From Physcia stellaris (Eukaryota; Ascomycota; Lecanoromycetes; Caliciales; Physciaceae), in contig JABSSW010000022.1 of the NCBI GenBank assembly GCA_018902385.1, forward strand, positions 124,001 to 188,000: DNA of 64,000 bases, given 5' to 3'. The first letter of the stretch is position 1; the number at the start of each line of letters is the position of its first letter. The translations under genes were made by a program, and so were the position numbers. Positions 1 through 64,000 of the stretch are shown one piece after another. Below the pieces are notes generated by a model. The model saw nothing but the letters and a program-made list of their open reading frames with translations. It searched no databases and was not told the DNA's origin.

Positions 1-2797
1 CGACCTGAGACGTTGAGTCCTTCAAGTTGACGCGTGATTGAGGAAGGTGATGGCGTGGCCGAAGCATCAACCTGGTCCGATGGGGAGCTCCCTCTCTTTG
101 CAGAAGCGGGGTCCTTTCCGAGCACCAGGGTACCTTTGGTCACTGAGGGGTTTGGTGTCGACGATGCAACTGGAGATTCAACCCGGGTCGATGGGGATAC
201 TGTGGGCTCAATATCTTTTTCGTTATCCGGGGTCTCTCGAGTCACGGAGGGTTCGGGTGTGGATGCTGCAGCTAAAGCTTCAACCCGGGTCGATGGGGAT
301 ATCGTGGTATCCTTTCCGTTATCGGGGGTCTCTTCAGCCGAGCTATCTTCGGGGGTACCAGTCATGTGCAGATTGTCAAGTTGATGGGAGGGAGTGAAGC
401 CCCGAGTATTAAAGTGTCCGTAGTGCATTGTCAGGTCTTGAGACAAGCTAGGTGATGGTGTATTAGGAGTATCCGAGGGCTCAATCTGGTTCGATTGGGA
501 ACAATCCGTGTTGGGGAGTGCATCCTTTCCGTGCGCCAGAGTTCCTTCGGATACTATATCCGGGTTGGTAGCAATAGAGGTAGCTTGGTTCGATGGGGAG
601 CCTTCTTTGGGAGAAGAACACTGTTTTCCATGCGCCACATTCTCTTCAGCCAGAGCCGGTATCATTACTTTAACAGGGGCCAATGGAGGTGTCGAGTCAT
701 GATTAGGGGTAGATCCAATGACCGAAGAATAAGCCGAGACATCAGCCTGGTTCAATGGACTATAATTTTCTTTGCCCGGAAGTGATTTCTTAGTTAAAAC
801 CAGGGTTCCATCGGCCAATGAATCGACGTGTTCACTGGACGCGATATCTGAAGATTGTAACATCATCGGACTCCCAGCTGGTGTGACAGACAGGCTAGTG
901 GTACCGCGGCGTTGACGAGCGCGCCAGTTGGTAATTTGAGAGAGGGCGCGTAGAGGAGAAGCTGCAGGAATGTGGGGATGCGCGTCTACCGGAGAAAGGA
1001 AGGAAGACCGTGATTGAAGTAGTTCGCGATCTTTTTGCTCTATCAATAATTGTTGCTCCCGTTGTTCTTGGTACGTGGGGCTCGTAGGTAGTTGAGCCCT
1101 GGCGCCAGAATCGCTGAGCATTGAGCATCCATCATCTGTTGATACTGAGACATAGGAGACGTCCATTCTCTCGCCTTTGAGGTACTTCTTGTACTTGTCA
1201 ATGGGCCTACCAGTCGTAGGGCTTGCGTAGAATGTCACACGCTTCTTCGGAGACACCGCTTTGTATGTAGAGACCTGGTAAGGAGTAAAACGGACTGGGG
1301 GTTGGATTGGGTGACGGACGGACGAATGAGGCGATGGTTCGAGAAGCCCGTTATCAGGACTATCAACATGCGACCATGCTGGCGAGTCCTTCGGTGATGT
1401 CTTCCAATGTGTAGCAGCCGAGTCCTGGGTGGAAGCAGTGCTGGTCGAAAAGTTAGACGCAGCAAGAGGTGACTGGTCCGGAGTCGATCCACTCAAAGAA
1501 GAAAGACTCGACAAATCGGAGGATATGGAAGAATCTTGGTCTATTGAATATTCCGACATTTCATCATCTTCCTCTAGGATCGCATGCGCCTCTTCGACAA
1601 ATGCACGCTGTATGGCATCTGGGTTCTTATTGTTGTGATATTTATAATAGTCATGAACAGGGTTATCTTGATCAGACGTTAAGGATTCAAGCTCTGAACT
1701 GTCTGCATCTGCCATAGCATTATCCTCAGAGTCTGGGGAACTAATGAAATCTGGACCCTTAGGTTCAAACGAGCTTCCTTGCTCGAGAGTACCATCGGTT
1801 GTCATCATGGAGTCCTCGTCGTCAGTGTCGACAGGACTCAATTTGACGTTGTTATCATCCGGATAGTAAGGCCAAGCATTGTCGGTAGCGGTGATATCAT
1901 TAGTAGTAGATAGGTCGACGGCCATTGCGTCTTCAGCACTGACGTTTTGTCCAGCATTGACATTATCATCTGCATTGGCCAATTCAGAAATAATGTCATC
2001 AGGAGTATCATTCCAATATAATGCATTGTCGGCGAATCTCGTGTTGTCGGTTGCCGGTGATTCATACCAAGCTCCAGGCATGGACTGAGGATAACTCGGG
2101 CTCGGGGTGTCTCTAGGAACTGGGTCCGGGAGTGCACCAGACATGTAGTACCCCTCAGGAAGCTCATGAGTGACTGGTACCGCAGTCTGATTGCTTTGCA
2201 GGGCTGCTGGAGGGCTGTGCTCGTGATTGAGACCCCCTGCCCTTCGCTCGCGATTGAACTGGCGTCGACGTCGTGTTTGCTGGGACCGATCAATCCTATT
2301 GCGACAATAATTTGCATATTGCAAGACTATCCGGCGCTTTGTGCCACCTGCAATTTCTTCTATGGCGGTGAAAGTCTCCTCGATTCGTTCGGTTCGACAG
2401 AGTATGTACTTCGTGGTACCGTAAACTGTTCTCCAAGCTGTGAGGTTGATGGGATGTGTTGCCGCTCCGATTGCGACCTTACAGAGGAAGATGCAAGGGT
2501 TTACAATGATGTTCCACAGTCTTGTATTGGTTCCTCCGGAGCCTCCTGCTGACTGCTCGGGATCGTTGGTAAATGGGGAATTAAATGCAGTGCTGGGATC
2601 AACTGTCGGTGTTGTGATGGTGTCTGAGGGGACCACCCTAGAATGTTGAATGTTTTCTTCCCCATTGGCGAAGTCATCAAAAGTGCGCTTGGGTTCCTTC
2701 GAGTATTCAGCAAAGGTGCGCGGGTCTTTTGAGAAAACGACAGGCGAGTCGTGTTCCCAGCTCATGTCGGCATCGCCTTCCTCAGAGTTGTCGTCCA
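1..2797 (-). CDS. Ser/Thr/Pro-rich protein of unknown function, C-terminus off the left edge
   Basis: An uninterrupted minus-strand frame of about 930 codons runs from an ATG in good context (CCAACATGG) off the window edge, so the protein is partial. The N-terminus is acidic. Residues ~70-180 form a predicted structured part containing NLTAWRTVYGTTKYI, followed by an Arg-rich stretch (QTRRRRQFNRERR). A long low-complexity part rich in Ser, Asp and Pro follows, with a short basic block around PKKRVTFYASPTTGRP. The last ~270 visible residues are about six loose repeats with a core like SPSTRVE. A 42-nt intron-like stretch at 2837-2878 (GT..TTTCAG with a TTAAC branch) sits just upstream. The frame across it has a stop, so it would be a 5' UTR intron. 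I do not recognise the family. Nuclear localisation is only a guess from the basic blocks. The reading frame is secure, the function is not. Confidence 0.65.
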
Positions 2798-3796
2798 TGT
2801 TGGCTACTTGACGCAATTGTGGCTGGTAGGCACTTTCTGAAAAGCGATGAGATTTGTTAAAAGAAGTGAGACTGTAACCTTACGGTGGATGCGGAAACAG
2901 CGATGCTCGATATTCAAGGAAGTTGAAGCGTTGGCAAGAGCTTGCTGGTTGTTGTTATGAGAAGGTGAGGAGAAGGTAAACAGTGACGGTTGCTAGGCCT
3001 TATCGGCCCCACAGATGACTCAATCTCGGGTCCGACAATTCCCCGCATTATTGCAGCGCGTTGTGTTGAACTTTGGGTCTGAAGTTTCTTTGATAGTTCT
3101 GTTTCAAAGGAGTTTAGCTCGGCCAAGGCGCTCCGGCTATTTCAGTACGAACATGATGCGGCTGAAAATAAGATAAGATTGAACCACTCACACTCCTACT
3201 GCACCACAGCTATATTAATGTATGAAGGCAGTGGCTCGCTGGAGAACAAGCGCAATTGTTACGATAGTTGTATGTGGGCCTCAACATTCAATTGAAACAC
3301 TCGACAGCTATACCTCAATAGCATGACTCTGGAAAGGCTAGGATCATCTTTAGGATATGTTCTTCTCGACGGAAAATCTTGGTAGACGGCAGGTATATTT
3401 TCGTTTAGTCCCAGCATCTGTAGTAGACACTCATTCTCGGAACAATCCAGCGTTGAACACGACTACCATCTCAACCTGAGAACTTTGACGAAGTGAGCAG
3501 CTCCCAATGCTCTCCCATGGTCCGGAAGTAAGTGGTGCTTGTTTTCAGGATACAACGACAGATCTACGATTACCCGAGTTAGGACGGAATTGGTAGATGA
3601 TGTTTTCTTCATATCGTTTTCATGCCGTCTTTATGCCGTTTTCATATGCTTTGTGCCGAACACGAGTACGCGTCTTGTCATATTGAGTCTACCTTATTGG
3701 TGGCGATGCACGGGAGGATCGCACCACATCAAACTATGGGATAGATCTAGAGATTTCAAATTTAATTATAGCTAGTCGTGAACCGGTCAGTGGTGG
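2798..3796. other. Intergenic, no gene seen
   Basis: About 1 kb between the start of the left-edge gene and the end of the monooxygenase gene. Apart from the candidate 5' UTR intron at 2837-2878 I see only short, unconvincing open frames. Confidence 0.6.
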
Positions 3797-5793
3797 TTAC
3801 AAATTTGCTCGAGCCTCTGCGTTGCCCACAGGTCGGGCGGTAAAAGTTCCGAAGTACGCATTCAGAGCGTCAACGGTGTCACTGCCCCCAACTAATCCAA
3901 CCACACAACCTACATGCCCATCAGGTCTCACTACCAGGACTGCACCTTTTTCGGGATCCAGGCCCATCTTCGCATGGGCTGACGCCTTTGCGTCAGGTAC
4001 TCTCTCGTCCCAGACATCATCAGCGTAGACGTGGTTACTGTAGCGAGCTAACAGCGGTGGCAGTAATTCTGCCAGCTCAACGCTATCTCGCGGTAATGCA
4101 AAGATTGTGCATATGGTGAAAAAGTGAGAATGTGGGTTATGCCGTTCGTGGTACGAAACAGTTGTAAGATCCTCTCTCTCGAAAACCGAAAAGAAGCTGT
4201 GCTTGTTCTTCAGGTTCGCAGCAAAATCAGAGACTGCGCATTTCGTCTTCGAAGGATTCCCAGCAAACAGGAATATTCTGAAAGAGCCATTGAGCGGGAC
4301 TTCTTGTTCCAGATGTACCTTGTTCGCGTCTACCACGCGCGTAACGTTCGCTGTTGGCATTACACGGCCTGTTCGTAATTTAGATCCTTTGGGGTTGAAT
4401 AGTCTCGATTGAGCTGGGTGATCAGCAGTCCAGTTCAATTCATTAGCTTCATATGCGATGCCATAGCCCGAAGTAAATTCGGTGCCGGCCTTGAACGCTT
4501 TGACAAACTCGTTTTCGCTCGTACTATTGTTGTGGTTCGTTGCAGCGTCCCTTTCACTAGCAGAAGGCTGCCGCTTCGAGAATAAAGCTGCGTACTTCGC
4601 GTCAAAGTCAAGAAGCTCCTTGGCAATATGCTTGCGCTCTGACTCGTAAGTATCCAGAAGAGAACGCTTCGCGAAGCCGGCTTCAACGTGGTGGATCTTC
4701 CAAGCAAGGTTCAAGGCGTCGTGGAAAGCTGTGTTCATACCTTGGCCTGCCTTGGGCTATCAAATGTCAGCGCTGCAGAGCAACGGATGGTTTCAGTCTT
4801 ACACTGTGGGTATGGCAGCAGTCGCCGCCCATGAAGACGCGATGATCCAGGGTATATTTCTCGGCTATGCCTTGGCCAATGGGATAGACTGAATACCATT
4901 CAACGTGGTCCCATTCGATGTAGTAAGGGCGGAGTATCCTCTTCGCCGAGGCCTGGACCTCCTCTTCGCTCGCTGTTCTTCGGGGATGCCAGTCTTCGTC
5001 GGTTGAGGATGCTATCTGTATATAGAGTCGCACCAGATTATTCTCCCTCGGGATAACCATGATGGATCCAGAGTCCGAATGGATGGTGCATTTAAGCTTT
5101 ATAGGTCAGCTTCCCAATGCGTACTCTAGGCCTTTGGCTCACCTTGATATCAGGGAAATCTGTTCGTACTACCCCATCCATCACTCCCCACACATGTGAT
5201 ACCGGATCTTTATGCTGTAGCGGTATGCCTAACTGCTCTCTTACAAAGCTGTGCGCGCCTTCCCCGCTGAATAAATATTTCGCCCGGACAGTCTCCTGTT
5301 CATCTGATTTCAAGTGTTTCAAATTGACAACAATCGGATATGTAGGTTGCTGTTCATCACTCCTGAAGCCAGTGATTGTCCAAGGCCGTTGGACGTTCGC
5401 TCCATGATTGTTCAGGTCGCTGATAAATACTCTCTCAATCAACCCTTGGTGGAGTGTTGTGGTGAAAGGATACCTTGCGTCGATGAAGCTCGGACAGCTA
5501 GGCCAATTGCCTGTACGGTGTATCCCCTTTCCGGCAAGCTGGGGGTCCCAGAATGCCACCTCATACGACTTCGCCGGCGCATGTGCCATTATTGCGCGCT
5601 TTAGGTCCATGTTTCGCAGGAGATGGAGCGATCGAGGTTGAATGCCGTCAGCACGACCGGTTTTAGTAGGCTCCTCTCGGTTATCCACCAATTTGATCTT
5701 GTATCCCCATCGTGCTAGACATACAGCCAGCAGTAGCCCAACAGGCCCTGCACCAATGATTGCAACGTCGACCTTTGTAGTTGAGGAAGGCAT
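3797..5793 (-). CDS. FAD-dependent aromatic monooxygenase, phenol 2-monooxygenase family
   Basis: Three exons (5143-5793, 4803-5096, 3797-4756; introns of 46 nt each, both phase 0) encode 634 residues, a normal length for fungal phenol-hydroxylase-like enzymes. These use NAD(P)H, FAD and O2 to hydroxylate phenolic rings in the cytosol. The Rossmann motif IIGAGPVGL lies at residues ~12-20, [10 protein letters not shown] at ~47-55, and the second FAD-ribose motif [19 protein letters not shown] crosses the second exon junction (~307-325). The last ~170 residues match the thioredoxin-like C-terminal dimerisation domain of this family (for example [17 protein letters not shown]). The usual DG dipeptide of the 'YLxGCDGAHS' motif reads GEGAHS at ~177-182, an Asp-to-Glu change. 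No target peptide is evident. The substrate cannot be told from sequence. No pathway partners lie next to it, so it may be a stand-alone catabolic or detoxifying enzyme. The family call is very secure. Confidence 0.93.
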
Positions 5794-8344
5794 GGTGATT
5801 GATGAGATGGTACTACCTGATCATATCGATTGAGATTTTTACGAACAATGATACGGGAATACAGTTGTTTAAGGAAAGTCTCGGAGAGAATGGTGAATCT
5901 AAGAGAGCTAGCACAAGGGAATAATCCAGAAAGGAGGAATTGGACAGTGAATTAACACTGTCGTACGGCTTACGATTGATGGCCCCCTTGGGAACCCTTG
6001 ACTACAAGAGAATGGTCCAGGAAGGACGGTTATTATGTTTTGTATGACGAAGAATCCTACCGTGCAAAGCGGATGACTACTGACCTATTGGCCGCGTTGG
6101 AAAATGTCGGACTTATCACCGTGCAACAAGCCATCCAGATCCCTATCGCAATTTTTTGCCCATACTCGTCACCTGGCCGTACCTTATGCATTTCTACATG
6201 TACACGTCACTATCATTTCCCCACTCTCAGAAAGAACGAAAAACAGTACCAACTAAGCTCAAAGTAGTTAATTTCCGCGGATCATACAGTGAAAACCTTA
6301 CTAGCGACACTGAGTACACATATAATAATACCAGCCCTCTCCAACCGAAGGAACAACAGCCGTCACTACCGATTTGCAACTGCTGAAAGTCTGACTGTAT
6401 GTCTCATCAATCCTAAGTCGATGCCTCCAGTATCGGTTTGCCATTCAACATTCTCGTCCATTGTACAACCCTTTCGAGGCATGCTAAGTTTTCTGTTGGA
6501 TCATGTACAAGCTACCGCTCTTGCCTTATGATGCAGCGATTGTTTCGATACTGCAGGTGCGAATACGAGATCCCCGATTGGGATGTAGCAATCAGCCGGA
6601 CGTAGTGGACCACAATGAATCAGTAAGGAAAAGGCTTCCAAGTGATAAGAATGGCACAAGCTGTTCCCACGAGCAATACAGTATCTTCCCCGTAGTCAGC
6701 CAGCATTTTACTATTAACCTGATCCGTCCCATGTAAGTAGACTTTTTAGGACTTCTGGGCATATGATAAACAGTGGCTATTTGGAGACATGAGAGCAACG
6801 GCGTGCCAACCGAGCCTGTCAGGCTCGATGGGCTCCGACAATGCCCGGTCTTGACTTCGTCCCTACTACGTATATCCTGAGTTTACATTACTAAGACGGA
6901 AAGCGGTACAAGACGAGCACAAGTGAACGCTTGCATGGAAGCATCGAGCAGGTAGTCATCGTCGGTTGAGATGAATTCTGAGACGATAGCTGTTGGTAAC
7001 ACAAAACGACAAGTCAGGCTTTCGGAATAGCTCAGTATTCTTGAGTATTCCAGCTAATAGACGATGCTGCTACCGAACCACCTTCGCCAATAAGTAGGGT
7101 CACCCAAGGAAGATAATGAAAGGACCCGTCATTTAAAAAAAGTAGATGGAAACGAGAAATAGCAGCTATCCCTTATTCAACCAAATGCTTGCCAAAGTCC
7201 TTCCTTGATGCCTTTGTATCTATGCCAACACAGTCGACGGCGCCCTTTCGACAGGCATTCTAAAGATACTTGGATACAGAAGCGATACTAATAGGAAATT
7301 GACTTTCTAGCTTTCTCATTGCGCGGAGGATACTACAGATTTCGAATATTTTGATGCATGATCCAAGCTGAAGTCTTGACGCTAGATCCGATGGAATGAC
7401 AATATCCAATGGGTTGGCGTGCATAGAGTGGCTGCAAGTGCCCCGTAACCGTTCTTCGTCTGCAATCCACACACATACTGATAACATATCATTTCTTCGC
7501 TATCAGCTCTGGAGTGGAACGTTTTTGGACAAGGCGTGTCTCCTTACGAAAATATGGACGGTGTAAACAATGCTACGTAGACCTCAGCCGTATGAAGTTT
7601 CCAGGTTGATTATTTCTCAATTATGATCTCCAGCAGGTCGAGAAACGATGAACTTTGGAAGGAGATGTGAAGGAATCCATGATTCATACCAATGATGAAT
7701 AATATGATCGACTCCCGTTGGGCTCGATGATTCACCGAGCAACAAGGCCCTAACACAACTCTAAGACCAAGATCAGCAACTAAACAGGTCAGCCTTGAGC
7801 TGGTGCAGCGAAAGGCGAGGGCTGAATGAAGCAGACGAGTGAATTAGAGACTTTACGAGAGGTGAATATTCTAGCGAACAATGGAGAAATTAAATACCAT
7901 CAATTGAACCGAGAGCGAATCTGTAGGCCGGTCATGGTGCTCATCGATCTGCTTCGTATTGTATACCTGCTCAGAGGTGAAAAGATAGGATAGTGCAGGT
8001 GGCTTCAGCATAGTTAACTTATATAGCCTCTCTCTCAAATATTGATGATGTAACGAAGCTTGATGGGAAATAGTCAAAATACAGTGTTGACTACAGGTGG
8101 CTAGCAAGAACGTCCGCAGTAAAATACGGCAAGAGTGAGGCCGCGGCAATTTCCGGCTTAGTGATATTGTTTATTTACTTATTGATTCACTACAACAACC
8201 GATTATCTAGGTTCAATAGGGTTGTCAGTGAAGAATTGGGACAATAGCTTTTAAAATTCACCCACCTCCTTTGGCATTGTCCGAAGAAGCACGCTGTCGT
8301 CTCTATTGTCGCTCTATTGTTCTTCAATTGTCACTATTGACCAT
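5794..8344. other. Intergenic, 2.5 kb, no gene seen
   Basis: No open frame here resembles a protein family or has convincing splice signals joining it to another. The stretch holds the presumed promoter of the monooxygenase and that of the next plus-strand gene. No RNA gene was recognised. Confidence 0.55.
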
Positions 8345-10039
8345 ATGAATAATCCCAGGCGCAACACCTTTTCCGATATAAACCGACCTTTGCCAAAGCT
8401 TCCTCCAGAAGATAATGAGGAACTAGCACAGTCTACCCAGAATTCCTCGACTAATAATACGATCAGTACATCATTTGTTGAGAGCCTAAACAATAGAATT
8501 ACGGAGATACCCATGTGGTCGACGTCTAGCTTGGGTAAACAACAATTCGAAGGTCTCAGTCGCGACTTTGGTGTGCCCCCTACGCCATCCTTGTCAATCC
8601 AAGAGCGAGAAGCGTTGGGGTGTCTTGACCCTGTCAAGTTTAACCCATCAGACAATACCCACAACAGCAGCATTCTCGAGAGCTCCCCAATGTTCACAAC
8701 GTAAGTGCTGCTCTCTGAACCTCACTTGGTTCAATTACACGGTACCTTTCGATTAATTCGGCACATCAGAAGCTCTTCATTTGGTAACCTCAACCCCTTC
8801 AAAGACGAATCCGAGCGCTATACTCGGCTCGGAGACATGTATGACAGCGAGGATCAGGAGAACATGGCTAACGCCGCGCGTGTCATGTATGAAGGCGCTG
8901 CAGCCAAAAAACATGGCAAGCCTGCTGGTATGCCGCACTCGCGCTCTGAAGGAAGCATGCAATATAAACATCGGCCGGCATATTCTCAGGACCACCAGAA
9001 AGCTCCGACCTTAGGTGGCTTTCCATACATTAGGTTTGCCAATGAAGATGATCCTCCAATCCTTGGTCGTGGGCGTGCAGCACTCCGATCTCCTTCTCCA
9101 GTCAAGCAATTAGATGACATCAAGGAGGAGGAATCCATCGAGCCAGAGGCGCCTCCCAAACGCGCGCAGTCACCTATCAAACAGCTGTTCGGTGAGAAAG
9201 GATGGCTTGGGAGAAGCACAAGCATGAAAGAGCTACCAAGTGAGGAATATCGAAAGACGGGCATCAAACACTGGGGTGGAAAAATTAAGGAGAAGATGCT
9301 GGGAAAGGTGTGTATCCCCTGGGACCAACTTGTCATCGACCCTTTACTGACATCTGAAAAGACCGAAGACTTGTCGAAGACGATCCCGGCTGCCTTTAAT
9401 GTTCATATATCTCCGTCCAAGGCACCTAAAACCCGTCCTATAACGAAATTTCCAGTCTCGCTGAAGCCTCCGGAGCAATCAAAGCTCTATTGTGAGCTTG
9501 AGCTTATGCTGAGCGCAGCAGCGAACAAGTACTTGATGGACCAAAAAGAAGCGGGCCGTATGTCTCTTAGCTCCATCCAGAAAGTTACACAGCGCTGGGT
9601 TGAAAGGGGTCGTCCTCAAGTTATCGAGTTCCAGTTTGATCTTATCACCCAACGCGAGTTGGTTTTCATGAACATGAAGACATTTCGCTTTTATGGGCCT
9701 CATGCCGAGAACATGGTCTCTTTGGTCACAATGCTTAATTCTTGGAAGGCGACGGCAAAGGAGATGAGCGTAAGGACTTTCTGCACGCCCGACAGCGTCA
9801 TCAAGAAGCAGCTGCACGGAACTTATAAGATTCTGGAGCTGCTAGGTGCAGCCTTGGTGTCTTCCGTAGCCCTCAGCCAGATCCATAGGGATGTTCTACA
9901 GATGATGGAGCGGAGACAGGCGGAGAGAAGAGAGTACGATTCACTCCGATTTGGTGTCGAGATGCCATGGTCGCCTAAATCCGCCAACCGCGAAGGGATG
10001 GAGGCGCTGGAGAACCCGTTCGAGAACATGTTCGACTAG
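8345..10039 (+). CDS. Conserved fungal protein of unknown function
   Basis: Two exons (8345-8700 and 8770-10039) joined by a 69-nt intron with a GTAAGT donor and a CAG acceptor give 541 residues. The ATG at 8345 is the first in frame. The N-terminal ~180 residues are polar and disordered (MNNPRRNTFSDINRPLPKLP). A middle part carries the repeated SPxKQL motif (SPVKQL and SPIKQL), which could be kinase or docking sites. The last ~300 residues look folded and well conserved in character (for example KPPEQSKLYCELELMLSAA and VIEFQFDLITQRELVFMNMK), and the protein ends in NPFENMFD, whose NPF tripeptide is the kind of motif EH-domain endocytic proteins bind. No membrane segment or signal peptide is evident. 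I do not recognise an enzymatic motif. The gene model is firm, the role unknown. Confidence 0.85.
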
Positions 10040-10809
10040 GGCCCAGAACACCTTCCCCCTCCGTTTTCACGCCTGCAAAGACTCAGTACGTAGCCTCCTC
10101 GGTCAACAACTCATACTCAGGGCTTTGGGTCCGAGAGCAGTCGGACTCATCCCGTGTGTGACCTCTCACGCCATCACTACCATTTCAGGCCCAGACCGCT
10201 CGGTATGCCAAAGTTTGCATGATTTTCATCTTTTCTTGTATTACTTGTATTGAGGGAGGAAGCTGTTTTAGCGGTTTGAAGCATGAGCAGCGAGCTTCGA
10301 AAGCCTTGGTCTATTCTGTGGCTGTTGGGAATCCATTGGTCCATCTTGGTTCGATGACCAATGACATGATTGCTAGCAACAATGGGGTAGGCAGATCAAA
10401 GGCGTTCTAGTCGCATATTAATTAATGCAATGCTCGTTAGATGCAGCTTGGATTGTCTGGTTGCAGCGAAGGCGATGTTCGGATGAGTTGTTCGTCGTGT
10501 GCAATCATTTGGCACGTGCAAATTTCCAACGTCATCGCTCCTACCTTCTCGACAACAGTTCACCAAATAACACTTTTGTCTTTAAGCAATGACCATGACC
10601 TTTACGAATTTCCTTGCTCCCTTGTGTTGTCTTCGATTCATAGAGTTACCAGTACATCCGCATACTAATTCCCTCTCTCCTTCAAAAGGCGACCTGCAGG
10701 CAGGCCCATCCATTCCATGCCATTGTAAAATCGTTGCCTTGCACGTATCCACACTCTCCACCACTTGTCTCATGTAATCCAGTCTTTCGGCTTGGTCTGC
10801 TAGCCGACC
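10040..10809. other. Intergenic, no gene seen
   Basis: About 770 nt that should hold the 3' UTR of the preceding gene and the promoter of the phospholipase gene. Nothing else was recognised. Confidence 0.6.
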
Positions 10810-13800
10810 ATGACTTCTTTGACGCATTCCTATGGGCCGAACTGCACGTTACAGCCAGGTAGGCGTTTCTCGAGCATTATCTTCCTCTCTAAAGAAGACA
10901 TAGAACGTCTTATAATCTAACGCTTACTGGAGAATGGCAATACTGACTTCAACTCTTAATAATAGCATCCAACCCTTTCACGCGACGAGCCTCCGAAGTA
11001 TCCGACGATGCCCCAACCATTCGAGCCCACTTCTTCTATAGCTCAAATCTGCCCATCGATGATCCCCTCACCGCTATACCTCCACCATCGGGTAGCTCAG
11101 CTGCCGGTCCCTCCAGAGTCCCTCCCAAGCCATTTTCCGTTCACGACAACATTGCTTTAGAGGAGGCTTGGCAGGCTCTCCAGAAGGCACAGATTGAAAA
11201 AGTTGGAGAAGATGCGGGAACTCATTCTGCTGATCCTGATCATCACCTTGTCCGGCGGGCACTCTCTTCCTTTGGTGGGCCAGAGCCTACGTCTGCAGCG
11301 GTCGACAATCTTGCGAAAATCATTCTGAGTGCACAGCAACGGCGAGCTTCCTTTCTGGAACAGAAGAGGTCCGCCAGCTACGGTGGACAAGATGAAGAAG
11401 GGAGATCAGTTGTCTTCGCAGCAAACGCGAAGCCCACGGATACGGTATTACGGGCAAATACTACTACAAAGGTACTCGCAGTGGGCGACCCACATCTGAC
11501 GTTGTGTGACAACCCGGATCATGTACCCTTCGACCACGCTATGCCTGTGGGAAGCGATGAGATTGGAAACGAGGAGTTTGAAAGCGGCATGTCTAGAAGA
11601 CGCCATCGAAGCCCGTTTCGAAAACGTGATAAACATTCTCAGAGCTCACTTCCCCAGAAGAAAAAGTCGCGAGAGACAATACTTGGAGCTAGCCCATCAG
11701 AGCGGGACACGACTGGTACACCGTTCTTGAGAGTTTCAGAACGGCTCAAAAGGGCTCGCTCTCGTTCTTCTCACCGCGTCTCAAACGCGAACCAAACGGA
11801 TGGTGCCGGCTCCCTCATTGAAGATAACGGAGCCTCAGCTGCTAGTGTAAGATCATTAGACGATGCACTCATTGCTGGTGGGTCTGAGAATAATACTGAA
11901 CCAATAAATCGTCCGCGTGATCGTGCTTCGGTTGTAAATCAGAAGCCGACTCCTGTCCTTGTGCCTGTGGGGATATCGAGGTTGCACATGGTGGAATTGC
12001 CTGACTTGAAGGTAAATCAGTGTAAAAGCATGTGGGAGGTCCATGCTAATGACTGTAATATCAGATGGGCCCAATATACTGGGATCCAGTTCACGACGTT
12101 TCCTCCGTCGTTCGTGGAACATGGTTTTACAAAGATTCCATGCACCCAGTTGAGCCTGATCTCGCTAACCAGCTCGAAGAGGGCTACGAGTATATCAAGC
12201 CATGGACGTCTACATATCAAGATGAGCTGAAAAGCTGCCTCGAGGTTGGACCCGAGGCCGAGATAAAGATCACTCATAAGTTGTGGCCGTCAGAAGATGG
12301 CACTGCCAGTGAGAGCAGGCCGACAACCAGTAGGAGTAGACTCTCACTTCTAGCTACGGATACCAAAAAGCTTGAGCCAGACCAACAGGCGCGCAAGAAA
12401 GCGATCATCATCGCAGCTAGGCCCGAAAATAGAGCTGCTGGTGTGCTTGCAAACCAGACGCTTGATAGTGAGGGCAAACCAGTCACACTACATACTAAAT
12501 CTAGTGTTATCTATGCCAATGCCAGGGATGCCCAAATTCTCAGACCTAACCAGCTCCCAAGTGTCGCAAGAGGACGGAAACCGCTAGCTTCCATCAAGAA
12601 AGGTAGAGCAGTTGGAATACCGGTTGTTCGCGGTTTTGATCATCGGGCTTGGGAGAAATATAACCCGCTTTCAAAACGACAACAGAATGCAGCCAAGACA
12701 CGTGAATCTGCCGAAATCATGCGCGCAGCAGCAGCAGGTGGTGATACTCGTAGGAAATCTTGTGGAGCGTGCCTGTCAGAAGAGCTCAGGCCCAGGGTTA
12801 CTGACCTGGTCCTAGTAATTCATGGGTCAGTCGCTACTCTATGCGCTTTGCTTGACTTGAGCTCATTTTGACTGTTTGCAGAATAGGGCAAAAGTTGTCA
12901 GAAAGGGTCGAAAGCTTTCATTTTACTCATAATATCAACGCTTTCCGCAGGCGCATGAATCTGGAGCTTGAGGCAGAAGCTGTGAAGCCCTGGCTACGTG
13001 AAGATTTGGGCAGCGTGATGGTACTTCCAGTGAGTTTCGTGCAACTTGCTGAGTGTGACCGACGGCTTATCTATCGATAGATTAATTGGCGGTCCACTTT
13101 AAAGCTGGATGATGGTGGGCCAGATCCTGATCCTAACCGTCCAGACGATGACCCGTCCAAGAATCAATTCACTTTGAAGGATATCACTGCCGAGTCCATT
13201 CCCGCAGTCCGCAACCTGATCAGCGATGTGATGCTCGACATTCCGTACTACCTCTCTCATCACAAGCGCAAGATGATAGAGGCTGTTATCAGGGAAGCAA
13301 ACCGTGTCTTCCGGTTATGGATCAAACACAATCCTGGCTTCGAGGACTACGGGAGAACGCATCTAATCGCTCATTCTTTAGGCACTGTTATGGCACTCGA
13401 TATTCTGAGCAATCAGCCAACAAGACTTCCAGCCCGAATTGATCCTAATTTACCCGCTTCCGATTCTACGTTTGAATTTAATACAAGCAATCTTTTCTTC
13501 TGTGGCAGTCCGGCTGGCTTCTTTATGCTGCTCAATAAGGCACCTCTTTTACCACGGAAGGGCCGCAACAAAGCGGACGCAGATGGAGACGACATGAGCA
13601 CTAGCGTCACTGGCGAAGCTGGTACTTACGGTTGTCTGGCCGTTGACAATCTGTACAATATCATGCACTACAACGATCCGATTGCCTACCGCCTGAACGC
13701 ATGCGTGGACGTCGATTATGCCGCATCCTTGCAGCCAGCCTCCGTGCCTAGTGCTTCGGCTTCATGGATGCAGTCTTTCGGGGCCGTGTTTCGCAGTAGG

Positions 13801-14148
13801 CCTGTGGCGGCGATTAATCCTGCGAGCAAAGATTTTGGCAACTTCTCAAGTCGTCCCTCGATAGCTAAGATGCCATCCAACGTCGAAATGGAGACGCACA
13901 ACTTCTCGAAGGAAGAGATTGCCGAAAAGCGGATGTACCTGCTCAACGACAATGGACAGATCGACTTCACGCTCCGTTCTGGTGGTGGCCCGCTGGAGAT
14001 CCAGTACCTCAATATGCTGAGCGCGCATAGCAGCTACTGGGTCATGCAGGATTTCGTGAGGTTCATTGTCGTTGAAATTGGGCGAAAGGAGGGTAGGGGA
14101 GAGACGGTCGGCGCGATGAGGGCTGTGAAGAGGAGAGGAAAGGTTTGA
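10810..14148 (+). CDS. DDHD-domain phospholipase A1 (PA-PLA1 / SEC23IP family)
   Basis: Five exons (10810-10858, 10966-12011, 12065-12825, 12882-13029, 13081-14148) give 1,023 residues, in the usual range for mould members. The start at 10810 is chosen because only it enters exon 2 in frame. The ATG at 10832 does not. Family landmarks are the N-terminal HFFYSSNLPIDDPL near residue 40, the WWE-like segment MGPIYWDPVHDVSSVVRGTW, LVLVIHGIGQKL across the exon 3/4 junction, and the lipase nucleophile motif IAHSLGTVMAL (Ser near residue 767). The DDHD domain runs from LFFCGSPAGFF to the end, with HYNDPIAYRL and AHSSYWVM carrying the expected Asp and His. Such enzymes hydrolyse phosphatidic acid and related phospholipids and act at ER/Golgi or mitochondrial membranes. 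The region between residues ~190 and 370 is polar, Arg/Ser-rich and probably disordered. The nucleophile elbow is A-H-S-L-G rather than G-H-S-L-G. Very secure. Confidence 0.95.
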
Positions 14149-14743
14149 AATGGCCCGTTTGATGGAATTAAGGGCCTTGGTAATGTTTTTATGAAAGTGC
14201 ACATTGGGCTGGGAGCGTGCATTGCTTGGTGTCTAAAACGGAGGAGACAGTGTGTGGGACTGGAGTGCATTATACCCTAGAAGTTTTTCGCCTTGGGTGA
14301 GGTATCCTTATGGAATTATAATGTTGTTTCATGGCTTTTGCACCTAATCGTGTTTTCTGCTTTGTTTGAGCGGTATCGCGAGTCAGCGATTCGAGGAATT
14401 GACGACTTGACGCTGATGGATGCAATGACGAAAAGACGAGACGACGGGAAGAGGAAAGTGTCAGTATTAGAGGTGGCTGTGAGGCCCCTACGGGTATATT
14501 ACCGTTCAAATTATCCCTCAATCATGGAAGAAAGCTGTGCTCCTGAGAATGTCTCTATATACTGATCTGATCTCTATCTAGATCCGAATGACCAAAGCCT
14601 TATGCATTACAACATAGCCATACATCCTCCATATGGATAGCTATACCAACGATGCAAGATATCCGGGTAAACAAGCCAAGCAGCAAACGTACAGCTCTCG
14701 CCAGCCTCCAATGTGTTGAGCTCCAAGTGAATCAAACCCGGAC
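14149..14743. other. Convergent 3' intergenic region
   Basis: The phospholipase (plus) and the next gene (minus) end toward each other here. I see only likely 3' UTRs and no further coding sequence. Confidence 0.55.
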
Positions 14744-17035
14744 TCAGCCAGCTTCGCCCTCGCCATCGTCTTCCCTGCTTGCCAGCAACGGCGGCCTAAA
14801 CGGTATCTTCGATAGCTTCCTCTTCAAACTCGGTGATACGCCTAGATGCAGGACTCCTTCTTCCTTGGCCCGGTGAGATGTAGGCCTACCCTGTGATTTC
14901 CGACTAGGGAGCTTCCTGGGCGCTTTGCTTGGAGAGCTGAGCTGCTCGACTGCTTTGGTGAAGTAGGCGTCTGATGTCAGTGTTATGGTCAGCAAGGTCT
15001 TGGGTTGGAGCGGTGGTGATGAGTGCGGAGCTGGGGAGGAGGTGTCGATGTTGGGACGGTGGAGGTGATAGTACGGAGGGTCTATGGCGGATTAGCATGT
15101 TGGAGTCAGGTGGGTAAGGAAGTAGGGAGCGGATAGATTAAGGAAGTGAAAGCGTTGGGAAAATTCGGGCCTCCTAGGTGTATGGGGGTCAAGTTAAGTA
15201 AGGCGGCAAGAGCCTCTGCAGGAGTGCCATGCACTGACCTTGAGCAAAAGGTGTTATACCTGGACCGTGTCCGACAGGGCTGAATCCTTGCCATGTAAGT
15301 TCTGGTTCGAAGGCATTCGGAAGTCTTATATTGTTCTGTGTTTGAGTTTGTGAGGGTCGTTGATTGAGACCTTTCGGCTCTTCCACGTCATCGAGCATAG
15401 CGTCAACACCGCCGTCGCCGGTCATGGACTGTCGAGGAAGATCCGGATGGTCTCCTTCCATTTCATCCTCCGCCTCCTCTTCCTCTTCTTCAAGCATTTC
15501 CCACCCTACTTCTTCATCAGATCTGTGTGATTGACACATGTGTTGATTCGATCCAGTAGCCTCTTCAGAGTCCGCACCTACTCGGCTATTGTCCTTACCT
15601 GAATGCTCAGTTTCACACGCTTCAGCTTCGGCAACAGCCGATGAAGGAGGACTCGAAGAGGCGTAGTACGGGAAAAATACCTGATCAACGGGAGCTTCTG
15701 TTTGAGGGGGCCATGAAGTATCATGAGTTGGGGCATCCTGAAGCGCTGGCGAGGTATGAAGATATTCAAAGTATGAAAAGAAGTCGGAAGGACACGTCGT
15801 AGACTTTGTAATGACATCGGTGGTACAGCCGGCGGTATGCCTGTCTGTCTCCTCAGTCGTACATTCTGCTGTAACATTTAGACACGAAGCCTCGGCGGCA
15901 TTTCGAGAGTCTTCTTCAGGGATAGAGCTCGAGTCGTTGAGCGCTTCTGCGAGTGCTTCGCCAATCAGGTTTGGGTCTTGATGGTTCTGCCTGTCGTCGT
16001 TCGTGGAAATAGGAGGAAGCGCTTGCTCTTGACGGCAGACATCATGTCGAGAATGCTGTTCCTCACTTTCGTTTACTACGTCTGCGGATGGTGGGTTGGA
16101 TAGATTTTGAAATTCGTCAGGCAAGTGAACAGACTTCGTTACGTTTTGGCGGAAGCTGTCCAGATCTAGGATTCCGAGTGCTCCTCCGTCGATATCTTGC
16201 TTGGGGTGACTTCCGGAGATTTTCTTGCACACAGCTTGAGACCTTGAGCGGTTTGCAAGCTTGAGTCCGCTACCACTCAACGAGTCGATGCGTCTTACCC
16301 GTCGATGACGCTTTCCAAGATCCGTACTAAATGAAAATGGGATATGATCGAAGCCGCTCCCAGGTGTCCAATTGGAGAACTTGGAAGCTTTCGGCGTCTG
16401 AGGTGTAGGTGTGGAAGGGAACTTGAAGTCGCTCACATTGATGCCATTGTGAGTCGGCAACTTTATGGTCTGTCGTAGCTCGCTCAATGACTTGCGTTTC
16501 CTTACTTCGTTGGCGCGAGGCACTTCGTTCGGTCGCCGTGAGGCTTGCGATTCGATACCATCTGCGTTGGAGCCGCTGTGATCTCGAGCCTGCGTCTAGC
16601 GATCAGTATCCTACTTGGTATTGGAGCTAGGGGACAAACTCTTCGAGATAAACTGGAACCCTCAGCACTCTTCACAGGGTTTATCACTTTTCCTGGAGCA
16701 TGTCTTGGATGCTTTGTCTGTTGCGCAGCCTTGTACTTGACGGAGTTCAAGTCGTCAATATCGCAGCCATTTTTGTGCCGTCCGTTTCGTTTCCGGGACT
16801 CCTGAGCAGTACCAGCTGCCTTTGCTTGATCCTCGGCACCTGCTACATGAATGGGAGGAGCTGGATCACCATTGGAGAGTCCTTTAGGTGGCGATGACGA
16901 GGTTTGCGGTGTAGTCTCTGCATCTTTGCCATGGCGGTTGCGGTTGCGGTAGGTCTTCTGGTGAGTTTTCCTCTCTGATCTGCAAAGTAAGTCCTCGATG
17001 TTGATAAAATCGCGGGGGCGTTCTGTTGCAGACAT
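14744..17035 (-). CDS. Unrecognised protein, basic N-terminus and acidic middle
   Basis: I join three exons (16615-17035, 15239-16561, 14744-15081) into 693 residues. Intron 1 is 53 nt with a GTAGGA donor, a TACTGAT branch and a CAG acceptor. It restores a continuous frame through ASRRPNEVPRANEVRKRKS. Intron 2 is ~157 nt with a GTCAGT donor and a TAG acceptor. It links PFAQ to DPPYYHLHRPNID and keeps frame through a basic C-terminal tail (APRKLPSRKSQGRP, SPSLKRKLSKIPFRPP). If intron 2 is wrong the protein stops at 15189. The N-terminus (MSATERPRDFINIEDLL) is followed by a Lys/Arg-rich stretch. The middle contains a run of glutamates (WEMLEEEEEEAEDEMEGD). Mixed basic and acidic tracts suggest a nuclear or chromatin-linked protein, but that is inference. 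I recognise no domain. Confidence 0.6.
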
Positions 17036-17475
17036 TGGGACTAATCGTTCAATATGAATGAAGATGAGGATTGGGATACTTATTTACTTGTACTGCGAAT
17101 GGTGGTCGTGGTTGGGTAAGCCAAGTTCCATTGACGGTGGATTGTAGGTTTCTGGCCTGCTTGGCGAATCTTCTGTTACCTCCCTAAGACGGAGCGGCCA
17201 TCTCCGAGTTGTGTAATGTAATTCATGTCATCTCTACTGATAGGAAAAGCGAGAACCATCTCAAATGACGAGTTTGAAGAACGAGATTAGGGGTTCTATG
17301 AGGGTATCTTTAATTGACTCTAGACAGATATCTAGCGTTATGAGCCTTCAGGTGGGCACAGAATACAACTGTTCGTCTACCTTGTCTACCCAGACTAACG
17401 CCGTTGCTTGTGCTCTTTGACTTTTCATCACTAAGCACTGCATCGCTGAACATCGAGAAAACGAGAGCTGCGTAT
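17036..17475. other. Intergenic between two minus-strand genes
   Basis: About 440 nt holding the 3' UTR of the phosphatase gene and the promoter of the following unknown gene. No other feature was recognised. Confidence 0.6.
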
Positions 17476-18733
<1,258 letters not shown>

Positions 18734-20574
18734 TCTCCAAATTAGTAGGAATTGCGGAGGACCGGAAAAGTTAGCACGGGAAGACAATGGCACAAATGGT
18801 AAGAATTGGAGATCGGGTTCTTGTGATTTTGGAAGCTTGTTTGAAGAAAAGGCCTAAGTTCGCGACTCGGCGCAAGTCATTCATTGAGTTCTTGGAACAT
18901 TGGGGTCGTGTTAAGCTGAGGTGAAGCAAAGCTCACATACTCGAAGAGTTACAAGGGGGATGTCACTTTGTGGCTTGATACAGGAGGGCGCTATGGAAAG
19001 CTGCTAGTGGTAATTTACCATCTGGCTCTACCTTACCTAATAACAATGTGAGAGTGTCATCATCTCAGTGCCGTCAGAATATGTTTGTCAACTTCATTTC
19101 ATGCTAACAGAACTCAGGATGAAAAAATCCTGTGCCTACTTAAGGTGATGAGCCTTGGGGATAGGTGTCCAGCAATTACGGTGTCAAAAGACATGGAAAA
19201 TTGAGAAGATCGGAGCTCTACTTGGAGAGAACTAGGGGAAAACTCGAGGAATCTGTACCGCCTGTACAACAGGCTCTTCCTGTTTCCATCCATCTGATTG
19301 ACTCTGCGGCCTTTCTCCAAGAATTTTACATACAAAAACGGGTTTGTCAAGTGAGGACTGCTCAGCAGCCATGTGCATGATGCGAGTCTCTTTTGTTTTA
19401 CCGAATGTGCTGCTTATCAAAGACTTTCACCGGACATAGAGCTCCATGTATATCTTTGGAACGTTTTCTATTGAAGCTAGGGACTTGTACATCTATGCAA
19501 CCGATCTCACAAGGTTCCTTGTCACAGCATCCAACAAAGCGAGAGCCATAGGGTCGCAGGCGTAGTAGTTGCTTACATCAAAGCAAATAGGTTACCTAGG
19601 TAGGATAATTGTGCATGTTACTGAAAATGACATGACAGACGACCTAATAAGGTAGTGTTGAATCAGAGAAGCCAAGCACAGAACGCACGTATCCGTGGAC
19701 TTTGATACATGTGGCAAGAGAACGATGTGCTCATGAAGCAAGCATGATGGATTGAGTGTAATGTAGAGTACCATATGTATAGAACGATAAAATGGGAACG
19801 AAGCGGCGACACCGTGCTCCCTGATTTCTGCAATTTGACATGCGTTATGATATTCGACCGATTCCGAGCCCCTACAGCACTTCTGCATGCACTTGCTCAG
19901 TAGTTCTAAGGCCTTTGATGAGATGACCTGATTGTTGTCTACTTAGCCGTGAAGGTCATTGCTACTCGTTCTATCCATCCCATGGACACCTTGGACTTTT
20001 TGCTAGGCCGATTGACAATAAGGGCTACTGTTGAGCAACATCCAATTGCGTACTATCTAAGCGGCGAAAGGAATGCGAGACTATCCATAGACGGAGATAG
20101 GACTTGGAGAATTCTGGCATGATTTTCGACAACCGGTGCGTAAGGCAAAAAAGTATTTAATTTTGAAGTCACTACATCTAACGTAGGAAGTATATAATAG
20201 GAGCAGTAGAGTGACCAAAGCAAATAGATTTACATACGCTCCTATTGTCCATCACAAGGCCGAGTGTGCCCTTAGGCAACCGTTGCAGAATCGTTTCGCC
20301 GGCAAAGCGCTGCAATTTGCAGCACAGCGTGGTTGAACATCCCAGGAGGAAAAGAATCGAGATCTGCATCGCATACTAATCCTTCTAATCTGCCCATGTT
20401 GAGAAAAGGCTGATGATCTAAGTTATTGTAACAAGTGCAGGCTTAAGTAATCTAGTCGGCCCCCCTTTTGAGGATCTCTATGCTGATACAAGATGGGTCT
20501 CTGTGAGCCAGTGTCAAAGAGCAATTGCTTGCTTCCAGCCCTTGGAACGCCTCGAAACCGTCCAAGTCCAAATC
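18734..20574. other. Intergenic, 1.8 kb, no gene seen
   Basis: The stretch includes the phosphatase promoter and the 3' flank of acl1. The open frames are short and resemble nothing I know. No tRNA or other RNA gene was recognised. Confidence 0.55.
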
Positions 20575-22792
20575 TTACAGGCGAACTTCCACTCGGCCTT
20601 CGTTTCCAGGTGCGGCTCCTTGCGCGAGATTGGGGAGAAGGTAAGTAATGTCATCCCACGGGTGCCTATACAGACCAGTTCTCAAGCGCTTCTGATCAAG
20701 ATAATGTGCAATCAAACCAATGCTCCTCCCAAGAACGAATAGACCGTTCAGGACGCCCATGTTGAGATAATCCTCGGCCTCTTCTGGGCTGAATGCGCCA
20801 CAATTACGCATCAGATCAACGAAGCAAACGGCCACGCAGCCGTCAACATTAAGGATCAGATTATCCTTCTTCGATGTCGTGACAGTCTCTACCGCAATTG
20901 CGTAATCAAGCATCTTGCAGCTTGGGAAACGCTTGTGCACAAACTCCTTGACGAGTTCAACTCGGAGGTCGGGATTGTTGCGTGATTTCACCTTGTGGCC
21001 AATACCAGGGACTAGAAGCTGTCAGTATAGAGCCTTTGGCCATTGTGTGCCGACTTACTAAGTTTGTTCTCTTTCCTCATTAGATCTACGAAGTCGCGAG
21101 GGCTGAGGCCTTTGTCGAAAGCCTTCGTGAATTCCTCAGCCGCCCCGTCCAAGGCGCCGCCGAACCTTGATCCAATGGTAAGGAGGCCAGAAACGAGTGC
21201 ACTGATGAGGTCTTTCCCTGCTCGAGTGGTGATGATCGTATTCATTGCACCGGAGACGGCGGGACCGTGGTCAGCAGTCAACATCAGAACCATCTCAAGA
21301 AAGCGACTGGCATATTCTGGCAGACGACGACGGAACCAAAGCAGGGACATGACTCCGCCGATACCAATTTCCTCTTTGAACACGTCTGAGATCGGCATCC
21401 CGGCATACAGAAGCTCTTGTCCGCGATCGTCGGAAATAGTCGAGATGAAGGCTGCGGGCTTTCGAATCAGGCCAAGTTCTTGGGCCCAGGAGTAGTCGAT
21501 GGGAATCTTGGGGGGTACTGGTTCGGTCTGAGGCTTGATCGTACCCTTTTCAACTAATCCTTGGTATACTTTCGCGAGAACAGCCGGCATCTCTTCGAAG
21601 GTTTCTGGGACGTAAATACCAGCTTCTTTCATTGACTTATTTTTCATAGCCGCAGTCTCTAGTTGGGAATTGGCGAAAGATCCTGCATGGCCAAATTGAA
21701 CCTCTGTTTTGAACATGCTAGCACAAGTTCCAATAGCCCAAGCAACGACAGGTTTAGTGATTGTGCCGTTCTTGACCGCCTCAATCACCCTATATTCCTC
21801 TACACCACCAACTTCGCCGAGTAGCAAAAGGAGCTTGCATTCGGGATCGGCTTGGTATCGAAGCATGTGGTCGATGAAGGTAGTTCCGGGATAACGGTCA
21901 CCCCCTATGGCAACCCCCTCATAAACGCCGTCGGTCGTATTGCAAATGATGTTGTTGAGCTCATTCGACATGCCTCCGGATTTCGATACGTAGCCCACAG
22001 ATCCCTTGCGATATAGCTTAGAAGCAACGATGTTGTCCATCATTCCTCCGGTGTTGCCAATCTTGAAAGCACCGGGCTTGATGCCACCGACCGTGGCAGG
22101 CCCGATAATGGTGATCCCTCTCTTCTTCGCAACATGAAGTATCTCTCGGGCTCGTCGCTCGGGAACACCTTCCGCAATGATAGCGATCGACTTGATTTGC
22201 GGGTAATTCATTAGGTCCATGGTCGAGCTGTAAACGCTACGAGACGAGGCGAAGTTGACAACAGTATCCACATCGTCATGCTTCTCCATAGCCTTTGCGA
22301 CATCTTGATAAACGGGTAGAAGCGTCTCACTCGTTCCCCAGTACCTGTGCAGGGCAATCATCAGTCGGGGCCACACAACTTCCTTGCGGTTCGCTGTGAT
22401 GCCTTACATCTTACTGACGAATTGTCCCCCAAAAGTGTATATGATTCCAGCGACTGACGGGGTCTTTCTCTTGCAAATAAAGTCGAAATCCAGCATTCCC
22501 TGCACGGCACGAGGCTGAAGACCACTGTGTATGAATCGTTAGCTCGCAATGCATTACTGGCGATAGAGGTAATATCTCACTAGACAAAGCATCTTGTCTT
22601 ATCGTGGAAAAGAGTATGCTCAGCACGCGGGCTCAACGGTCTACTTGGAGCAGCAAAACGCTGTATTCTATCGTTGGGGGTTGGCCCCTTGGCACCAGTC
22701 CCGTTCACACCATTGACGGTAGTACTGGCCATGCTGTCGCCGTTTGTCAATCCGTTGGTGGTGCCGTTGGTAAGAGGTACAGCTGAAGGCAT
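20575..22792 (-). CDS. acl1: ATP-citrate lyase subunit 1 (CoA-ligase/citrate synthase-like half)
   Basis: Four exons (22581-22792, 22408-22524, 21059-22344, 20575-21011; introns of 56, 63 and 47 nt) encode 683 residues, close to the ~675 of known mould subunits. With subunit 2 this enzyme cleaves citrate in the cytosol, using ATP and CoA, to acetyl-CoA and oxaloacetate, feeding lipid, sterol and polyketide synthesis and histone acetylation. After a variable Asn/Thr/Gly-rich N-terminus comes the CoA-binding/succinyl-CoA-synthetase-alpha-like part ([24 protein letters not shown]), with the phosphorylated histidine in [10 protein letters not shown] (His ~329). The C-terminal third is citrate-synthase-like ([37 protein letters not shown]) and ends [10 protein letters not shown]. 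The gene is intact. It lies head to head with acl2, which fits joint transcription. Confidence 0.98.
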
Positions 22793-23702
22793 TATTGTCA
22801 GTGATTGCGGATCTTTGGAGTGGTTGCCCAGGGAAATGAGAAGCTGTTTGGGGAAGGGGCGCCTTTGACAGCTCGGGGCAGCCTCTTTCTGGGGATACGG
22901 AGCTTACCACCGAGAGATGCAGGTTCGTTGAGATACGCTACGGAATGGAGCCAGGCGCTATGATGATAAGAGTAGCTGTTCCCACACTGATACGAAGCGG
23001 GAATGATAAGTAGAGCGGCGGAGGCGTTCTCGGAGTCTCGTGAAGCTTGGTTGTTGGGATGTGGTCGGGATAAGCAGAGTGGTCAATTGAAATTCAACAC
23101 TTTTCGGGGCCCGGGGGAACAAAGGACTACAAAGGACTATACCGAGGAGGGCTAGTACCGTCGTCGGTGATGATCCAGAGAGCGAGAGATGGCTTTGTAT
23201 CCAAGGAAACACATGGATGATGACTGTGTTAATGTGCGCATCATTCTACTGAAGTCCACAAGTCCATAATCCACCGCCAAAGTCAAAATACCATACTTTT
23301 TGGTCTTCTGTTACTCGGGTTCCTGCCAAATATAGGTGTGGTTTGACAGCAGGGGCTTCCTGGGATCTGCAGATAGCGTGCCTTAGTCGCTCCAAGTGCC
23401 TCCAAGTGAAATCCAGCAAGAAGCCAAAAGTCGAAACTTTAGAGGTCGCCGAGCTTACGGGCATATCTGCGAGCGACCATCCCTCAGCTTGCACCAACCT
23501 TCAAATCACCCCGGAATCCACCAGCATCAAGAGTACTCAATTGCCGAGCGTAAGACGCCTTTCTCCCACACATCTGCTTTTGACATACTTCGACTGGCAA
23601 CGACCTCAGTAAGCTCTAAACAATCACCCTGGGAGCTGCCCAATTCCTCCACAACTTCATCAGCGCAATACTGATACTTCTCATACTTGGCTTAGGTATA
23701 AA
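22793..23702. promoter_or_regulatory. Shared divergent promoter of acl1 and acl2
   Basis: About 910 nt separates the start codons of the two ATP-citrate lyase subunits, which point away from each other, and no gene lies between. By position it must contain both promoters and both 5' UTRs. I did not identify a specific transcription-factor site with confidence. Confidence 0.75.
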
Positions 23703-25358
23703 ATGGCTGCTAAATCAATCCTTGAAGCCGACGGCAAGGCTATCTTGAACTACCACTTGACCCGAGCGCCCACAATAAAACCTTCACCTCTTCCACCGAC
23801 CGCAACCCATAATCCTGCACCCAAGCTTGCATCTCTGTACTTTCCCGAAGATGCCACTCCCTCTTCTGTCCTCGACCAAGCTGAAGCGACATACCCATGG
23901 CTTCTTGCACCAGATGCAAAATTCGTCGCAAAGCCGGACCAGCTGATCAAGCGCCGTGGCAAGAGTGGCCTCCTTGCATTGAATAAGAGCTGGGCAGACG
24001 CCCGAGCTTGGATAGAAGCTCGCGCTGGTAAAGTACAGCAGGTGGAGACTGTATCGGGAGCCCTGAGGCAATTCCTCGTGGAGCCTTTTGTCCCTCATCC
24101 TCAAGATACCGAGTACTACATAAACATCAATTCCGTTCGAGATGTGAGTATCTATTCCTTCACAACATGCCCTTTGGGCTGGTAGATTGCACTCTTCGGA
24201 GGAGACTCTATTTTGGCAACCCCGCAAGGACAAGCTGCATCTGGAAGGAAACTGCTAACGAACTTCTCTACAGGGCGATTGGATATTGTTCACGGACGAA
24301 GGTGGTGTAGATGTTGGCGATGTAGACGCAAAAGCCGCGAAAATACTTGTTCCTGTCGATCTCGCTGAATACCCATCCAATGAAGAGATCGCAGCGACAC
24401 TCCTGAAAAAGGTCCCCAAAGGTGTCCATAATGTCCTTGTCGACTTCATAACTCGTCTCTACGCCGTGTATGTCGATTGCCAGTTCACCTACTTGGAGAT
24501 CAACCCGTTGGTGGTCATTCCAAATTCAACAGGCACATCAGCGGAGGTTCACTTCTTGGACCTTGCTGCAAAACTTGATCAGACCGCAGAGTTTGAGTGT
24601 GGTGTCAAATGGGCTGTTGCTCGAAGCCCCGGAGCATTGGGTTTGCCGGGAGTCAAGTCCGATGGGAAAGTCAGTATTGATGCTGGCCCACCTATTGAGT
24701 TCCCTGCGCCATTTGGACGCGAGATGAGCAAAGAAGAAGCCTATATTGCGGAGCTCGATGCTAAAACCGGAGCCTCGCTCAAACTGACTGTCTTGAACCC
24801 CAAAGGGCGTATATGGACCTTGGTTGCTGGCGGTGGTGCTTCGGTGGTTTATGCTGACGCGATTGCATCCTCTGGATTTGCAGATGAGCTTGCGAACTAC
24901 GGCGAATACTCTGGTGCGCCTACTGAGACTCAAACATACTACTACGCACGTACGGTTTTAGATCTTATGTTACGTGCTCCAATAAGTCCTGAGGGCAAGG
25001 TACTGTTCATTGGGGGCGGTATTGCAAATTTCACAAATGTAAGCAAACAACATCGCTCTGTGGCCTGGGAGGATATCAATGTACTGACGCGCTTACCAAG
25101 GTTGCATCAACATTCAAGGGTGTCATTCGGGCACTTCGAGAGTTCGCTTCGAATCTGATCGAGCACAAAGTCCAGATCTGGGTCCGTCGCGCCGGGCCTA
25201 ATTTTCAGGAGGGTCTCAGAAATATCAAAGCTGTAGGCGCAGAGCTGAAGCTGAATATGCATGTGTTTGGTCCAGACATGCACGTCAGTGGGATCGTACC
25301 ACTCGCTTTGGTTGCCGGCAAGAAGGAGAAGAATAATGTCAAGGAATTCACTGGGTAG
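23703..25358 (+). CDS. acl2: ATP-citrate lyase subunit 2 (ATP-grasp/citrate-binding half)
   Basis: Three exons (23703-24143, 24274-25038, 25101-25358; introns of 130 and 62 nt, both phase 0) encode 487 residues, the usual size. It matches the N-terminal half of animal ATP-citrate lyase: an ATP-grasp region with [13 protein letters not shown] and [12 protein letters not shown], then [20 protein letters not shown], then [10 protein letters not shown] near residue 220. The citrate-binding domain follows with [34 protein letters not shown] and [11 protein letters not shown], and it continues in exon 3 with [15 protein letters not shown]. It supplies ATP-dependent phosphate transfer to the active-site histidine of the partner subunit in the cytosolic complex. 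The codons at all junctions fit and nothing is missing. The neighbour acl1 shares its promoter region. Confidence 0.98.
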
Positions 25359-25864
25359 GAAAAGGTAGCCGTTCTTTTCGCTGGTGTTTGCAAGGCATTT
25401 TTCCTCACATTTTGTAGCCTTCGTGTATTCCGCTGAACCGGACTTCTGTAGACGGAGTTCCGTGCGTGTGGCTCTGATTTCACAGAGAAGCCACTGTCTG
25501 TTGTTAGCGTGCAGATGTACTGAGAGGAGCATTCAACATTAAGAAAACAATAGACGAACGACTCTTTAACTTCAAGTCTCTCAACATCAACCACGGTGAT
25601 GGTGTTTGGCCTGGAACGGATCCTAAGCTATACAATTTCTTCCGAGATAGTTCACGGAACGTCACCCATAGTAGATATGAGTCTCCGATGGGGTAAATAG
25701 TATCACAAGAGCACCCTTGTACTATGTGTACCGGTATCAATAAAAGCCAGCCCCTCCGATGAAGGCACACAGGCCTTGATCCAACCAAGCTATTCACTGT
25801 TATCACTCGCACCACTCCATCAATGCCACCATCCAAACTCAACCCTCCACCTAACGTAAGCCTA
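25359..25864. other. Convergent 3' intergenic region
   Basis: About 500 nt between the ends of acl2 (plus) and the polymerase delta small-subunit gene (minus). Only likely 3' UTRs. Confidence 0.6.
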
Positions 25865-26571
25865 TCATTCAACGACCAACCTCGTAGACATCAGCTCATC
25901 CACATAAGCCCTTTCCGCCTTCTTATTCTCACCCTCCTCCTCCTTCAACAGCACCGTCAACACCTCAATCGGCGGCCTCAGCCCCAGCCCATTCGCACGC
26001 TTCCATCGTTTCAAGCGCGCCACACCTATACACGGCCCGTACTGGCTGGAGAGGTCGAAATGGCGGAGGATCTTCTCATTCAGTGACAGTCCTTGTTGAT
26101 GTACTATCGCATTGCATTAGAACCCTCGGCGCAAGTGAAATATGAGCTCCCCGCATAAGAGAAATAAACCGCAGACTCACCCCTCGGCGCCTTCCTCTCG
26201 TCTTCCTTCCCCCTCCAGTACCGCTTCACCTGCGCGTCGCTGACCTTCTTCGCCTTGTCAGATACCTCGTCATGCAGATTCGGCTTCGCTCCTTGGACCC
26301 TGAATGCGAGTCGTTGATCGGCATCTGGTATTACGATTTCTTCAGGCTCTTGTGGTTGGGGATCTGCGTGCGCTTCGGTTGTCTCGGGGGAAGAGACCTC
26401 GGAGACGGCTTTTGAGGCTTTTGCGAGCTGGTCGGGAGAGGCTTTGGAGAGGCTTTTGGCGGAGGGGTGGGCGACGGAGGGTTTGGTCACTTTGTTGGAG
26501 CGGCCGCTGAAGGCGAGGGTTTGTTGGGCGTGGGAGGAGGGCGCGGTGGACTTGCGGCGGGTGGGAGGCAT
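25865..26571 (-). CDS. DNA polymerase delta small subunit (POLD4/Cdm1 family)
   Basis: Two exons (26181-26571 and 25865-26103) with a 77-nt intron (GTGAGT donor, TAG acceptor) give 209 residues. The conserved C-terminal domain crosses the intron: AQVKRYWRGKEDERKAPR, then VHQQGLSLNEKILRHFDLS, then SQYGPCIGVARLKRWKRA and LGLRPPIEVLTVLL. The last block is the hallmark of this nuclear replication subunit, which stabilises DNA polymerase delta and helps bind PCNA. The N-terminal ~110 residues are disordered and basic (MPPTRRKSTAPSSHAQQ). QQTLAF near residue 17 resembles a degenerate PCNA-interacting box, which is inference. The domain is complete and the frame is closed at both ends. It is convergent with acl2. 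Confidence 0.93.
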
Positions 26572-27512
26572 TATGCGAGATGTGTAGGGTTCCTCTGTGT
26601 ACTTCGAATGGATACTATGGTGAATACGTCGTTGAAAATGTGCCTCCGTACGGTAGATGGTATTAGTTAATCGTGCATGCTCATTTAGGATCACTATCCA
26701 AGTGAAGTGATTTAGGGTTGTGTTTAAGCGCGGTCGCCTGGGGCAACGCGTATCCTCATCTCTAACAATGCACTAATCGCGTTTGAACAACCTCACGCAA
26801 GCCAGTCAGTGATATCGGAAGAAACTGAACACCATTACGTGGAGCTTTCACACATTGATCATGGCTACACGACTTTGGGCACTCCCGAAATATGCCCTGG
26901 AGTAAATCCATCATGTCTCGTGCACCTTACATACCATTGAATCGGATACGCTAGAGAATACGATGGGTTGCTGCATACAAGCTCCAACCCCCTCTCGAGA
27001 TAGACATGGTGATTATTATCCTAATTCTATGAAGTTCTAAGTACCTTCTATGTATCGCGCACCATTTCCTCCGCTTCTCCTTACATTCTAGCGGTCTTTC
27101 TAACCCCATCTTATGTTTTGTTTATGAGTGAGATTCAGAGCTGCCATGGGCTGTCTCATCGATACCGTCAAGTATTCTTCGATGCAATGTTCAGCTCGGG
27201 TCTGCATACAATTCCTTTAGCAGAGCGGGAAGGAACATGTTTTGTGTTCGCTCAGCCTCCTTTCAATCACTCGAATCCACTCAACTGTCTGATGCGGGTG
27301 CAGCCTGTTGCAAGGTTTGGAGTGGCGAATATTCTTTGGACATGCTCTGTCTATACTCTAGCGAGTGTGACACCAAATTGGTTCCTATAAAAAGATAATG
27401 TGCAGCCTAGCTATCGTGGCGGGCGTGAGGAACGCTCTTATATTCCTCTTATCACTCGAATCCTGGAACACAAGCAATCACAATTCCCAAATTACGGCGT
27501 TCTTGGATCGAA
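26572..27512. other. Divergent intergenic region, no gene seen
   Basis: About 940 nt between the starts of the polymerase subunit gene (minus) and the membrane-protein gene (plus), so it carries both promoters. No coding sequence was recognised. Confidence 0.55.
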
Positions 27513-29355
27513 ATGACAGCCGCGGCAGCCTCATCTATAAGCACTTCCGCTCCTAACTTCCCAAATCCACCTACATGTAGCCTCTGGGGCCCTGTGAAAG
27601 CGGACCCGGATATTGCCGGTACCGGCGTAAGAACTATGGTGATGATCAGATGCATTCTGTCGGCTAAAGACCGATTTACAGGTTCTCATCAGCTTTACGC
27701 TCTCTGCCTATCTCACTCTATTCCTCGTCATCGTACATTACCTGTTCGACGACCATGTTACAACAAATCCAATTGACCGGAGATTCATCGACTTTGTCAC
27801 TCCCCGAGCATGGAACAACAGCAAGGCAGTATCAAAGAAATGGACCAAGGCCCTTGAAAGCGCCGTGCTTCTATACAGTGATACTCAGGTGGTCACTGGC
27901 ATGGCAATCCTCCTTACAGGGTATATTCAGCTTCCCTCAGGAATCTCGTCTTACCACTGGCAAGTTATTGTCGATCTCGCATGGTTCTCGACCCTAAGCC
28001 ATTTGGCAACACTTACTGCATTGCGTGGCTACTTTCGTAAGCGAACTAGAATGGCAATTTGTCGAACCGGTTTTATGGGCGTTGTACTAGCGCTGCTTGC
28101 AACGGCTCTAGGTCCGACCGGATACATCTCGCAATTCGCGACATCAGCCGTTCCAGCGAAATGCTTATACTCGCCAAGTGCCTACACGGACATTACAAAG
28201 GCAGTGGGATACCAGCTCTCACCAGATGCGCTTCAAGCATATAACAAACCCTTGATAATACTCTCGCTTGCTTTCCTAGTCTCGATTTACGTGACAAGGG
28301 TCATTGGAATATTTGATACGGCTTCCACGCGAGCACAGAACTGGCTCAGATTTTTCCCAGGCCGCCAATTCAGGGAATTCTATGCTCCATTCACAAAAGA
28401 CAGTGGGTTAATCTCGCATGTACTAAGGGGATCCCTGACGATCACTTATGTGCTTTTAAGGGCGTGTTATGATATACATGGGTCTATGGTTTGGGAGGTG
28501 AGCATTGAGATTTACCAAAAGACGCTGTTATCATCACATGCTAAAACTCGGTCTTCTCAGATATTTTGGCTCAACGGCGGATTGGCATGGGGCACCTTAA
28601 GACTTGTCGCCTTACGAACTCAATCGAAGTCCTTAGGCGTGGGTGAAGGAGTTTGGGGATTCGGTCAGACCCTACCAATAGTGCTGTCTGTACTTCCATT
28701 ATGGTCCATCTACAGCTCTGTTTGCGGTGAGGTTGCTCCATCTCCATTTCCAAACGTATATCTAATGTTGGTAGAATTAGATTACTCCCATCCAAATCCG
28801 ACCACGGAACAGCCATGTCTACCCCGACATGAAGAAAGACCTGGCCAGGCTGACGTTCTCAACGAGCTTTGTAGAAGCCCTTGGTTCAACAGGCTAATTG
28901 CTCTAATGTTCGGCTTTGCGATGGTCATCCTTGCTGACATCCTCTATACTTTCCCCTCGTCGCCCATACACAACGAATTTTGGGACATGGATATTCTGGA
29001 ATATCGGCTCGTCCTGACATTTGTACTATCGGAATACATGATAAGAATAGGCTTCTGTACTAGTATACTGATCATCTTCGCAGCTTTGTGTTTGGGCTTT
29101 ACCACAGGACGAATCGTGGTTCCAAACAAGCTTACGCAATGGCTAACCAGACTTGACTATCTTGACGAAAGGGAATGTCATGTCCTCCGAGAGTTTTTCT
29201 GGGCCTTGATCTTGGTTTGGCTGATTGCACTTGTCGCCATCTTTGATTGGTTTGAGTTTCTGAAGGTAGACGCTGCTTATGGTCGTTCCTTGGGCCTCTT
29301 TCTTGGTATCGGTGAAGGTCCTCGTCGGCATCCTCGATTGGTACCCAGTTCTTAA
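27513..29355 (+). CDS. Polytopic membrane protein of unknown function
   Basis: Exon 1 (27513-27626) is a soluble N-terminus (MTAAAASSISTSAPNFPNPP). A 55-nt intron follows, and the frame then runs from 27682. A 63-nt segment at 28498-28560 has perfect splice signals (GAG|GTGAGC, a GCTAAAAC branch, TTCTCAG) and its length is a multiple of three, so it is probably a third-position intron that also reads through. I count at least seven hydrophobic stretches, for example TLSAYLTLFLVIVHYLF, VTGMAILLTGYIQL, GFMGVVLALLATAL and ALILVWLIALVAIF. It resembles large families of uncharacterised multi-pass proteins in moulds, with no catalytic motif visible. The C-terminus is uncertain. The frame stops at 29355, but a 52-nt intron at 29266-29317 would instead continue into VLVGILDWYPVLKSDAAIV and stop at 29509. 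Confidence is moderate for the exact ends and higher for the gene. Confidence 0.7.
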
Positions 29356-29509
29356 GTCAGATGCTGCTATCGTCCGTGGAGTCTACCGGCATTTTGTCCA
29401 AGTACTATTCGAAGCACTATATCTTTGTCTAGTTATGGATTTTGTCCGGGTGTGGTGCGATTATGCTACTCAGATATCATATCCCAAATCCAATCCCGAA
29501 TTTTCTTAG

Positions 29510-30971
29510 TGGCAACCCAGAAACCTGTCCATGGAAAAAAGCATAGGCATTTGATAAAGAAGTCTTCGTCTCTATATTTCTTCCCAATTCAGGTGAAGGT
29601 AGGTTTGAGGCAGGGGGTCGATAAACTCTTGCACCACTACCAGGCCGGGATAGCGCCATCTGCCGACATCACGCAACTGCTATTGCGTGCGAATGGCGCG
29701 ATTCCCGAGACCAGGTGGGTTAGTCAGGTATGTTCATCTTTGGGAGGTGTTTTTCCGACACGCCGCAATCCAGCCCTCAATCGGTACGAATCTTTATGAC
29801 TGGGCGTCAGCTTTCCCATAAATCGGTTGGTGATGTATTCACGCTATGGTGGCCTAGCTTGAGGATACACGACATCTGCTAAGATTACCTTTGGGCCTCG
29901 ATCAGCTTTGTGTATTCGCCGTCCCGTGTGCATGGCATTGCTGCTGCAGTCTGACCAACCTTTAATCTAAGTTGTTGTTCAAGTCTGGCTTTGATCGCTG
30001 TCACGGGCAGGTTCCTAAATCGTTCGTACCACCACCACCACGGAGAATTTTACCGTGAGCAAACAGGGTCAAACATTCTTTTTCTTTGCTGAGGACAGCC
30101 ACTGTAGCTATCACTAGATCCCTAGTACTCCATATGCTACCAGTACTAGGAATTCGTGGATGTCAGGCCCCCAGACAGACCTCCAACGAAGGCAAACGCC
30201 GACTGAAGGCTCCGTCGTTGGGCTCGAGGAACAGTCTTTTTGATGGTCGAGATCACGTTGTCTGCCCAGTCCAATCACCAATCTCTGATGGAAATTGTGT
30301 AAGGTTAGTGTGGACCACAAGAGCACAGCAGGGGGCGTGGTCTCAGTCGCCATGGATCGTCGTCAGATCCGCAGACCGTATAGGAGATATGATGCAAAAG
30401 TGAGATTGACATGCCGTCCACGGTTCCAGATCAAATGGCGACATTTAACCTTCGTGCCATGTACGTCAATAAGCCGGATAACCGGGTACACAGTCTCTGA
30501 AGTAGTCTCATGAGGTTAGAAAATGCGATACCAAAGTGGAATTGGTATGGCGTCGAAAGGTCCAGATCGGTACCAGATCGAATTGCGACATGAAATCTTC
30601 CCGCCATGTACGTCAACACTCCGGATAATCGGATCCATGGTCTCATGTGGATGTATGAAGCAGTCCCATGAGGCTAGCGGAGAATTTCCGGCTGCCAGCT
30701 ATGTGCGAAGGACGGTGAAAGCACCACGCAGGTGGAGACCGTTCATTGGATCGTCCAAGTGATAGATGACACTCACGCCTAGATGCCATAAGTGGCCATA
30801 ATGGCGTGCGAGAGACGTCGTTGGGGGTCTTGGGAGGATATATAAATGCCTCGTGTCCACCGTTGGGCAACAAAAACCATCTCAAGTCGTCTCCAAAGAA
30901 TACAGTGAAAGACGCCTGTTTTTATAAGCATCATCCGTGTGGCCTAAACCAACACAAGCCCGTCATCCGAC
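29510..30971. other. Intergenic, with a diverged tandem duplication
   Basis: No convincing gene. The main structure is the pair of similar segments described separately at 30390-30676. The right end is the promoter of the small secreted protein. Confidence 0.55.
30390..30676. repeat. Two diverged copies of a 130-150 bp tandem repeat
   Basis: The segments ~30390-30517 and ~30527-30676 share the same order of words: a GATxCAAAGTG-like start, GGTTCCAGATC or GGTCCAGATC, a GCGACAT-like word, GCCATGTACGTCAA, CCGGATAA and GTCTCATG, closing in CCCATGAGGCTA or TCTCATGAGGTTA. Copy 2 is a little longer. The match is by eye and imperfect. No coding role is seen. It could be a decayed local duplication or part of an old mobile sequence. 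Confidence 0.6.
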
Positions 30972-31725
30972 ATGCACGCCTTCACGACCGTGGTACCATT
31001 GGTGCTGAGCGTCCTCGCTGTTGCTCTCCCAGCAGAGCTCCAGGAGAGAGGATCTACTCCGTATACTGATACTGTAAGACTCCGTTTGTCCACCGACCTT
31101 TCGCTCAACCATCTAAACATTGGAACAGTTCGATGATCTCAAGACCAGTGTCGTGGCACCCCAATTGTTTCCTGTAGGCCTCTATCACGGCATCAAATAC
31201 GGCGGCGTCGTTGTGCTAGTAAGTCCAAACCATGCCTTTATTTTATGCTCTTCGTTAGCTTCCTGTATCTAAACCCACAACCCACAGCGACCGATCGAGG
31301 GAGCAGCGAGCGTAGTCCCCCACTCGAAGCCCCAACAAGCCGGCGCCGCAGGCCCCATCGACCTCCTCCAACTCGGCCAACTCACCCTGAACACCTACGC
31401 CCAGCTCGTCCGCGGGCCAGGCGTCAAGTCCTTCGACCTGCAAAGCTTCTACTTCGGCCTCGGCACTGACACCGGCACCACCGAGGGCCTGGCGCAGGGA
31501 GGCACCCTCGCAGTGACCGGCTTTGATGTCAAGGGCAACCAGGTCCCGACCGTCAGTCTATCGTACGCGCCCAAGGGGAGCCAGAATCAGCCGCTCAAGC
31601 TTGCTGTGCTTCCGAGCTCGTATCGGAATCTGGCTAATGTGTCGATTGGCGTTGCGACTAGTTCGCCGCTTACGGAGAGGACTTATATTGCTCTTGATGA
31701 TGTTAAACATGTCAATTATTCTTGA
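30972..31725 (+). CDS. Small secreted protein of unknown function
   Basis: Three exons (30972-31073, 31129-31218, 31288-31725; introns of 55 and 69 nt, all phase 0) give 209 residues. The N-terminus is a clear signal peptide (MHAFTTVVPLVLSVLAVALP), probably cut near AELQERG, where the Arg might also serve as a propeptide site. After that comes FDDLKTSVVAPQ and the short motif YHGIKYGGVVV, of a kind I recall from secreted ascomycete proteins with a PxPYxGLxYxGF-like signature. The core LLQLGQLTLNTYAQLV and a beta-rich C-terminal half (QSFYFGLGTD, GGTLAVTGFDVKGN) suggest a jelly-roll or beta-sandwich fold. The mature part has no cysteine. The exons are GC-rich and well spliced. An effector or cell-wall role is possible but not shown by sequence. 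Confidence 0.8.
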
Positions 31726-32471
31726 GAGGATATGTGGAAGGATGGTGAAGTGGTGGGATATTGGGGCGAGGGAAGTGATGTGATGATTCTGAATATCTTT
31801 AGAAATGCCAGTCTTTACTGATTGCGTCTGAATAACTACCATGTGCCTGCATATCGCTGTTTTTCTGACAAATAAGGACAGAAAGGAAAGCGAGAAAGTT
31901 ACCAAGTCACTTGACCTCGCGTAGGAGAGGTATCGAGGCTTGGCATAACAAAGAAGTGTGCTAGAGAAATCTACTTAAGCCTCACGAATCACGATGATCA
32001 TATACCTGAGCAAATGTGTTTTCCTGCTCGTAGCTCTTCTATTTCACGATGATCGTATGCTTGAGCAAGAGTGTATTCCAAACCATGGCCCTTTGGAAGT
32101 GTCCTGCTGGAGGACAAACGAGTATCATTAGCAATGACTATAAATTGTGTAAAGCCTTGCTTGGGCAGCTCAACCTACCTCTGCTAGTTCTCTGTAAATT
32201 CAAATGCATGTCAAAGCTTTTGTTTCGCATTGACATGTGTCCTGCCCCGTGCTGCCTTCGACAGCTAGGATGAACCGCACGTCCGCATAGATATTCGATA
32301 GCTAGACGTAAGAGGTCGAGAAGGAGACTGATAAGCTGTTGGGGTCGATGACATCAAGGCCATTCAATGTTAGGTCGGATTCCTGCGGTTGTTCTGGGAA
32401 GCGAAGACTATGTAAGTACACTTGCTCGCGCAGTAAGCTGGACCAAGCTGTGCTTATGCTATGTGTCCCTC
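31726..32471. other. Convergent intergenic region, no gene seen
   Basis: About 750 nt between the 3' ends of the secreted-protein gene and the F-box-like gene. Two similar short phrases, 'ACGATGATCATATACCTGAG' at ~31990 and 'ACGATGATCGTATGCTTGAG' at ~32046, are a small local duplication. Nothing else was seen. Confidence 0.55.
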
Positions 32472-33914
32472 TCATAGCACACATACATGGCATCCGCTGT
32501 TGTTGGGATAATAGCTACCATTAATCAATCGTGGCGTATAATTGGAGGGATACCACATAGATTTCCAGGATTGGACATCAGGTTCTTCCTCAAGCGTTTG
32601 ATTAGGAACCCATTGCATGATCTCAAGAAGAAGAGGGGAAAGGGACCGTGTCCGGTACGTATTTCCTCCACTTTGATGCATTATCAAAGAGTCCAGCCGA
32701 ATGTAATGCAATCGTAGTGAATTGCCAAACTCCTTGCTCACATCCTCCCAAGATCTCAAGGTATCTGAGGCTTGTAAATGTATGTACGCAAGAGAGAGTT
32801 CACGAAGGGTGTGTCTATGGTTGTGACAGAGTGATACCAGGCTGTCCGCGTGCAGACAAATGTGTGATAGATCCAGAGAGGTAAGCTTTGGCCATAAAGC
32901 TCCTGAGAACATAATATCCCAGTCATTGCTGGTCAAATAATCCATGCTTAACGACAAGTGATGTAAATCTTGGGCATCCTTGACGCCTTCAGCAAAAGCT
33001 ATTAAGTATGGACGGGTTGGTTTAGAATTGACGAAGGCCTCTGATTCTTCGTCGCCACTCCGGCAGTGAAATTTCAAGCAGTTCAGTGACCGAAAGAGAC
33101 TGGGGAACCATGAAAGAGGACTTTCTGCGAACCATAGGGTCAGTGGAACCATGGTCCTACAGTGGAAATGCGTTAAGCGTGCATTTTGCGTTGAGATCGC
33201 CTTCATCAAGGACTCGATTGCCCGCGGATCCCAAGTGTGGCCTTGGCCAAGTCCCTCGAAACCGTAAGTTGGGGCGGGAGAGTAAACGTGCTTCCGAAAC
33301 TTTGCAGCCATGGAACTATACCATGAGAATTCGTTCACGCGTCTTGCAAACCGGTGATCGATTTCGAGGATTGAGATATGGATCAGGTTGGGTAAACGCT
33401 GAAGACCGGCACAGAGGATTCGATAATCACTTTGTTCATCGAAAATCCGCTGCTGGTCGAGTTGCAGCTGGCTGTGCTTCTTTCTACTTTCTGTAACGAA
33501 CAGGGGCCACTCTGCCTCGCCTACTACGACGTCTTCGTCTGGGACTATGTGTTTGTACTTGTAGTACTGTTCGTTCTGCGGCAAGGACCACATCGGCAGA
33601 AACTGGCTTGCATCGTATACTAGCTCAGAAATCCCCAATGCGAAAAGCGGGTTGCTAGTGATAGCCTCGAAGATTTCCATAAATTCTGTCTGGGGCCTGA
33701 AGTATACGCGCTGAAACAACCAGCGGGCAATGATGTCAGACCACTGGTGGCGAACCAGACGAGCTATCTTAGCTACGGTAATAGACAGAGGCCGAAGGCA
33801 TTCAATCAGGATCTCTTCGGGTAGCCTCTGAATATGGTTAATGGTGCCCGAAGGCAGGGCATCAGAAGAGTCGTCCATCGAATGAAGTGTGCGGGGAGAG
33901 ACTTTGAGTGCCAT
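32472..33914 (-). CDS. F-box-like protein with LRR-like C-terminal part
   Basis: A single open frame of 480 residues starts at an ATG. Residues ~28-75 (IQRLPEEILIECLRPL, then KIARLVRHQWSDIIARWLFQ) have the pattern of an F-box, which binds Skp1 in SCF ubiquitin ligases. The remainder is rich in Leu and aromatic residues, with LRR-like strings such as LHHLSLSMDYLTSNDWDIM, LTSLDLSHICLHADSLVSLC and TLRELSLAYIHLQAS, the form of substrate-binding halves in many mould F-box proteins. Such families are large and species-specific, so the substrate cannot be inferred. The final ~30 residues are less well supported, since an intron near the end could alter them. The frame is intact. Confidence 0.75.
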   Translation of the reverse strand: MALKVSPRTLHSMDDSSDALPSGTINHIQRLPEEILIECLRPLSITVAKIARLVRHQWSDIIARWLFQRVYFRPQTEFMEIFEAITSNPLFALGISELVYDASQFLPMWSLPQNEQYYKYKHIVPDEDVVVGEAEWPLFVTESRKKHSQLQLDQQRIFDEQSDYRILCAGLQRLPNLIHISILEIDHRFARRVNEFSWYSSMAAKFRKHVYSPAPTYGFEGLGQGHTWDPRAIESLMKAISTQNARLTHFHCRTMVPLTLWFAESPLSWFPSLFRSLNCLKFHCRSGDEESEAFVNSKPTRPYLIAFAEGVKDAQDLHHLSLSMDYLTSNDWDIMFSGALWPKLTSLDLSHICLHADSLVSLCHNHRHTLRELSLAYIHLQASDTLRSWEDVSKEFGNSLRLHYIRLDSLIMHQSGGNTYRTRSLSPLLLEIMQWVPNQTLEEEPDVQSWKSMWYPSNYTPRLINGSYYPNNSGCHVCVL

Positions 33915-34567
33915 GTGACAAGTAGAGCGGCTGGTAGATGGAAAATACCGTTAATTATAATGAGTCTGAGGGATGTCCAGAGGTGATAATTCGCTTCGGT
34001 TGTAGTCGAGTCACCTGGTGACATCGATTTGTGAACTTCCCATGATCATTGCAGACGCAGAGGCGCAAATGAGACCTTGATCTGTTGCACACGATCACTA
34101 GACAGACACAGGATTTGTGAAACCAGATTCAGGCGTGAATTGGATGCCTCAAAGCAAATCGGGCGGAGGTGGAGTGAAGAGAAGTCAAGATCGTGGTTCT
34201 GGCGAAGTCGCTACTCGGCTTCCTAGGGAAGTGCACACTTGCTCTACCCTTACCCTAGACACAGCCAAAGATACATGTAGCTCGGACTTGCGCTTTGATT
34301 GACTAGGGCTGGCCTTGGCGTGCACTTCCTAGGGAAGAGCATTTCCACGTACTCGTGAGTCAGCATATATCCTGATCAACTGATTGGGCTCAAGTCTGGA
34401 TATAGAACTGGAAAGGCAGATTACATATACTACATTTGGCTATATCCTCGTATGCGTTTGACACGTTTACCAACATCTCACAATCTCAATCCGTCAATCA
34501 AAATGCAAGGCGCATCTGTGCTTCTGTAATCTGTCAACCAGATTCAAACTTAAGCAGCTTGGCCATC
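33915..34567. other. Divergent intergenic region
   Basis: About 650 nt between the starts of the F-box-like gene (minus) and the dihydroorotate dehydrogenase-like gene (plus), so both promoters lie here. A 15-nt phrase, CTTCCTAGGGAAGTG at ~34219, returns as CTTCCTAGGGAAGAG at ~34325. Confidence 0.55.
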
Positions 34568-35698
34568 ATGTCTCTCTACTTCAGTCCTCCATTACTAAAT
34601 TCCGCCAATCCTTGGGCTACCACGAAAGAGGATCTGAAGGTTCTATACGACTCCCCACACACGGGCGCGGTCACGATCCGTACAGCTATTTTTGGCGGGT
34701 TTGCTCATGATGACAGGATTCATCAGTATCGTTTCTTTGGCAAGGGTGAGTCTCCCCGCCTCCTTTAGAGTTATCCTATATCTTGCCATGGGCTATCAAA
34801 TGTCTTCCACAACAGTGGGCCCACAACAGTGGACCAAGGGGTTCATTACATGCACAATGTGAATCTTATAAGGTCATCAGGCACGAAACCATCGAGTCTG
34901 AATACGCTTGGCTACAGTCCTGTCAGTTTCGAAGATTATTGCTCGACAATAATGGATATTGTGTCTCGAGACAGTAAACCATGCCATCTGAAGAAGCCCG
35001 TCATATTTTCTGTGACAGGATCTCCGCAAGAAATACAGCTCTACTACCGCAGATTATGCCAGCTTCAGACGACGACACAGACGAGGTTACTGATGGAGAT
35101 CAATCTTTCCTGCCCCAATATTATAGGAAAAGAACCTCCCGCCTACTCTCATGATTCTCTGGTCCTCTATTTACAAGCGTTACGCCACACAATTGACGAG
35201 GACGCCAAAGCCGGTGTAGAGGTAGGCATCAAGCTGCCACCATACACCCACAAGTCCCAATATGATACGCTCATCTCAGCGCTGCTCAGCGTCACTCCGT
35301 GCCCGTTACGGTTCATCACCTCGACAAACACGCTCGGCTCCTGCCTCTATCTATCCGACGATCTTTCCCCAGCCATCTACTCAGAGACTGGTACCGGTAT
35401 AAGTGGTCTGGCTGGCGATGCATTACATCCACTAGCCCTGGGCAACGTGAGGACGATTCGATCAATGCTTGATTTGCAGCCGTCTTTGAAGGATATCAGT
35501 ATCATTGGTGTAGGCGGGGTCTCTGACGGAGCTAGCTTCAATCGTATGAGAGCCGTTGGGGTTGATGCAGTTGCTGTAGGGACTGCCCTTGGCAGGCAAG
35601 GTGTGGAGGTGTTCTCCAAGATCCTTAGGGAGGAACAGGAACTGAAAGAGAGGAACTACGAGCCAAAGGTGAACTCGCTTAGGGCATCGAAGCTCTGA
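34568..35698 (+). CDS. Class-1A-type dihydroorotate dehydrogenase (cytosolic)
   Basis: Two exons (34568-34745 and 34830-35698) with an 84-nt intron give 348 residues. The acceptor at 34829 is chosen over the one at 34815 because only it keeps frame. The protein is a TIM-barrel flavoenzyme: NPWATTKEDLKVLYDSPHTG at the N-terminus, SLNTLGY near residue 83, INLSCPN (Cys ~154, the catalytic base loop in class 1A enzymes), GIKLPPYT, TNTLGS, GLAGDALHPLALGNV and IIGVGGVSDG before the FMN-phosphate loop VGTALGRQG. It would oxidise dihydroorotate to orotate in pyrimidine synthesis, typically with fumarate as acceptor. There is no mitochondrial presequence or N-terminal membrane helix, unlike the class 2 enzyme most ascomycetes rely on. 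It may be a second, non-essential paralogue acting on another substrate. The fold is secure, the physiological substrate less so. Confidence 0.88.
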
Positions 35699-36140
35699 GT
35701 TCCATTTCCGGGGCCACGGACTTGACAACCATGATTCAAAGGCTTTGGAAGGACCGTGAGACCTTGCGGACAAGGCCTCTCTCCAAGTAAGTGGCGCTCG
35801 ATCTGCCATGTGGGTACAGGCCCCCTTTTCCACCGTCGCTAGATCAACAATCCGTCAGCCGAAGTTCGACAGTACTGAGACAGTCTAGAATCGCGTTTCA
35901 TCAAAATGGTTGGTTCTATCGACAGAGCTCTATGTCGGATTTGCAGTATTATTTCAGACTCACCCGATGAGTTGAAGATCATGCTCGAAATATTTAGCAG
36001 TGCACCGTGGCAACAAAGAGTATTGATCTAGCAGTGTCATACCCTCAGCTGTGAAGAAGATACACCAGATATCTTCTGAGGTCGAATAGCTGCCGACTCA
36101 CATATATTTAGTGTCTGAACGATATCACTGCCTAGCCCCT
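35699..36140. other. Convergent intergenic region
   Basis: About 440 nt with no recognised feature, between the ends of the dehydrogenase gene (plus) and the GPI-type protein gene (minus). Confidence 0.55.
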
Positions 36141-36661
36141 TCACGATAATGCTGCAATGTCCAGAGTGGCAGCGGCCATCACGCCAACTAGAACAGCAGC
36201 GACCGAAAGGTGACTTCCTGCAGCCCCAGTGCTTTGGCTAGGCAATAGTGCTGACGCCGTAGTCGATGTGTTCTCCTCATTCGGTGTGGTTGGCGAAAGC
36301 TTCGGCAAATCCGTGGCAATATCTTCTGCTGGCGCTGCTGTCATTGCCTCCGTGCTCATCGAACTCACGAAACCCTCACTATTTGATTCAGGTACGCTCA
36401 CTGTAGATCCTACTGAGGTGTTCAAGAGTGCTATACCGGTGTCACTCATGCTAGGCTTGTAATTATCGGTCTGAATGATCCGGAGGGAATGATCAGACGG
36501 AGTTGACCAGTGTTGAGTTACCGATACGGGAGGCGAATAGAGTCCATGTGTATTGTACTCGTAGGGGAATTTACTCGAGTTGCGTACTCAGGCACTTGCG
36601 CGGAAGTCAGAGTGAAGAGAGCGATGGAGATAGAAACAGTCAGAGAGTGGTGAAAGTACAT
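36141..36661 (-). CDS. Small GPI-anchored surface protein (candidate)
   Basis: I join two exons (36575-36661 and 36141-36470) across a 104-nt intron (CGA|GTAAAT donor, CTGATC branch, ATTCAG acceptor, phase 0) to give 138 residues. Exon 1 encodes a textbook signal peptide (MYFHHSLTVSISIALFTLTS, cut near AQVPEYA). Exon 2 is Ser/Thr/Pro-rich with two N-glycosylation sequons, and it ends in a small-residue site followed by a hydrophobic tail (STGAAGSHLSVAAVLVGVMA), the layout of a GPI attachment signal. Together these predict a heavily O-glycosylated cell-surface or wall protein. The intron is inferred, but it unites a signal peptide with a GPI tail in one frame, which is unlikely by chance. Family unknown. 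Confidence 0.58.
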
Positions 36662-37839
36662 GCTGAAAGACCGATAGCCAATTTCGGGAGTCCATAGCAG
36701 GGGATGCAGGAACACAGAACTGTGCGGCAAGAGGCAAGGCATTATTTGAAGGCTCTACACTGAAGAGGAAAGAACACGCTATGAAGCTCGAGAAGGTGGC
36801 TTCAGCTCTTCGAAACTCCATGACCGCAATAGATCCTATCAACATCTAGCTATGGGTGAACAGACCATACTGAGTTTTGGGGCTCATCGCCCTCGCGAGG
36901 CAGTCGATCGCGAACCCCATGTCAAGACACTGGTATGCTTTACACCATCGATATTAGCAATTATAGCAGCTGGGAGTGTCAAGATCCGAGATTACTTGTG
37001 GTTCGAATACAGCGCAGATGAATTCATAGCGTTCCGCAGCTGGGGACAAGAGGATGAGATTTGATCCTCGAAATAAGGGGTTTTTGAACCAAGTAGATTG
37101 TACCTGGTATGGCACATCTGGGCTGCTGCCGATCTTCCAGACTGGGCACAGGCCGCGGATTTGGAGAGCAGTTCAGCCTGGAGCAAAATGGTTCGCTGTC
37201 AGAATTCCGATTGTGGGACAAATCCAAGCCAGCACTGTGCGCAAGTTTCGTCATCCGTTTGCTTCGGAAGATTAAGAAGCATGAAACTGTCTGTAGTATG
37301 GCTCATGTTTCTCGAGAGGTGGATGGGACAATCCTCCCAACTCAGCCTCAAGAGCCCTAATCTTGTCAAAACGACCAAAGCCACGAAAATTCACTGTCAA
37401 ACCATGCAGATCTCGGAGTTTTCTAGAATGACAATGATCAGATGTACACACAGATTGTCTCATCGGGTAAGTTCTGTGATCCATCGTGCTCGATGGCTCG
37501 GAGGATGTCGAACCACTTCCAGACCAGGTTCGGATTAGCCATCAGCCCAGAGCGCCGTGAAAACAACAGATAAAGGTAAAGATTCAGAATATGTCCAACA
37601 ATGACGAGGCTGTCGTTCCTGCATGGATTAGAGGGTGAATCCCCAAAGAAATGTGAAAGCAAGCTAGCCCTCGGGACCGCCGGGCCGAAACCCCAGGCGC
37701 GTCAGGCACCTGCGACGCGTATTGAAGCTGTGGGGTAATAATGGAATTACTCCATTTGACGTCAGATATCCTAGTAATGGTATTGACAGAGGCAAGAGCC
37801 TAACGACAACGAAGATCCAAAATAGAAACAATTGTCAAG
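36662..37839. other. Divergent intergenic region, no gene seen
   Basis: About 1.2 kb between the starts of the GPI-type gene (minus) and the PI31 gene (plus). Several overlapping open frames at ~37,050-37,540 show no family likeness and mutually contradictory coding signals. Confidence 0.5.
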
Positions 37840-38992
37840 ATGCCGGAAGATATCAACAGCGGCAATGTCTTCAGCGCCGCAAACCTTTCGGAATACATGT
37901 ACTCATCCCTCACCCCCTCAACCGAACCCCAGCTCCGCGATCCTTACGACGCAGTCGCCCTCCTCTGCCATGCGTGCATGATCGCCGTCGGCTTCCGACT
38001 GATCGGCTTGGGAGAAGAGGGTAAGATTGATGTAACAGCCGACGCCCAGTCCCCCAACCTCTTCCAACAGATTGGAACTCCACGACAACATCCAACTACG
38101 CCTTCCGCTACGCTCACTCCCAGTCCTCACTCACCTACCTGGTCAAAGTCTCCCGCCTAGGCTCCAAAGCCCTCGTGCAGGGTCTCACCCTCCCAGACGA
38201 AGGCAAAGTCCACACGCTCGACTTCCCAGTCAAAGAATTCCTCTCCCCCGGCTCCCTCCCCTCTCCACCGACCAGCAATCCGACAAAGCGACCACCTCGG
38301 CCAAAATCCGCGACATCTTCATCTCCGCCGGGCGCATCACCGACCTCTGCGCCCTGCTAAAAATAAACCTGATCCAGAAACTCGCGCCCGGGATCCGCAA
38401 AGAGGGCTACGAGGAATCCGCCCACGCAGCCAGCAACGCCTCCCCGCCTTCCGCAGCAGCAGGCCGAGAGCGCAACGACCAGCGCCGCCCAGAGCACGAT
38501 CCGTTGAGAGACGACCGCTTGCCGCCTTACGCGCAACCTCGCCCCTTTGACGACCCCCTAGCCGCTGGTCCCCGGCGGCAGCCCTATCCAGCGGGGGATT
38601 TCCCGCCCCCGGGCTTCGAGGACGAATATGAGATCCATCGTCCGCCTGGCGGTGGGCCGTTCGGCGGCGCGAGGCGGCCGCTCAATATCGGAGAGAGGGA
38701 TCTGTATCCGCCTGGATTGGGACCACGTGATCCGCTTAGGGGACCTGGGGGCTATGGGCCTGGAGGGGGAGGGATGCATCCGACTTTCGATGATCCGATG
38801 TTTGGTGGTGGGGGTGGTGGTGAAGGGGGGTTTGGAGGGTTCGGAGGGAGAGCGCCACCCGGGGCGAGATATGATCCTGTTGGGCCCGGTGACGGCATAC
38901 CTAGGGGTGGGATGGGCAGGTTTCCTGGTAGTGGCGGAGGAGGCTTCGGTGGCGGAGGGATGGGTGGACCGTTTGGTGGAGATATAATCTGA
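37840..38992 (+). CDS. PI31-type proteasome regulator with an apparent frame slip
   Basis: Exon 1 (37840-38020) and a second exon from 38071 are joined by a 50-nt intron (GTAAGA..CAACAG), giving LIGLGEED|WNSTTTSNYAFRYAHS. The N-terminal FP domain continues through SSLTYLVKVSRLG and KVHTLDFPVKEFLSPGSLP. Its next segment, STDQQSDKATTSAKIRDIF then ISAGRITDLCALLKINLIQ, lies in another frame. The change falls near 38260 in a C/T-rich tract, and one extra base there would make the family sequence continuous. The rest (~230 residues) is the Pro/Gly/Arg-rich tail typical of PI31, with RPLNIGERDLYPPGLGPRDP and a glycine-rich end. PI31 binds the 20S proteasome and modulates its assembly or activity. 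The slip may be an assembly or sequencing error in a GC-rich tract, a very recent mutation, or less likely a 47-nt intron with a weak GTCAAA donor that would delete conserved residues. Confidence 0.86.
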
Positions 38993-39382
38993 TATGGACG
39001 ACATGTAATGAACGTGCAGGGTGCGGGTCCAGGACGTCAAAGCGTGATGGCATTTATCATGTTAAGGTTGTATGATAGGAAAGGCACGATTCAGCACGTA
39101 CTCAGTAGGCAATAGGGCAAGTTTACAAAAAGTTTGTTCATACGAGAGTACAATTGAATCATCCTTCCAATCTGATGCTACCATGCTGGTACTGATAAGG
39201 TAAGAACCTTCGCTCTATGTTGTCTATCACACCTCCAGACTCCAAAATGATCGTATGACTTCCCTGAGGAGTACCGACCAGAATAAAATATTACTAAAAT
39301 GCTGTACATAACCTCTGCCAGCAGAAAGGATGTTCTCAAACCATAGCTCCAGCATGCAATCTCAGCATTCTTTCATGATTAT
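38993..39382. other. Convergent 3' intergenic region
   Basis: About 390 nt between the ends of the PI31 gene (plus) and the GH72 gene (minus). Only likely 3' UTRs. Confidence 0.6.
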
Positions 39383-41041
39383 CTAAAGGGCAAACGCGTA
39401 TGAAAGCAAAACTGCAGCCGCACCCACAGCAACAATGGGGGCTTTGAGACATCCAGCGCTGCCCTTCGTCGAGCTCGGCTTAGCACCAGAGCCAGTGCCT
39501 GATGGGGACGAATTTGAACCGCTGGGGGTATTGCTTTGGTCGTCCGGAAGAGGCTTGATGGAAAGAGCTGTCATCAATTTCCCACTCGAGTCATACACTT
39601 CCATTGTGACCTTCGTGTCCGTGACTGTGACTATCTTGCCGTTTTTAGGCTGGCTGATGCCGTTATCGATCAGCTTTTGGCCGCCGCTGGGTATGGACGG
39701 AATGTCAAACGTATTGGCAAAGCTTTTCGAGGAAATTAGACTGCTGTCGCATTCTGGGGAGGTCAGCTTGGTTGCTGTGGAATTCCCAGATTGAAGAGCC
39801 TTGGAGTCCAGTTTGTTGAATTGCATTTGGAGGTTATCAAAATCGGTCCGCAGCTCCGCGGTACCATTGTCATATATCCACACTAAACCGTAGTTGTTCT
39901 CGACTTGTTGGTAGTATTCGTAGACCAAGCCACCGCTCATCACGGCAGTCATTTCTTTGCCATACAACGACTGGACTTCGTTGAAAACACGCGGCAAGAC
40001 CTCATTGCATCCATACTCGGAGAAAAAGACTGGAATAGTGGTCTTCGAGAATTCATTCACAAGGACGTCGTATTGAGATGATTCGTAAGTTGCGTTGCTT
40101 CCACACCAAGAGTATGAGTTGAGACCAAAGAAGTCAATCCTTGACATGTCGTCATCCTTGCCATCGATGGCGCACGATAAGTAGGCCCAAGAGTCAAACA
40201 AAATGTCTCGCACATCGGCGGCCGAGTATCCCACGGGTATCTTGCGAGGGGAATGTTTGGCAATATAGTTCTTCAAGTCGCGTGTCACCGATCGAATGTA
40301 GGGCGGTACGGGTCTGAAGTATTCAGTCAGCCATGCAGTCGTAGCCAGTGCAATCAGCGGACTGGAAAGCCTGAGTCCAGATTGGTTGCCGTTCCTGTAG
40401 GAGAGATTGACTTACCCTCCGCTGGGAATATCGTTCATATCTTCATTACCACTGATAAAACCGAGAACGTTTTGGTAATTATGGAATGCTTCAACCACCG
40501 CGAAGATGTGCTGCAGGTAATCTGCACTGTATGAGCCTTTCAGCTGCACTCCAGGTACAAGACTTTCGCCACCGAGCGGAGAATTGACATCGATGATCAT
40601 GTAGATCCCAACGGCGTTGAAGATGCTGGCACAATCATCGTGATTAAGGTCAGGGTCGACATTGTAGACTCGGATAGCATTGACTCCAAGCATTTGCATC
40701 AGAGCCGCATCCCTTAGACACTGGGTTCCGTTGCTCAGTGGGTCGATGCCGGAATCAGGCTTGAAACCAGAAGAACCTCCGGGCTGATATCTAATCGACA
40801 GATCAGGTCATCTCTTCCTTTTACTGCATGGATTATGAGACACCTACGCAACGCCTATGATCTGCAATCGTTCTCCTGTTTTGGAGTTGACGAAGTCGGA
40901 CCCTTGCACCTCGATCGTTTGCACGGCAAGTGCACTTGATGCATAGAGGGCGACGAATGTAAGGATGGTTTTCCAAAACTGAGATAACTTGTCAACCGAG
41001 CTTGTCCACTACTCGTGCCGGCAGAGACTCACTGAAGGCAT
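39383..41041 (-). CDS. GPI-anchored 1,3-beta-glucanosyltransferase, GH72 (Gel/Gas family)
   Basis: Four exons (41033-41041, 40848-40978, 40416-40790, 39383-40313; introns of 54, 57 and 102 nt) give 481 residues. The first exon is only nine bases (Met-Pro-Ser). The signal peptide continues in exon 2 (FWKTILTFVALYASSALA). The GH72 catalytic domain follows: IIGVAYQPGGSSG, VNAIRVYNVDP, the acid/base glutamate in GFISGNEDMN (Glu ~163), PPYIRSVTRDLKNYI, FFGLNSYSWCG, and the nucleophile in VFFSEYGCNE (Glu ~271). After the catalytic domain there is a Ser-rich linker and a GPI signal (SSTKGSAGCLKAPIVAVGAA). There is no cysteine-rich CBM43 module, so it belongs to the short class. The enzyme cuts and re-joins beta-1,3-glucan chains at the outer membrane face during wall growth. 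All junctions keep family sequence in frame. Confidence 0.95.
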
Positions 41042-41729
41042 GATGACTCCAACGGGCGCTCCAAATGTGATTGGTATTCGCCCTCACGAAAGCAGGTCCG
41101 ACGGTGGTGATGGAAATAAAGAAAAAAAGTAGAACAGACGAAGTTGGTAACGAGTGGAAGCCGACGATAGCCAGCAAATAGATTAGTTGTTCCGTAGTAA
41201 GCAGTCAACTGCGAGAATGAAATTCACGAAAAAGGGGAAGGAAAGAAGGGGATTGATCTAATTAATTCAAGTTTACGCGCATGATGCGCTCTTCGGCCCG
41301 AAATGCTTGGCATGCAGCTCCTATTTCGTGGGTGAATAAATTGAATAAATGCTGCACCCGGGGCAAGTAATATTTATGCCGAACATAGAATATGATAAGG
41401 CAATGAACCAGACCTCCTTCCTGATTCACCAGCACTCACTTTTTCCCATTAGGTATGACGGAAGGGCACTGGATTAGGCCTCGAGCAGATTGGATCTTAT
41501 CTTATCTGGAGTTGCCGCAACGCGGAATCCTTAGACTAGAATCTCGAAATCCAGAGACCTTGGACATTAATTACCGGAGTATAACACCCCAGTAACGTCT
41601 ACTTGAACACGACGCTGGAGTATTATTTGGTGCGATCATTCTTCAGCCAATGAGCCTGCGTTCAGCTGTTGCTTCTTGAAGGCTTCACCATTTTCGAATG
41701 ACGCCCTCGAATTGGCAAAACCCCCAACA
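41042..41729. other. Divergent intergenic region
   Basis: About 690 nt between the starts of the GH72 gene (minus) and the TRP channel gene (plus), carrying both promoters. No gene seen. Confidence 0.6.
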
Positions 41730-44700
41730 ATGCAGATGCCACATACGCCTGGCTCCGAAGGCCCGTGGACAGGCCAAAGCGACCTGTTTATTCAGACGCC
41801 AATATTTGACGATGACGAATCTCTGATCGTCATCGTCCATGAGCTGTCGTCCTACTTTGTTGATCTTATTCAGGCTCCACATACCTTTGAGCAGCTCAGG
41901 ACTGCGGTCGTAGGCCATATACTAAAGCCTTTGATCACTTCGCTGTCCGACAGATGTCATGTAGGTCTTTTAGGAAAACTTAACATCCCACAAGATCTCT
42001 GTTCAGTCTAGAAATTATTAGGGAGGTGGAGGTGCAATAAAACATGATATGCTCGACAATCACCTCGATCGCAGAAGCTGACTTCACACCTTTCAATAGC
42101 ACCCTGGTATTGTTTCGGCTCTTTTGTCGGTAACGTTCTTTAGTTCCATCCCTGCATGACTAAGACAAGGTAGGATGTTGAGATGGCACTACAGCAACAT
42201 TGAACATGATGATAGGGGGGTCTGGGAGACTCGTGGTTTTGCATGTGAAATTGTTGCGGTAAGCTCAACAATAGCTACATACTACTTGCTGCAATTGCCG
42301 GATGACTTTAAGCTTAAATTAGAAAAATGCAGCAGGCAACGATGTGCATATCATGTTTATGTATGGGCTTGCTAACTCTGAGTCCATTCAGTGGAGGTTC
42401 TTGACCTACCTCTCGGAAAAGGAAGCAATTGATTATCTGTTGCATGAGCTTCCGGCTACGAAAGGCGCTCTCGCTCATACGCCGAATACCGAGGAGGCTA
42501 ACGAATTGGAGCACGGTATGTCTCCCAATGACGATCAGGAAGATGAGCGAGCTTCGCTGCTGTGGAATCAGCCGTCGTCGCATGATCGGCCTTCATTGCA
42601 ACAACTCGAATCAGACCGTCGGAAGCAAAAGCCAGATTTGTCGGATGAGGACCCAACGAAACCCTTTGTTGGTCTTAATGCTTTGGAGATTGCAGCAATC
42701 GCAAACGCCAAGAAATTTCTCAGCCAGCGTGTCGTTCAAAAGATTGTCAATGATATCTGGTCCGGCCATATAGTCTTCTGGGAGTCACTGAGCGTACGCA
42801 GTAGGAAGAAGGCTCAAGTATACAATCAGAGGTGAGTCCACCAATAGTTGAACATGGACTTCCAGCACTACTTTTGCTTCCCCTTACGGAGTTCTACACA
42901 ACCTTGACGCACTCACCCAAGACAACATTGAGGGCCGAAGGCAATGGAATCTGTTATTTAGAAGGTAGGGGTCGAATCATCTACCAGCTAACTCATTGCC
43001 AGACGAGCAGATCCGTACAGTAGGCTTCGCGTTCCGAAATATCAAAAAGTTTTCGAAGCTCTGTTCTTTGCCGTCTTCTTGGCACTTTACTACGCTGTCT
43101 TAGTGGAACGAAACCCTTACCATATTACTCCTGTGGAAGTAATGCTCTATATTTGGATAGCAGCTTTCGCCTGTGAGGAGTTTGGCGAATTTAGAGATGC
43201 CGGAACCCTGTTCTATGCTGCCGACTTTTGGAGCTTGTGGGACGTCATAATAATCGCGATAGGAGCCGCCTTTCTGGTTGCGAGTAAGTGCGATTATGCC
43301 TTCTAGCACGTTATATCGCTTTTTGCAGTCTAGATCGTCAACCCGTCGCTAAGATAAGAACGCTAAAACGGCTTGTTGATCGTGTTATACTCATCTAGGG
43401 ATTGTCGGTCTTTCAAAGGACAGCGACCGCATCATCGACGTCTCTTTCGATATATTGTCGCTTGAAGCAATCTTCTTAGTCCCTCGAGTCTGCTCCCTGC
43501 TCAGCTTAGTACCTTACTTCGGCTCTTTGGTAAGTAGACGGCCTAGTTATGGGCCAAAATACGCGAAGCTGATCAGACAATTGCAGATACCGTGCTTGAA
43601 AGCGATGGTAAAGACAGCAAAGTGCAAGCATGCTGTTCGGTTCCGTGAAGCTGACACTTATCCCTGCGCTAGACGAAAGATTTTGTGAACTTTCTAGGCA
43701 TCGTCACTATACTCTTCATCGGTACCTCCGACATGGCTGCACGAGGGAGAGGCAAGCTCTGCTAACTCCAAATTACAAGGCTTTCTCACCACTTTCACGA
43801 TGCTCGCGCGGGACACTTTCACAGTAACCGAAATATGGTGGACCATGATCTATGTCTTTTTCGGGTGCGGCTTGGACGAAGCCACATGTGAAGACAGTCT
43901 TGTGGCTAACAGCTGGTGCAGGTCAAGCTACCTCGGCTTCGTGAGTGATGCAGAATGGATTAGTTTGAGGGATTTATGAAACTGACGAGGAGTCTTTCCT
44001 CGATGGTGGCAGGACATCGCATCGAAGGTATCTGAGTGTTTTGTGGCAGAGTCTTGCTGACTTTATCGCGCATACCCCGGTCGAGTGGCAAATGGCAATG
44101 CTGATTGGTCAATGGCAGATATCAAAAACGCTAGGCTCTACGGTACGACGCCGAGCGCGCTCTTGGCGCCTGTCAAACTGTCCGATTCCATACCGCGCTA
44201 AATGAAAGTGTCTAGCTCATGCTGTGCTTCGTCGTCTTGACAAATATTCTCCTATTGACCTCGCTGATTGCCATACTTAGCAACAGCTTGACTAAGGTAC
44301 GCTGACCTCTTACATCCGCGCGGTGAGGCCAGTATGCCTCGACGCTTCCCCTTTGAGAAATGATCCGTTACAACTCCACCAGTCGATACGATGAATTGGT
44401 TTGGTAATTTGGTGTGTTCCATAGGTTATGGATCATGCTCGTGAAGAGTACCTCTACCAGTAAGTGCGGCTTGGGAGTGCTACGGGTCCACAGGGTCGGG
44501 ATGCTGATTCCGTTTCAGATACTCTGTATTCGTGTTGGAGGTTTGTCGTCGCCTACAGCTAGTGGCTATGGTCCGCTGAAACTCCTATAGGCCTCAGCTT
44601 CTCGGCGCTTAACCTATTACTTTCCTCCATTAGTGAGTGGATCGATTTCGTTACCCTTTTCAGTCTCCAAGTACCGTAGCACTAGAAGCTGTGCCTTCGG

Positions 44701-45293
44701 GAAGGCCTGGGTTTAAGGGAAGCTCCTGACGTTGTGCACCGATCGACTATAACCGGTCCAGCCAGAGAGACTGATGAAATGAGTATCAGAACCTAATACC
44801 CCTGATTCTCTTTCGACCACTGCGTCTTTGTGTGCCCGCGGACCAGATACGAAGTGCACGGATTTTCCTCCTGAAAGCAACGCACTGGCCTTATGTCGCT
44901 GCAATATACGCCTATGAGCATGCTGGTGGACAGTTAGTGGAAAGCGTAGCAGATTGGCGCCACAATTCACAGTCGAAGCTAACAGTTCGACATCGACCAT
45001 TACCGGGGAACAAAAGACTACAAAGGACTCTACGATATCCAGGGCTAGGAAACAGGTCGGAGATTTCGCTACCAGCCAAAAATCCGATGGGTGAGGGCCA
45101 TGGTACCGCCACTGATAACAGTGAGCTCATGGTGGAACTGAGTGAAGTGAAGAAGATGATAGGGAAGCTAAACATGCAGGAGAAGATGGAACAGAAGCTC
45201 GACGTGCAGCAGAGATTGATCGAGAAGCTTAGTAGGCAAGTCGACGAGCTGAATCAGCGGCTGGCGAAACCGGATAGCGAAGATGAGCATTGA
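41730..45293 (+). CDS. Yvc1-like TRP cation channel, split into 17 exons
   Basis: I rebuilt 17 exons: 41730-41960, 42100-42125, 42174-42258, 42392-42831, 43003-43283, 43399-43529, 43587-43607, 43673-43721, 43780-43864, 43922-43940, 44013-44027, 44119-44142, 44216-44296, 44425-44459, 44519-44540, 44591-44632, 44790-45293. They total 696 residues, close to yeast Yvc1 (675). Family sequence runs unbroken across the joins: ALEIAAIANAKKFLSQRVVQ, VFWESLSVRSRKKAQVYNQR, LRVPKYQKVFEALFF, EEFGEFRDAGTLFYAADFW, CSLLSLVPYFGSLIPCLKAM, FLGIVTILFIGFLTTFTMLA, VFFGSSYLGF (pore region), LTNILLLTSLIAILSNSLTK and RSARIFLLKATHWPYVAAIY. The tail (~60 residues, ELMVELSEVKKMIGKLNMQE) is a predicted coiled coil. Yvc1 releases Ca2+ from the vacuole in response to stretch, osmotic shock and oxidants. 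The 42126-42173 intron uses a weak GTCGGT donor and is the least certain join. The number of introns and micro-exons is unusual. Confidence 0.92.
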
Positions 45294-46557
45294 TGGTGTC
45301 ACACAACAAAAAACGAGTCGTGGTTCGCATTTTGCCTGAGTAAGAAGTAAAAAGCTGGAGAGTGTTTCAGGTGATGCGAGTGTGGAATCGTGGAATCCTC
45401 CTGCGAAGGCTAGACTCGCTTAAGCTAGCGGCATTGTTCGGGCTTATCGTGGCTCCTCCAGTTTCAAGTGCGCTTTAGGATTTAGGAGTCTGACGCAAAG
45501 CACATCTCCTACATCTCGATCGGCATGCTGCATAAAGTTTGCACATGGAGACCAGGAAGGAGAATGCAGGCTGAACTGCATGTCTGGCTGATCTTGTCCC
45601 GAAGAGAGCCATGGATGAAGGATCGGTTTTTGTCATCAAATCCCAGCTACTCGTCCAAACTTTTCTTTTGTTTTCGATTTCATCATTTCGCAAATTGCGA
45701 CAGTCCCGTCTTACCGAAGGGACCCGACCGAGTGTTCCTTCTCGATCGTGAGCGCAGGTACGAGAGGAGGAGAGGAAGGGTGTTGTGCCAATGCAGTGAT
45801 CGGAGTGTCAGATGCCTTCTTTCTCCTGCCGACTGCGCCTTGGTTCCTTTTTTTATTCCGGCGAGAATAAATGATGCGATGATGGAGGGGGGAAGCGAGG
45901 AGGGTGCGTTCGCACGAAACGATGCTAAACGGTAGCGCATTACTCCGTACAGGGTGCAGCTGCTGATCCATGTCGGGTACCTTGGCTGTGGGAATGCCGC
46001 TAATCCTCGACCTGCGCAGCAAGCGTGCAGCATGGGGCGGAGGTTGGCGTCGTATTTTTCCACACTGACCCACGACCACTTTACTTGAGCTTAGCTTCAA
46101 TTTCCCTTTCTACCGTCCATGGATCGCAGAAGTCCATCTTCTTTCTCAATCGCACTATCCGAACTCACTGGCTCTGCCCTCTTCATAAGATGCCGGCGGT
46201 GCCGTGTTTCCTCCAAGAACACCCTGTTCTCAAGCTTTCCCTTCCCTATCCTCCTAATCTGCCTTGTACCTCTTACTCACCCCCACATTTATCCTAGCTC
46301 CTCTCCATATCACCACCTGCTCTCCTCCAGCTTTCCTATTACTACCTTCCTCCTACCTTCCCTCAGCTTCTCCTACAGCCGCTCTCCAACGCTCTAATCC
46401 CCTTTCTACCACTTCGAGTTGCAATTGGTGCTTGACATAAACATCCACGTATCCACCAACATCTACTAGAAGCGTCGTCTTTCGGCTCGTCCCTTCCCAC
46501 GATCCAGCTGATCGCGCCGTCGACGCCGCTCTTGCCACGTCGAGCGCGCTGTGAGCC
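45294..46557. other. Intergenic with long pyrimidine-rich leader
   Basis: About 1.26 kb upstream of the zinc-finger gene. From ~46,090 to 46,440 the plus strand is strikingly rich in C and T, as in long 5' leaders of regulated mould genes, and it holds several upstream ATGs. That it is a leader is inference. Confidence 0.5.
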
Positions 46558-47894
46558 ATGATGAGTCTTACCCCACAATCAATGCGATCACCAATATCAC
46601 CATACGATCAGCACTCAAAGCAGTCGTTCTCGTCGCAATATCCCTCCACTCCTCAACCAGAGCATACTCAGCTACATCCTAATCCCCAGCACGGCCTTGG
46701 GCTTTTTGGCTGCTCATTGCCTCATTCACAGAGCACGGTGCACAACCTACCTCCCTCGCCCCAACCGTCAGAGAGCTGGCAGCATCAATCCATGATGGAA
46801 CAAGACTTCCCTCAGTCGTCCCAGCCGCCGGACATCTTCTCGGCAGCCTTCGACCCATTCTCTGGATTCTCGGCCAATACCAATACCGGGATGATCTCCC
46901 AACCATCTCCTGAAGCGCCTGGATTGGTTTATTGTCAGACTCCACCGAGCACCCACATGCAGTCTCATCGTTCGTCAATATCGTCCTCATATGCGTCATC
47001 TGAAGCATCATTCCAGGGGAACCACGAGGTGATGTATACGCCAAAGGTCAAGGTGGAGGAACCCAGCGAATGGTATTCATCTCCCGCCAATGAGCAAGTT
47101 CTGCAGAGGTCCTTGACGACGCAAGGTCTCACATCGTATTCCAGTGGAATTTCTCCCGCCAGCGTACCCGCTGAGGATCTGTATCGGACACCAGCCAGTG
47201 AATGGCCACGACCTGAGATGCCAGGGTACCCCATCGGTCTTCACAACACCGATGACCCTCGTCGCCCCACTTTCGAGGGTCCACCAGTATTGCCCAGCGT
47301 TACCCGAATTAAGAAGAAACGGCAGCGAACCACGCCCGAAGAAGCTACCCATGAGTGTCGTGTGTGCGGAAAGCTCTTTAAACGAAGCTATAACTGGAAA
47401 TCACACATGGAAACCCACAATCCTGAACGCAAATATCCTCACCCTTGCACGGCTATGAACGGGAATGTACCATGTACGAAGAAGTTTCAAAGAAAGACGG
47501 ATCTGGACAGGCATTACGATAGCGTACGCTTCCATAACTTTCTCCCGTAAACGAACCGTGAAGCTAAAAAACAATACAGGTCCATTTGAAGACGAAAAAC
47601 CACCGCTGCCAATTATGCGGAAATCGCTTTGCTCGGCGAGATACTCTCCGGAGACACACCGAAGACGGCTGCCCGAAGCGACTCGAAGTTGGCTTCCGTG
47701 AAGGCTCGGCGATGACTCCTGCTCGATGGTCCTTTACCAATGTGCCAGCTCGCAATCGATCCTACAGCATTGGTGGACCCCACCCATCACCAATGGCACC
47801 TCCACCGTCAGCAGCATCAGGCAATTTCGCGCCCTACAGTCGGCCCGAATTCGTCAGCAGCCCCACGATGGTTTCTCCTGTCTACCCATCATGA
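46558..47894 (+). CDS. C2H2 zinc-finger transcription factor
   Basis: Two exons (46558-47523 and 47580-47894) with a 56-nt intron (AGC|GTACGC, a GCTAAAAA branch, ACAG) give 426 residues. The first ~245 are Ser/Pro/Gln-rich and probably an activation region. A basic cluster KKKRQR (~252-257) may be a nuclear localisation signal. Finger 1 has Cys267, Cys270, His283 and His287 in HECRVCGKLFKRSYNWKSH. Finger 2 has a long loop between Cys297 and Cys306 (CTAMNGNVPC), with His319 and His324, the last one coming from exon 2. Finger 3 (CQLCGNRFARRDTLRRH, then C353) is of C2HC type. The fingers therefore span the intron, which supports the join. The tail is Pro/Ser-rich and ends SSPTMVSPVYPS. Two adjacent ATGs open the gene. 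I cannot assign it to a named regulator. Confidence 0.92.
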
Positions 47895-49602
47895 CCCGAA
47901 TAGACTACGTTTACGATCTGGATACCGATGACAGAATCCGGCGTTTGATGGCTTCAGTCCACCTGCAAGACCAGCAATTGGACTTTCAGCTGGCGTTTTC
48001 GCTTAAGCATGCTTTCCAGGAGGGGTAAAAGGCGTTTTGGATGAATTGGGGTGGCTGTGTCATGTTTCAGGACTGATGGTTTCAACGGACGATCTCTAAA
48101 TGGACCCAGGCACTTGGATGTGAGATGTTTTCATTCTTATGTCATCACTACTTTCTCAAATACGTACACGGTTCTTACTTCTATTCTTCATGGACGGTGG
48201 TGGGGTGCATACACAGCGAATACCACACGGGGTTGGGGGCGGAAAGCCCGGTCGGCATCTGCCACGGAGGCAGCACAAATAATTCGCTAGACTTTGTTAT
48301 CATAGCTTTTTGTACAACTACTGTATTCTTGACTTGATGATGACTGCTATTGTCAGTCGGAGCTTCTGTTCGAGTGCAAGGGCTGTCAGATTGATCCGAT
48401 CGCAAGTGCCTGGGATGACGGGAGTTGCAAGCCAATGACAAAGCTTCCGAAACGAGTGTCCGGCTTTGATTCCTCGTTGGAGGTTCCGGGCGCTTACAGA
48501 GCATCTCTCCTTGAACCACGACATCCATCTGTTCATATCGACGTGGGGACCAGCCAATCACCCGTTCGCTTAGGATTGAGGCTGAACAGCTCGAATCCTT
48601 CCCTCGGAGGCATGCAACATTGCGGATACAGAAGCTGCGAGCGCGCACGTTCCACTCCCACGTTCAGCTTCCGTCCAACTTTCGCAACTGCTGCATCCTC
48701 TAGGCCCATCTGAGATAGCCGAAGGATTCGAATGCCTGCTGATGCCATCAGAATCCCTAATCTGGGACTGGCTTAGACCTCAACCGTTCGCTCTCTAGCA
48801 GCGCGAATAACCGGTCGAGCCGAAGAGCAGCTCCGAGCAGTAGTAACTCCTATTAACAGCCATCGGCATATTACTACTGCGACCCAAGAAGAAGATAGAT
48901 AATTAAGGAAAGACAGACTCGTTGTCGCCAGTACCACTGTTTGTCCGACGCCTTAATTGCCGTTTTAAGGCTGAGCGGCGGGGTAGCAAGGAAGCGCAGG
49001 CGCCTACAACACCTCCCCTCAACGCCTTGTGTCCCTTATGGGGTAGCACTACAGCAGCAGCACGAGCATTATTGTTCATGCATCTCCCCCTCGAACCTGC
49101 CAAATACACTTTCAAAGGATTCGAGAAGTTCGCACCTTCAGTCACGGGAACGGAAATGTAAGCGGTGATCAATATCAAGGCTTCCATGGCCGCACCCTGG
49201 GAAAAGCGTTCAAGCAAACCAGAGACGGACGGCGTTGATCAACGGCCCGACAGTACTTTCCTTATCTCCTTTACTCTCGTCACGACCTCTCCTTTGCTGA
49301 TCAGATGACCGTCACCTTGCGCAATGCCGGTACACCACTACTCTAGGCGTATTGAAAGCCACCAAGCATCGGAGGCGACCAGGGAAAGCTATAGAAACGG
49401 TAAGGATTGGCCCGAGTCCGCCCTTGGGTGTTGAAGCCATCATTACCAGTCGAACGCTTTGCCCTAAAAGGCGACCACTAGACTTTCCTCGGTCTACGCT
49501 GTTATCTCGCAATCTCTTTCCACGGCGAGAACGGGTTGTCCCGTGCAGCGGACGGCGGCCAAGCTACGAGTAGCATCTTCTTGATTTTCCTTAGCAAAAC
49601 GT
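47895..49602. other. Intergenic, no gene seen
   Basis: About 1.7 kb of normal-GC sequence between the zinc-finger gene and the retroelement. Frames are short and without family likeness. The last bases are the left copy of the element's target duplication. Confidence 0.55.
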
Positions 49603-49750
49603 TGATGGAATGCAAAATGCACCTTTCTCAATTAGCTTAGCTTAGCAATAGCATAAGTGGTCATCTGATCATCAGAGATTTTCTTTCACTATCATACAAT
49701 GCATTCTGATTTTAATTATTGATTTTTATTCATCAATGATTAATTTTTCA
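49603..49750 (+). repeat. Left LTR of the Gypsy-type fossil
   Basis: This 148-bp direct repeat of 58167-58314 begins TGATGGAATGC and ends TTTTTCA, fitting TG..CA ends. The four bases before it (ACGT, or five counting AACGT) recur just after the right LTR. LTRs of this size are short for a Gypsy element. Confidence 0.95.
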
Positions 49751-52700
49751 ATGAAAATTGAACAGAAATTGTAGCAAATTGATGCTGCAAACTCAGACAA
49801 AAGTACGTGTTTGAAAATTTTTCATTCATTTTGCATTTTATTCGTGTTGTTTCGATCAAAAAAATTTGATCGAAAAAAATTTTCTCATTTAATCATCGTT
49901 ACGTGCATTTTGTCATAATCAAAAAAATTTGATTGAACAAAATTAAAAATTATCGAAAAATCGAATAATTTATGACGAGTCGAATATTTCATTTTTTATT
50001 TTTCGAAAAAAACTTACAAATTACATCAAAATTTAAAAAAAAAATTATTTTTTTTTTTGTTAAACAAACGATTGTTAACAAAATTAAATCATTTTTCAAA
50101 CGTGATTTTTTTTATTCATTCAATCAAAATCAATTTTACACAATTTTTTTTGAAAATAATTTCGAAAAAGTTTCGTCATCGCTAAAAAAGTTTGTTTTTT
50201 CGAAAAAAATCTCATTTAGCAAATCAAAATTCGAGTTAAATTTTTTTAAATCAATCATTTTCAATTCGTCAAATTCAATTTTATTCACGAAAATTTCAAT
50301 CAAAATTCGATTTTTTAAAAGATTTCGAAACGAAAAAAAAAATTCGAAAAAATACATTGAAAACATAGATTGAACATATGAACGAAATTTCAAAACAATT
50401 GACGTCGATGAAATTACGATTAACAAATTCAAACGAATGTTGTTTCGTCAAAATTTGAAAAATGATATTCATGTTTGATACAAAAATTTGAAATCAAATT
50501 TCAAACAAAATTGATTTAAATTGCTGAAATTCTTTTTAAAATATTATGAGATTTTCGTGAAAAATGCTCAAATTAAAAAGTTTGAATTAAAAATGCAATT
50601 AATTCAATTGAAACAAAAAAATCAAAAATTGATTTTCGATTATATCAAACGAATTTCAAATATTTCGCGAAAATTATTTAACGACGAAATTGACGTCGAA
50701 ATGATTATTTTGCGAAATATGAAAAACGTTTCGAAAAAAAAACAAATAAATTTCGAATGTCAAAAAAAACAAAATTACAATTTTATTGTTGTGAATAAGT
50801 TGATTAAAACAATTTACAATGAAATAAACAAATTCAATTCATTTGATTCGAAATACAAAAAGATTATGCAAATGATATTGTTTCATACAACAAATTTTGA
50901 TCAAATCAATAATGAGTTGTTTAAACAAATTTTAATTAATAGTAATCAAATTTTTTCAGCGATGTTTCAAACATTACGTTCGTTGAATTTCAATTTTGAT
51001 CAATTTACGAATTTTGATCAGCGAAAATTTACGAGTACGCAACAAAACGACAAAAATTTTGCACATATAATTTGTTACATATGCAAACAATCAAATCATT
51101 ACGTTTCACATTGTTCAAATCAATCAAATCAAACGTTTAGAATCACGAAAATTATCAATCACACAATGATATCAATTAATCAAATACAATTTCAACGACA
51201 AACGAAATATTCATTTGCTTTTAATCAATCATTTCTTTCGAATGAATTGACTCGATTGAATGCTATTTTTAGTCAATCATTTCATAGTCAAATTGTCAAT
51301 AAATCACAACATGAATTTAAATCAACAATGTCGAATGTCGTAATTTTAGCATCATCATTGTCGATTTTGAAAAAAACTAAAGTGAAAAATTATCATATCG
51401 ACGACGAAAATAATGATCGAAACTTTTTCTCATCAATGATTTGTATTTTATCAGCACAGAAATCATATTTGATCACAATCATGATTGCGCAAAATGTTAA
51501 AAACAAACAAAAAACTAATCAAACAACGACGATTTCGTTTTTCGAAATCAAAAAATCAAAATTTCGATTGAATTCGTCAATTAAAATTTCGAAAAAGAAC
51601 GTAAAATATGTGTTCAATGCGAAAAATCAAAATGATGATGAAAAAAATAAAGAAAATCAAAAATCAAAAAAAATAAATATTTCGAAAAATGAAATTGACA
51701 ACGATGAATTTACGTTCATTTATCAACAGATTTCGCAATCAATTTTTTGAAAAAATAATCGATCATTTTTTTCACAATTGTTTCAATCGATATCGCAAAA
51801 TTCAATTCAATATGAGTTTCGAAATTCGTCGTCAATCAAATTCAATAAAAAAAAAATTTAATTCATTTGATTTTATACAAATTTTCAAAGATTTTCGATT
51901 TTATTCAAAATTTATTCGAAATTAGTCGATTCAACGTAAACATCATCATGAATTTGTTTTTGATTTTGTCGTTGAAACAATTTTTTGACAAATTCGATGT
52001 GATCAAACTAGAATTGACAGAAAGCATGCAACGATTTATTGCGAAATATCGAATTCGAAAAATTAATGAACAAAATCGAAATCAACAAAAAACGATAACG
52101 TCATTGATTATGACGATCACAAAAATTAAAACAAAATCATCAATCATTATAATTCATGCTCACGAAAATGATGAACAGTCACAATTTTTGATGATTATTT
52201 TTTGAATAAACAATGTGAAATTGTCAAGAACATTGATAAATGAAAAATCGATGATGAAATTGATTAATCGTCAAAAATTTTTAATCATGAAATTTGCATT
52301 TTTTGTACGAACAAACGATTATTTTCGAGTTAATCTAATCACGAATCACGTTAAAACGCTCACAAATTACATCGTACTTTTTGTTAATGTCGAAAAAATA
52401 AAAATTGTGATTAGAACATATATCGTGAACAATCAGATTTATGATTTGTTATTGAGCATTTCATGAATGAAAAAAATAATTTTTAATTCGCATTATGACA
52501 CAAACGAAATAATTATAATTGAAAAAAATGAAAAAAAACGAAAAATGTCAATTCAGATTTTTCAATTCATGTTGATTTATCAACGATAAAAATGAATAAC
52601 GACGACGAAATTAACGATTTGATCGACGCTGTTTGTCAATTGTTTTTAAATGAGCAATTAAATTGAATACGTATTCAACGAATAATCATTCGTTGAAACG

Positions 52701-55700
52701 TGAATGTCGCAAAATTGATCAAAATAATTTTAATATATTTAGTCAACAATCGTTAACGTTCATGACGATTATCATCATTTTTATTTTCGTGATTACGAAA
52801 ACAGAATCTATTTTATTTAAATATTCGTTAAATACAGAAAATGACTTTTCGACGCAAAAAAGATCAATACAACGAAAATTAAATAATGAAAGCATGAATG
52901 TTATTGAAAAATGATTCGAAAAAAGTGAAATTACTATAGAATTAAACGTTGATACAAAAAAAAAATGATTAAAGCGAAACGATTAATTTACATTTGAAAA
53001 AAATGTTTTGCGATAACAATTAAAAACATACGAATTACAAATTTTATTGAGCATTCAATCGATTTTATTTCGAATGCGAAATCAATTCGAAATACGTTAT
53101 TTAAATACATTTTCAAAAAAAGAGAATTCGCAAATCGAATTTTTTCAAAATTAGAAAATGCAAACATTATAATCAAAAAAAGCAATTCATGAGAAATTAA
53201 AATCAAATTTTTTTTCAAAAAAAAAAAATCAAAATTATTGCGAATGATTCATAATTTTATATTTATCAACAAATACATTATCAAATCAGTTTATTTTATG
53301 CATCACATGAAAAAAATTATAATTATTTTTTTGAAATTCAAATTTTCGATTTATTTTTGTTCGAACGCAACAAATGATTATTGAACGATTTCAATCAAGA
53401 AAAATAATAAAAATAAGATTGAATTTATTATTTTCAACAATCAATGAATATATCTAAAAATGAATCAAAATTTTAAAAAAAATTCGTTTATTTATGCGCA
53501 ATTTTCGAATTTGATATTTGATTCATTGTCATTCAACGACGTCGACGTGATCAGAATAATTACAATGATTGATGATCATGACGAGTTAATTTTCGCAATT
53601 TTTATGAATGATCACGAAACGTCAATTACAAATTACGAAATTTTGTTTAATTTTTTGCACATTCAATATTTTTTCAGATGTGTATTTGATTCAATATATT
53701 TATTTGATTTTAAAACGTATTTGTTTTCGAACAAATTAAATTTTTTAAAATTTGAAAAAAATGCAAAAAATTTGAAATCAATTTTCAAACATCGCAACAA
53801 GATTTTGAATTGATTTGTTTTTAAAAATCGAAAAAAATTAAATGCGTTTTTATGATTGACGTTTTTTTTACGAATTTTTATATTCGAAAAAGCGAAATTA
53901 ATGCTAGAAATGAAAAAAATTTATTTCATGTTGATGTCAAACGAATTCAAATTCAAAAAAAATCATGATGCAAAAATGAAATCATGCGACGAAAATTTGA
54001 TCAAATTACATAAAACGTTTCGAATAAAACGATCAATCATTCAACGCAAATATGTAAAAAAAAATATTTTCGATTGAAAAGCAAATCAACAAAAAGCATT
54101 CGAATCGATTAAAAAAATTATAATTAATAATGTCATGACAAAAACAGATTCAGCATTTCAATTTCATTTGATCACGAATGTTAACGAAACGAAATTGAAA
54201 ATTTGTTTATTTCAATTGCAAAATATTGAAACAGAAATTGAAACTATTTCGAAATTGTTAATTCATGAAAAAATGTTCATGTTTTTGTTTTATCGTTTGA
54301 ACGACGCAGAAACACGATATTCGAATTTTGAACGTGAATGTTATGTCATAATGAAAAATTTAATCGAAATTAAATGATTAATCATGAACAACAAATTTTC
54401 AATAATGATATATATTGATCATGAAACGTTAAAATCAATGTTCGTCACAAAACAAACAAAAAAAAAAAAATTTCATGATTAAACATGTTGAAAAAATTCG
54501 ATTTCAAATTACATCATCGATTCAATAAAAATCAACACATAAATATTGTCGATGAATTTAATCGAATGTTCATTAAATTGCAAAATGTAATTATTTATTC
54601 GAAAAAAAAACGTTTGATTATGTCAATGCTAAATGTGAATTTACAAAATTTTAGTATTTATTTGTCGAATGAACAATTTGATCATTCATTTGAAATTGAT
54701 AATGAGCGAAAATCAGAAATTGAACGAAAAACAAAATCGTTACTTATTTTGTTCTTTGAAAAGTTGAATAAGTATTATAAATTCTCAATGTATAATCAGT
54801 TGATGAAATATTTCGAAAAAAAATCAAATGATTTGAAAAAGCAAAAATTGATCGTTAAAAAAATAAAGACTTTCGGAAATAAAATCAATGTTTACATTTT
54901 ATTTTCACACGTTATCACAATTCATTTACTTTATCGAAAAACAAACGAAAAAAATAGCATTTACATAATCGAAAAAGAAATATCACGATTTTTCAAAGTA
55001 ATTTACGAAAATCACGATCATTTCTCGTCAGTTTTAACATTTGATTTTTTGATAAAACGAATTTATTGATTTACAAAAGTAAAAAATATCGAGACGTGAT
55101 ATAGAAATTGTCATTTCTGTCAATGTCGATTAAAGAAATCAATTCAACGAATTTCGTTTAACATTCAGCATTTTCAATCAATGATCATGATCGATTTAAA
55201 TTGATTAAAATTTATATCGTTTTTTTGTTCAATCACAAATGCTCAATATGTTTGTCTAGAACGAAATTATTGAAACAAATTCAGTTGAGCAAAGATTTAT
55301 CGCACACATATTGTTTTGAAAACGTTAAATTTTTTACGAAAACATATTTGTTCAATTTTCGAATAATCAGAAGAAACGTACATTGACAATGATTTTCATT
55401 TCGTTAACAACGATGTTAGCGCAATGTTTATTGAGTATGACATTAATCATTTTACAAATTCAATATCGCATTTTTCATCGATTGATTTTTTGAAACGAGC
55501 AATTCAGAAAATGTTGAATTTTATTGCAAAAGATTGTATAAATCGAGAAACAACAAACTCGTGATTTTTGTTTATTCGAAATCATATTTTTACAATGAAT
55601 ATCAAATCAATCAAAACATTAAATTACTTTTCGATTATATTGATGTTAAAATTCGAGTTCAAGCAATATCATTTCGATATAAATTCAATAATTTTTTCAG

Positions 55701-56200
55701 ATTCAACAGATGTTGAACAGTCTTTGTCAATTCATCAATATCAAATATATATCGCACTAAAAAAAAAGAACAAATTGTTAATTAGCGAAACAATCAATTA
55801 TATTCATGATTATCAAAAGAAAAAACAACGACAGCAAAGAATATTCAATTTTGACGATTTGATTTTAATCAGAAATCATCAAGTCGATAAAAAACATAAA
55901 AGAAAATTGAAATCGAAATGACTAGAATTTCGTATAATGTTAAATTGAATTCATCATGAACAAAACGTTCACATCAAATCAATTCACGAAAAAAAGTCAA
56001 AGAAATATCATATCGATGATATTATAATTTATCATCAACGATCAATTTTGACAAATTTATTGATTTCGATCAACGAAATTTACGACAATATACGAATTAT
56101 TATCAGATTTGAACAACGAACATTATGTTTAATCATCAATTAAAAGAAAATTACACATCGTTCGCAATGACGTTAAATTAACAAAAAAATAAAAATTTCA

Positions 56201-56275
56201 AACGAATACGAATCGATTTCGTTTTTCGTTGTCGTCGTTTTTTTCAACGAATACGAATCGATTTCGTTTTTCGTT
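56201..56275. repeat. Exact 30-bp direct repeat inside the fossil's post-integrase spacer
   Basis: The 30 bases at 56201-56230 recur exactly at 56246-56275, each beginning AACGAATACG and ending TTTTTCGTT, 15 bases apart. From ~56330 to 56420 shorter related phrases follow (TTTTCATTTTACAATTCATT, TTTTCATTTTGCAATTCATC). The spacer lies between the integrase-like region and the unrecognised 3' segment. It may have been regulatory, which is speculation. Confidence 0.85.
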
Positions 56276-58166
56276 ACAACATTTTTTTATCGAAATTAAC
56301 GCGCTTAATTAATCGCGATGAAATTATTCAATTTTCATTTTACAATTCATTTCACATTTTCATTTTGCAATTCATCAAACATTCACATTTCGTTTTGTTT
56401 TACAATTTCATTTTGCAATTGTTTCAAACGATATACATTAACGATTTTACGAAACATTTTTTTAACATCGATCAAATAGAATGATCGACAATAAAATCAA
56501 TGTATTGATCGAAATTGACAACAAAGAAAATCGAGAAAAGATTAAACGTATCGAAACACGAAAGCGATTCACAAAACAAGATTTATTTATTTTTTCGAAA
56601 TTACAAATTCAGATTAGAAATCGCAAAAGAATTAATCAAATCATAAAGAACAAGAAAATTGAAAATGACGAATTATTCGACGATGATGACATTTTCGAAA
56701 AAGAAATTACATTTAAATCAATTTTTACAGAAAATCATAAACGAATCAACGAGTCGAAATTAATTGAATCAAACAAAAAAAAAATTAAATTGATTAACAA
56801 ACAAAAATTAATGACATCACACGAAAACGATGTGATCAAAATGATCAAAATTGAATTTCAATCAAATTCAAAAATCGATTTATCGACAATTTTTCGTTGT
56901 GAATTCAACACGATGTATTTAGCAATTAATTCAAATCAAAAAAAAAAATCATTCATTTTTGAAATTTAATTTATCAACATTTGAAAAATGTGTTTATCAA
57001 AATATTCGACGAAATGTTCGAAATCAAATTTGAATCGTATGTTAATTTATTTATCGAATTTGCAAATGTCGCATTTTCAAAATTTTTAAATTTCAATCAA
57101 AATTTAAAATTAAATCAATTGTTCGTCGTTGAAAACAAAATTCATTTCATTAATTACAATATTTATTTGATCAACATCAAGCAAAATTTAAATGCAATGA
57201 TCAAAAATCAAATCAAAACGAAAAAAAAACACATTGTTGTCGAAAAAATACGATTGACGAAAATAATTCACGATTTTTTAATCGATTTCGTTTTTTTGAA
57301 AAATGATTTTCAATTAACGAACATCAATTTGATTCACAATGTTAACATGTTGACGAAAATATGCGAATTCATTAAAAAAAATTTTTTAATTTATGAAAAT
57401 TATGTTTCGCAATTTAGTCAACAAATCATCGATGACAAAACGATGATTTTCGATGTTTGTTATATCATTGACAAATTGTTAAATTTTTTTTTTTCAGAAA
57501 TCATGATCACGAACAGTGAAAAAATCAAAAAAATTATAAAAATCGATGACGAAATCACGAATGAAAATCAGAAAAAACACGATCATTTCAACGAAATTGA
57601 ATCAGAAATCATTCATATAAAATGCGATCGATATCACATAAAATTGAAAAATCAATTTAAATCGTCAAAAAAAATATCATTCAATTTTTTGATTTTAATA
57701 AACGCGCATTCATGTCGATGTTCAAAGTGCGATTTTGAATTCGAAATTAAAATTATAATCATGATTACGTTTGCGACGAAAATCAAAATGAAAAATGAAT
57801 GATCGAAAAAATATTGAACGAAATATTTGAAAATCAAACAAAGTACATGAAAAACAGAAATGAAACAACAATTCAAAAAACAACGTTTCAAGAAATTGAA
57901 AGAAAAACAAATTGAGAAAAAATTGAATTCATATTAAATCAATCACAAATTGATCGACAAATCAATGAAATTAAACAAAAAATGAAAATTAATTTAATCA
58001 AAAATTACAATTTTTTTAAAAAAAATTTCAACAAATTGCTGAACGAAGCGATGATAAAACGATGAAAAATTATGAATTATGAATGAATATTGAAATTACA
58101 CACATTTCGATGATTATTTCGAGATTATTTACGAAATCGTAGATTTTTTTTTGTTATTATGTGAGC

Positions 58167-58314
58167 TGATGGAGTGCAAAATGCATTTTTCTCAATTAGT
58201 TTAGTTTAGCAGTAGCATAAATGATCATTTGATCATCAGAGACTTTTTTTCACTATCATACAATGCATTTTGATTCTAGTCATTGATTTTTATCCATCAG
58301 TGACTAGTTCTTCA
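58167..58314 (+). repeat. Right LTR of the Gypsy-type fossil
   Basis: The same 148-bp length as the left copy with no gaps. It differs at 20 sites, all transitions. It is followed at once by ACGT, matching the bases before the left LTR, so both ends of the insertion are preserved. Confidence 0.95.
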
Positions 58315-61300
58315 ACGTTGGATATTTAGTATGGATTTGCCCATCAGCCCAAACCTACATGTACGAGAGTAAGAAGGTCCTTAAGTGCCCTTCGTTCAAC
58401 CAACGACAGTCTTCGGGCACTTTATCGTCTTATCGCTACTCGACTCTGGCTTTGCAATGACCCGAAAGGCACACGTCGTTGAATTGCGTGCCGACGATGC
58501 ACCACGCGGTTTGCTAGCTGCTACTAGAGGAGCTATTACACCAATTGAAGTAGAGCCGGGCCCAAGGAGGTAGAATTAACCTTCTATGGCAACAATCCAT
58601 CGCCGGCTGCAGTCCACTTGATGCGAAATGAAGCACCCCAAGTCAGGAATCATTGTGCGCTTCGTCGCTCAAACCATGTCCTCGGTGCAGCACGAGGCTA
58701 CGTGGCAGCTAGAAGCAGATATGATATATGCTCAGGGTTGGTACCGCAAAGCCCATCAGTCGTTTAGTGTGGGCGATGGCAGTGGACTTCAGCGAGACGA
58801 ATCGCAGCGTCGCCACAGCCTTCTTTACCTGATCAACAAATGCTAAAACTGCCTACGGACGGATATGCACACCATCGTGGAGGGAAGATAGACGTCGATT
58901 TGTTGGGGGCCAATCTTGTCCGTTTCTCCGTGTTAGGATTTGCGAGTAACCCTCCAGTCATTGGACACGAAGCACAAGTCAGCATTTTCTCCTACCCCCA
59001 AAGGCTCACACCGTCCATGAGTGGTAGCAGAACGGACGACTATCGCACTTGCTTCTGCTATTTAACCATCAGGTCGCCCCACGTTTCTTTACCGGGCCTG
59101 CAGAGATGTAGATTGCACTTTGAAAAGAGCTTCCGAGCTCGGACGAATCGGGAGCCGGCAACGGAAGCCCGAAGCTGTTGGTGGCGCTCCTGCACTTTGG
59201 CCACTAGCGGTAATATCGGTATCAGGGGGCTTCGATGACGATTTGGGGACTGTTTCAGATTCTGGTGCAATCATGAGGTGCACCTCGTCCCAGCAGCATC
59301 TCCTGCACACAGAGGCAATCACATGAGGACCAAAACAAGCTACTGATAATCCTAGCCGGACGTTACCTCGGTACGGTCGTAAAGCTGTTGCTCGGACCTT
59401 GAGCAAGGGCAGCAACTCCCAGTGGGATCACGTCGCAGCTGGCTTCTTCTGGCAGCATTTGGCGAATTCAGAAAGACACCATGCATGGTCCACGTGTGTC
59501 ACTGCACCCCCATACGATAAGCGGTCCGGGATGCTAGGTACCTACGCAACGTTAACGGACATGCAGCAATGGGTATCCTATCAAATGCCCCACATCTGTG
59601 GGCTGCGCCTGTCGTCCCCGAATTAGAAACATGGAGCCGTATCAAGCAGAACTGTTCAAAGCAACTGTTGCGAGCACCACCTTGTGATCACAAGTTCACA
59701 ACTCTTGGTAACTGATTGACTCGCTTTGCACCAGATTGGTGGACTATCCACGCAGCAATGTTGCGTGACCATGGGTGACAAGGTACTAATCATCCCGAAC
59801 CTTCTTCTGCAGATCCCATCGCCTCCTCCGAAGAGTCTTAAGAGACGGACTAAGCGCTAAGAAACACCAACTGTATCATAGAGTATCTACTCGCCTTCAC
59901 CGCCAGTCCTTGGGGCATGCGTCCTGGAAAAATAGCTTGAGGCTTGATCAGTAGATGACTTTAGTCAAGTGGAAGCTTGAAAGATAGCGATCTTCGCGGC
60001 CAAGTTCACGAGACAAGACGCCTACAGATTATTTATGGACATTCCCCATTGACGTGGTGCATCATCCGCACGCCTTCATAGTAGGCGCTGGTTGAATGGC
60101 ATAAGTAGGTACTGTTAGCTGCATCCCTAACACTCCACTGGGAGTGTTCTTGATGGAGTAAATTGAGAGCTAAATCTCGTTCATACCTTTAGTGCCGTTA
60201 TTCTTACAGCAACCTTTACTACATTCGCACGTTCCTGCAGCGCCTGTGTCTGTCTTGCTCTGGCCTCGATGGTCGTGCTTTTGCATCACAGCTTTGTCCG
60301 ATTGCCCTTGCAGAGGTGTTGTACGACCAGAAGGCTGTACTCGTCGAGTCGTCGAAGCCCAATCGAGCCTTCTCATCCTTCGATGGTTCCCTGCATCAGT
60401 GCTTGGCCACGTTCACATCGTACATGGGCTTCCTCCTGAACGATAAATGCGCAGCTACCAACCCAGAAGAGGGGACATGTGCCGCTCATTCACAAAGGCA
60501 ACCCACGGGCAATTGGAACTGCATTGCGAACCAAGAACTTGTTTCACGCTTAACCATGTCTTCTGCATCCACGGATCTAAGCGTCAAGCAAGTCATTCGC
60601 TTCTTCCCGAAACCTTCTCCGAGTCCGACGCTCCCGTCCTCTTGATCATCATATGTCAGGTCTAGCATGGGTTGTTTCAGGAGAATATAATGCTGATTTG
60701 TGCTTCTTACACAAGCTCTACCGTGCTTTTGCATAGCACTAGTAGCATTATCAAGAGGCAAATCCTGAGATCTACATTTCTACGAATCTGGTAAGATGTG
60801 TTTCCCAGAAGCAATTGTCTGGACCGCCTATCACTCCCTCGATTCTCAAGCATGCTCGAGAGATGAAGCACACTTATTCCTAGCGCAATCCATGAGGGCC
60901 ATAGCCACCGCTTATTCCATCGATTCGTCACCCTCCATGGACTGTTCAGGATTCACTGCGACAACACGGATTCGTACGACTGATCCACAGCAAGAATAGG
61001 AAAAGACAGAGGGGGTTCACCTCGCCAGTTTGGATGGCGCGGGCTGTTAGCACAACATCACCATGAAGCTTACGAATAACCTTGCCCCGAGTCACACGAG
61101 ACTTTTCGGCTCACAAAGCTCGCTTCGATGGCAGGATTCCGAAAAATTCGCTTGTGGATGTGCTGATTCCTTCGGAGAGCCTCAAGTCTCGATTTCGTGG
61201 CGTTCCTACAAGAAATCAGGCGCAATTCAAGGGGTGGCACCAGGATTACTGTTAACGAATATGTTTTACGTGGCATAGGGACGTACGCTATTTCAAGGAT

Positions 61301-62535
61301 GTTTGTGCCAAAGGCAGACGAACGAAGGTGTGTCCAACGTTATTTTTTTTTACTCCTCATGATCGACGGTCATGTCATTTCCGCAAATGGTGTGGCGAAC
61401 CATGCCCGGCATAGCTGTAGGCGTACACGTACAATCTCATGCAGAAACTCTGCACATTCTCCTGAATGCAGGGTAAGTTTGGATGCTCAGGTTCAGATTT
61501 CCTTACGTATTTGCCTGCCATCCATCCATCCCTTTTTGGCCCCCAAAAGTCCCATTACTCCTCCTTTGATGCTAGTGTAGGGAAGAAACGGAAACGTGAC
61601 TCAGCGTCTCACGAAATCAGCCGAGTTTCAGAGTCATGATAGTTTGGGGGCGGAAATCTTTGCCTTTCTTTTTTAGGCTTCTTTTCTAAGCTACGTTCCT
61701 CTGCGGGCTCTCGGCATGCCTAGAGTCGACTTGTTCGTACGCGGGGGATGCAGCTCTCTACTATCTAGGTACGAGATGTATCCTAGGGTATCATACCCAC
61801 CTCCTCGATTACCAGTATGCCCACCTCCTCGACTACCAGCATTCCACATCCTTGGCTACCAGCATAATTGACCGATGAGAATGTAGCGCAAGCATCAGTG
61901 TACCCGTAAACCTGTGCTGATGGCTTCCAAGGATTGGTACTTCCAAGACGCTTTTAAGTACGGTGGTGATTTGGTGGTAGCCAAGGGGCAAAAGTTCGAT
62001 AAGTCACTGTGTCTCTTACGGATACAACCCGTGGATATTTTTTTGGATGGCTTCAATAATGCTGTCTATTGAGACAAGCAACCTTCCATGCGAGAAACCT
62101 CGTGACATCGGGTCTTACTTCCATGGTTTACCAAGAGGCCGATGGATCACAGATTGGGGTGCAGACTCTTTGGCCGTCTGAGAGACCGTTTTGAAATATC
62201 AGATGCAGTGGACGCTACGGTAGGTGAAAGCAGTGCCAAAAAAATGGCTCTCTTTCAATTGAGTTACAACTATCTTGCGGTTTCTAGGCAATGACAAAGT
62301 TTCCGGCAATCGACGAAGCGCTTGGACGAATCTCTTCGACCACTGCGGCAGCGGTAAAACCCTACTCAGTAGTAGCTACATGAGAGGCGCTCGAACAATA
62401 CACTCGACATTGATCTTGCATATTGGCGACGTGTATCACCGTAGACTATCACCATCGTTTCGAAGTATGGTATCAAGCTCCCATCTCCAATTCACGTCGC
62501 CACACAACCATTCCTAGACCGACTTGGGAAGTATC
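58315..62535. other. Gene-poor flank right of the retroelement
   Basis: About 4.2 kb of normal-GC sequence. Open frames are short and give no family likeness. They include a cysteine-rich stretch on the minus strand near 60,170-60,376 (CECSKGCCKN) and a minisatellite at 61792-61862. No RNA gene recognised. A decayed gene could be present but I cannot support one. Confidence 0.5.
61792..61862. repeat. Minisatellite, three ~24-bp units
   Basis: Three tandem units, each ending TACCAG. Units 1 and 2 (CCCACCTCCTCGATTACCAG and CCCACCTCCTCGACTACCAG) differ at one base in this core, and unit 3 (CCACATCCTTGGCTACCAG) is more diverged. A fourth unit begins with CAT and is lost. Confidence 0.8.
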
Positions 62536-63217
62536 ATGCTACTTTCTGCTTCCGCCCTTGTCTTATCCTGTACCCATCTAATCTCTGCTCTCCCTTCACA
62601 ACACCCAGCAGAGTCATCTCAAGATCCCGATCTCAAGCGCTTAAACCCATCCGCTCCTTCTCTAACATTATCCCCAAGCCGCATCCCCACGAACTCCTCT
62701 TCGACGAACGAGGTCCCCACATGCTGGCCCTCTACCTCACCCCCCGACCCTCCCGTCTGGCCAATAACCCGTCCCAGCGACTGCGGCTTCGCAATCCGTC
62801 TCATCATCAGCGAGCACCGCGCCCTGTATGTTCTTCCCCTTCCATATCCCCTTAACTCGTCATCCCCCATCCTTCAACCCGTCAACAAGCACAGAATCTC
62901 CTCCCCCAAACCCCCTCTCCCCTCCACAAACCCTAACACCCCCAACCCAACAGAACCCCCAAGAATGGACCACCCCCCACGACTGGACCTATTCCAGCTG
63001 CGGCGTCTTCCTCCTCCCAGGAACGTCCCTGAGCCGCGACACCTTCTCTCGGCTCGCGGCGAGCAGGGTGCTGGCCGCTTGCGTCAGGGTTGAGGAGGGG
63101 TGGAGGGGCGGCGCGCAGGTTGTTGGGCCGAGGGGCACTTTTAGGGTGCTTGTTGTGGGCAGGGCGGGGAGGCCTGGGGTGGGGTTGGGGTTAGGGATGG
63201 GGAGACTAGCGATATAA
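62536..63217 (+). CDS. Possible secreted protein, exon structure uncertain
   Basis: An ATG at 62536 opens a signal-peptide-like N-terminus (MLLSASALVLSCTHLISALP), then a Ser/Pro-rich stretch and TCWPSTSPPDPPVWP, SDCGFAIRLIISEHRAL. At 62826 there is an excellent GTATGT donor. A CAAG acceptor at 62889 keeps frame into a proline-rich linker and then EWTTPHDWTYSSCGVFLLPG and FSRLAASRVLAACV, giving 205 residues. The commoner-looking CAACAG acceptor downstream does not match this donor's phase. The cysteines could pair in a small secreted domain. The C-terminal ~35 residues are Gly/Arg/Val-rich and less convincing. I do not recognise the family. The coding call is tentative. Confidence 0.4.
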
Positions 63218-64000
63218 CATAATCGCAAAGAGTGATCCGCTTACGAGAAAGTGGGAGCGGGGAAGGAAGGCCTTTTGAGAATCTGATGGATTGGATGGAT
63301 AGATAGATAGAAGGGAGATATGATTATTCTTATTTAAGAATAGCTACGTAGCAGTTTCATGCGAACTCATCCACTGATCCCATACCCCCTTAACTGAAGA
63401 ACAAGGATATCTCCATATCCTCCCTCCGTCCCTACCCATCTCTCCAAATAACCCTCAGCAGACCTCTGTTTACTCAGATCCAGAGAACCAAACGCCCGGC
63501 CTAGATCATCGTGCCCCCTTTTCTTTCCATCCCTTCCCTTCACTCACAATCAAGAATCAGACTCCCCGTCATGTTGTTTCGGCCGGGTGACACCTTCCGC
63601 GGCCCCGCGAAACTGGACGGTAGCACGCTGATTCGGGTACGAAACTTTCTTCGTCATCGAGGTCGATTTGGGGTGGGGGAAGGAGGGGGTTGGGTTCGGT
63701 ACGCTGATACTTGAGGAGGAGGTTGGGTGGTAGGCTTCATTCGCTTGCTAAGACGTATTTTGGTAGTCGAGGAGGAGGGGCAGGAAGATGTGGACGAGGA
63801 GGGTGGCGGAGGTCGCTTGGTATAAATCGTTAGGTGCTGCGAGGTAGCTGTTGAGGCGTTGGTGACGGAGCTCGTTGTCTTAGTGGTTGGCACGACACGA
63901 AAGCATGAATGTCATTTCCTGGCTCATCGGCATGTTCACTGCTATTTTACCCGCTGCTAGCTACCAGTTCCATGTCCTGCTGCTTGCATTGAAGGTTGGT
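63218..64000. other. Right edge, no gene seen
   Basis: About 780 nt with a short GGATGGATAGATAGATAG microsatellite near 63291 and low-complexity Gly- or Pro-rich frames on both strands after 63600. The start or end of a neighbouring gene may lie beyond the edge. Confidence 0.45.

Follow-up and report, generated by a model that had tools for sequence, protein, structure and literature searches.

Repeated sequences in the genome of Physcia stellaris carry dense C-to-T changes at cytosines that precede a pyrimidine (CpY), and we consider it quite likely that they arose by a RIP-like, homology-limited hypermutation of repeats that targets C before a pyrimidine and not CpA. CpC is a somewhat stronger target than CpT. 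The pattern extends beyond the window (the whole stretch of 64,000 nucleotides that was analysed): repeats of several classes are affected, as is an rDNA pseudogene.

The retroelement in the window

The window contains an LTR retrotransposon with relatives at six other places in the genome; its LTRs end in TG...CA, and its RT_RNaseH_2 domain points to the Ty3/gypsy type. The features are as follows.

49603..58314, + strand: LTR retrotransposon, Ty3/gypsy-type, whose CpC and CpT sites are saturated with C-to-T changes on both strands (from dinucleotide odds, GC content and Pfam match)
49603..49750, + strand: 5' LTR, 148 bp, with most CpY sites kept at its outer (left) end
58167..58314, + strand: 3' LTR, 148 bp, whose outer (right) end keeps more CpY than the corresponding stretch of the 5' LTR
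49599..49602, no strand: left copy of the target-site duplication ACGT, 4 bp
58315..58318, no strand: right copy of the target-site duplication ACGT, 4 bp
50515..51750, + strand: stop-free frame of 411 aa, possibly gag-like (weak zinc-knuckle match, E 0.28)
54078..54374, + strand: RT/RNase H domain fragment (RT_RNaseH_2; Pfam match, E 4.5e-8)

The GC content of the element is 23.7%, and that of the flanks is near 50%. Its both-strand dinucleotide odds are 0.02 for CC/GG, 0.29 for CT/AG, 1.41 for CA/TG, 2.93 for CG and 0.42 for TA, in agreement with the original prediction that CC and GG would be almost absent from the interior and CT and AG scarce, with CA, TG and CG still common; the + strand holds two CC and four GG dinucleotides in 8.7 kb. 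In the flanks the odds lie between 0.83 and 1.15, except for TA (0.73-0.75). Long frames can survive in the element because the CpY rule yields stops mainly from TGG.

The two LTRs align without gaps and differ at 20 of 148 sites, all of them C/T or G/A, exactly at the predicted coordinates and in the predicted contexts (16 CpT, 3 CpC, 1 CpA, 0 CpG). Sites unchanged in both LTRs comprise 25 CpA, where about ten had been claimed, together with 8 CpT, 1 CpC and 0 CpG (CpY versus CpR, Fisher p = 6e-7). The lack of CpG among the differences is uninformative, since neither LTR has an unchanged CpG site, and CpC is rare among them because little CpC is left. An exhaustion of CpA as the cause of the LTR pattern was rejected: the CpA odds are 1.41, and 94% of CpA sites are unconverted in the before/after pair described below.

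The standard RIP indices give no RIP signal for the element (TpA/ApT 0.43; (CpA+TpG)/(ApC+GpT) 1.75; composite -1.33), and RIPper-type cut-offs are passed by 0 of 126 windows of 1 kb; the classic indices are thus not positive in the window. Since the usual indices read with the opposite sign here, RIP-like defence may reach further than has been estimated.

The target rule in mutated copies

The rule is seen most directly in a before/after retroelement pair, in which the unmutated L022 and L067 are compared with the mutated L039 and L068. Conversion affected 836/840 CpC, 811/845 CpT, 46/829 CpA and 2/800 CpG sites, and C-to-T or G-to-A changes make up 918/920 and 781/794 of the substitutions. 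In this recent copy 96-99.5% of CpY is converted with few other changes, so that this near-clean pair shows, with little noise, both which sites are targeted and how strong the process is. Over the first 3.46 kb of L022/L039 there is 1 transition among 1702 A/T sites and about 0.0003 transversions per site; conversion was therefore fast relative to ordinary mutation.

In eleven mutated copies the converted fractions are 4321/4447 for CpC (97%), 4041/4690 for CpT (86%), 323/4464 for CpA (7%) and 143/4118 for CpG (3.5%). The 5' base has little effect, with values of 0.96-0.98 for CpC and 0.82-0.90 for CpT whatever the preceding base. Conversion of CpT is incomplete in some copies (0.61 in L058, 0.62 in L049), and that of CpA reaches 0.20 in L036/L049. 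CpC and CpT lie far above CpA and CpG in all the repeat families compared, namely three RVT_1 families, a copia-type family, a DDE_1 DNA transposon and the family of the window element itself, although in comparisons of that element with L012, L015 and L017 the CpA differences range from about half of to nearly equal to the CpT differences. CpA-dominated transitions, which would have spoken against the original prediction, occur in none of the families examined by these family searches. The process has not acted on every repeat, since no clear excess of CpY differences is seen in two pairs of similar unmutated elements, L023/L024 (94.9%) and L063/L064 (96.8%).

The rDNA pseudogene was compared with an external reference, the Rfam consensus, from which it differs at 17/18 CpC, 11/23 CpU, 0/19 CpA and 0/20 CpG sites; its CpT-type conversion is far from complete. 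The single 5.8S match found in the genome is a mutated pseudogene. Together with the before/after pair and the eleven copies, the rDNA pseudogene supports the proposal that a C-to-T mutator prefers sites with a pyrimidine on the 3' side. The proposed order of CpT and CpC before CpA can be refined: CpY is indeed preferred over CpA, but the stronger of the two targets is CpC and not CpT.

Both strands are affected in 11/11 pairs tested, with CpT conversion of 0.53-0.91 per strand. Same-strand processivity was not detected (mean correlation 0.047 on the same and 0.034 on the opposite strand, p 0.24). At 7/8 boundaries the change ends at the repeat edge, and conversion tapers across the terminal 150-200 bp of the repeats. 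As a control for position, one and the same LTR sequence keeps more CpY at the outer end of the element than at the inner position (47/56 versus 20/56, p 3e-7; in a further comparison, 33/48 versus 18/48, p 0.004). The exceptional boundary is the 3' flank of L009, where CpY is reduced outside the element. CpY also dips somewhat 300-500 bp beyond the 3' end of L010. Within the window, the CpY-poor 500-bp bins lie inside the element or straddle its left end.

Origin of the CpY changes

Several hallmarks of RIP are thus present: repeated DNA carries C:G to T:A transitions on its two strands, and at the few places tested the changes are restricted to duplicated sequence, with single-copy DNA spared. 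The expected CpA preference is absent (CpA 46/829 versus CpC 836/840); such a preference is usual in ascomycete RIP and is no part of its original definition. A search for methyltransferase homologues, proposed with the original prediction, found two genes of RID/Masc1 type and a single DIM-2-like gene, the latter with a long open frame. Both RID-like genes have motif IV PCQ, motif VI EQT/EET and motif X QIGNAVPP, and we take them to be probable RID/Masc1 family members from these motifs and from descriptions of the family. It is their co-presence in the genome that connects these genes with the CpY mutations.

We favor a form of RIP, probably of the RID type, that is specific for CpY and not for CpA. 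Copies would be recognized through DNA homology, in all likelihood at a premeiotic stage as in Neurospora, and C would be converted via a RID/Masc1-type C5-methyltransferase route; one or both RID-like genes may be responsible, with a 3'-base specificity moved from A to Y. A bolder version, which we regard as tentative and somewhat short of an even chance, is that one RID/Masc1-like paralogue (or an enzyme as yet without a name) mutates CpY almost exclusively. It would form its own branch of repeat defence, with a distinct 3'-base code and the ability to convert ~98% of CpY in a repeat in one or a few episodes. If so, lineages with a CpY mutator could have scored RIP-negative by CpA-based indices.

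The DIM-2-like gene raises the alternative of a heterochromatin-guided methyltransferase with CpY preference that methylates or deaminates repeats. Neurospora DIM-2 methylation prefers CpT according to a review (PMC13297926), and Zymoseptoria DIM-2 promotes C-to-T changes in mitosis, yet the latter enzyme disfavors CpT, with its mutations located at CpA (PMC8016269); DIM-2 context therefore differs among species. Moreover, DIM-2 RIP in Neurospora acts in repeat-flanked single-copy DNA (PMC12543289), whereas 7/8 boundaries here show no drop just outside the repeat edge, and we judge this explanation unlikely. Slow deamination of 5-methylcytosine at CpY over long times, without active mutagenesis (MIP-like), would likewise draw on the methyltransferase genes, and fungi do have non-CpG methylation (PMC8016269). 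L022/L039, however, lost about 98-99% of CpY against 1/1702 A/T-site transitions, and the CpC hazard of the remaining ten copies amounts to 139-355x the background transition rate. MIP-like deamination is expected within about one order of the ordinary mutation rate, a range that these values exceed; it is strongly disfavored and, in our estimate, very improbable.

An AID/APOBEC-like or other cytosine deaminase, acting for example on reverse-transcription intermediates, would account for C-to-T changes in retroelements. Such enzymes read the 5' base, which matters little here, and neither that preference nor a single-strand bias was found, both strands being affected in 11/11 pairs; a DNA transposon and the rDNA pseudogene are affected as well, and we give this possibility hardly any credence. 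Of the two options originally offered, variant RIP is preferred to a 5'-reading deaminase, given the small influence of the 5' base and the changes on both strands. Native composition, UV damage and assembly or base-calling artefacts can practically be dismissed, even though natural AT-rich elements exist and both target dinucleotides are dipyrimidines. The mutated copies differ mainly by CpY changes from unmutated relatives with 50-53% GC, which rules out the inherited composition named in the original prediction as a possible refutation. UV would also change TpC before a 3' purine, a context spared in the mutated copies (TCA 0.07, TCG 0.03). An artefact would not be expected to produce individual differences among copies or the LTR edge effect, and the pattern recurs in the rDNA pseudogene against an external consensus.

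Known systems and effects on coding sequence

Like classical RIP in Neurospora crassa and Leptosphaeria maculans, the process combines heavy C-to-T change on both repeat strands with RID/Masc1-type genes, and RIP depends on RID in Neurospora. It differs in its CpY target, in stops that are mostly TGA rather than TAA/TAG, and in TpA/ApT and CpA-based indices of opposite sign. Ribosomal DNA pseudogenes are affected in classical RIP too (PMC5555474).

CpT-to-TpT enrichment is shared with transposable elements of Botrytis, Sclerotinia and Magnaporthe (Amselem 2015, PMC4352252), with Colletotrichum truncatum (PMC6180176) and Anisogramma (PMC10998396), and with N. crassa Tad1 (RIPCAL, PMC2621366). 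In those species CpA is also a target, whereas in P. stellaris CpC is the strongest target, with CpA and CpG spared. Amselem 2015 linked CpT to a region named "motif 29" in RID proteins. The C. truncatum "CpT" families have TpA/ApT of about 1.6 and a CpA index of about 0.1 (PMC6180176), so that CpA looks already exhausted there. C-to-T change directed at CpG in transposable elements of Microbotryum, rusts (weakly) and Tuber (with CpA second) likewise departs from a 3' rule of CpA alone (PMC4352252), but in P. stellaris CpG is converted least of all contexts (2/800). The DIM-2 systems of Neurospora and Zymoseptoria share a DIM-2-like gene and a non-CpG context; Zymoseptoria DIM-2 methylates CG and CA and hardly CT (PMC8016269), unlike the CpY targeting seen here, and Neurospora DIM-2 RIP acts in single-copy DNA between repeats, while in P. 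stellaris the change stops cleanly at most boundaries. Repeats themselves are the target of the RID pathway in N. crassa, and repeat-flanked single-copy DNA that of the DIM-2 pathway (both PMC12543289).

The available portions of the literature searched gave no account of CpC/CpT-only RIP, and an earlier report may exist. According to a 2025 survey of 1,239 fungi, a CpA preference is common to RIP-like defences (PMC12543289), a conclusion that the P. stellaris genome appears to contradict clearly. Since this genome has a pair of RID-like paralogues as well as a DIM-2-like gene, the source of the 3'-base specificity of RIP is directly testable.

Gene damage also differs from that of CpA RIP, consisting in loss of Trp, Pro and Gly with TGA stops and not in TAA/TAG from Gln codons: Trp TGG becomes TGA, Pro (CCN) and Gly (GGN) codons are nearly eliminated, and Gln and most Arg CGA codons persist. 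In the open frame of L022, 77/77 TGG codons became stops in the mutated copy, with 33/33 CAA and 35/44 CGA codons unchanged; codon counts for L023-L025, whose matches are on the opposite strand, were left out. A reading of TGA as Trp in the elements was set aside, as hardly any of the CC and GG that Pro and Gly codons require is left. In-frame stops in 150 scored RVT_1 matches comprise 250 TGA, 33 TAA and 3 TAG, and those in ten DDE_1 matches, counted by eye, 44 TGA, 3 TAA and 0 TAG.

Composition of the element and of repeats in the assembly

The positions originally assigned to the Ty3/gypsy-type element of the window (49603..58314, +), to its LTRs and to its 4-bp target duplication were confirmed. 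The 20 differences between the LTRs are transitions only, and 19 of them lie at CpY (C followed by a pyrimidine). At 25 CpA sites both LTRs are the same; they hold no unchanged CpG site and are by themselves uninformative on CpG. The GC content of the element is 0.237, and the predicted bias was recovered in its dinucleotide odds (CC 0.02, CT 0.29, CA 1.41, CG 2.93, TA 0.42), against 0.83-1.15 in the flanks, except TA (0.73-0.75). Within the window, 500-bp bins holding under 60 CpY occur only inside the element or across its left end.

The assembly comprises 44 Mb in 147 contigs. Among the 30 RVT_1 loci fetched, 23 combine CC odds of at most 0.21 with CG odds of at least 2.38. Five others (L022-L025 and L050) have 49-53% GC, odds of about 1 and matches free of stops. 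Of the last two, L036 is near-normal, and L027 falls between the groups.

Conversion by 3' neighbour

The unmutated L022 (51% GC) served as reference for 11 of the 30 RVT_1 loci, with 68-75% identity over long stretches; the remainder, which aligned at ~55-61% or not at all, were left out of this comparison. Conversion (C-to-T, or G-to-A on the other strand) is concentrated at CpC and CpT, and the 5' base has little influence (range 0.96-0.98 for CpC, 0.82-0.90 for CpT, over the 11 copies). L022 and L039 come close to a before/after pair: over 3464 aligned bases with 13 gap columns, 918 of 920 substitutions are C-to-T or G-to-A, transitions at A/T sites number 1/1702, and GC drops from 0.509 to 0.243. 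In the next 3 kb (L067 vs L068) the corresponding count is 781 of 794. CpA conversion in the pair is minor (5.5%). In its first 3.46 kb, CpApY was converted more often than CpApR (21/185 and 5/256, p 4.7e-5), a hint of a +2 base effect when the +1 base is A. The other ten copies, whose divergence from L022 is earlier, show A/T-site transitions of 1.6-2.0% and a CpC hazard 139-355x that background.

Conversion at C sites by 3' neighbour (CpC, CpT or CpU, CpA, CpG)
11 copies vs L022: 4321/4447, 4041/4690, 323/4464, 143/4118
Before/after pair, both stretches pooled: 836/840, 811/845, 46/829, 2/800
Window element's own family, variable sites, unpolarised: 0.877, 0.837, 0.112, 0.088
L023 vs L014+L015: 0.92, 0.74, 0.075, 0.04
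L036 vs L049 (reference not clean, one TGA in L036): 0.83, 0.62, 0.20, 0.11
Copia-type, L060 vs L065: 0.94, 0.78, 0.05, 0.05
DDE_1, L052 vs L058: 0.79, 0.61, 0.07, 0.06
rDNA pseudogene vs Rfam, strongly conserved positions: 17/18, 11/23, 0/19, 0/20
rDNA pseudogene vs Rfam, all positions: 37/48, 34/53, 4/53, 8/58

The predicted preference thus extends to other families, where CpC and CpT far exceed CpA and CpG. The own-family comparison drew on 8 loci from 6 other places (alignments of at least 1 kb, >85% identity). Against L012, L015 and L017, raw CpA differences of the window element range from about half the CpT count to nearly equal, because few CpT remain. An outside reference, the Rfam consensus, was available for a heavily mutated rDNA pseudogene (L066; G000:C41, ~44.4-47.6 kb) with LSU, 5.8S and SSU parts, for which counts cover a set of gap-free alignment blocks. 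It carries the sole 5.8S match found in the assembly, and its SSU match contains ~365 additional bases that may represent an rDNA intron. In L014-L016 (G000:C1:1283000-1312999) a copy of the window element is apparently split by ~14 kb, as by a nested insertion; part of this stretch is a second mutated retroelement akin to L023/L024.

Boundaries, methyltransferases and relation to RIP

In four full copies, CpY density falls from flank level to near zero over the outermost 150-200 bp of the element at either end; immediately beyond the element it is undiminished at 7 of the 8 boundaries. The exception, the 3' flank of L009 (9257-9756), is AT-rich and CpY-poor though outside the element; an old neighbouring repeat and leakage are candidate causes. 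In L010, CpY is somewhat low 300-500 bp past the 3' end. The two LTRs of one copy, being one and the same sequence at two positions, provide an internal control. With sites pooled over the four copies, and thus not fully independent, CpY was kept at LTR positions 0-50 in 47/56 outer vs 20/56 inner sites (p 2.9e-7), at positions 100-154 in 33/48 vs 18/48 (p 0.004), and in the middle third in 38/68 (5' LTR) and 22/68 (3' LTR). Retention therefore depends on distance to the repeat edge.

A PF00145 search of the genome for the methyltransferase homologues named in the original prediction (RID, DIM-2) returned 4 matches in 3 genes:

C3:340323, DIM-2-like gene; best PDB match 9bap_A, DNA (cytosine-5-)-methyltransferase, E 2e-181
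C5:498855-499792, RID/Masc1-like gene; SPPCQ, motif VI EQT or EET, QIGNAVPP
C6:791557, RID/Masc1-like gene; SPPCQ, motif VI EQT or EET, QIGNAVPP

We take 9bap_A to be fungal DIM-2. The DIM-2-like gene contains DNA_methylase and DUF7893 domains, and the first exons of the other two DNA_methylase only. These two (L018 and L020/L021) are clearly related to one another, and their frames, followed by eye, are interrupted only at intron-like stretches. Their motif VI reads EET or EQT, where ENV is usual. They resemble RID/Masc1, a label taken from motifs and from descriptions of the family.

The CpY mutation is a real, strong and unusual feature. The 3'-base rule with little 5' influence, the action on both strands, the taper at the edges and a saturation largely free of other mutations would be expected of a RIP process run by a C5-methyltransferase-type enzyme. 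Judged by its pattern, the mutator appears to act like RIP. In N. crassa, according to PMC12543289, the RID pathway acts on repeats themselves and the DIM-2 pathway on single-copy DNA flanked by repeats; with that division, the mostly clean boundaries favour RID.

Botrytis, Sclerotinia and Magnaporthe have CpT signatures beside CpA, with a RID motif suggested for CpT (Amselem 2015); N. crassa Tad1 and some S. nodorum repeats show much CpT change (RIPCAL); and CpT-to-TpT is dominant in alignments of RIP-capable controls (Van Wyk 2021). The 'CpT' families of C. truncatum have TpA/ApT of ~1.6 and CpA indices of ~0.1, suggesting exhausted CpA, the opposite of the present genome. PMC12543289, in its conclusion, holds CpA preference to be common to RIP-like defences. 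A CpC-led, CpA-sparing RIP was not found described in the portions of the RIP accounts compared here. The sequences most likely record a novel RIP-like variant of genome defence that targets CpY.

In two unmutated pairs, L023/L024 (94.9% identical) and L063/L064 (96.8%), the differences are not clearly enriched at CpY; these elements are therefore untreated, which counts against a fully active system today. Perhaps these elements are recent, or the lineage is now mostly asexual. Three copia-type elements, L063, L064 and G000:C7:889944, are escapees from the mutator: their RVT_2 matches are stop-free and lie within open frames of 1257-1624 aa (48% GC in the two read).

Stop codons and codon effects

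With CpY conversion on both strands, stops arise directly by TGG to TGA; a CpA rule gives TAA and TAG, as PMC3828140 states for RIP. The best 150 of 527 RVT_1 matches, a sample biased to readable ones, contain 250 TGA, 33 TAA and 3 TAG in frame, and 10 are stop-free. Ten DDE_1 matches, counted by eye, contain 44 TGA, 3 TAA and 0 TAG; in RVT_2 matches TGA is by eye the commonest stop, with TAA in many rows. In the 321-codon open frame of L022, TGG was lost to a stop at all 77 aligned codons (73 TGA, 4 TAA), all 33 CAA were kept, 82 of 99 CAG changed silently to CAA, and 35 of 44 CGA were kept, the other 9 becoming CAA.
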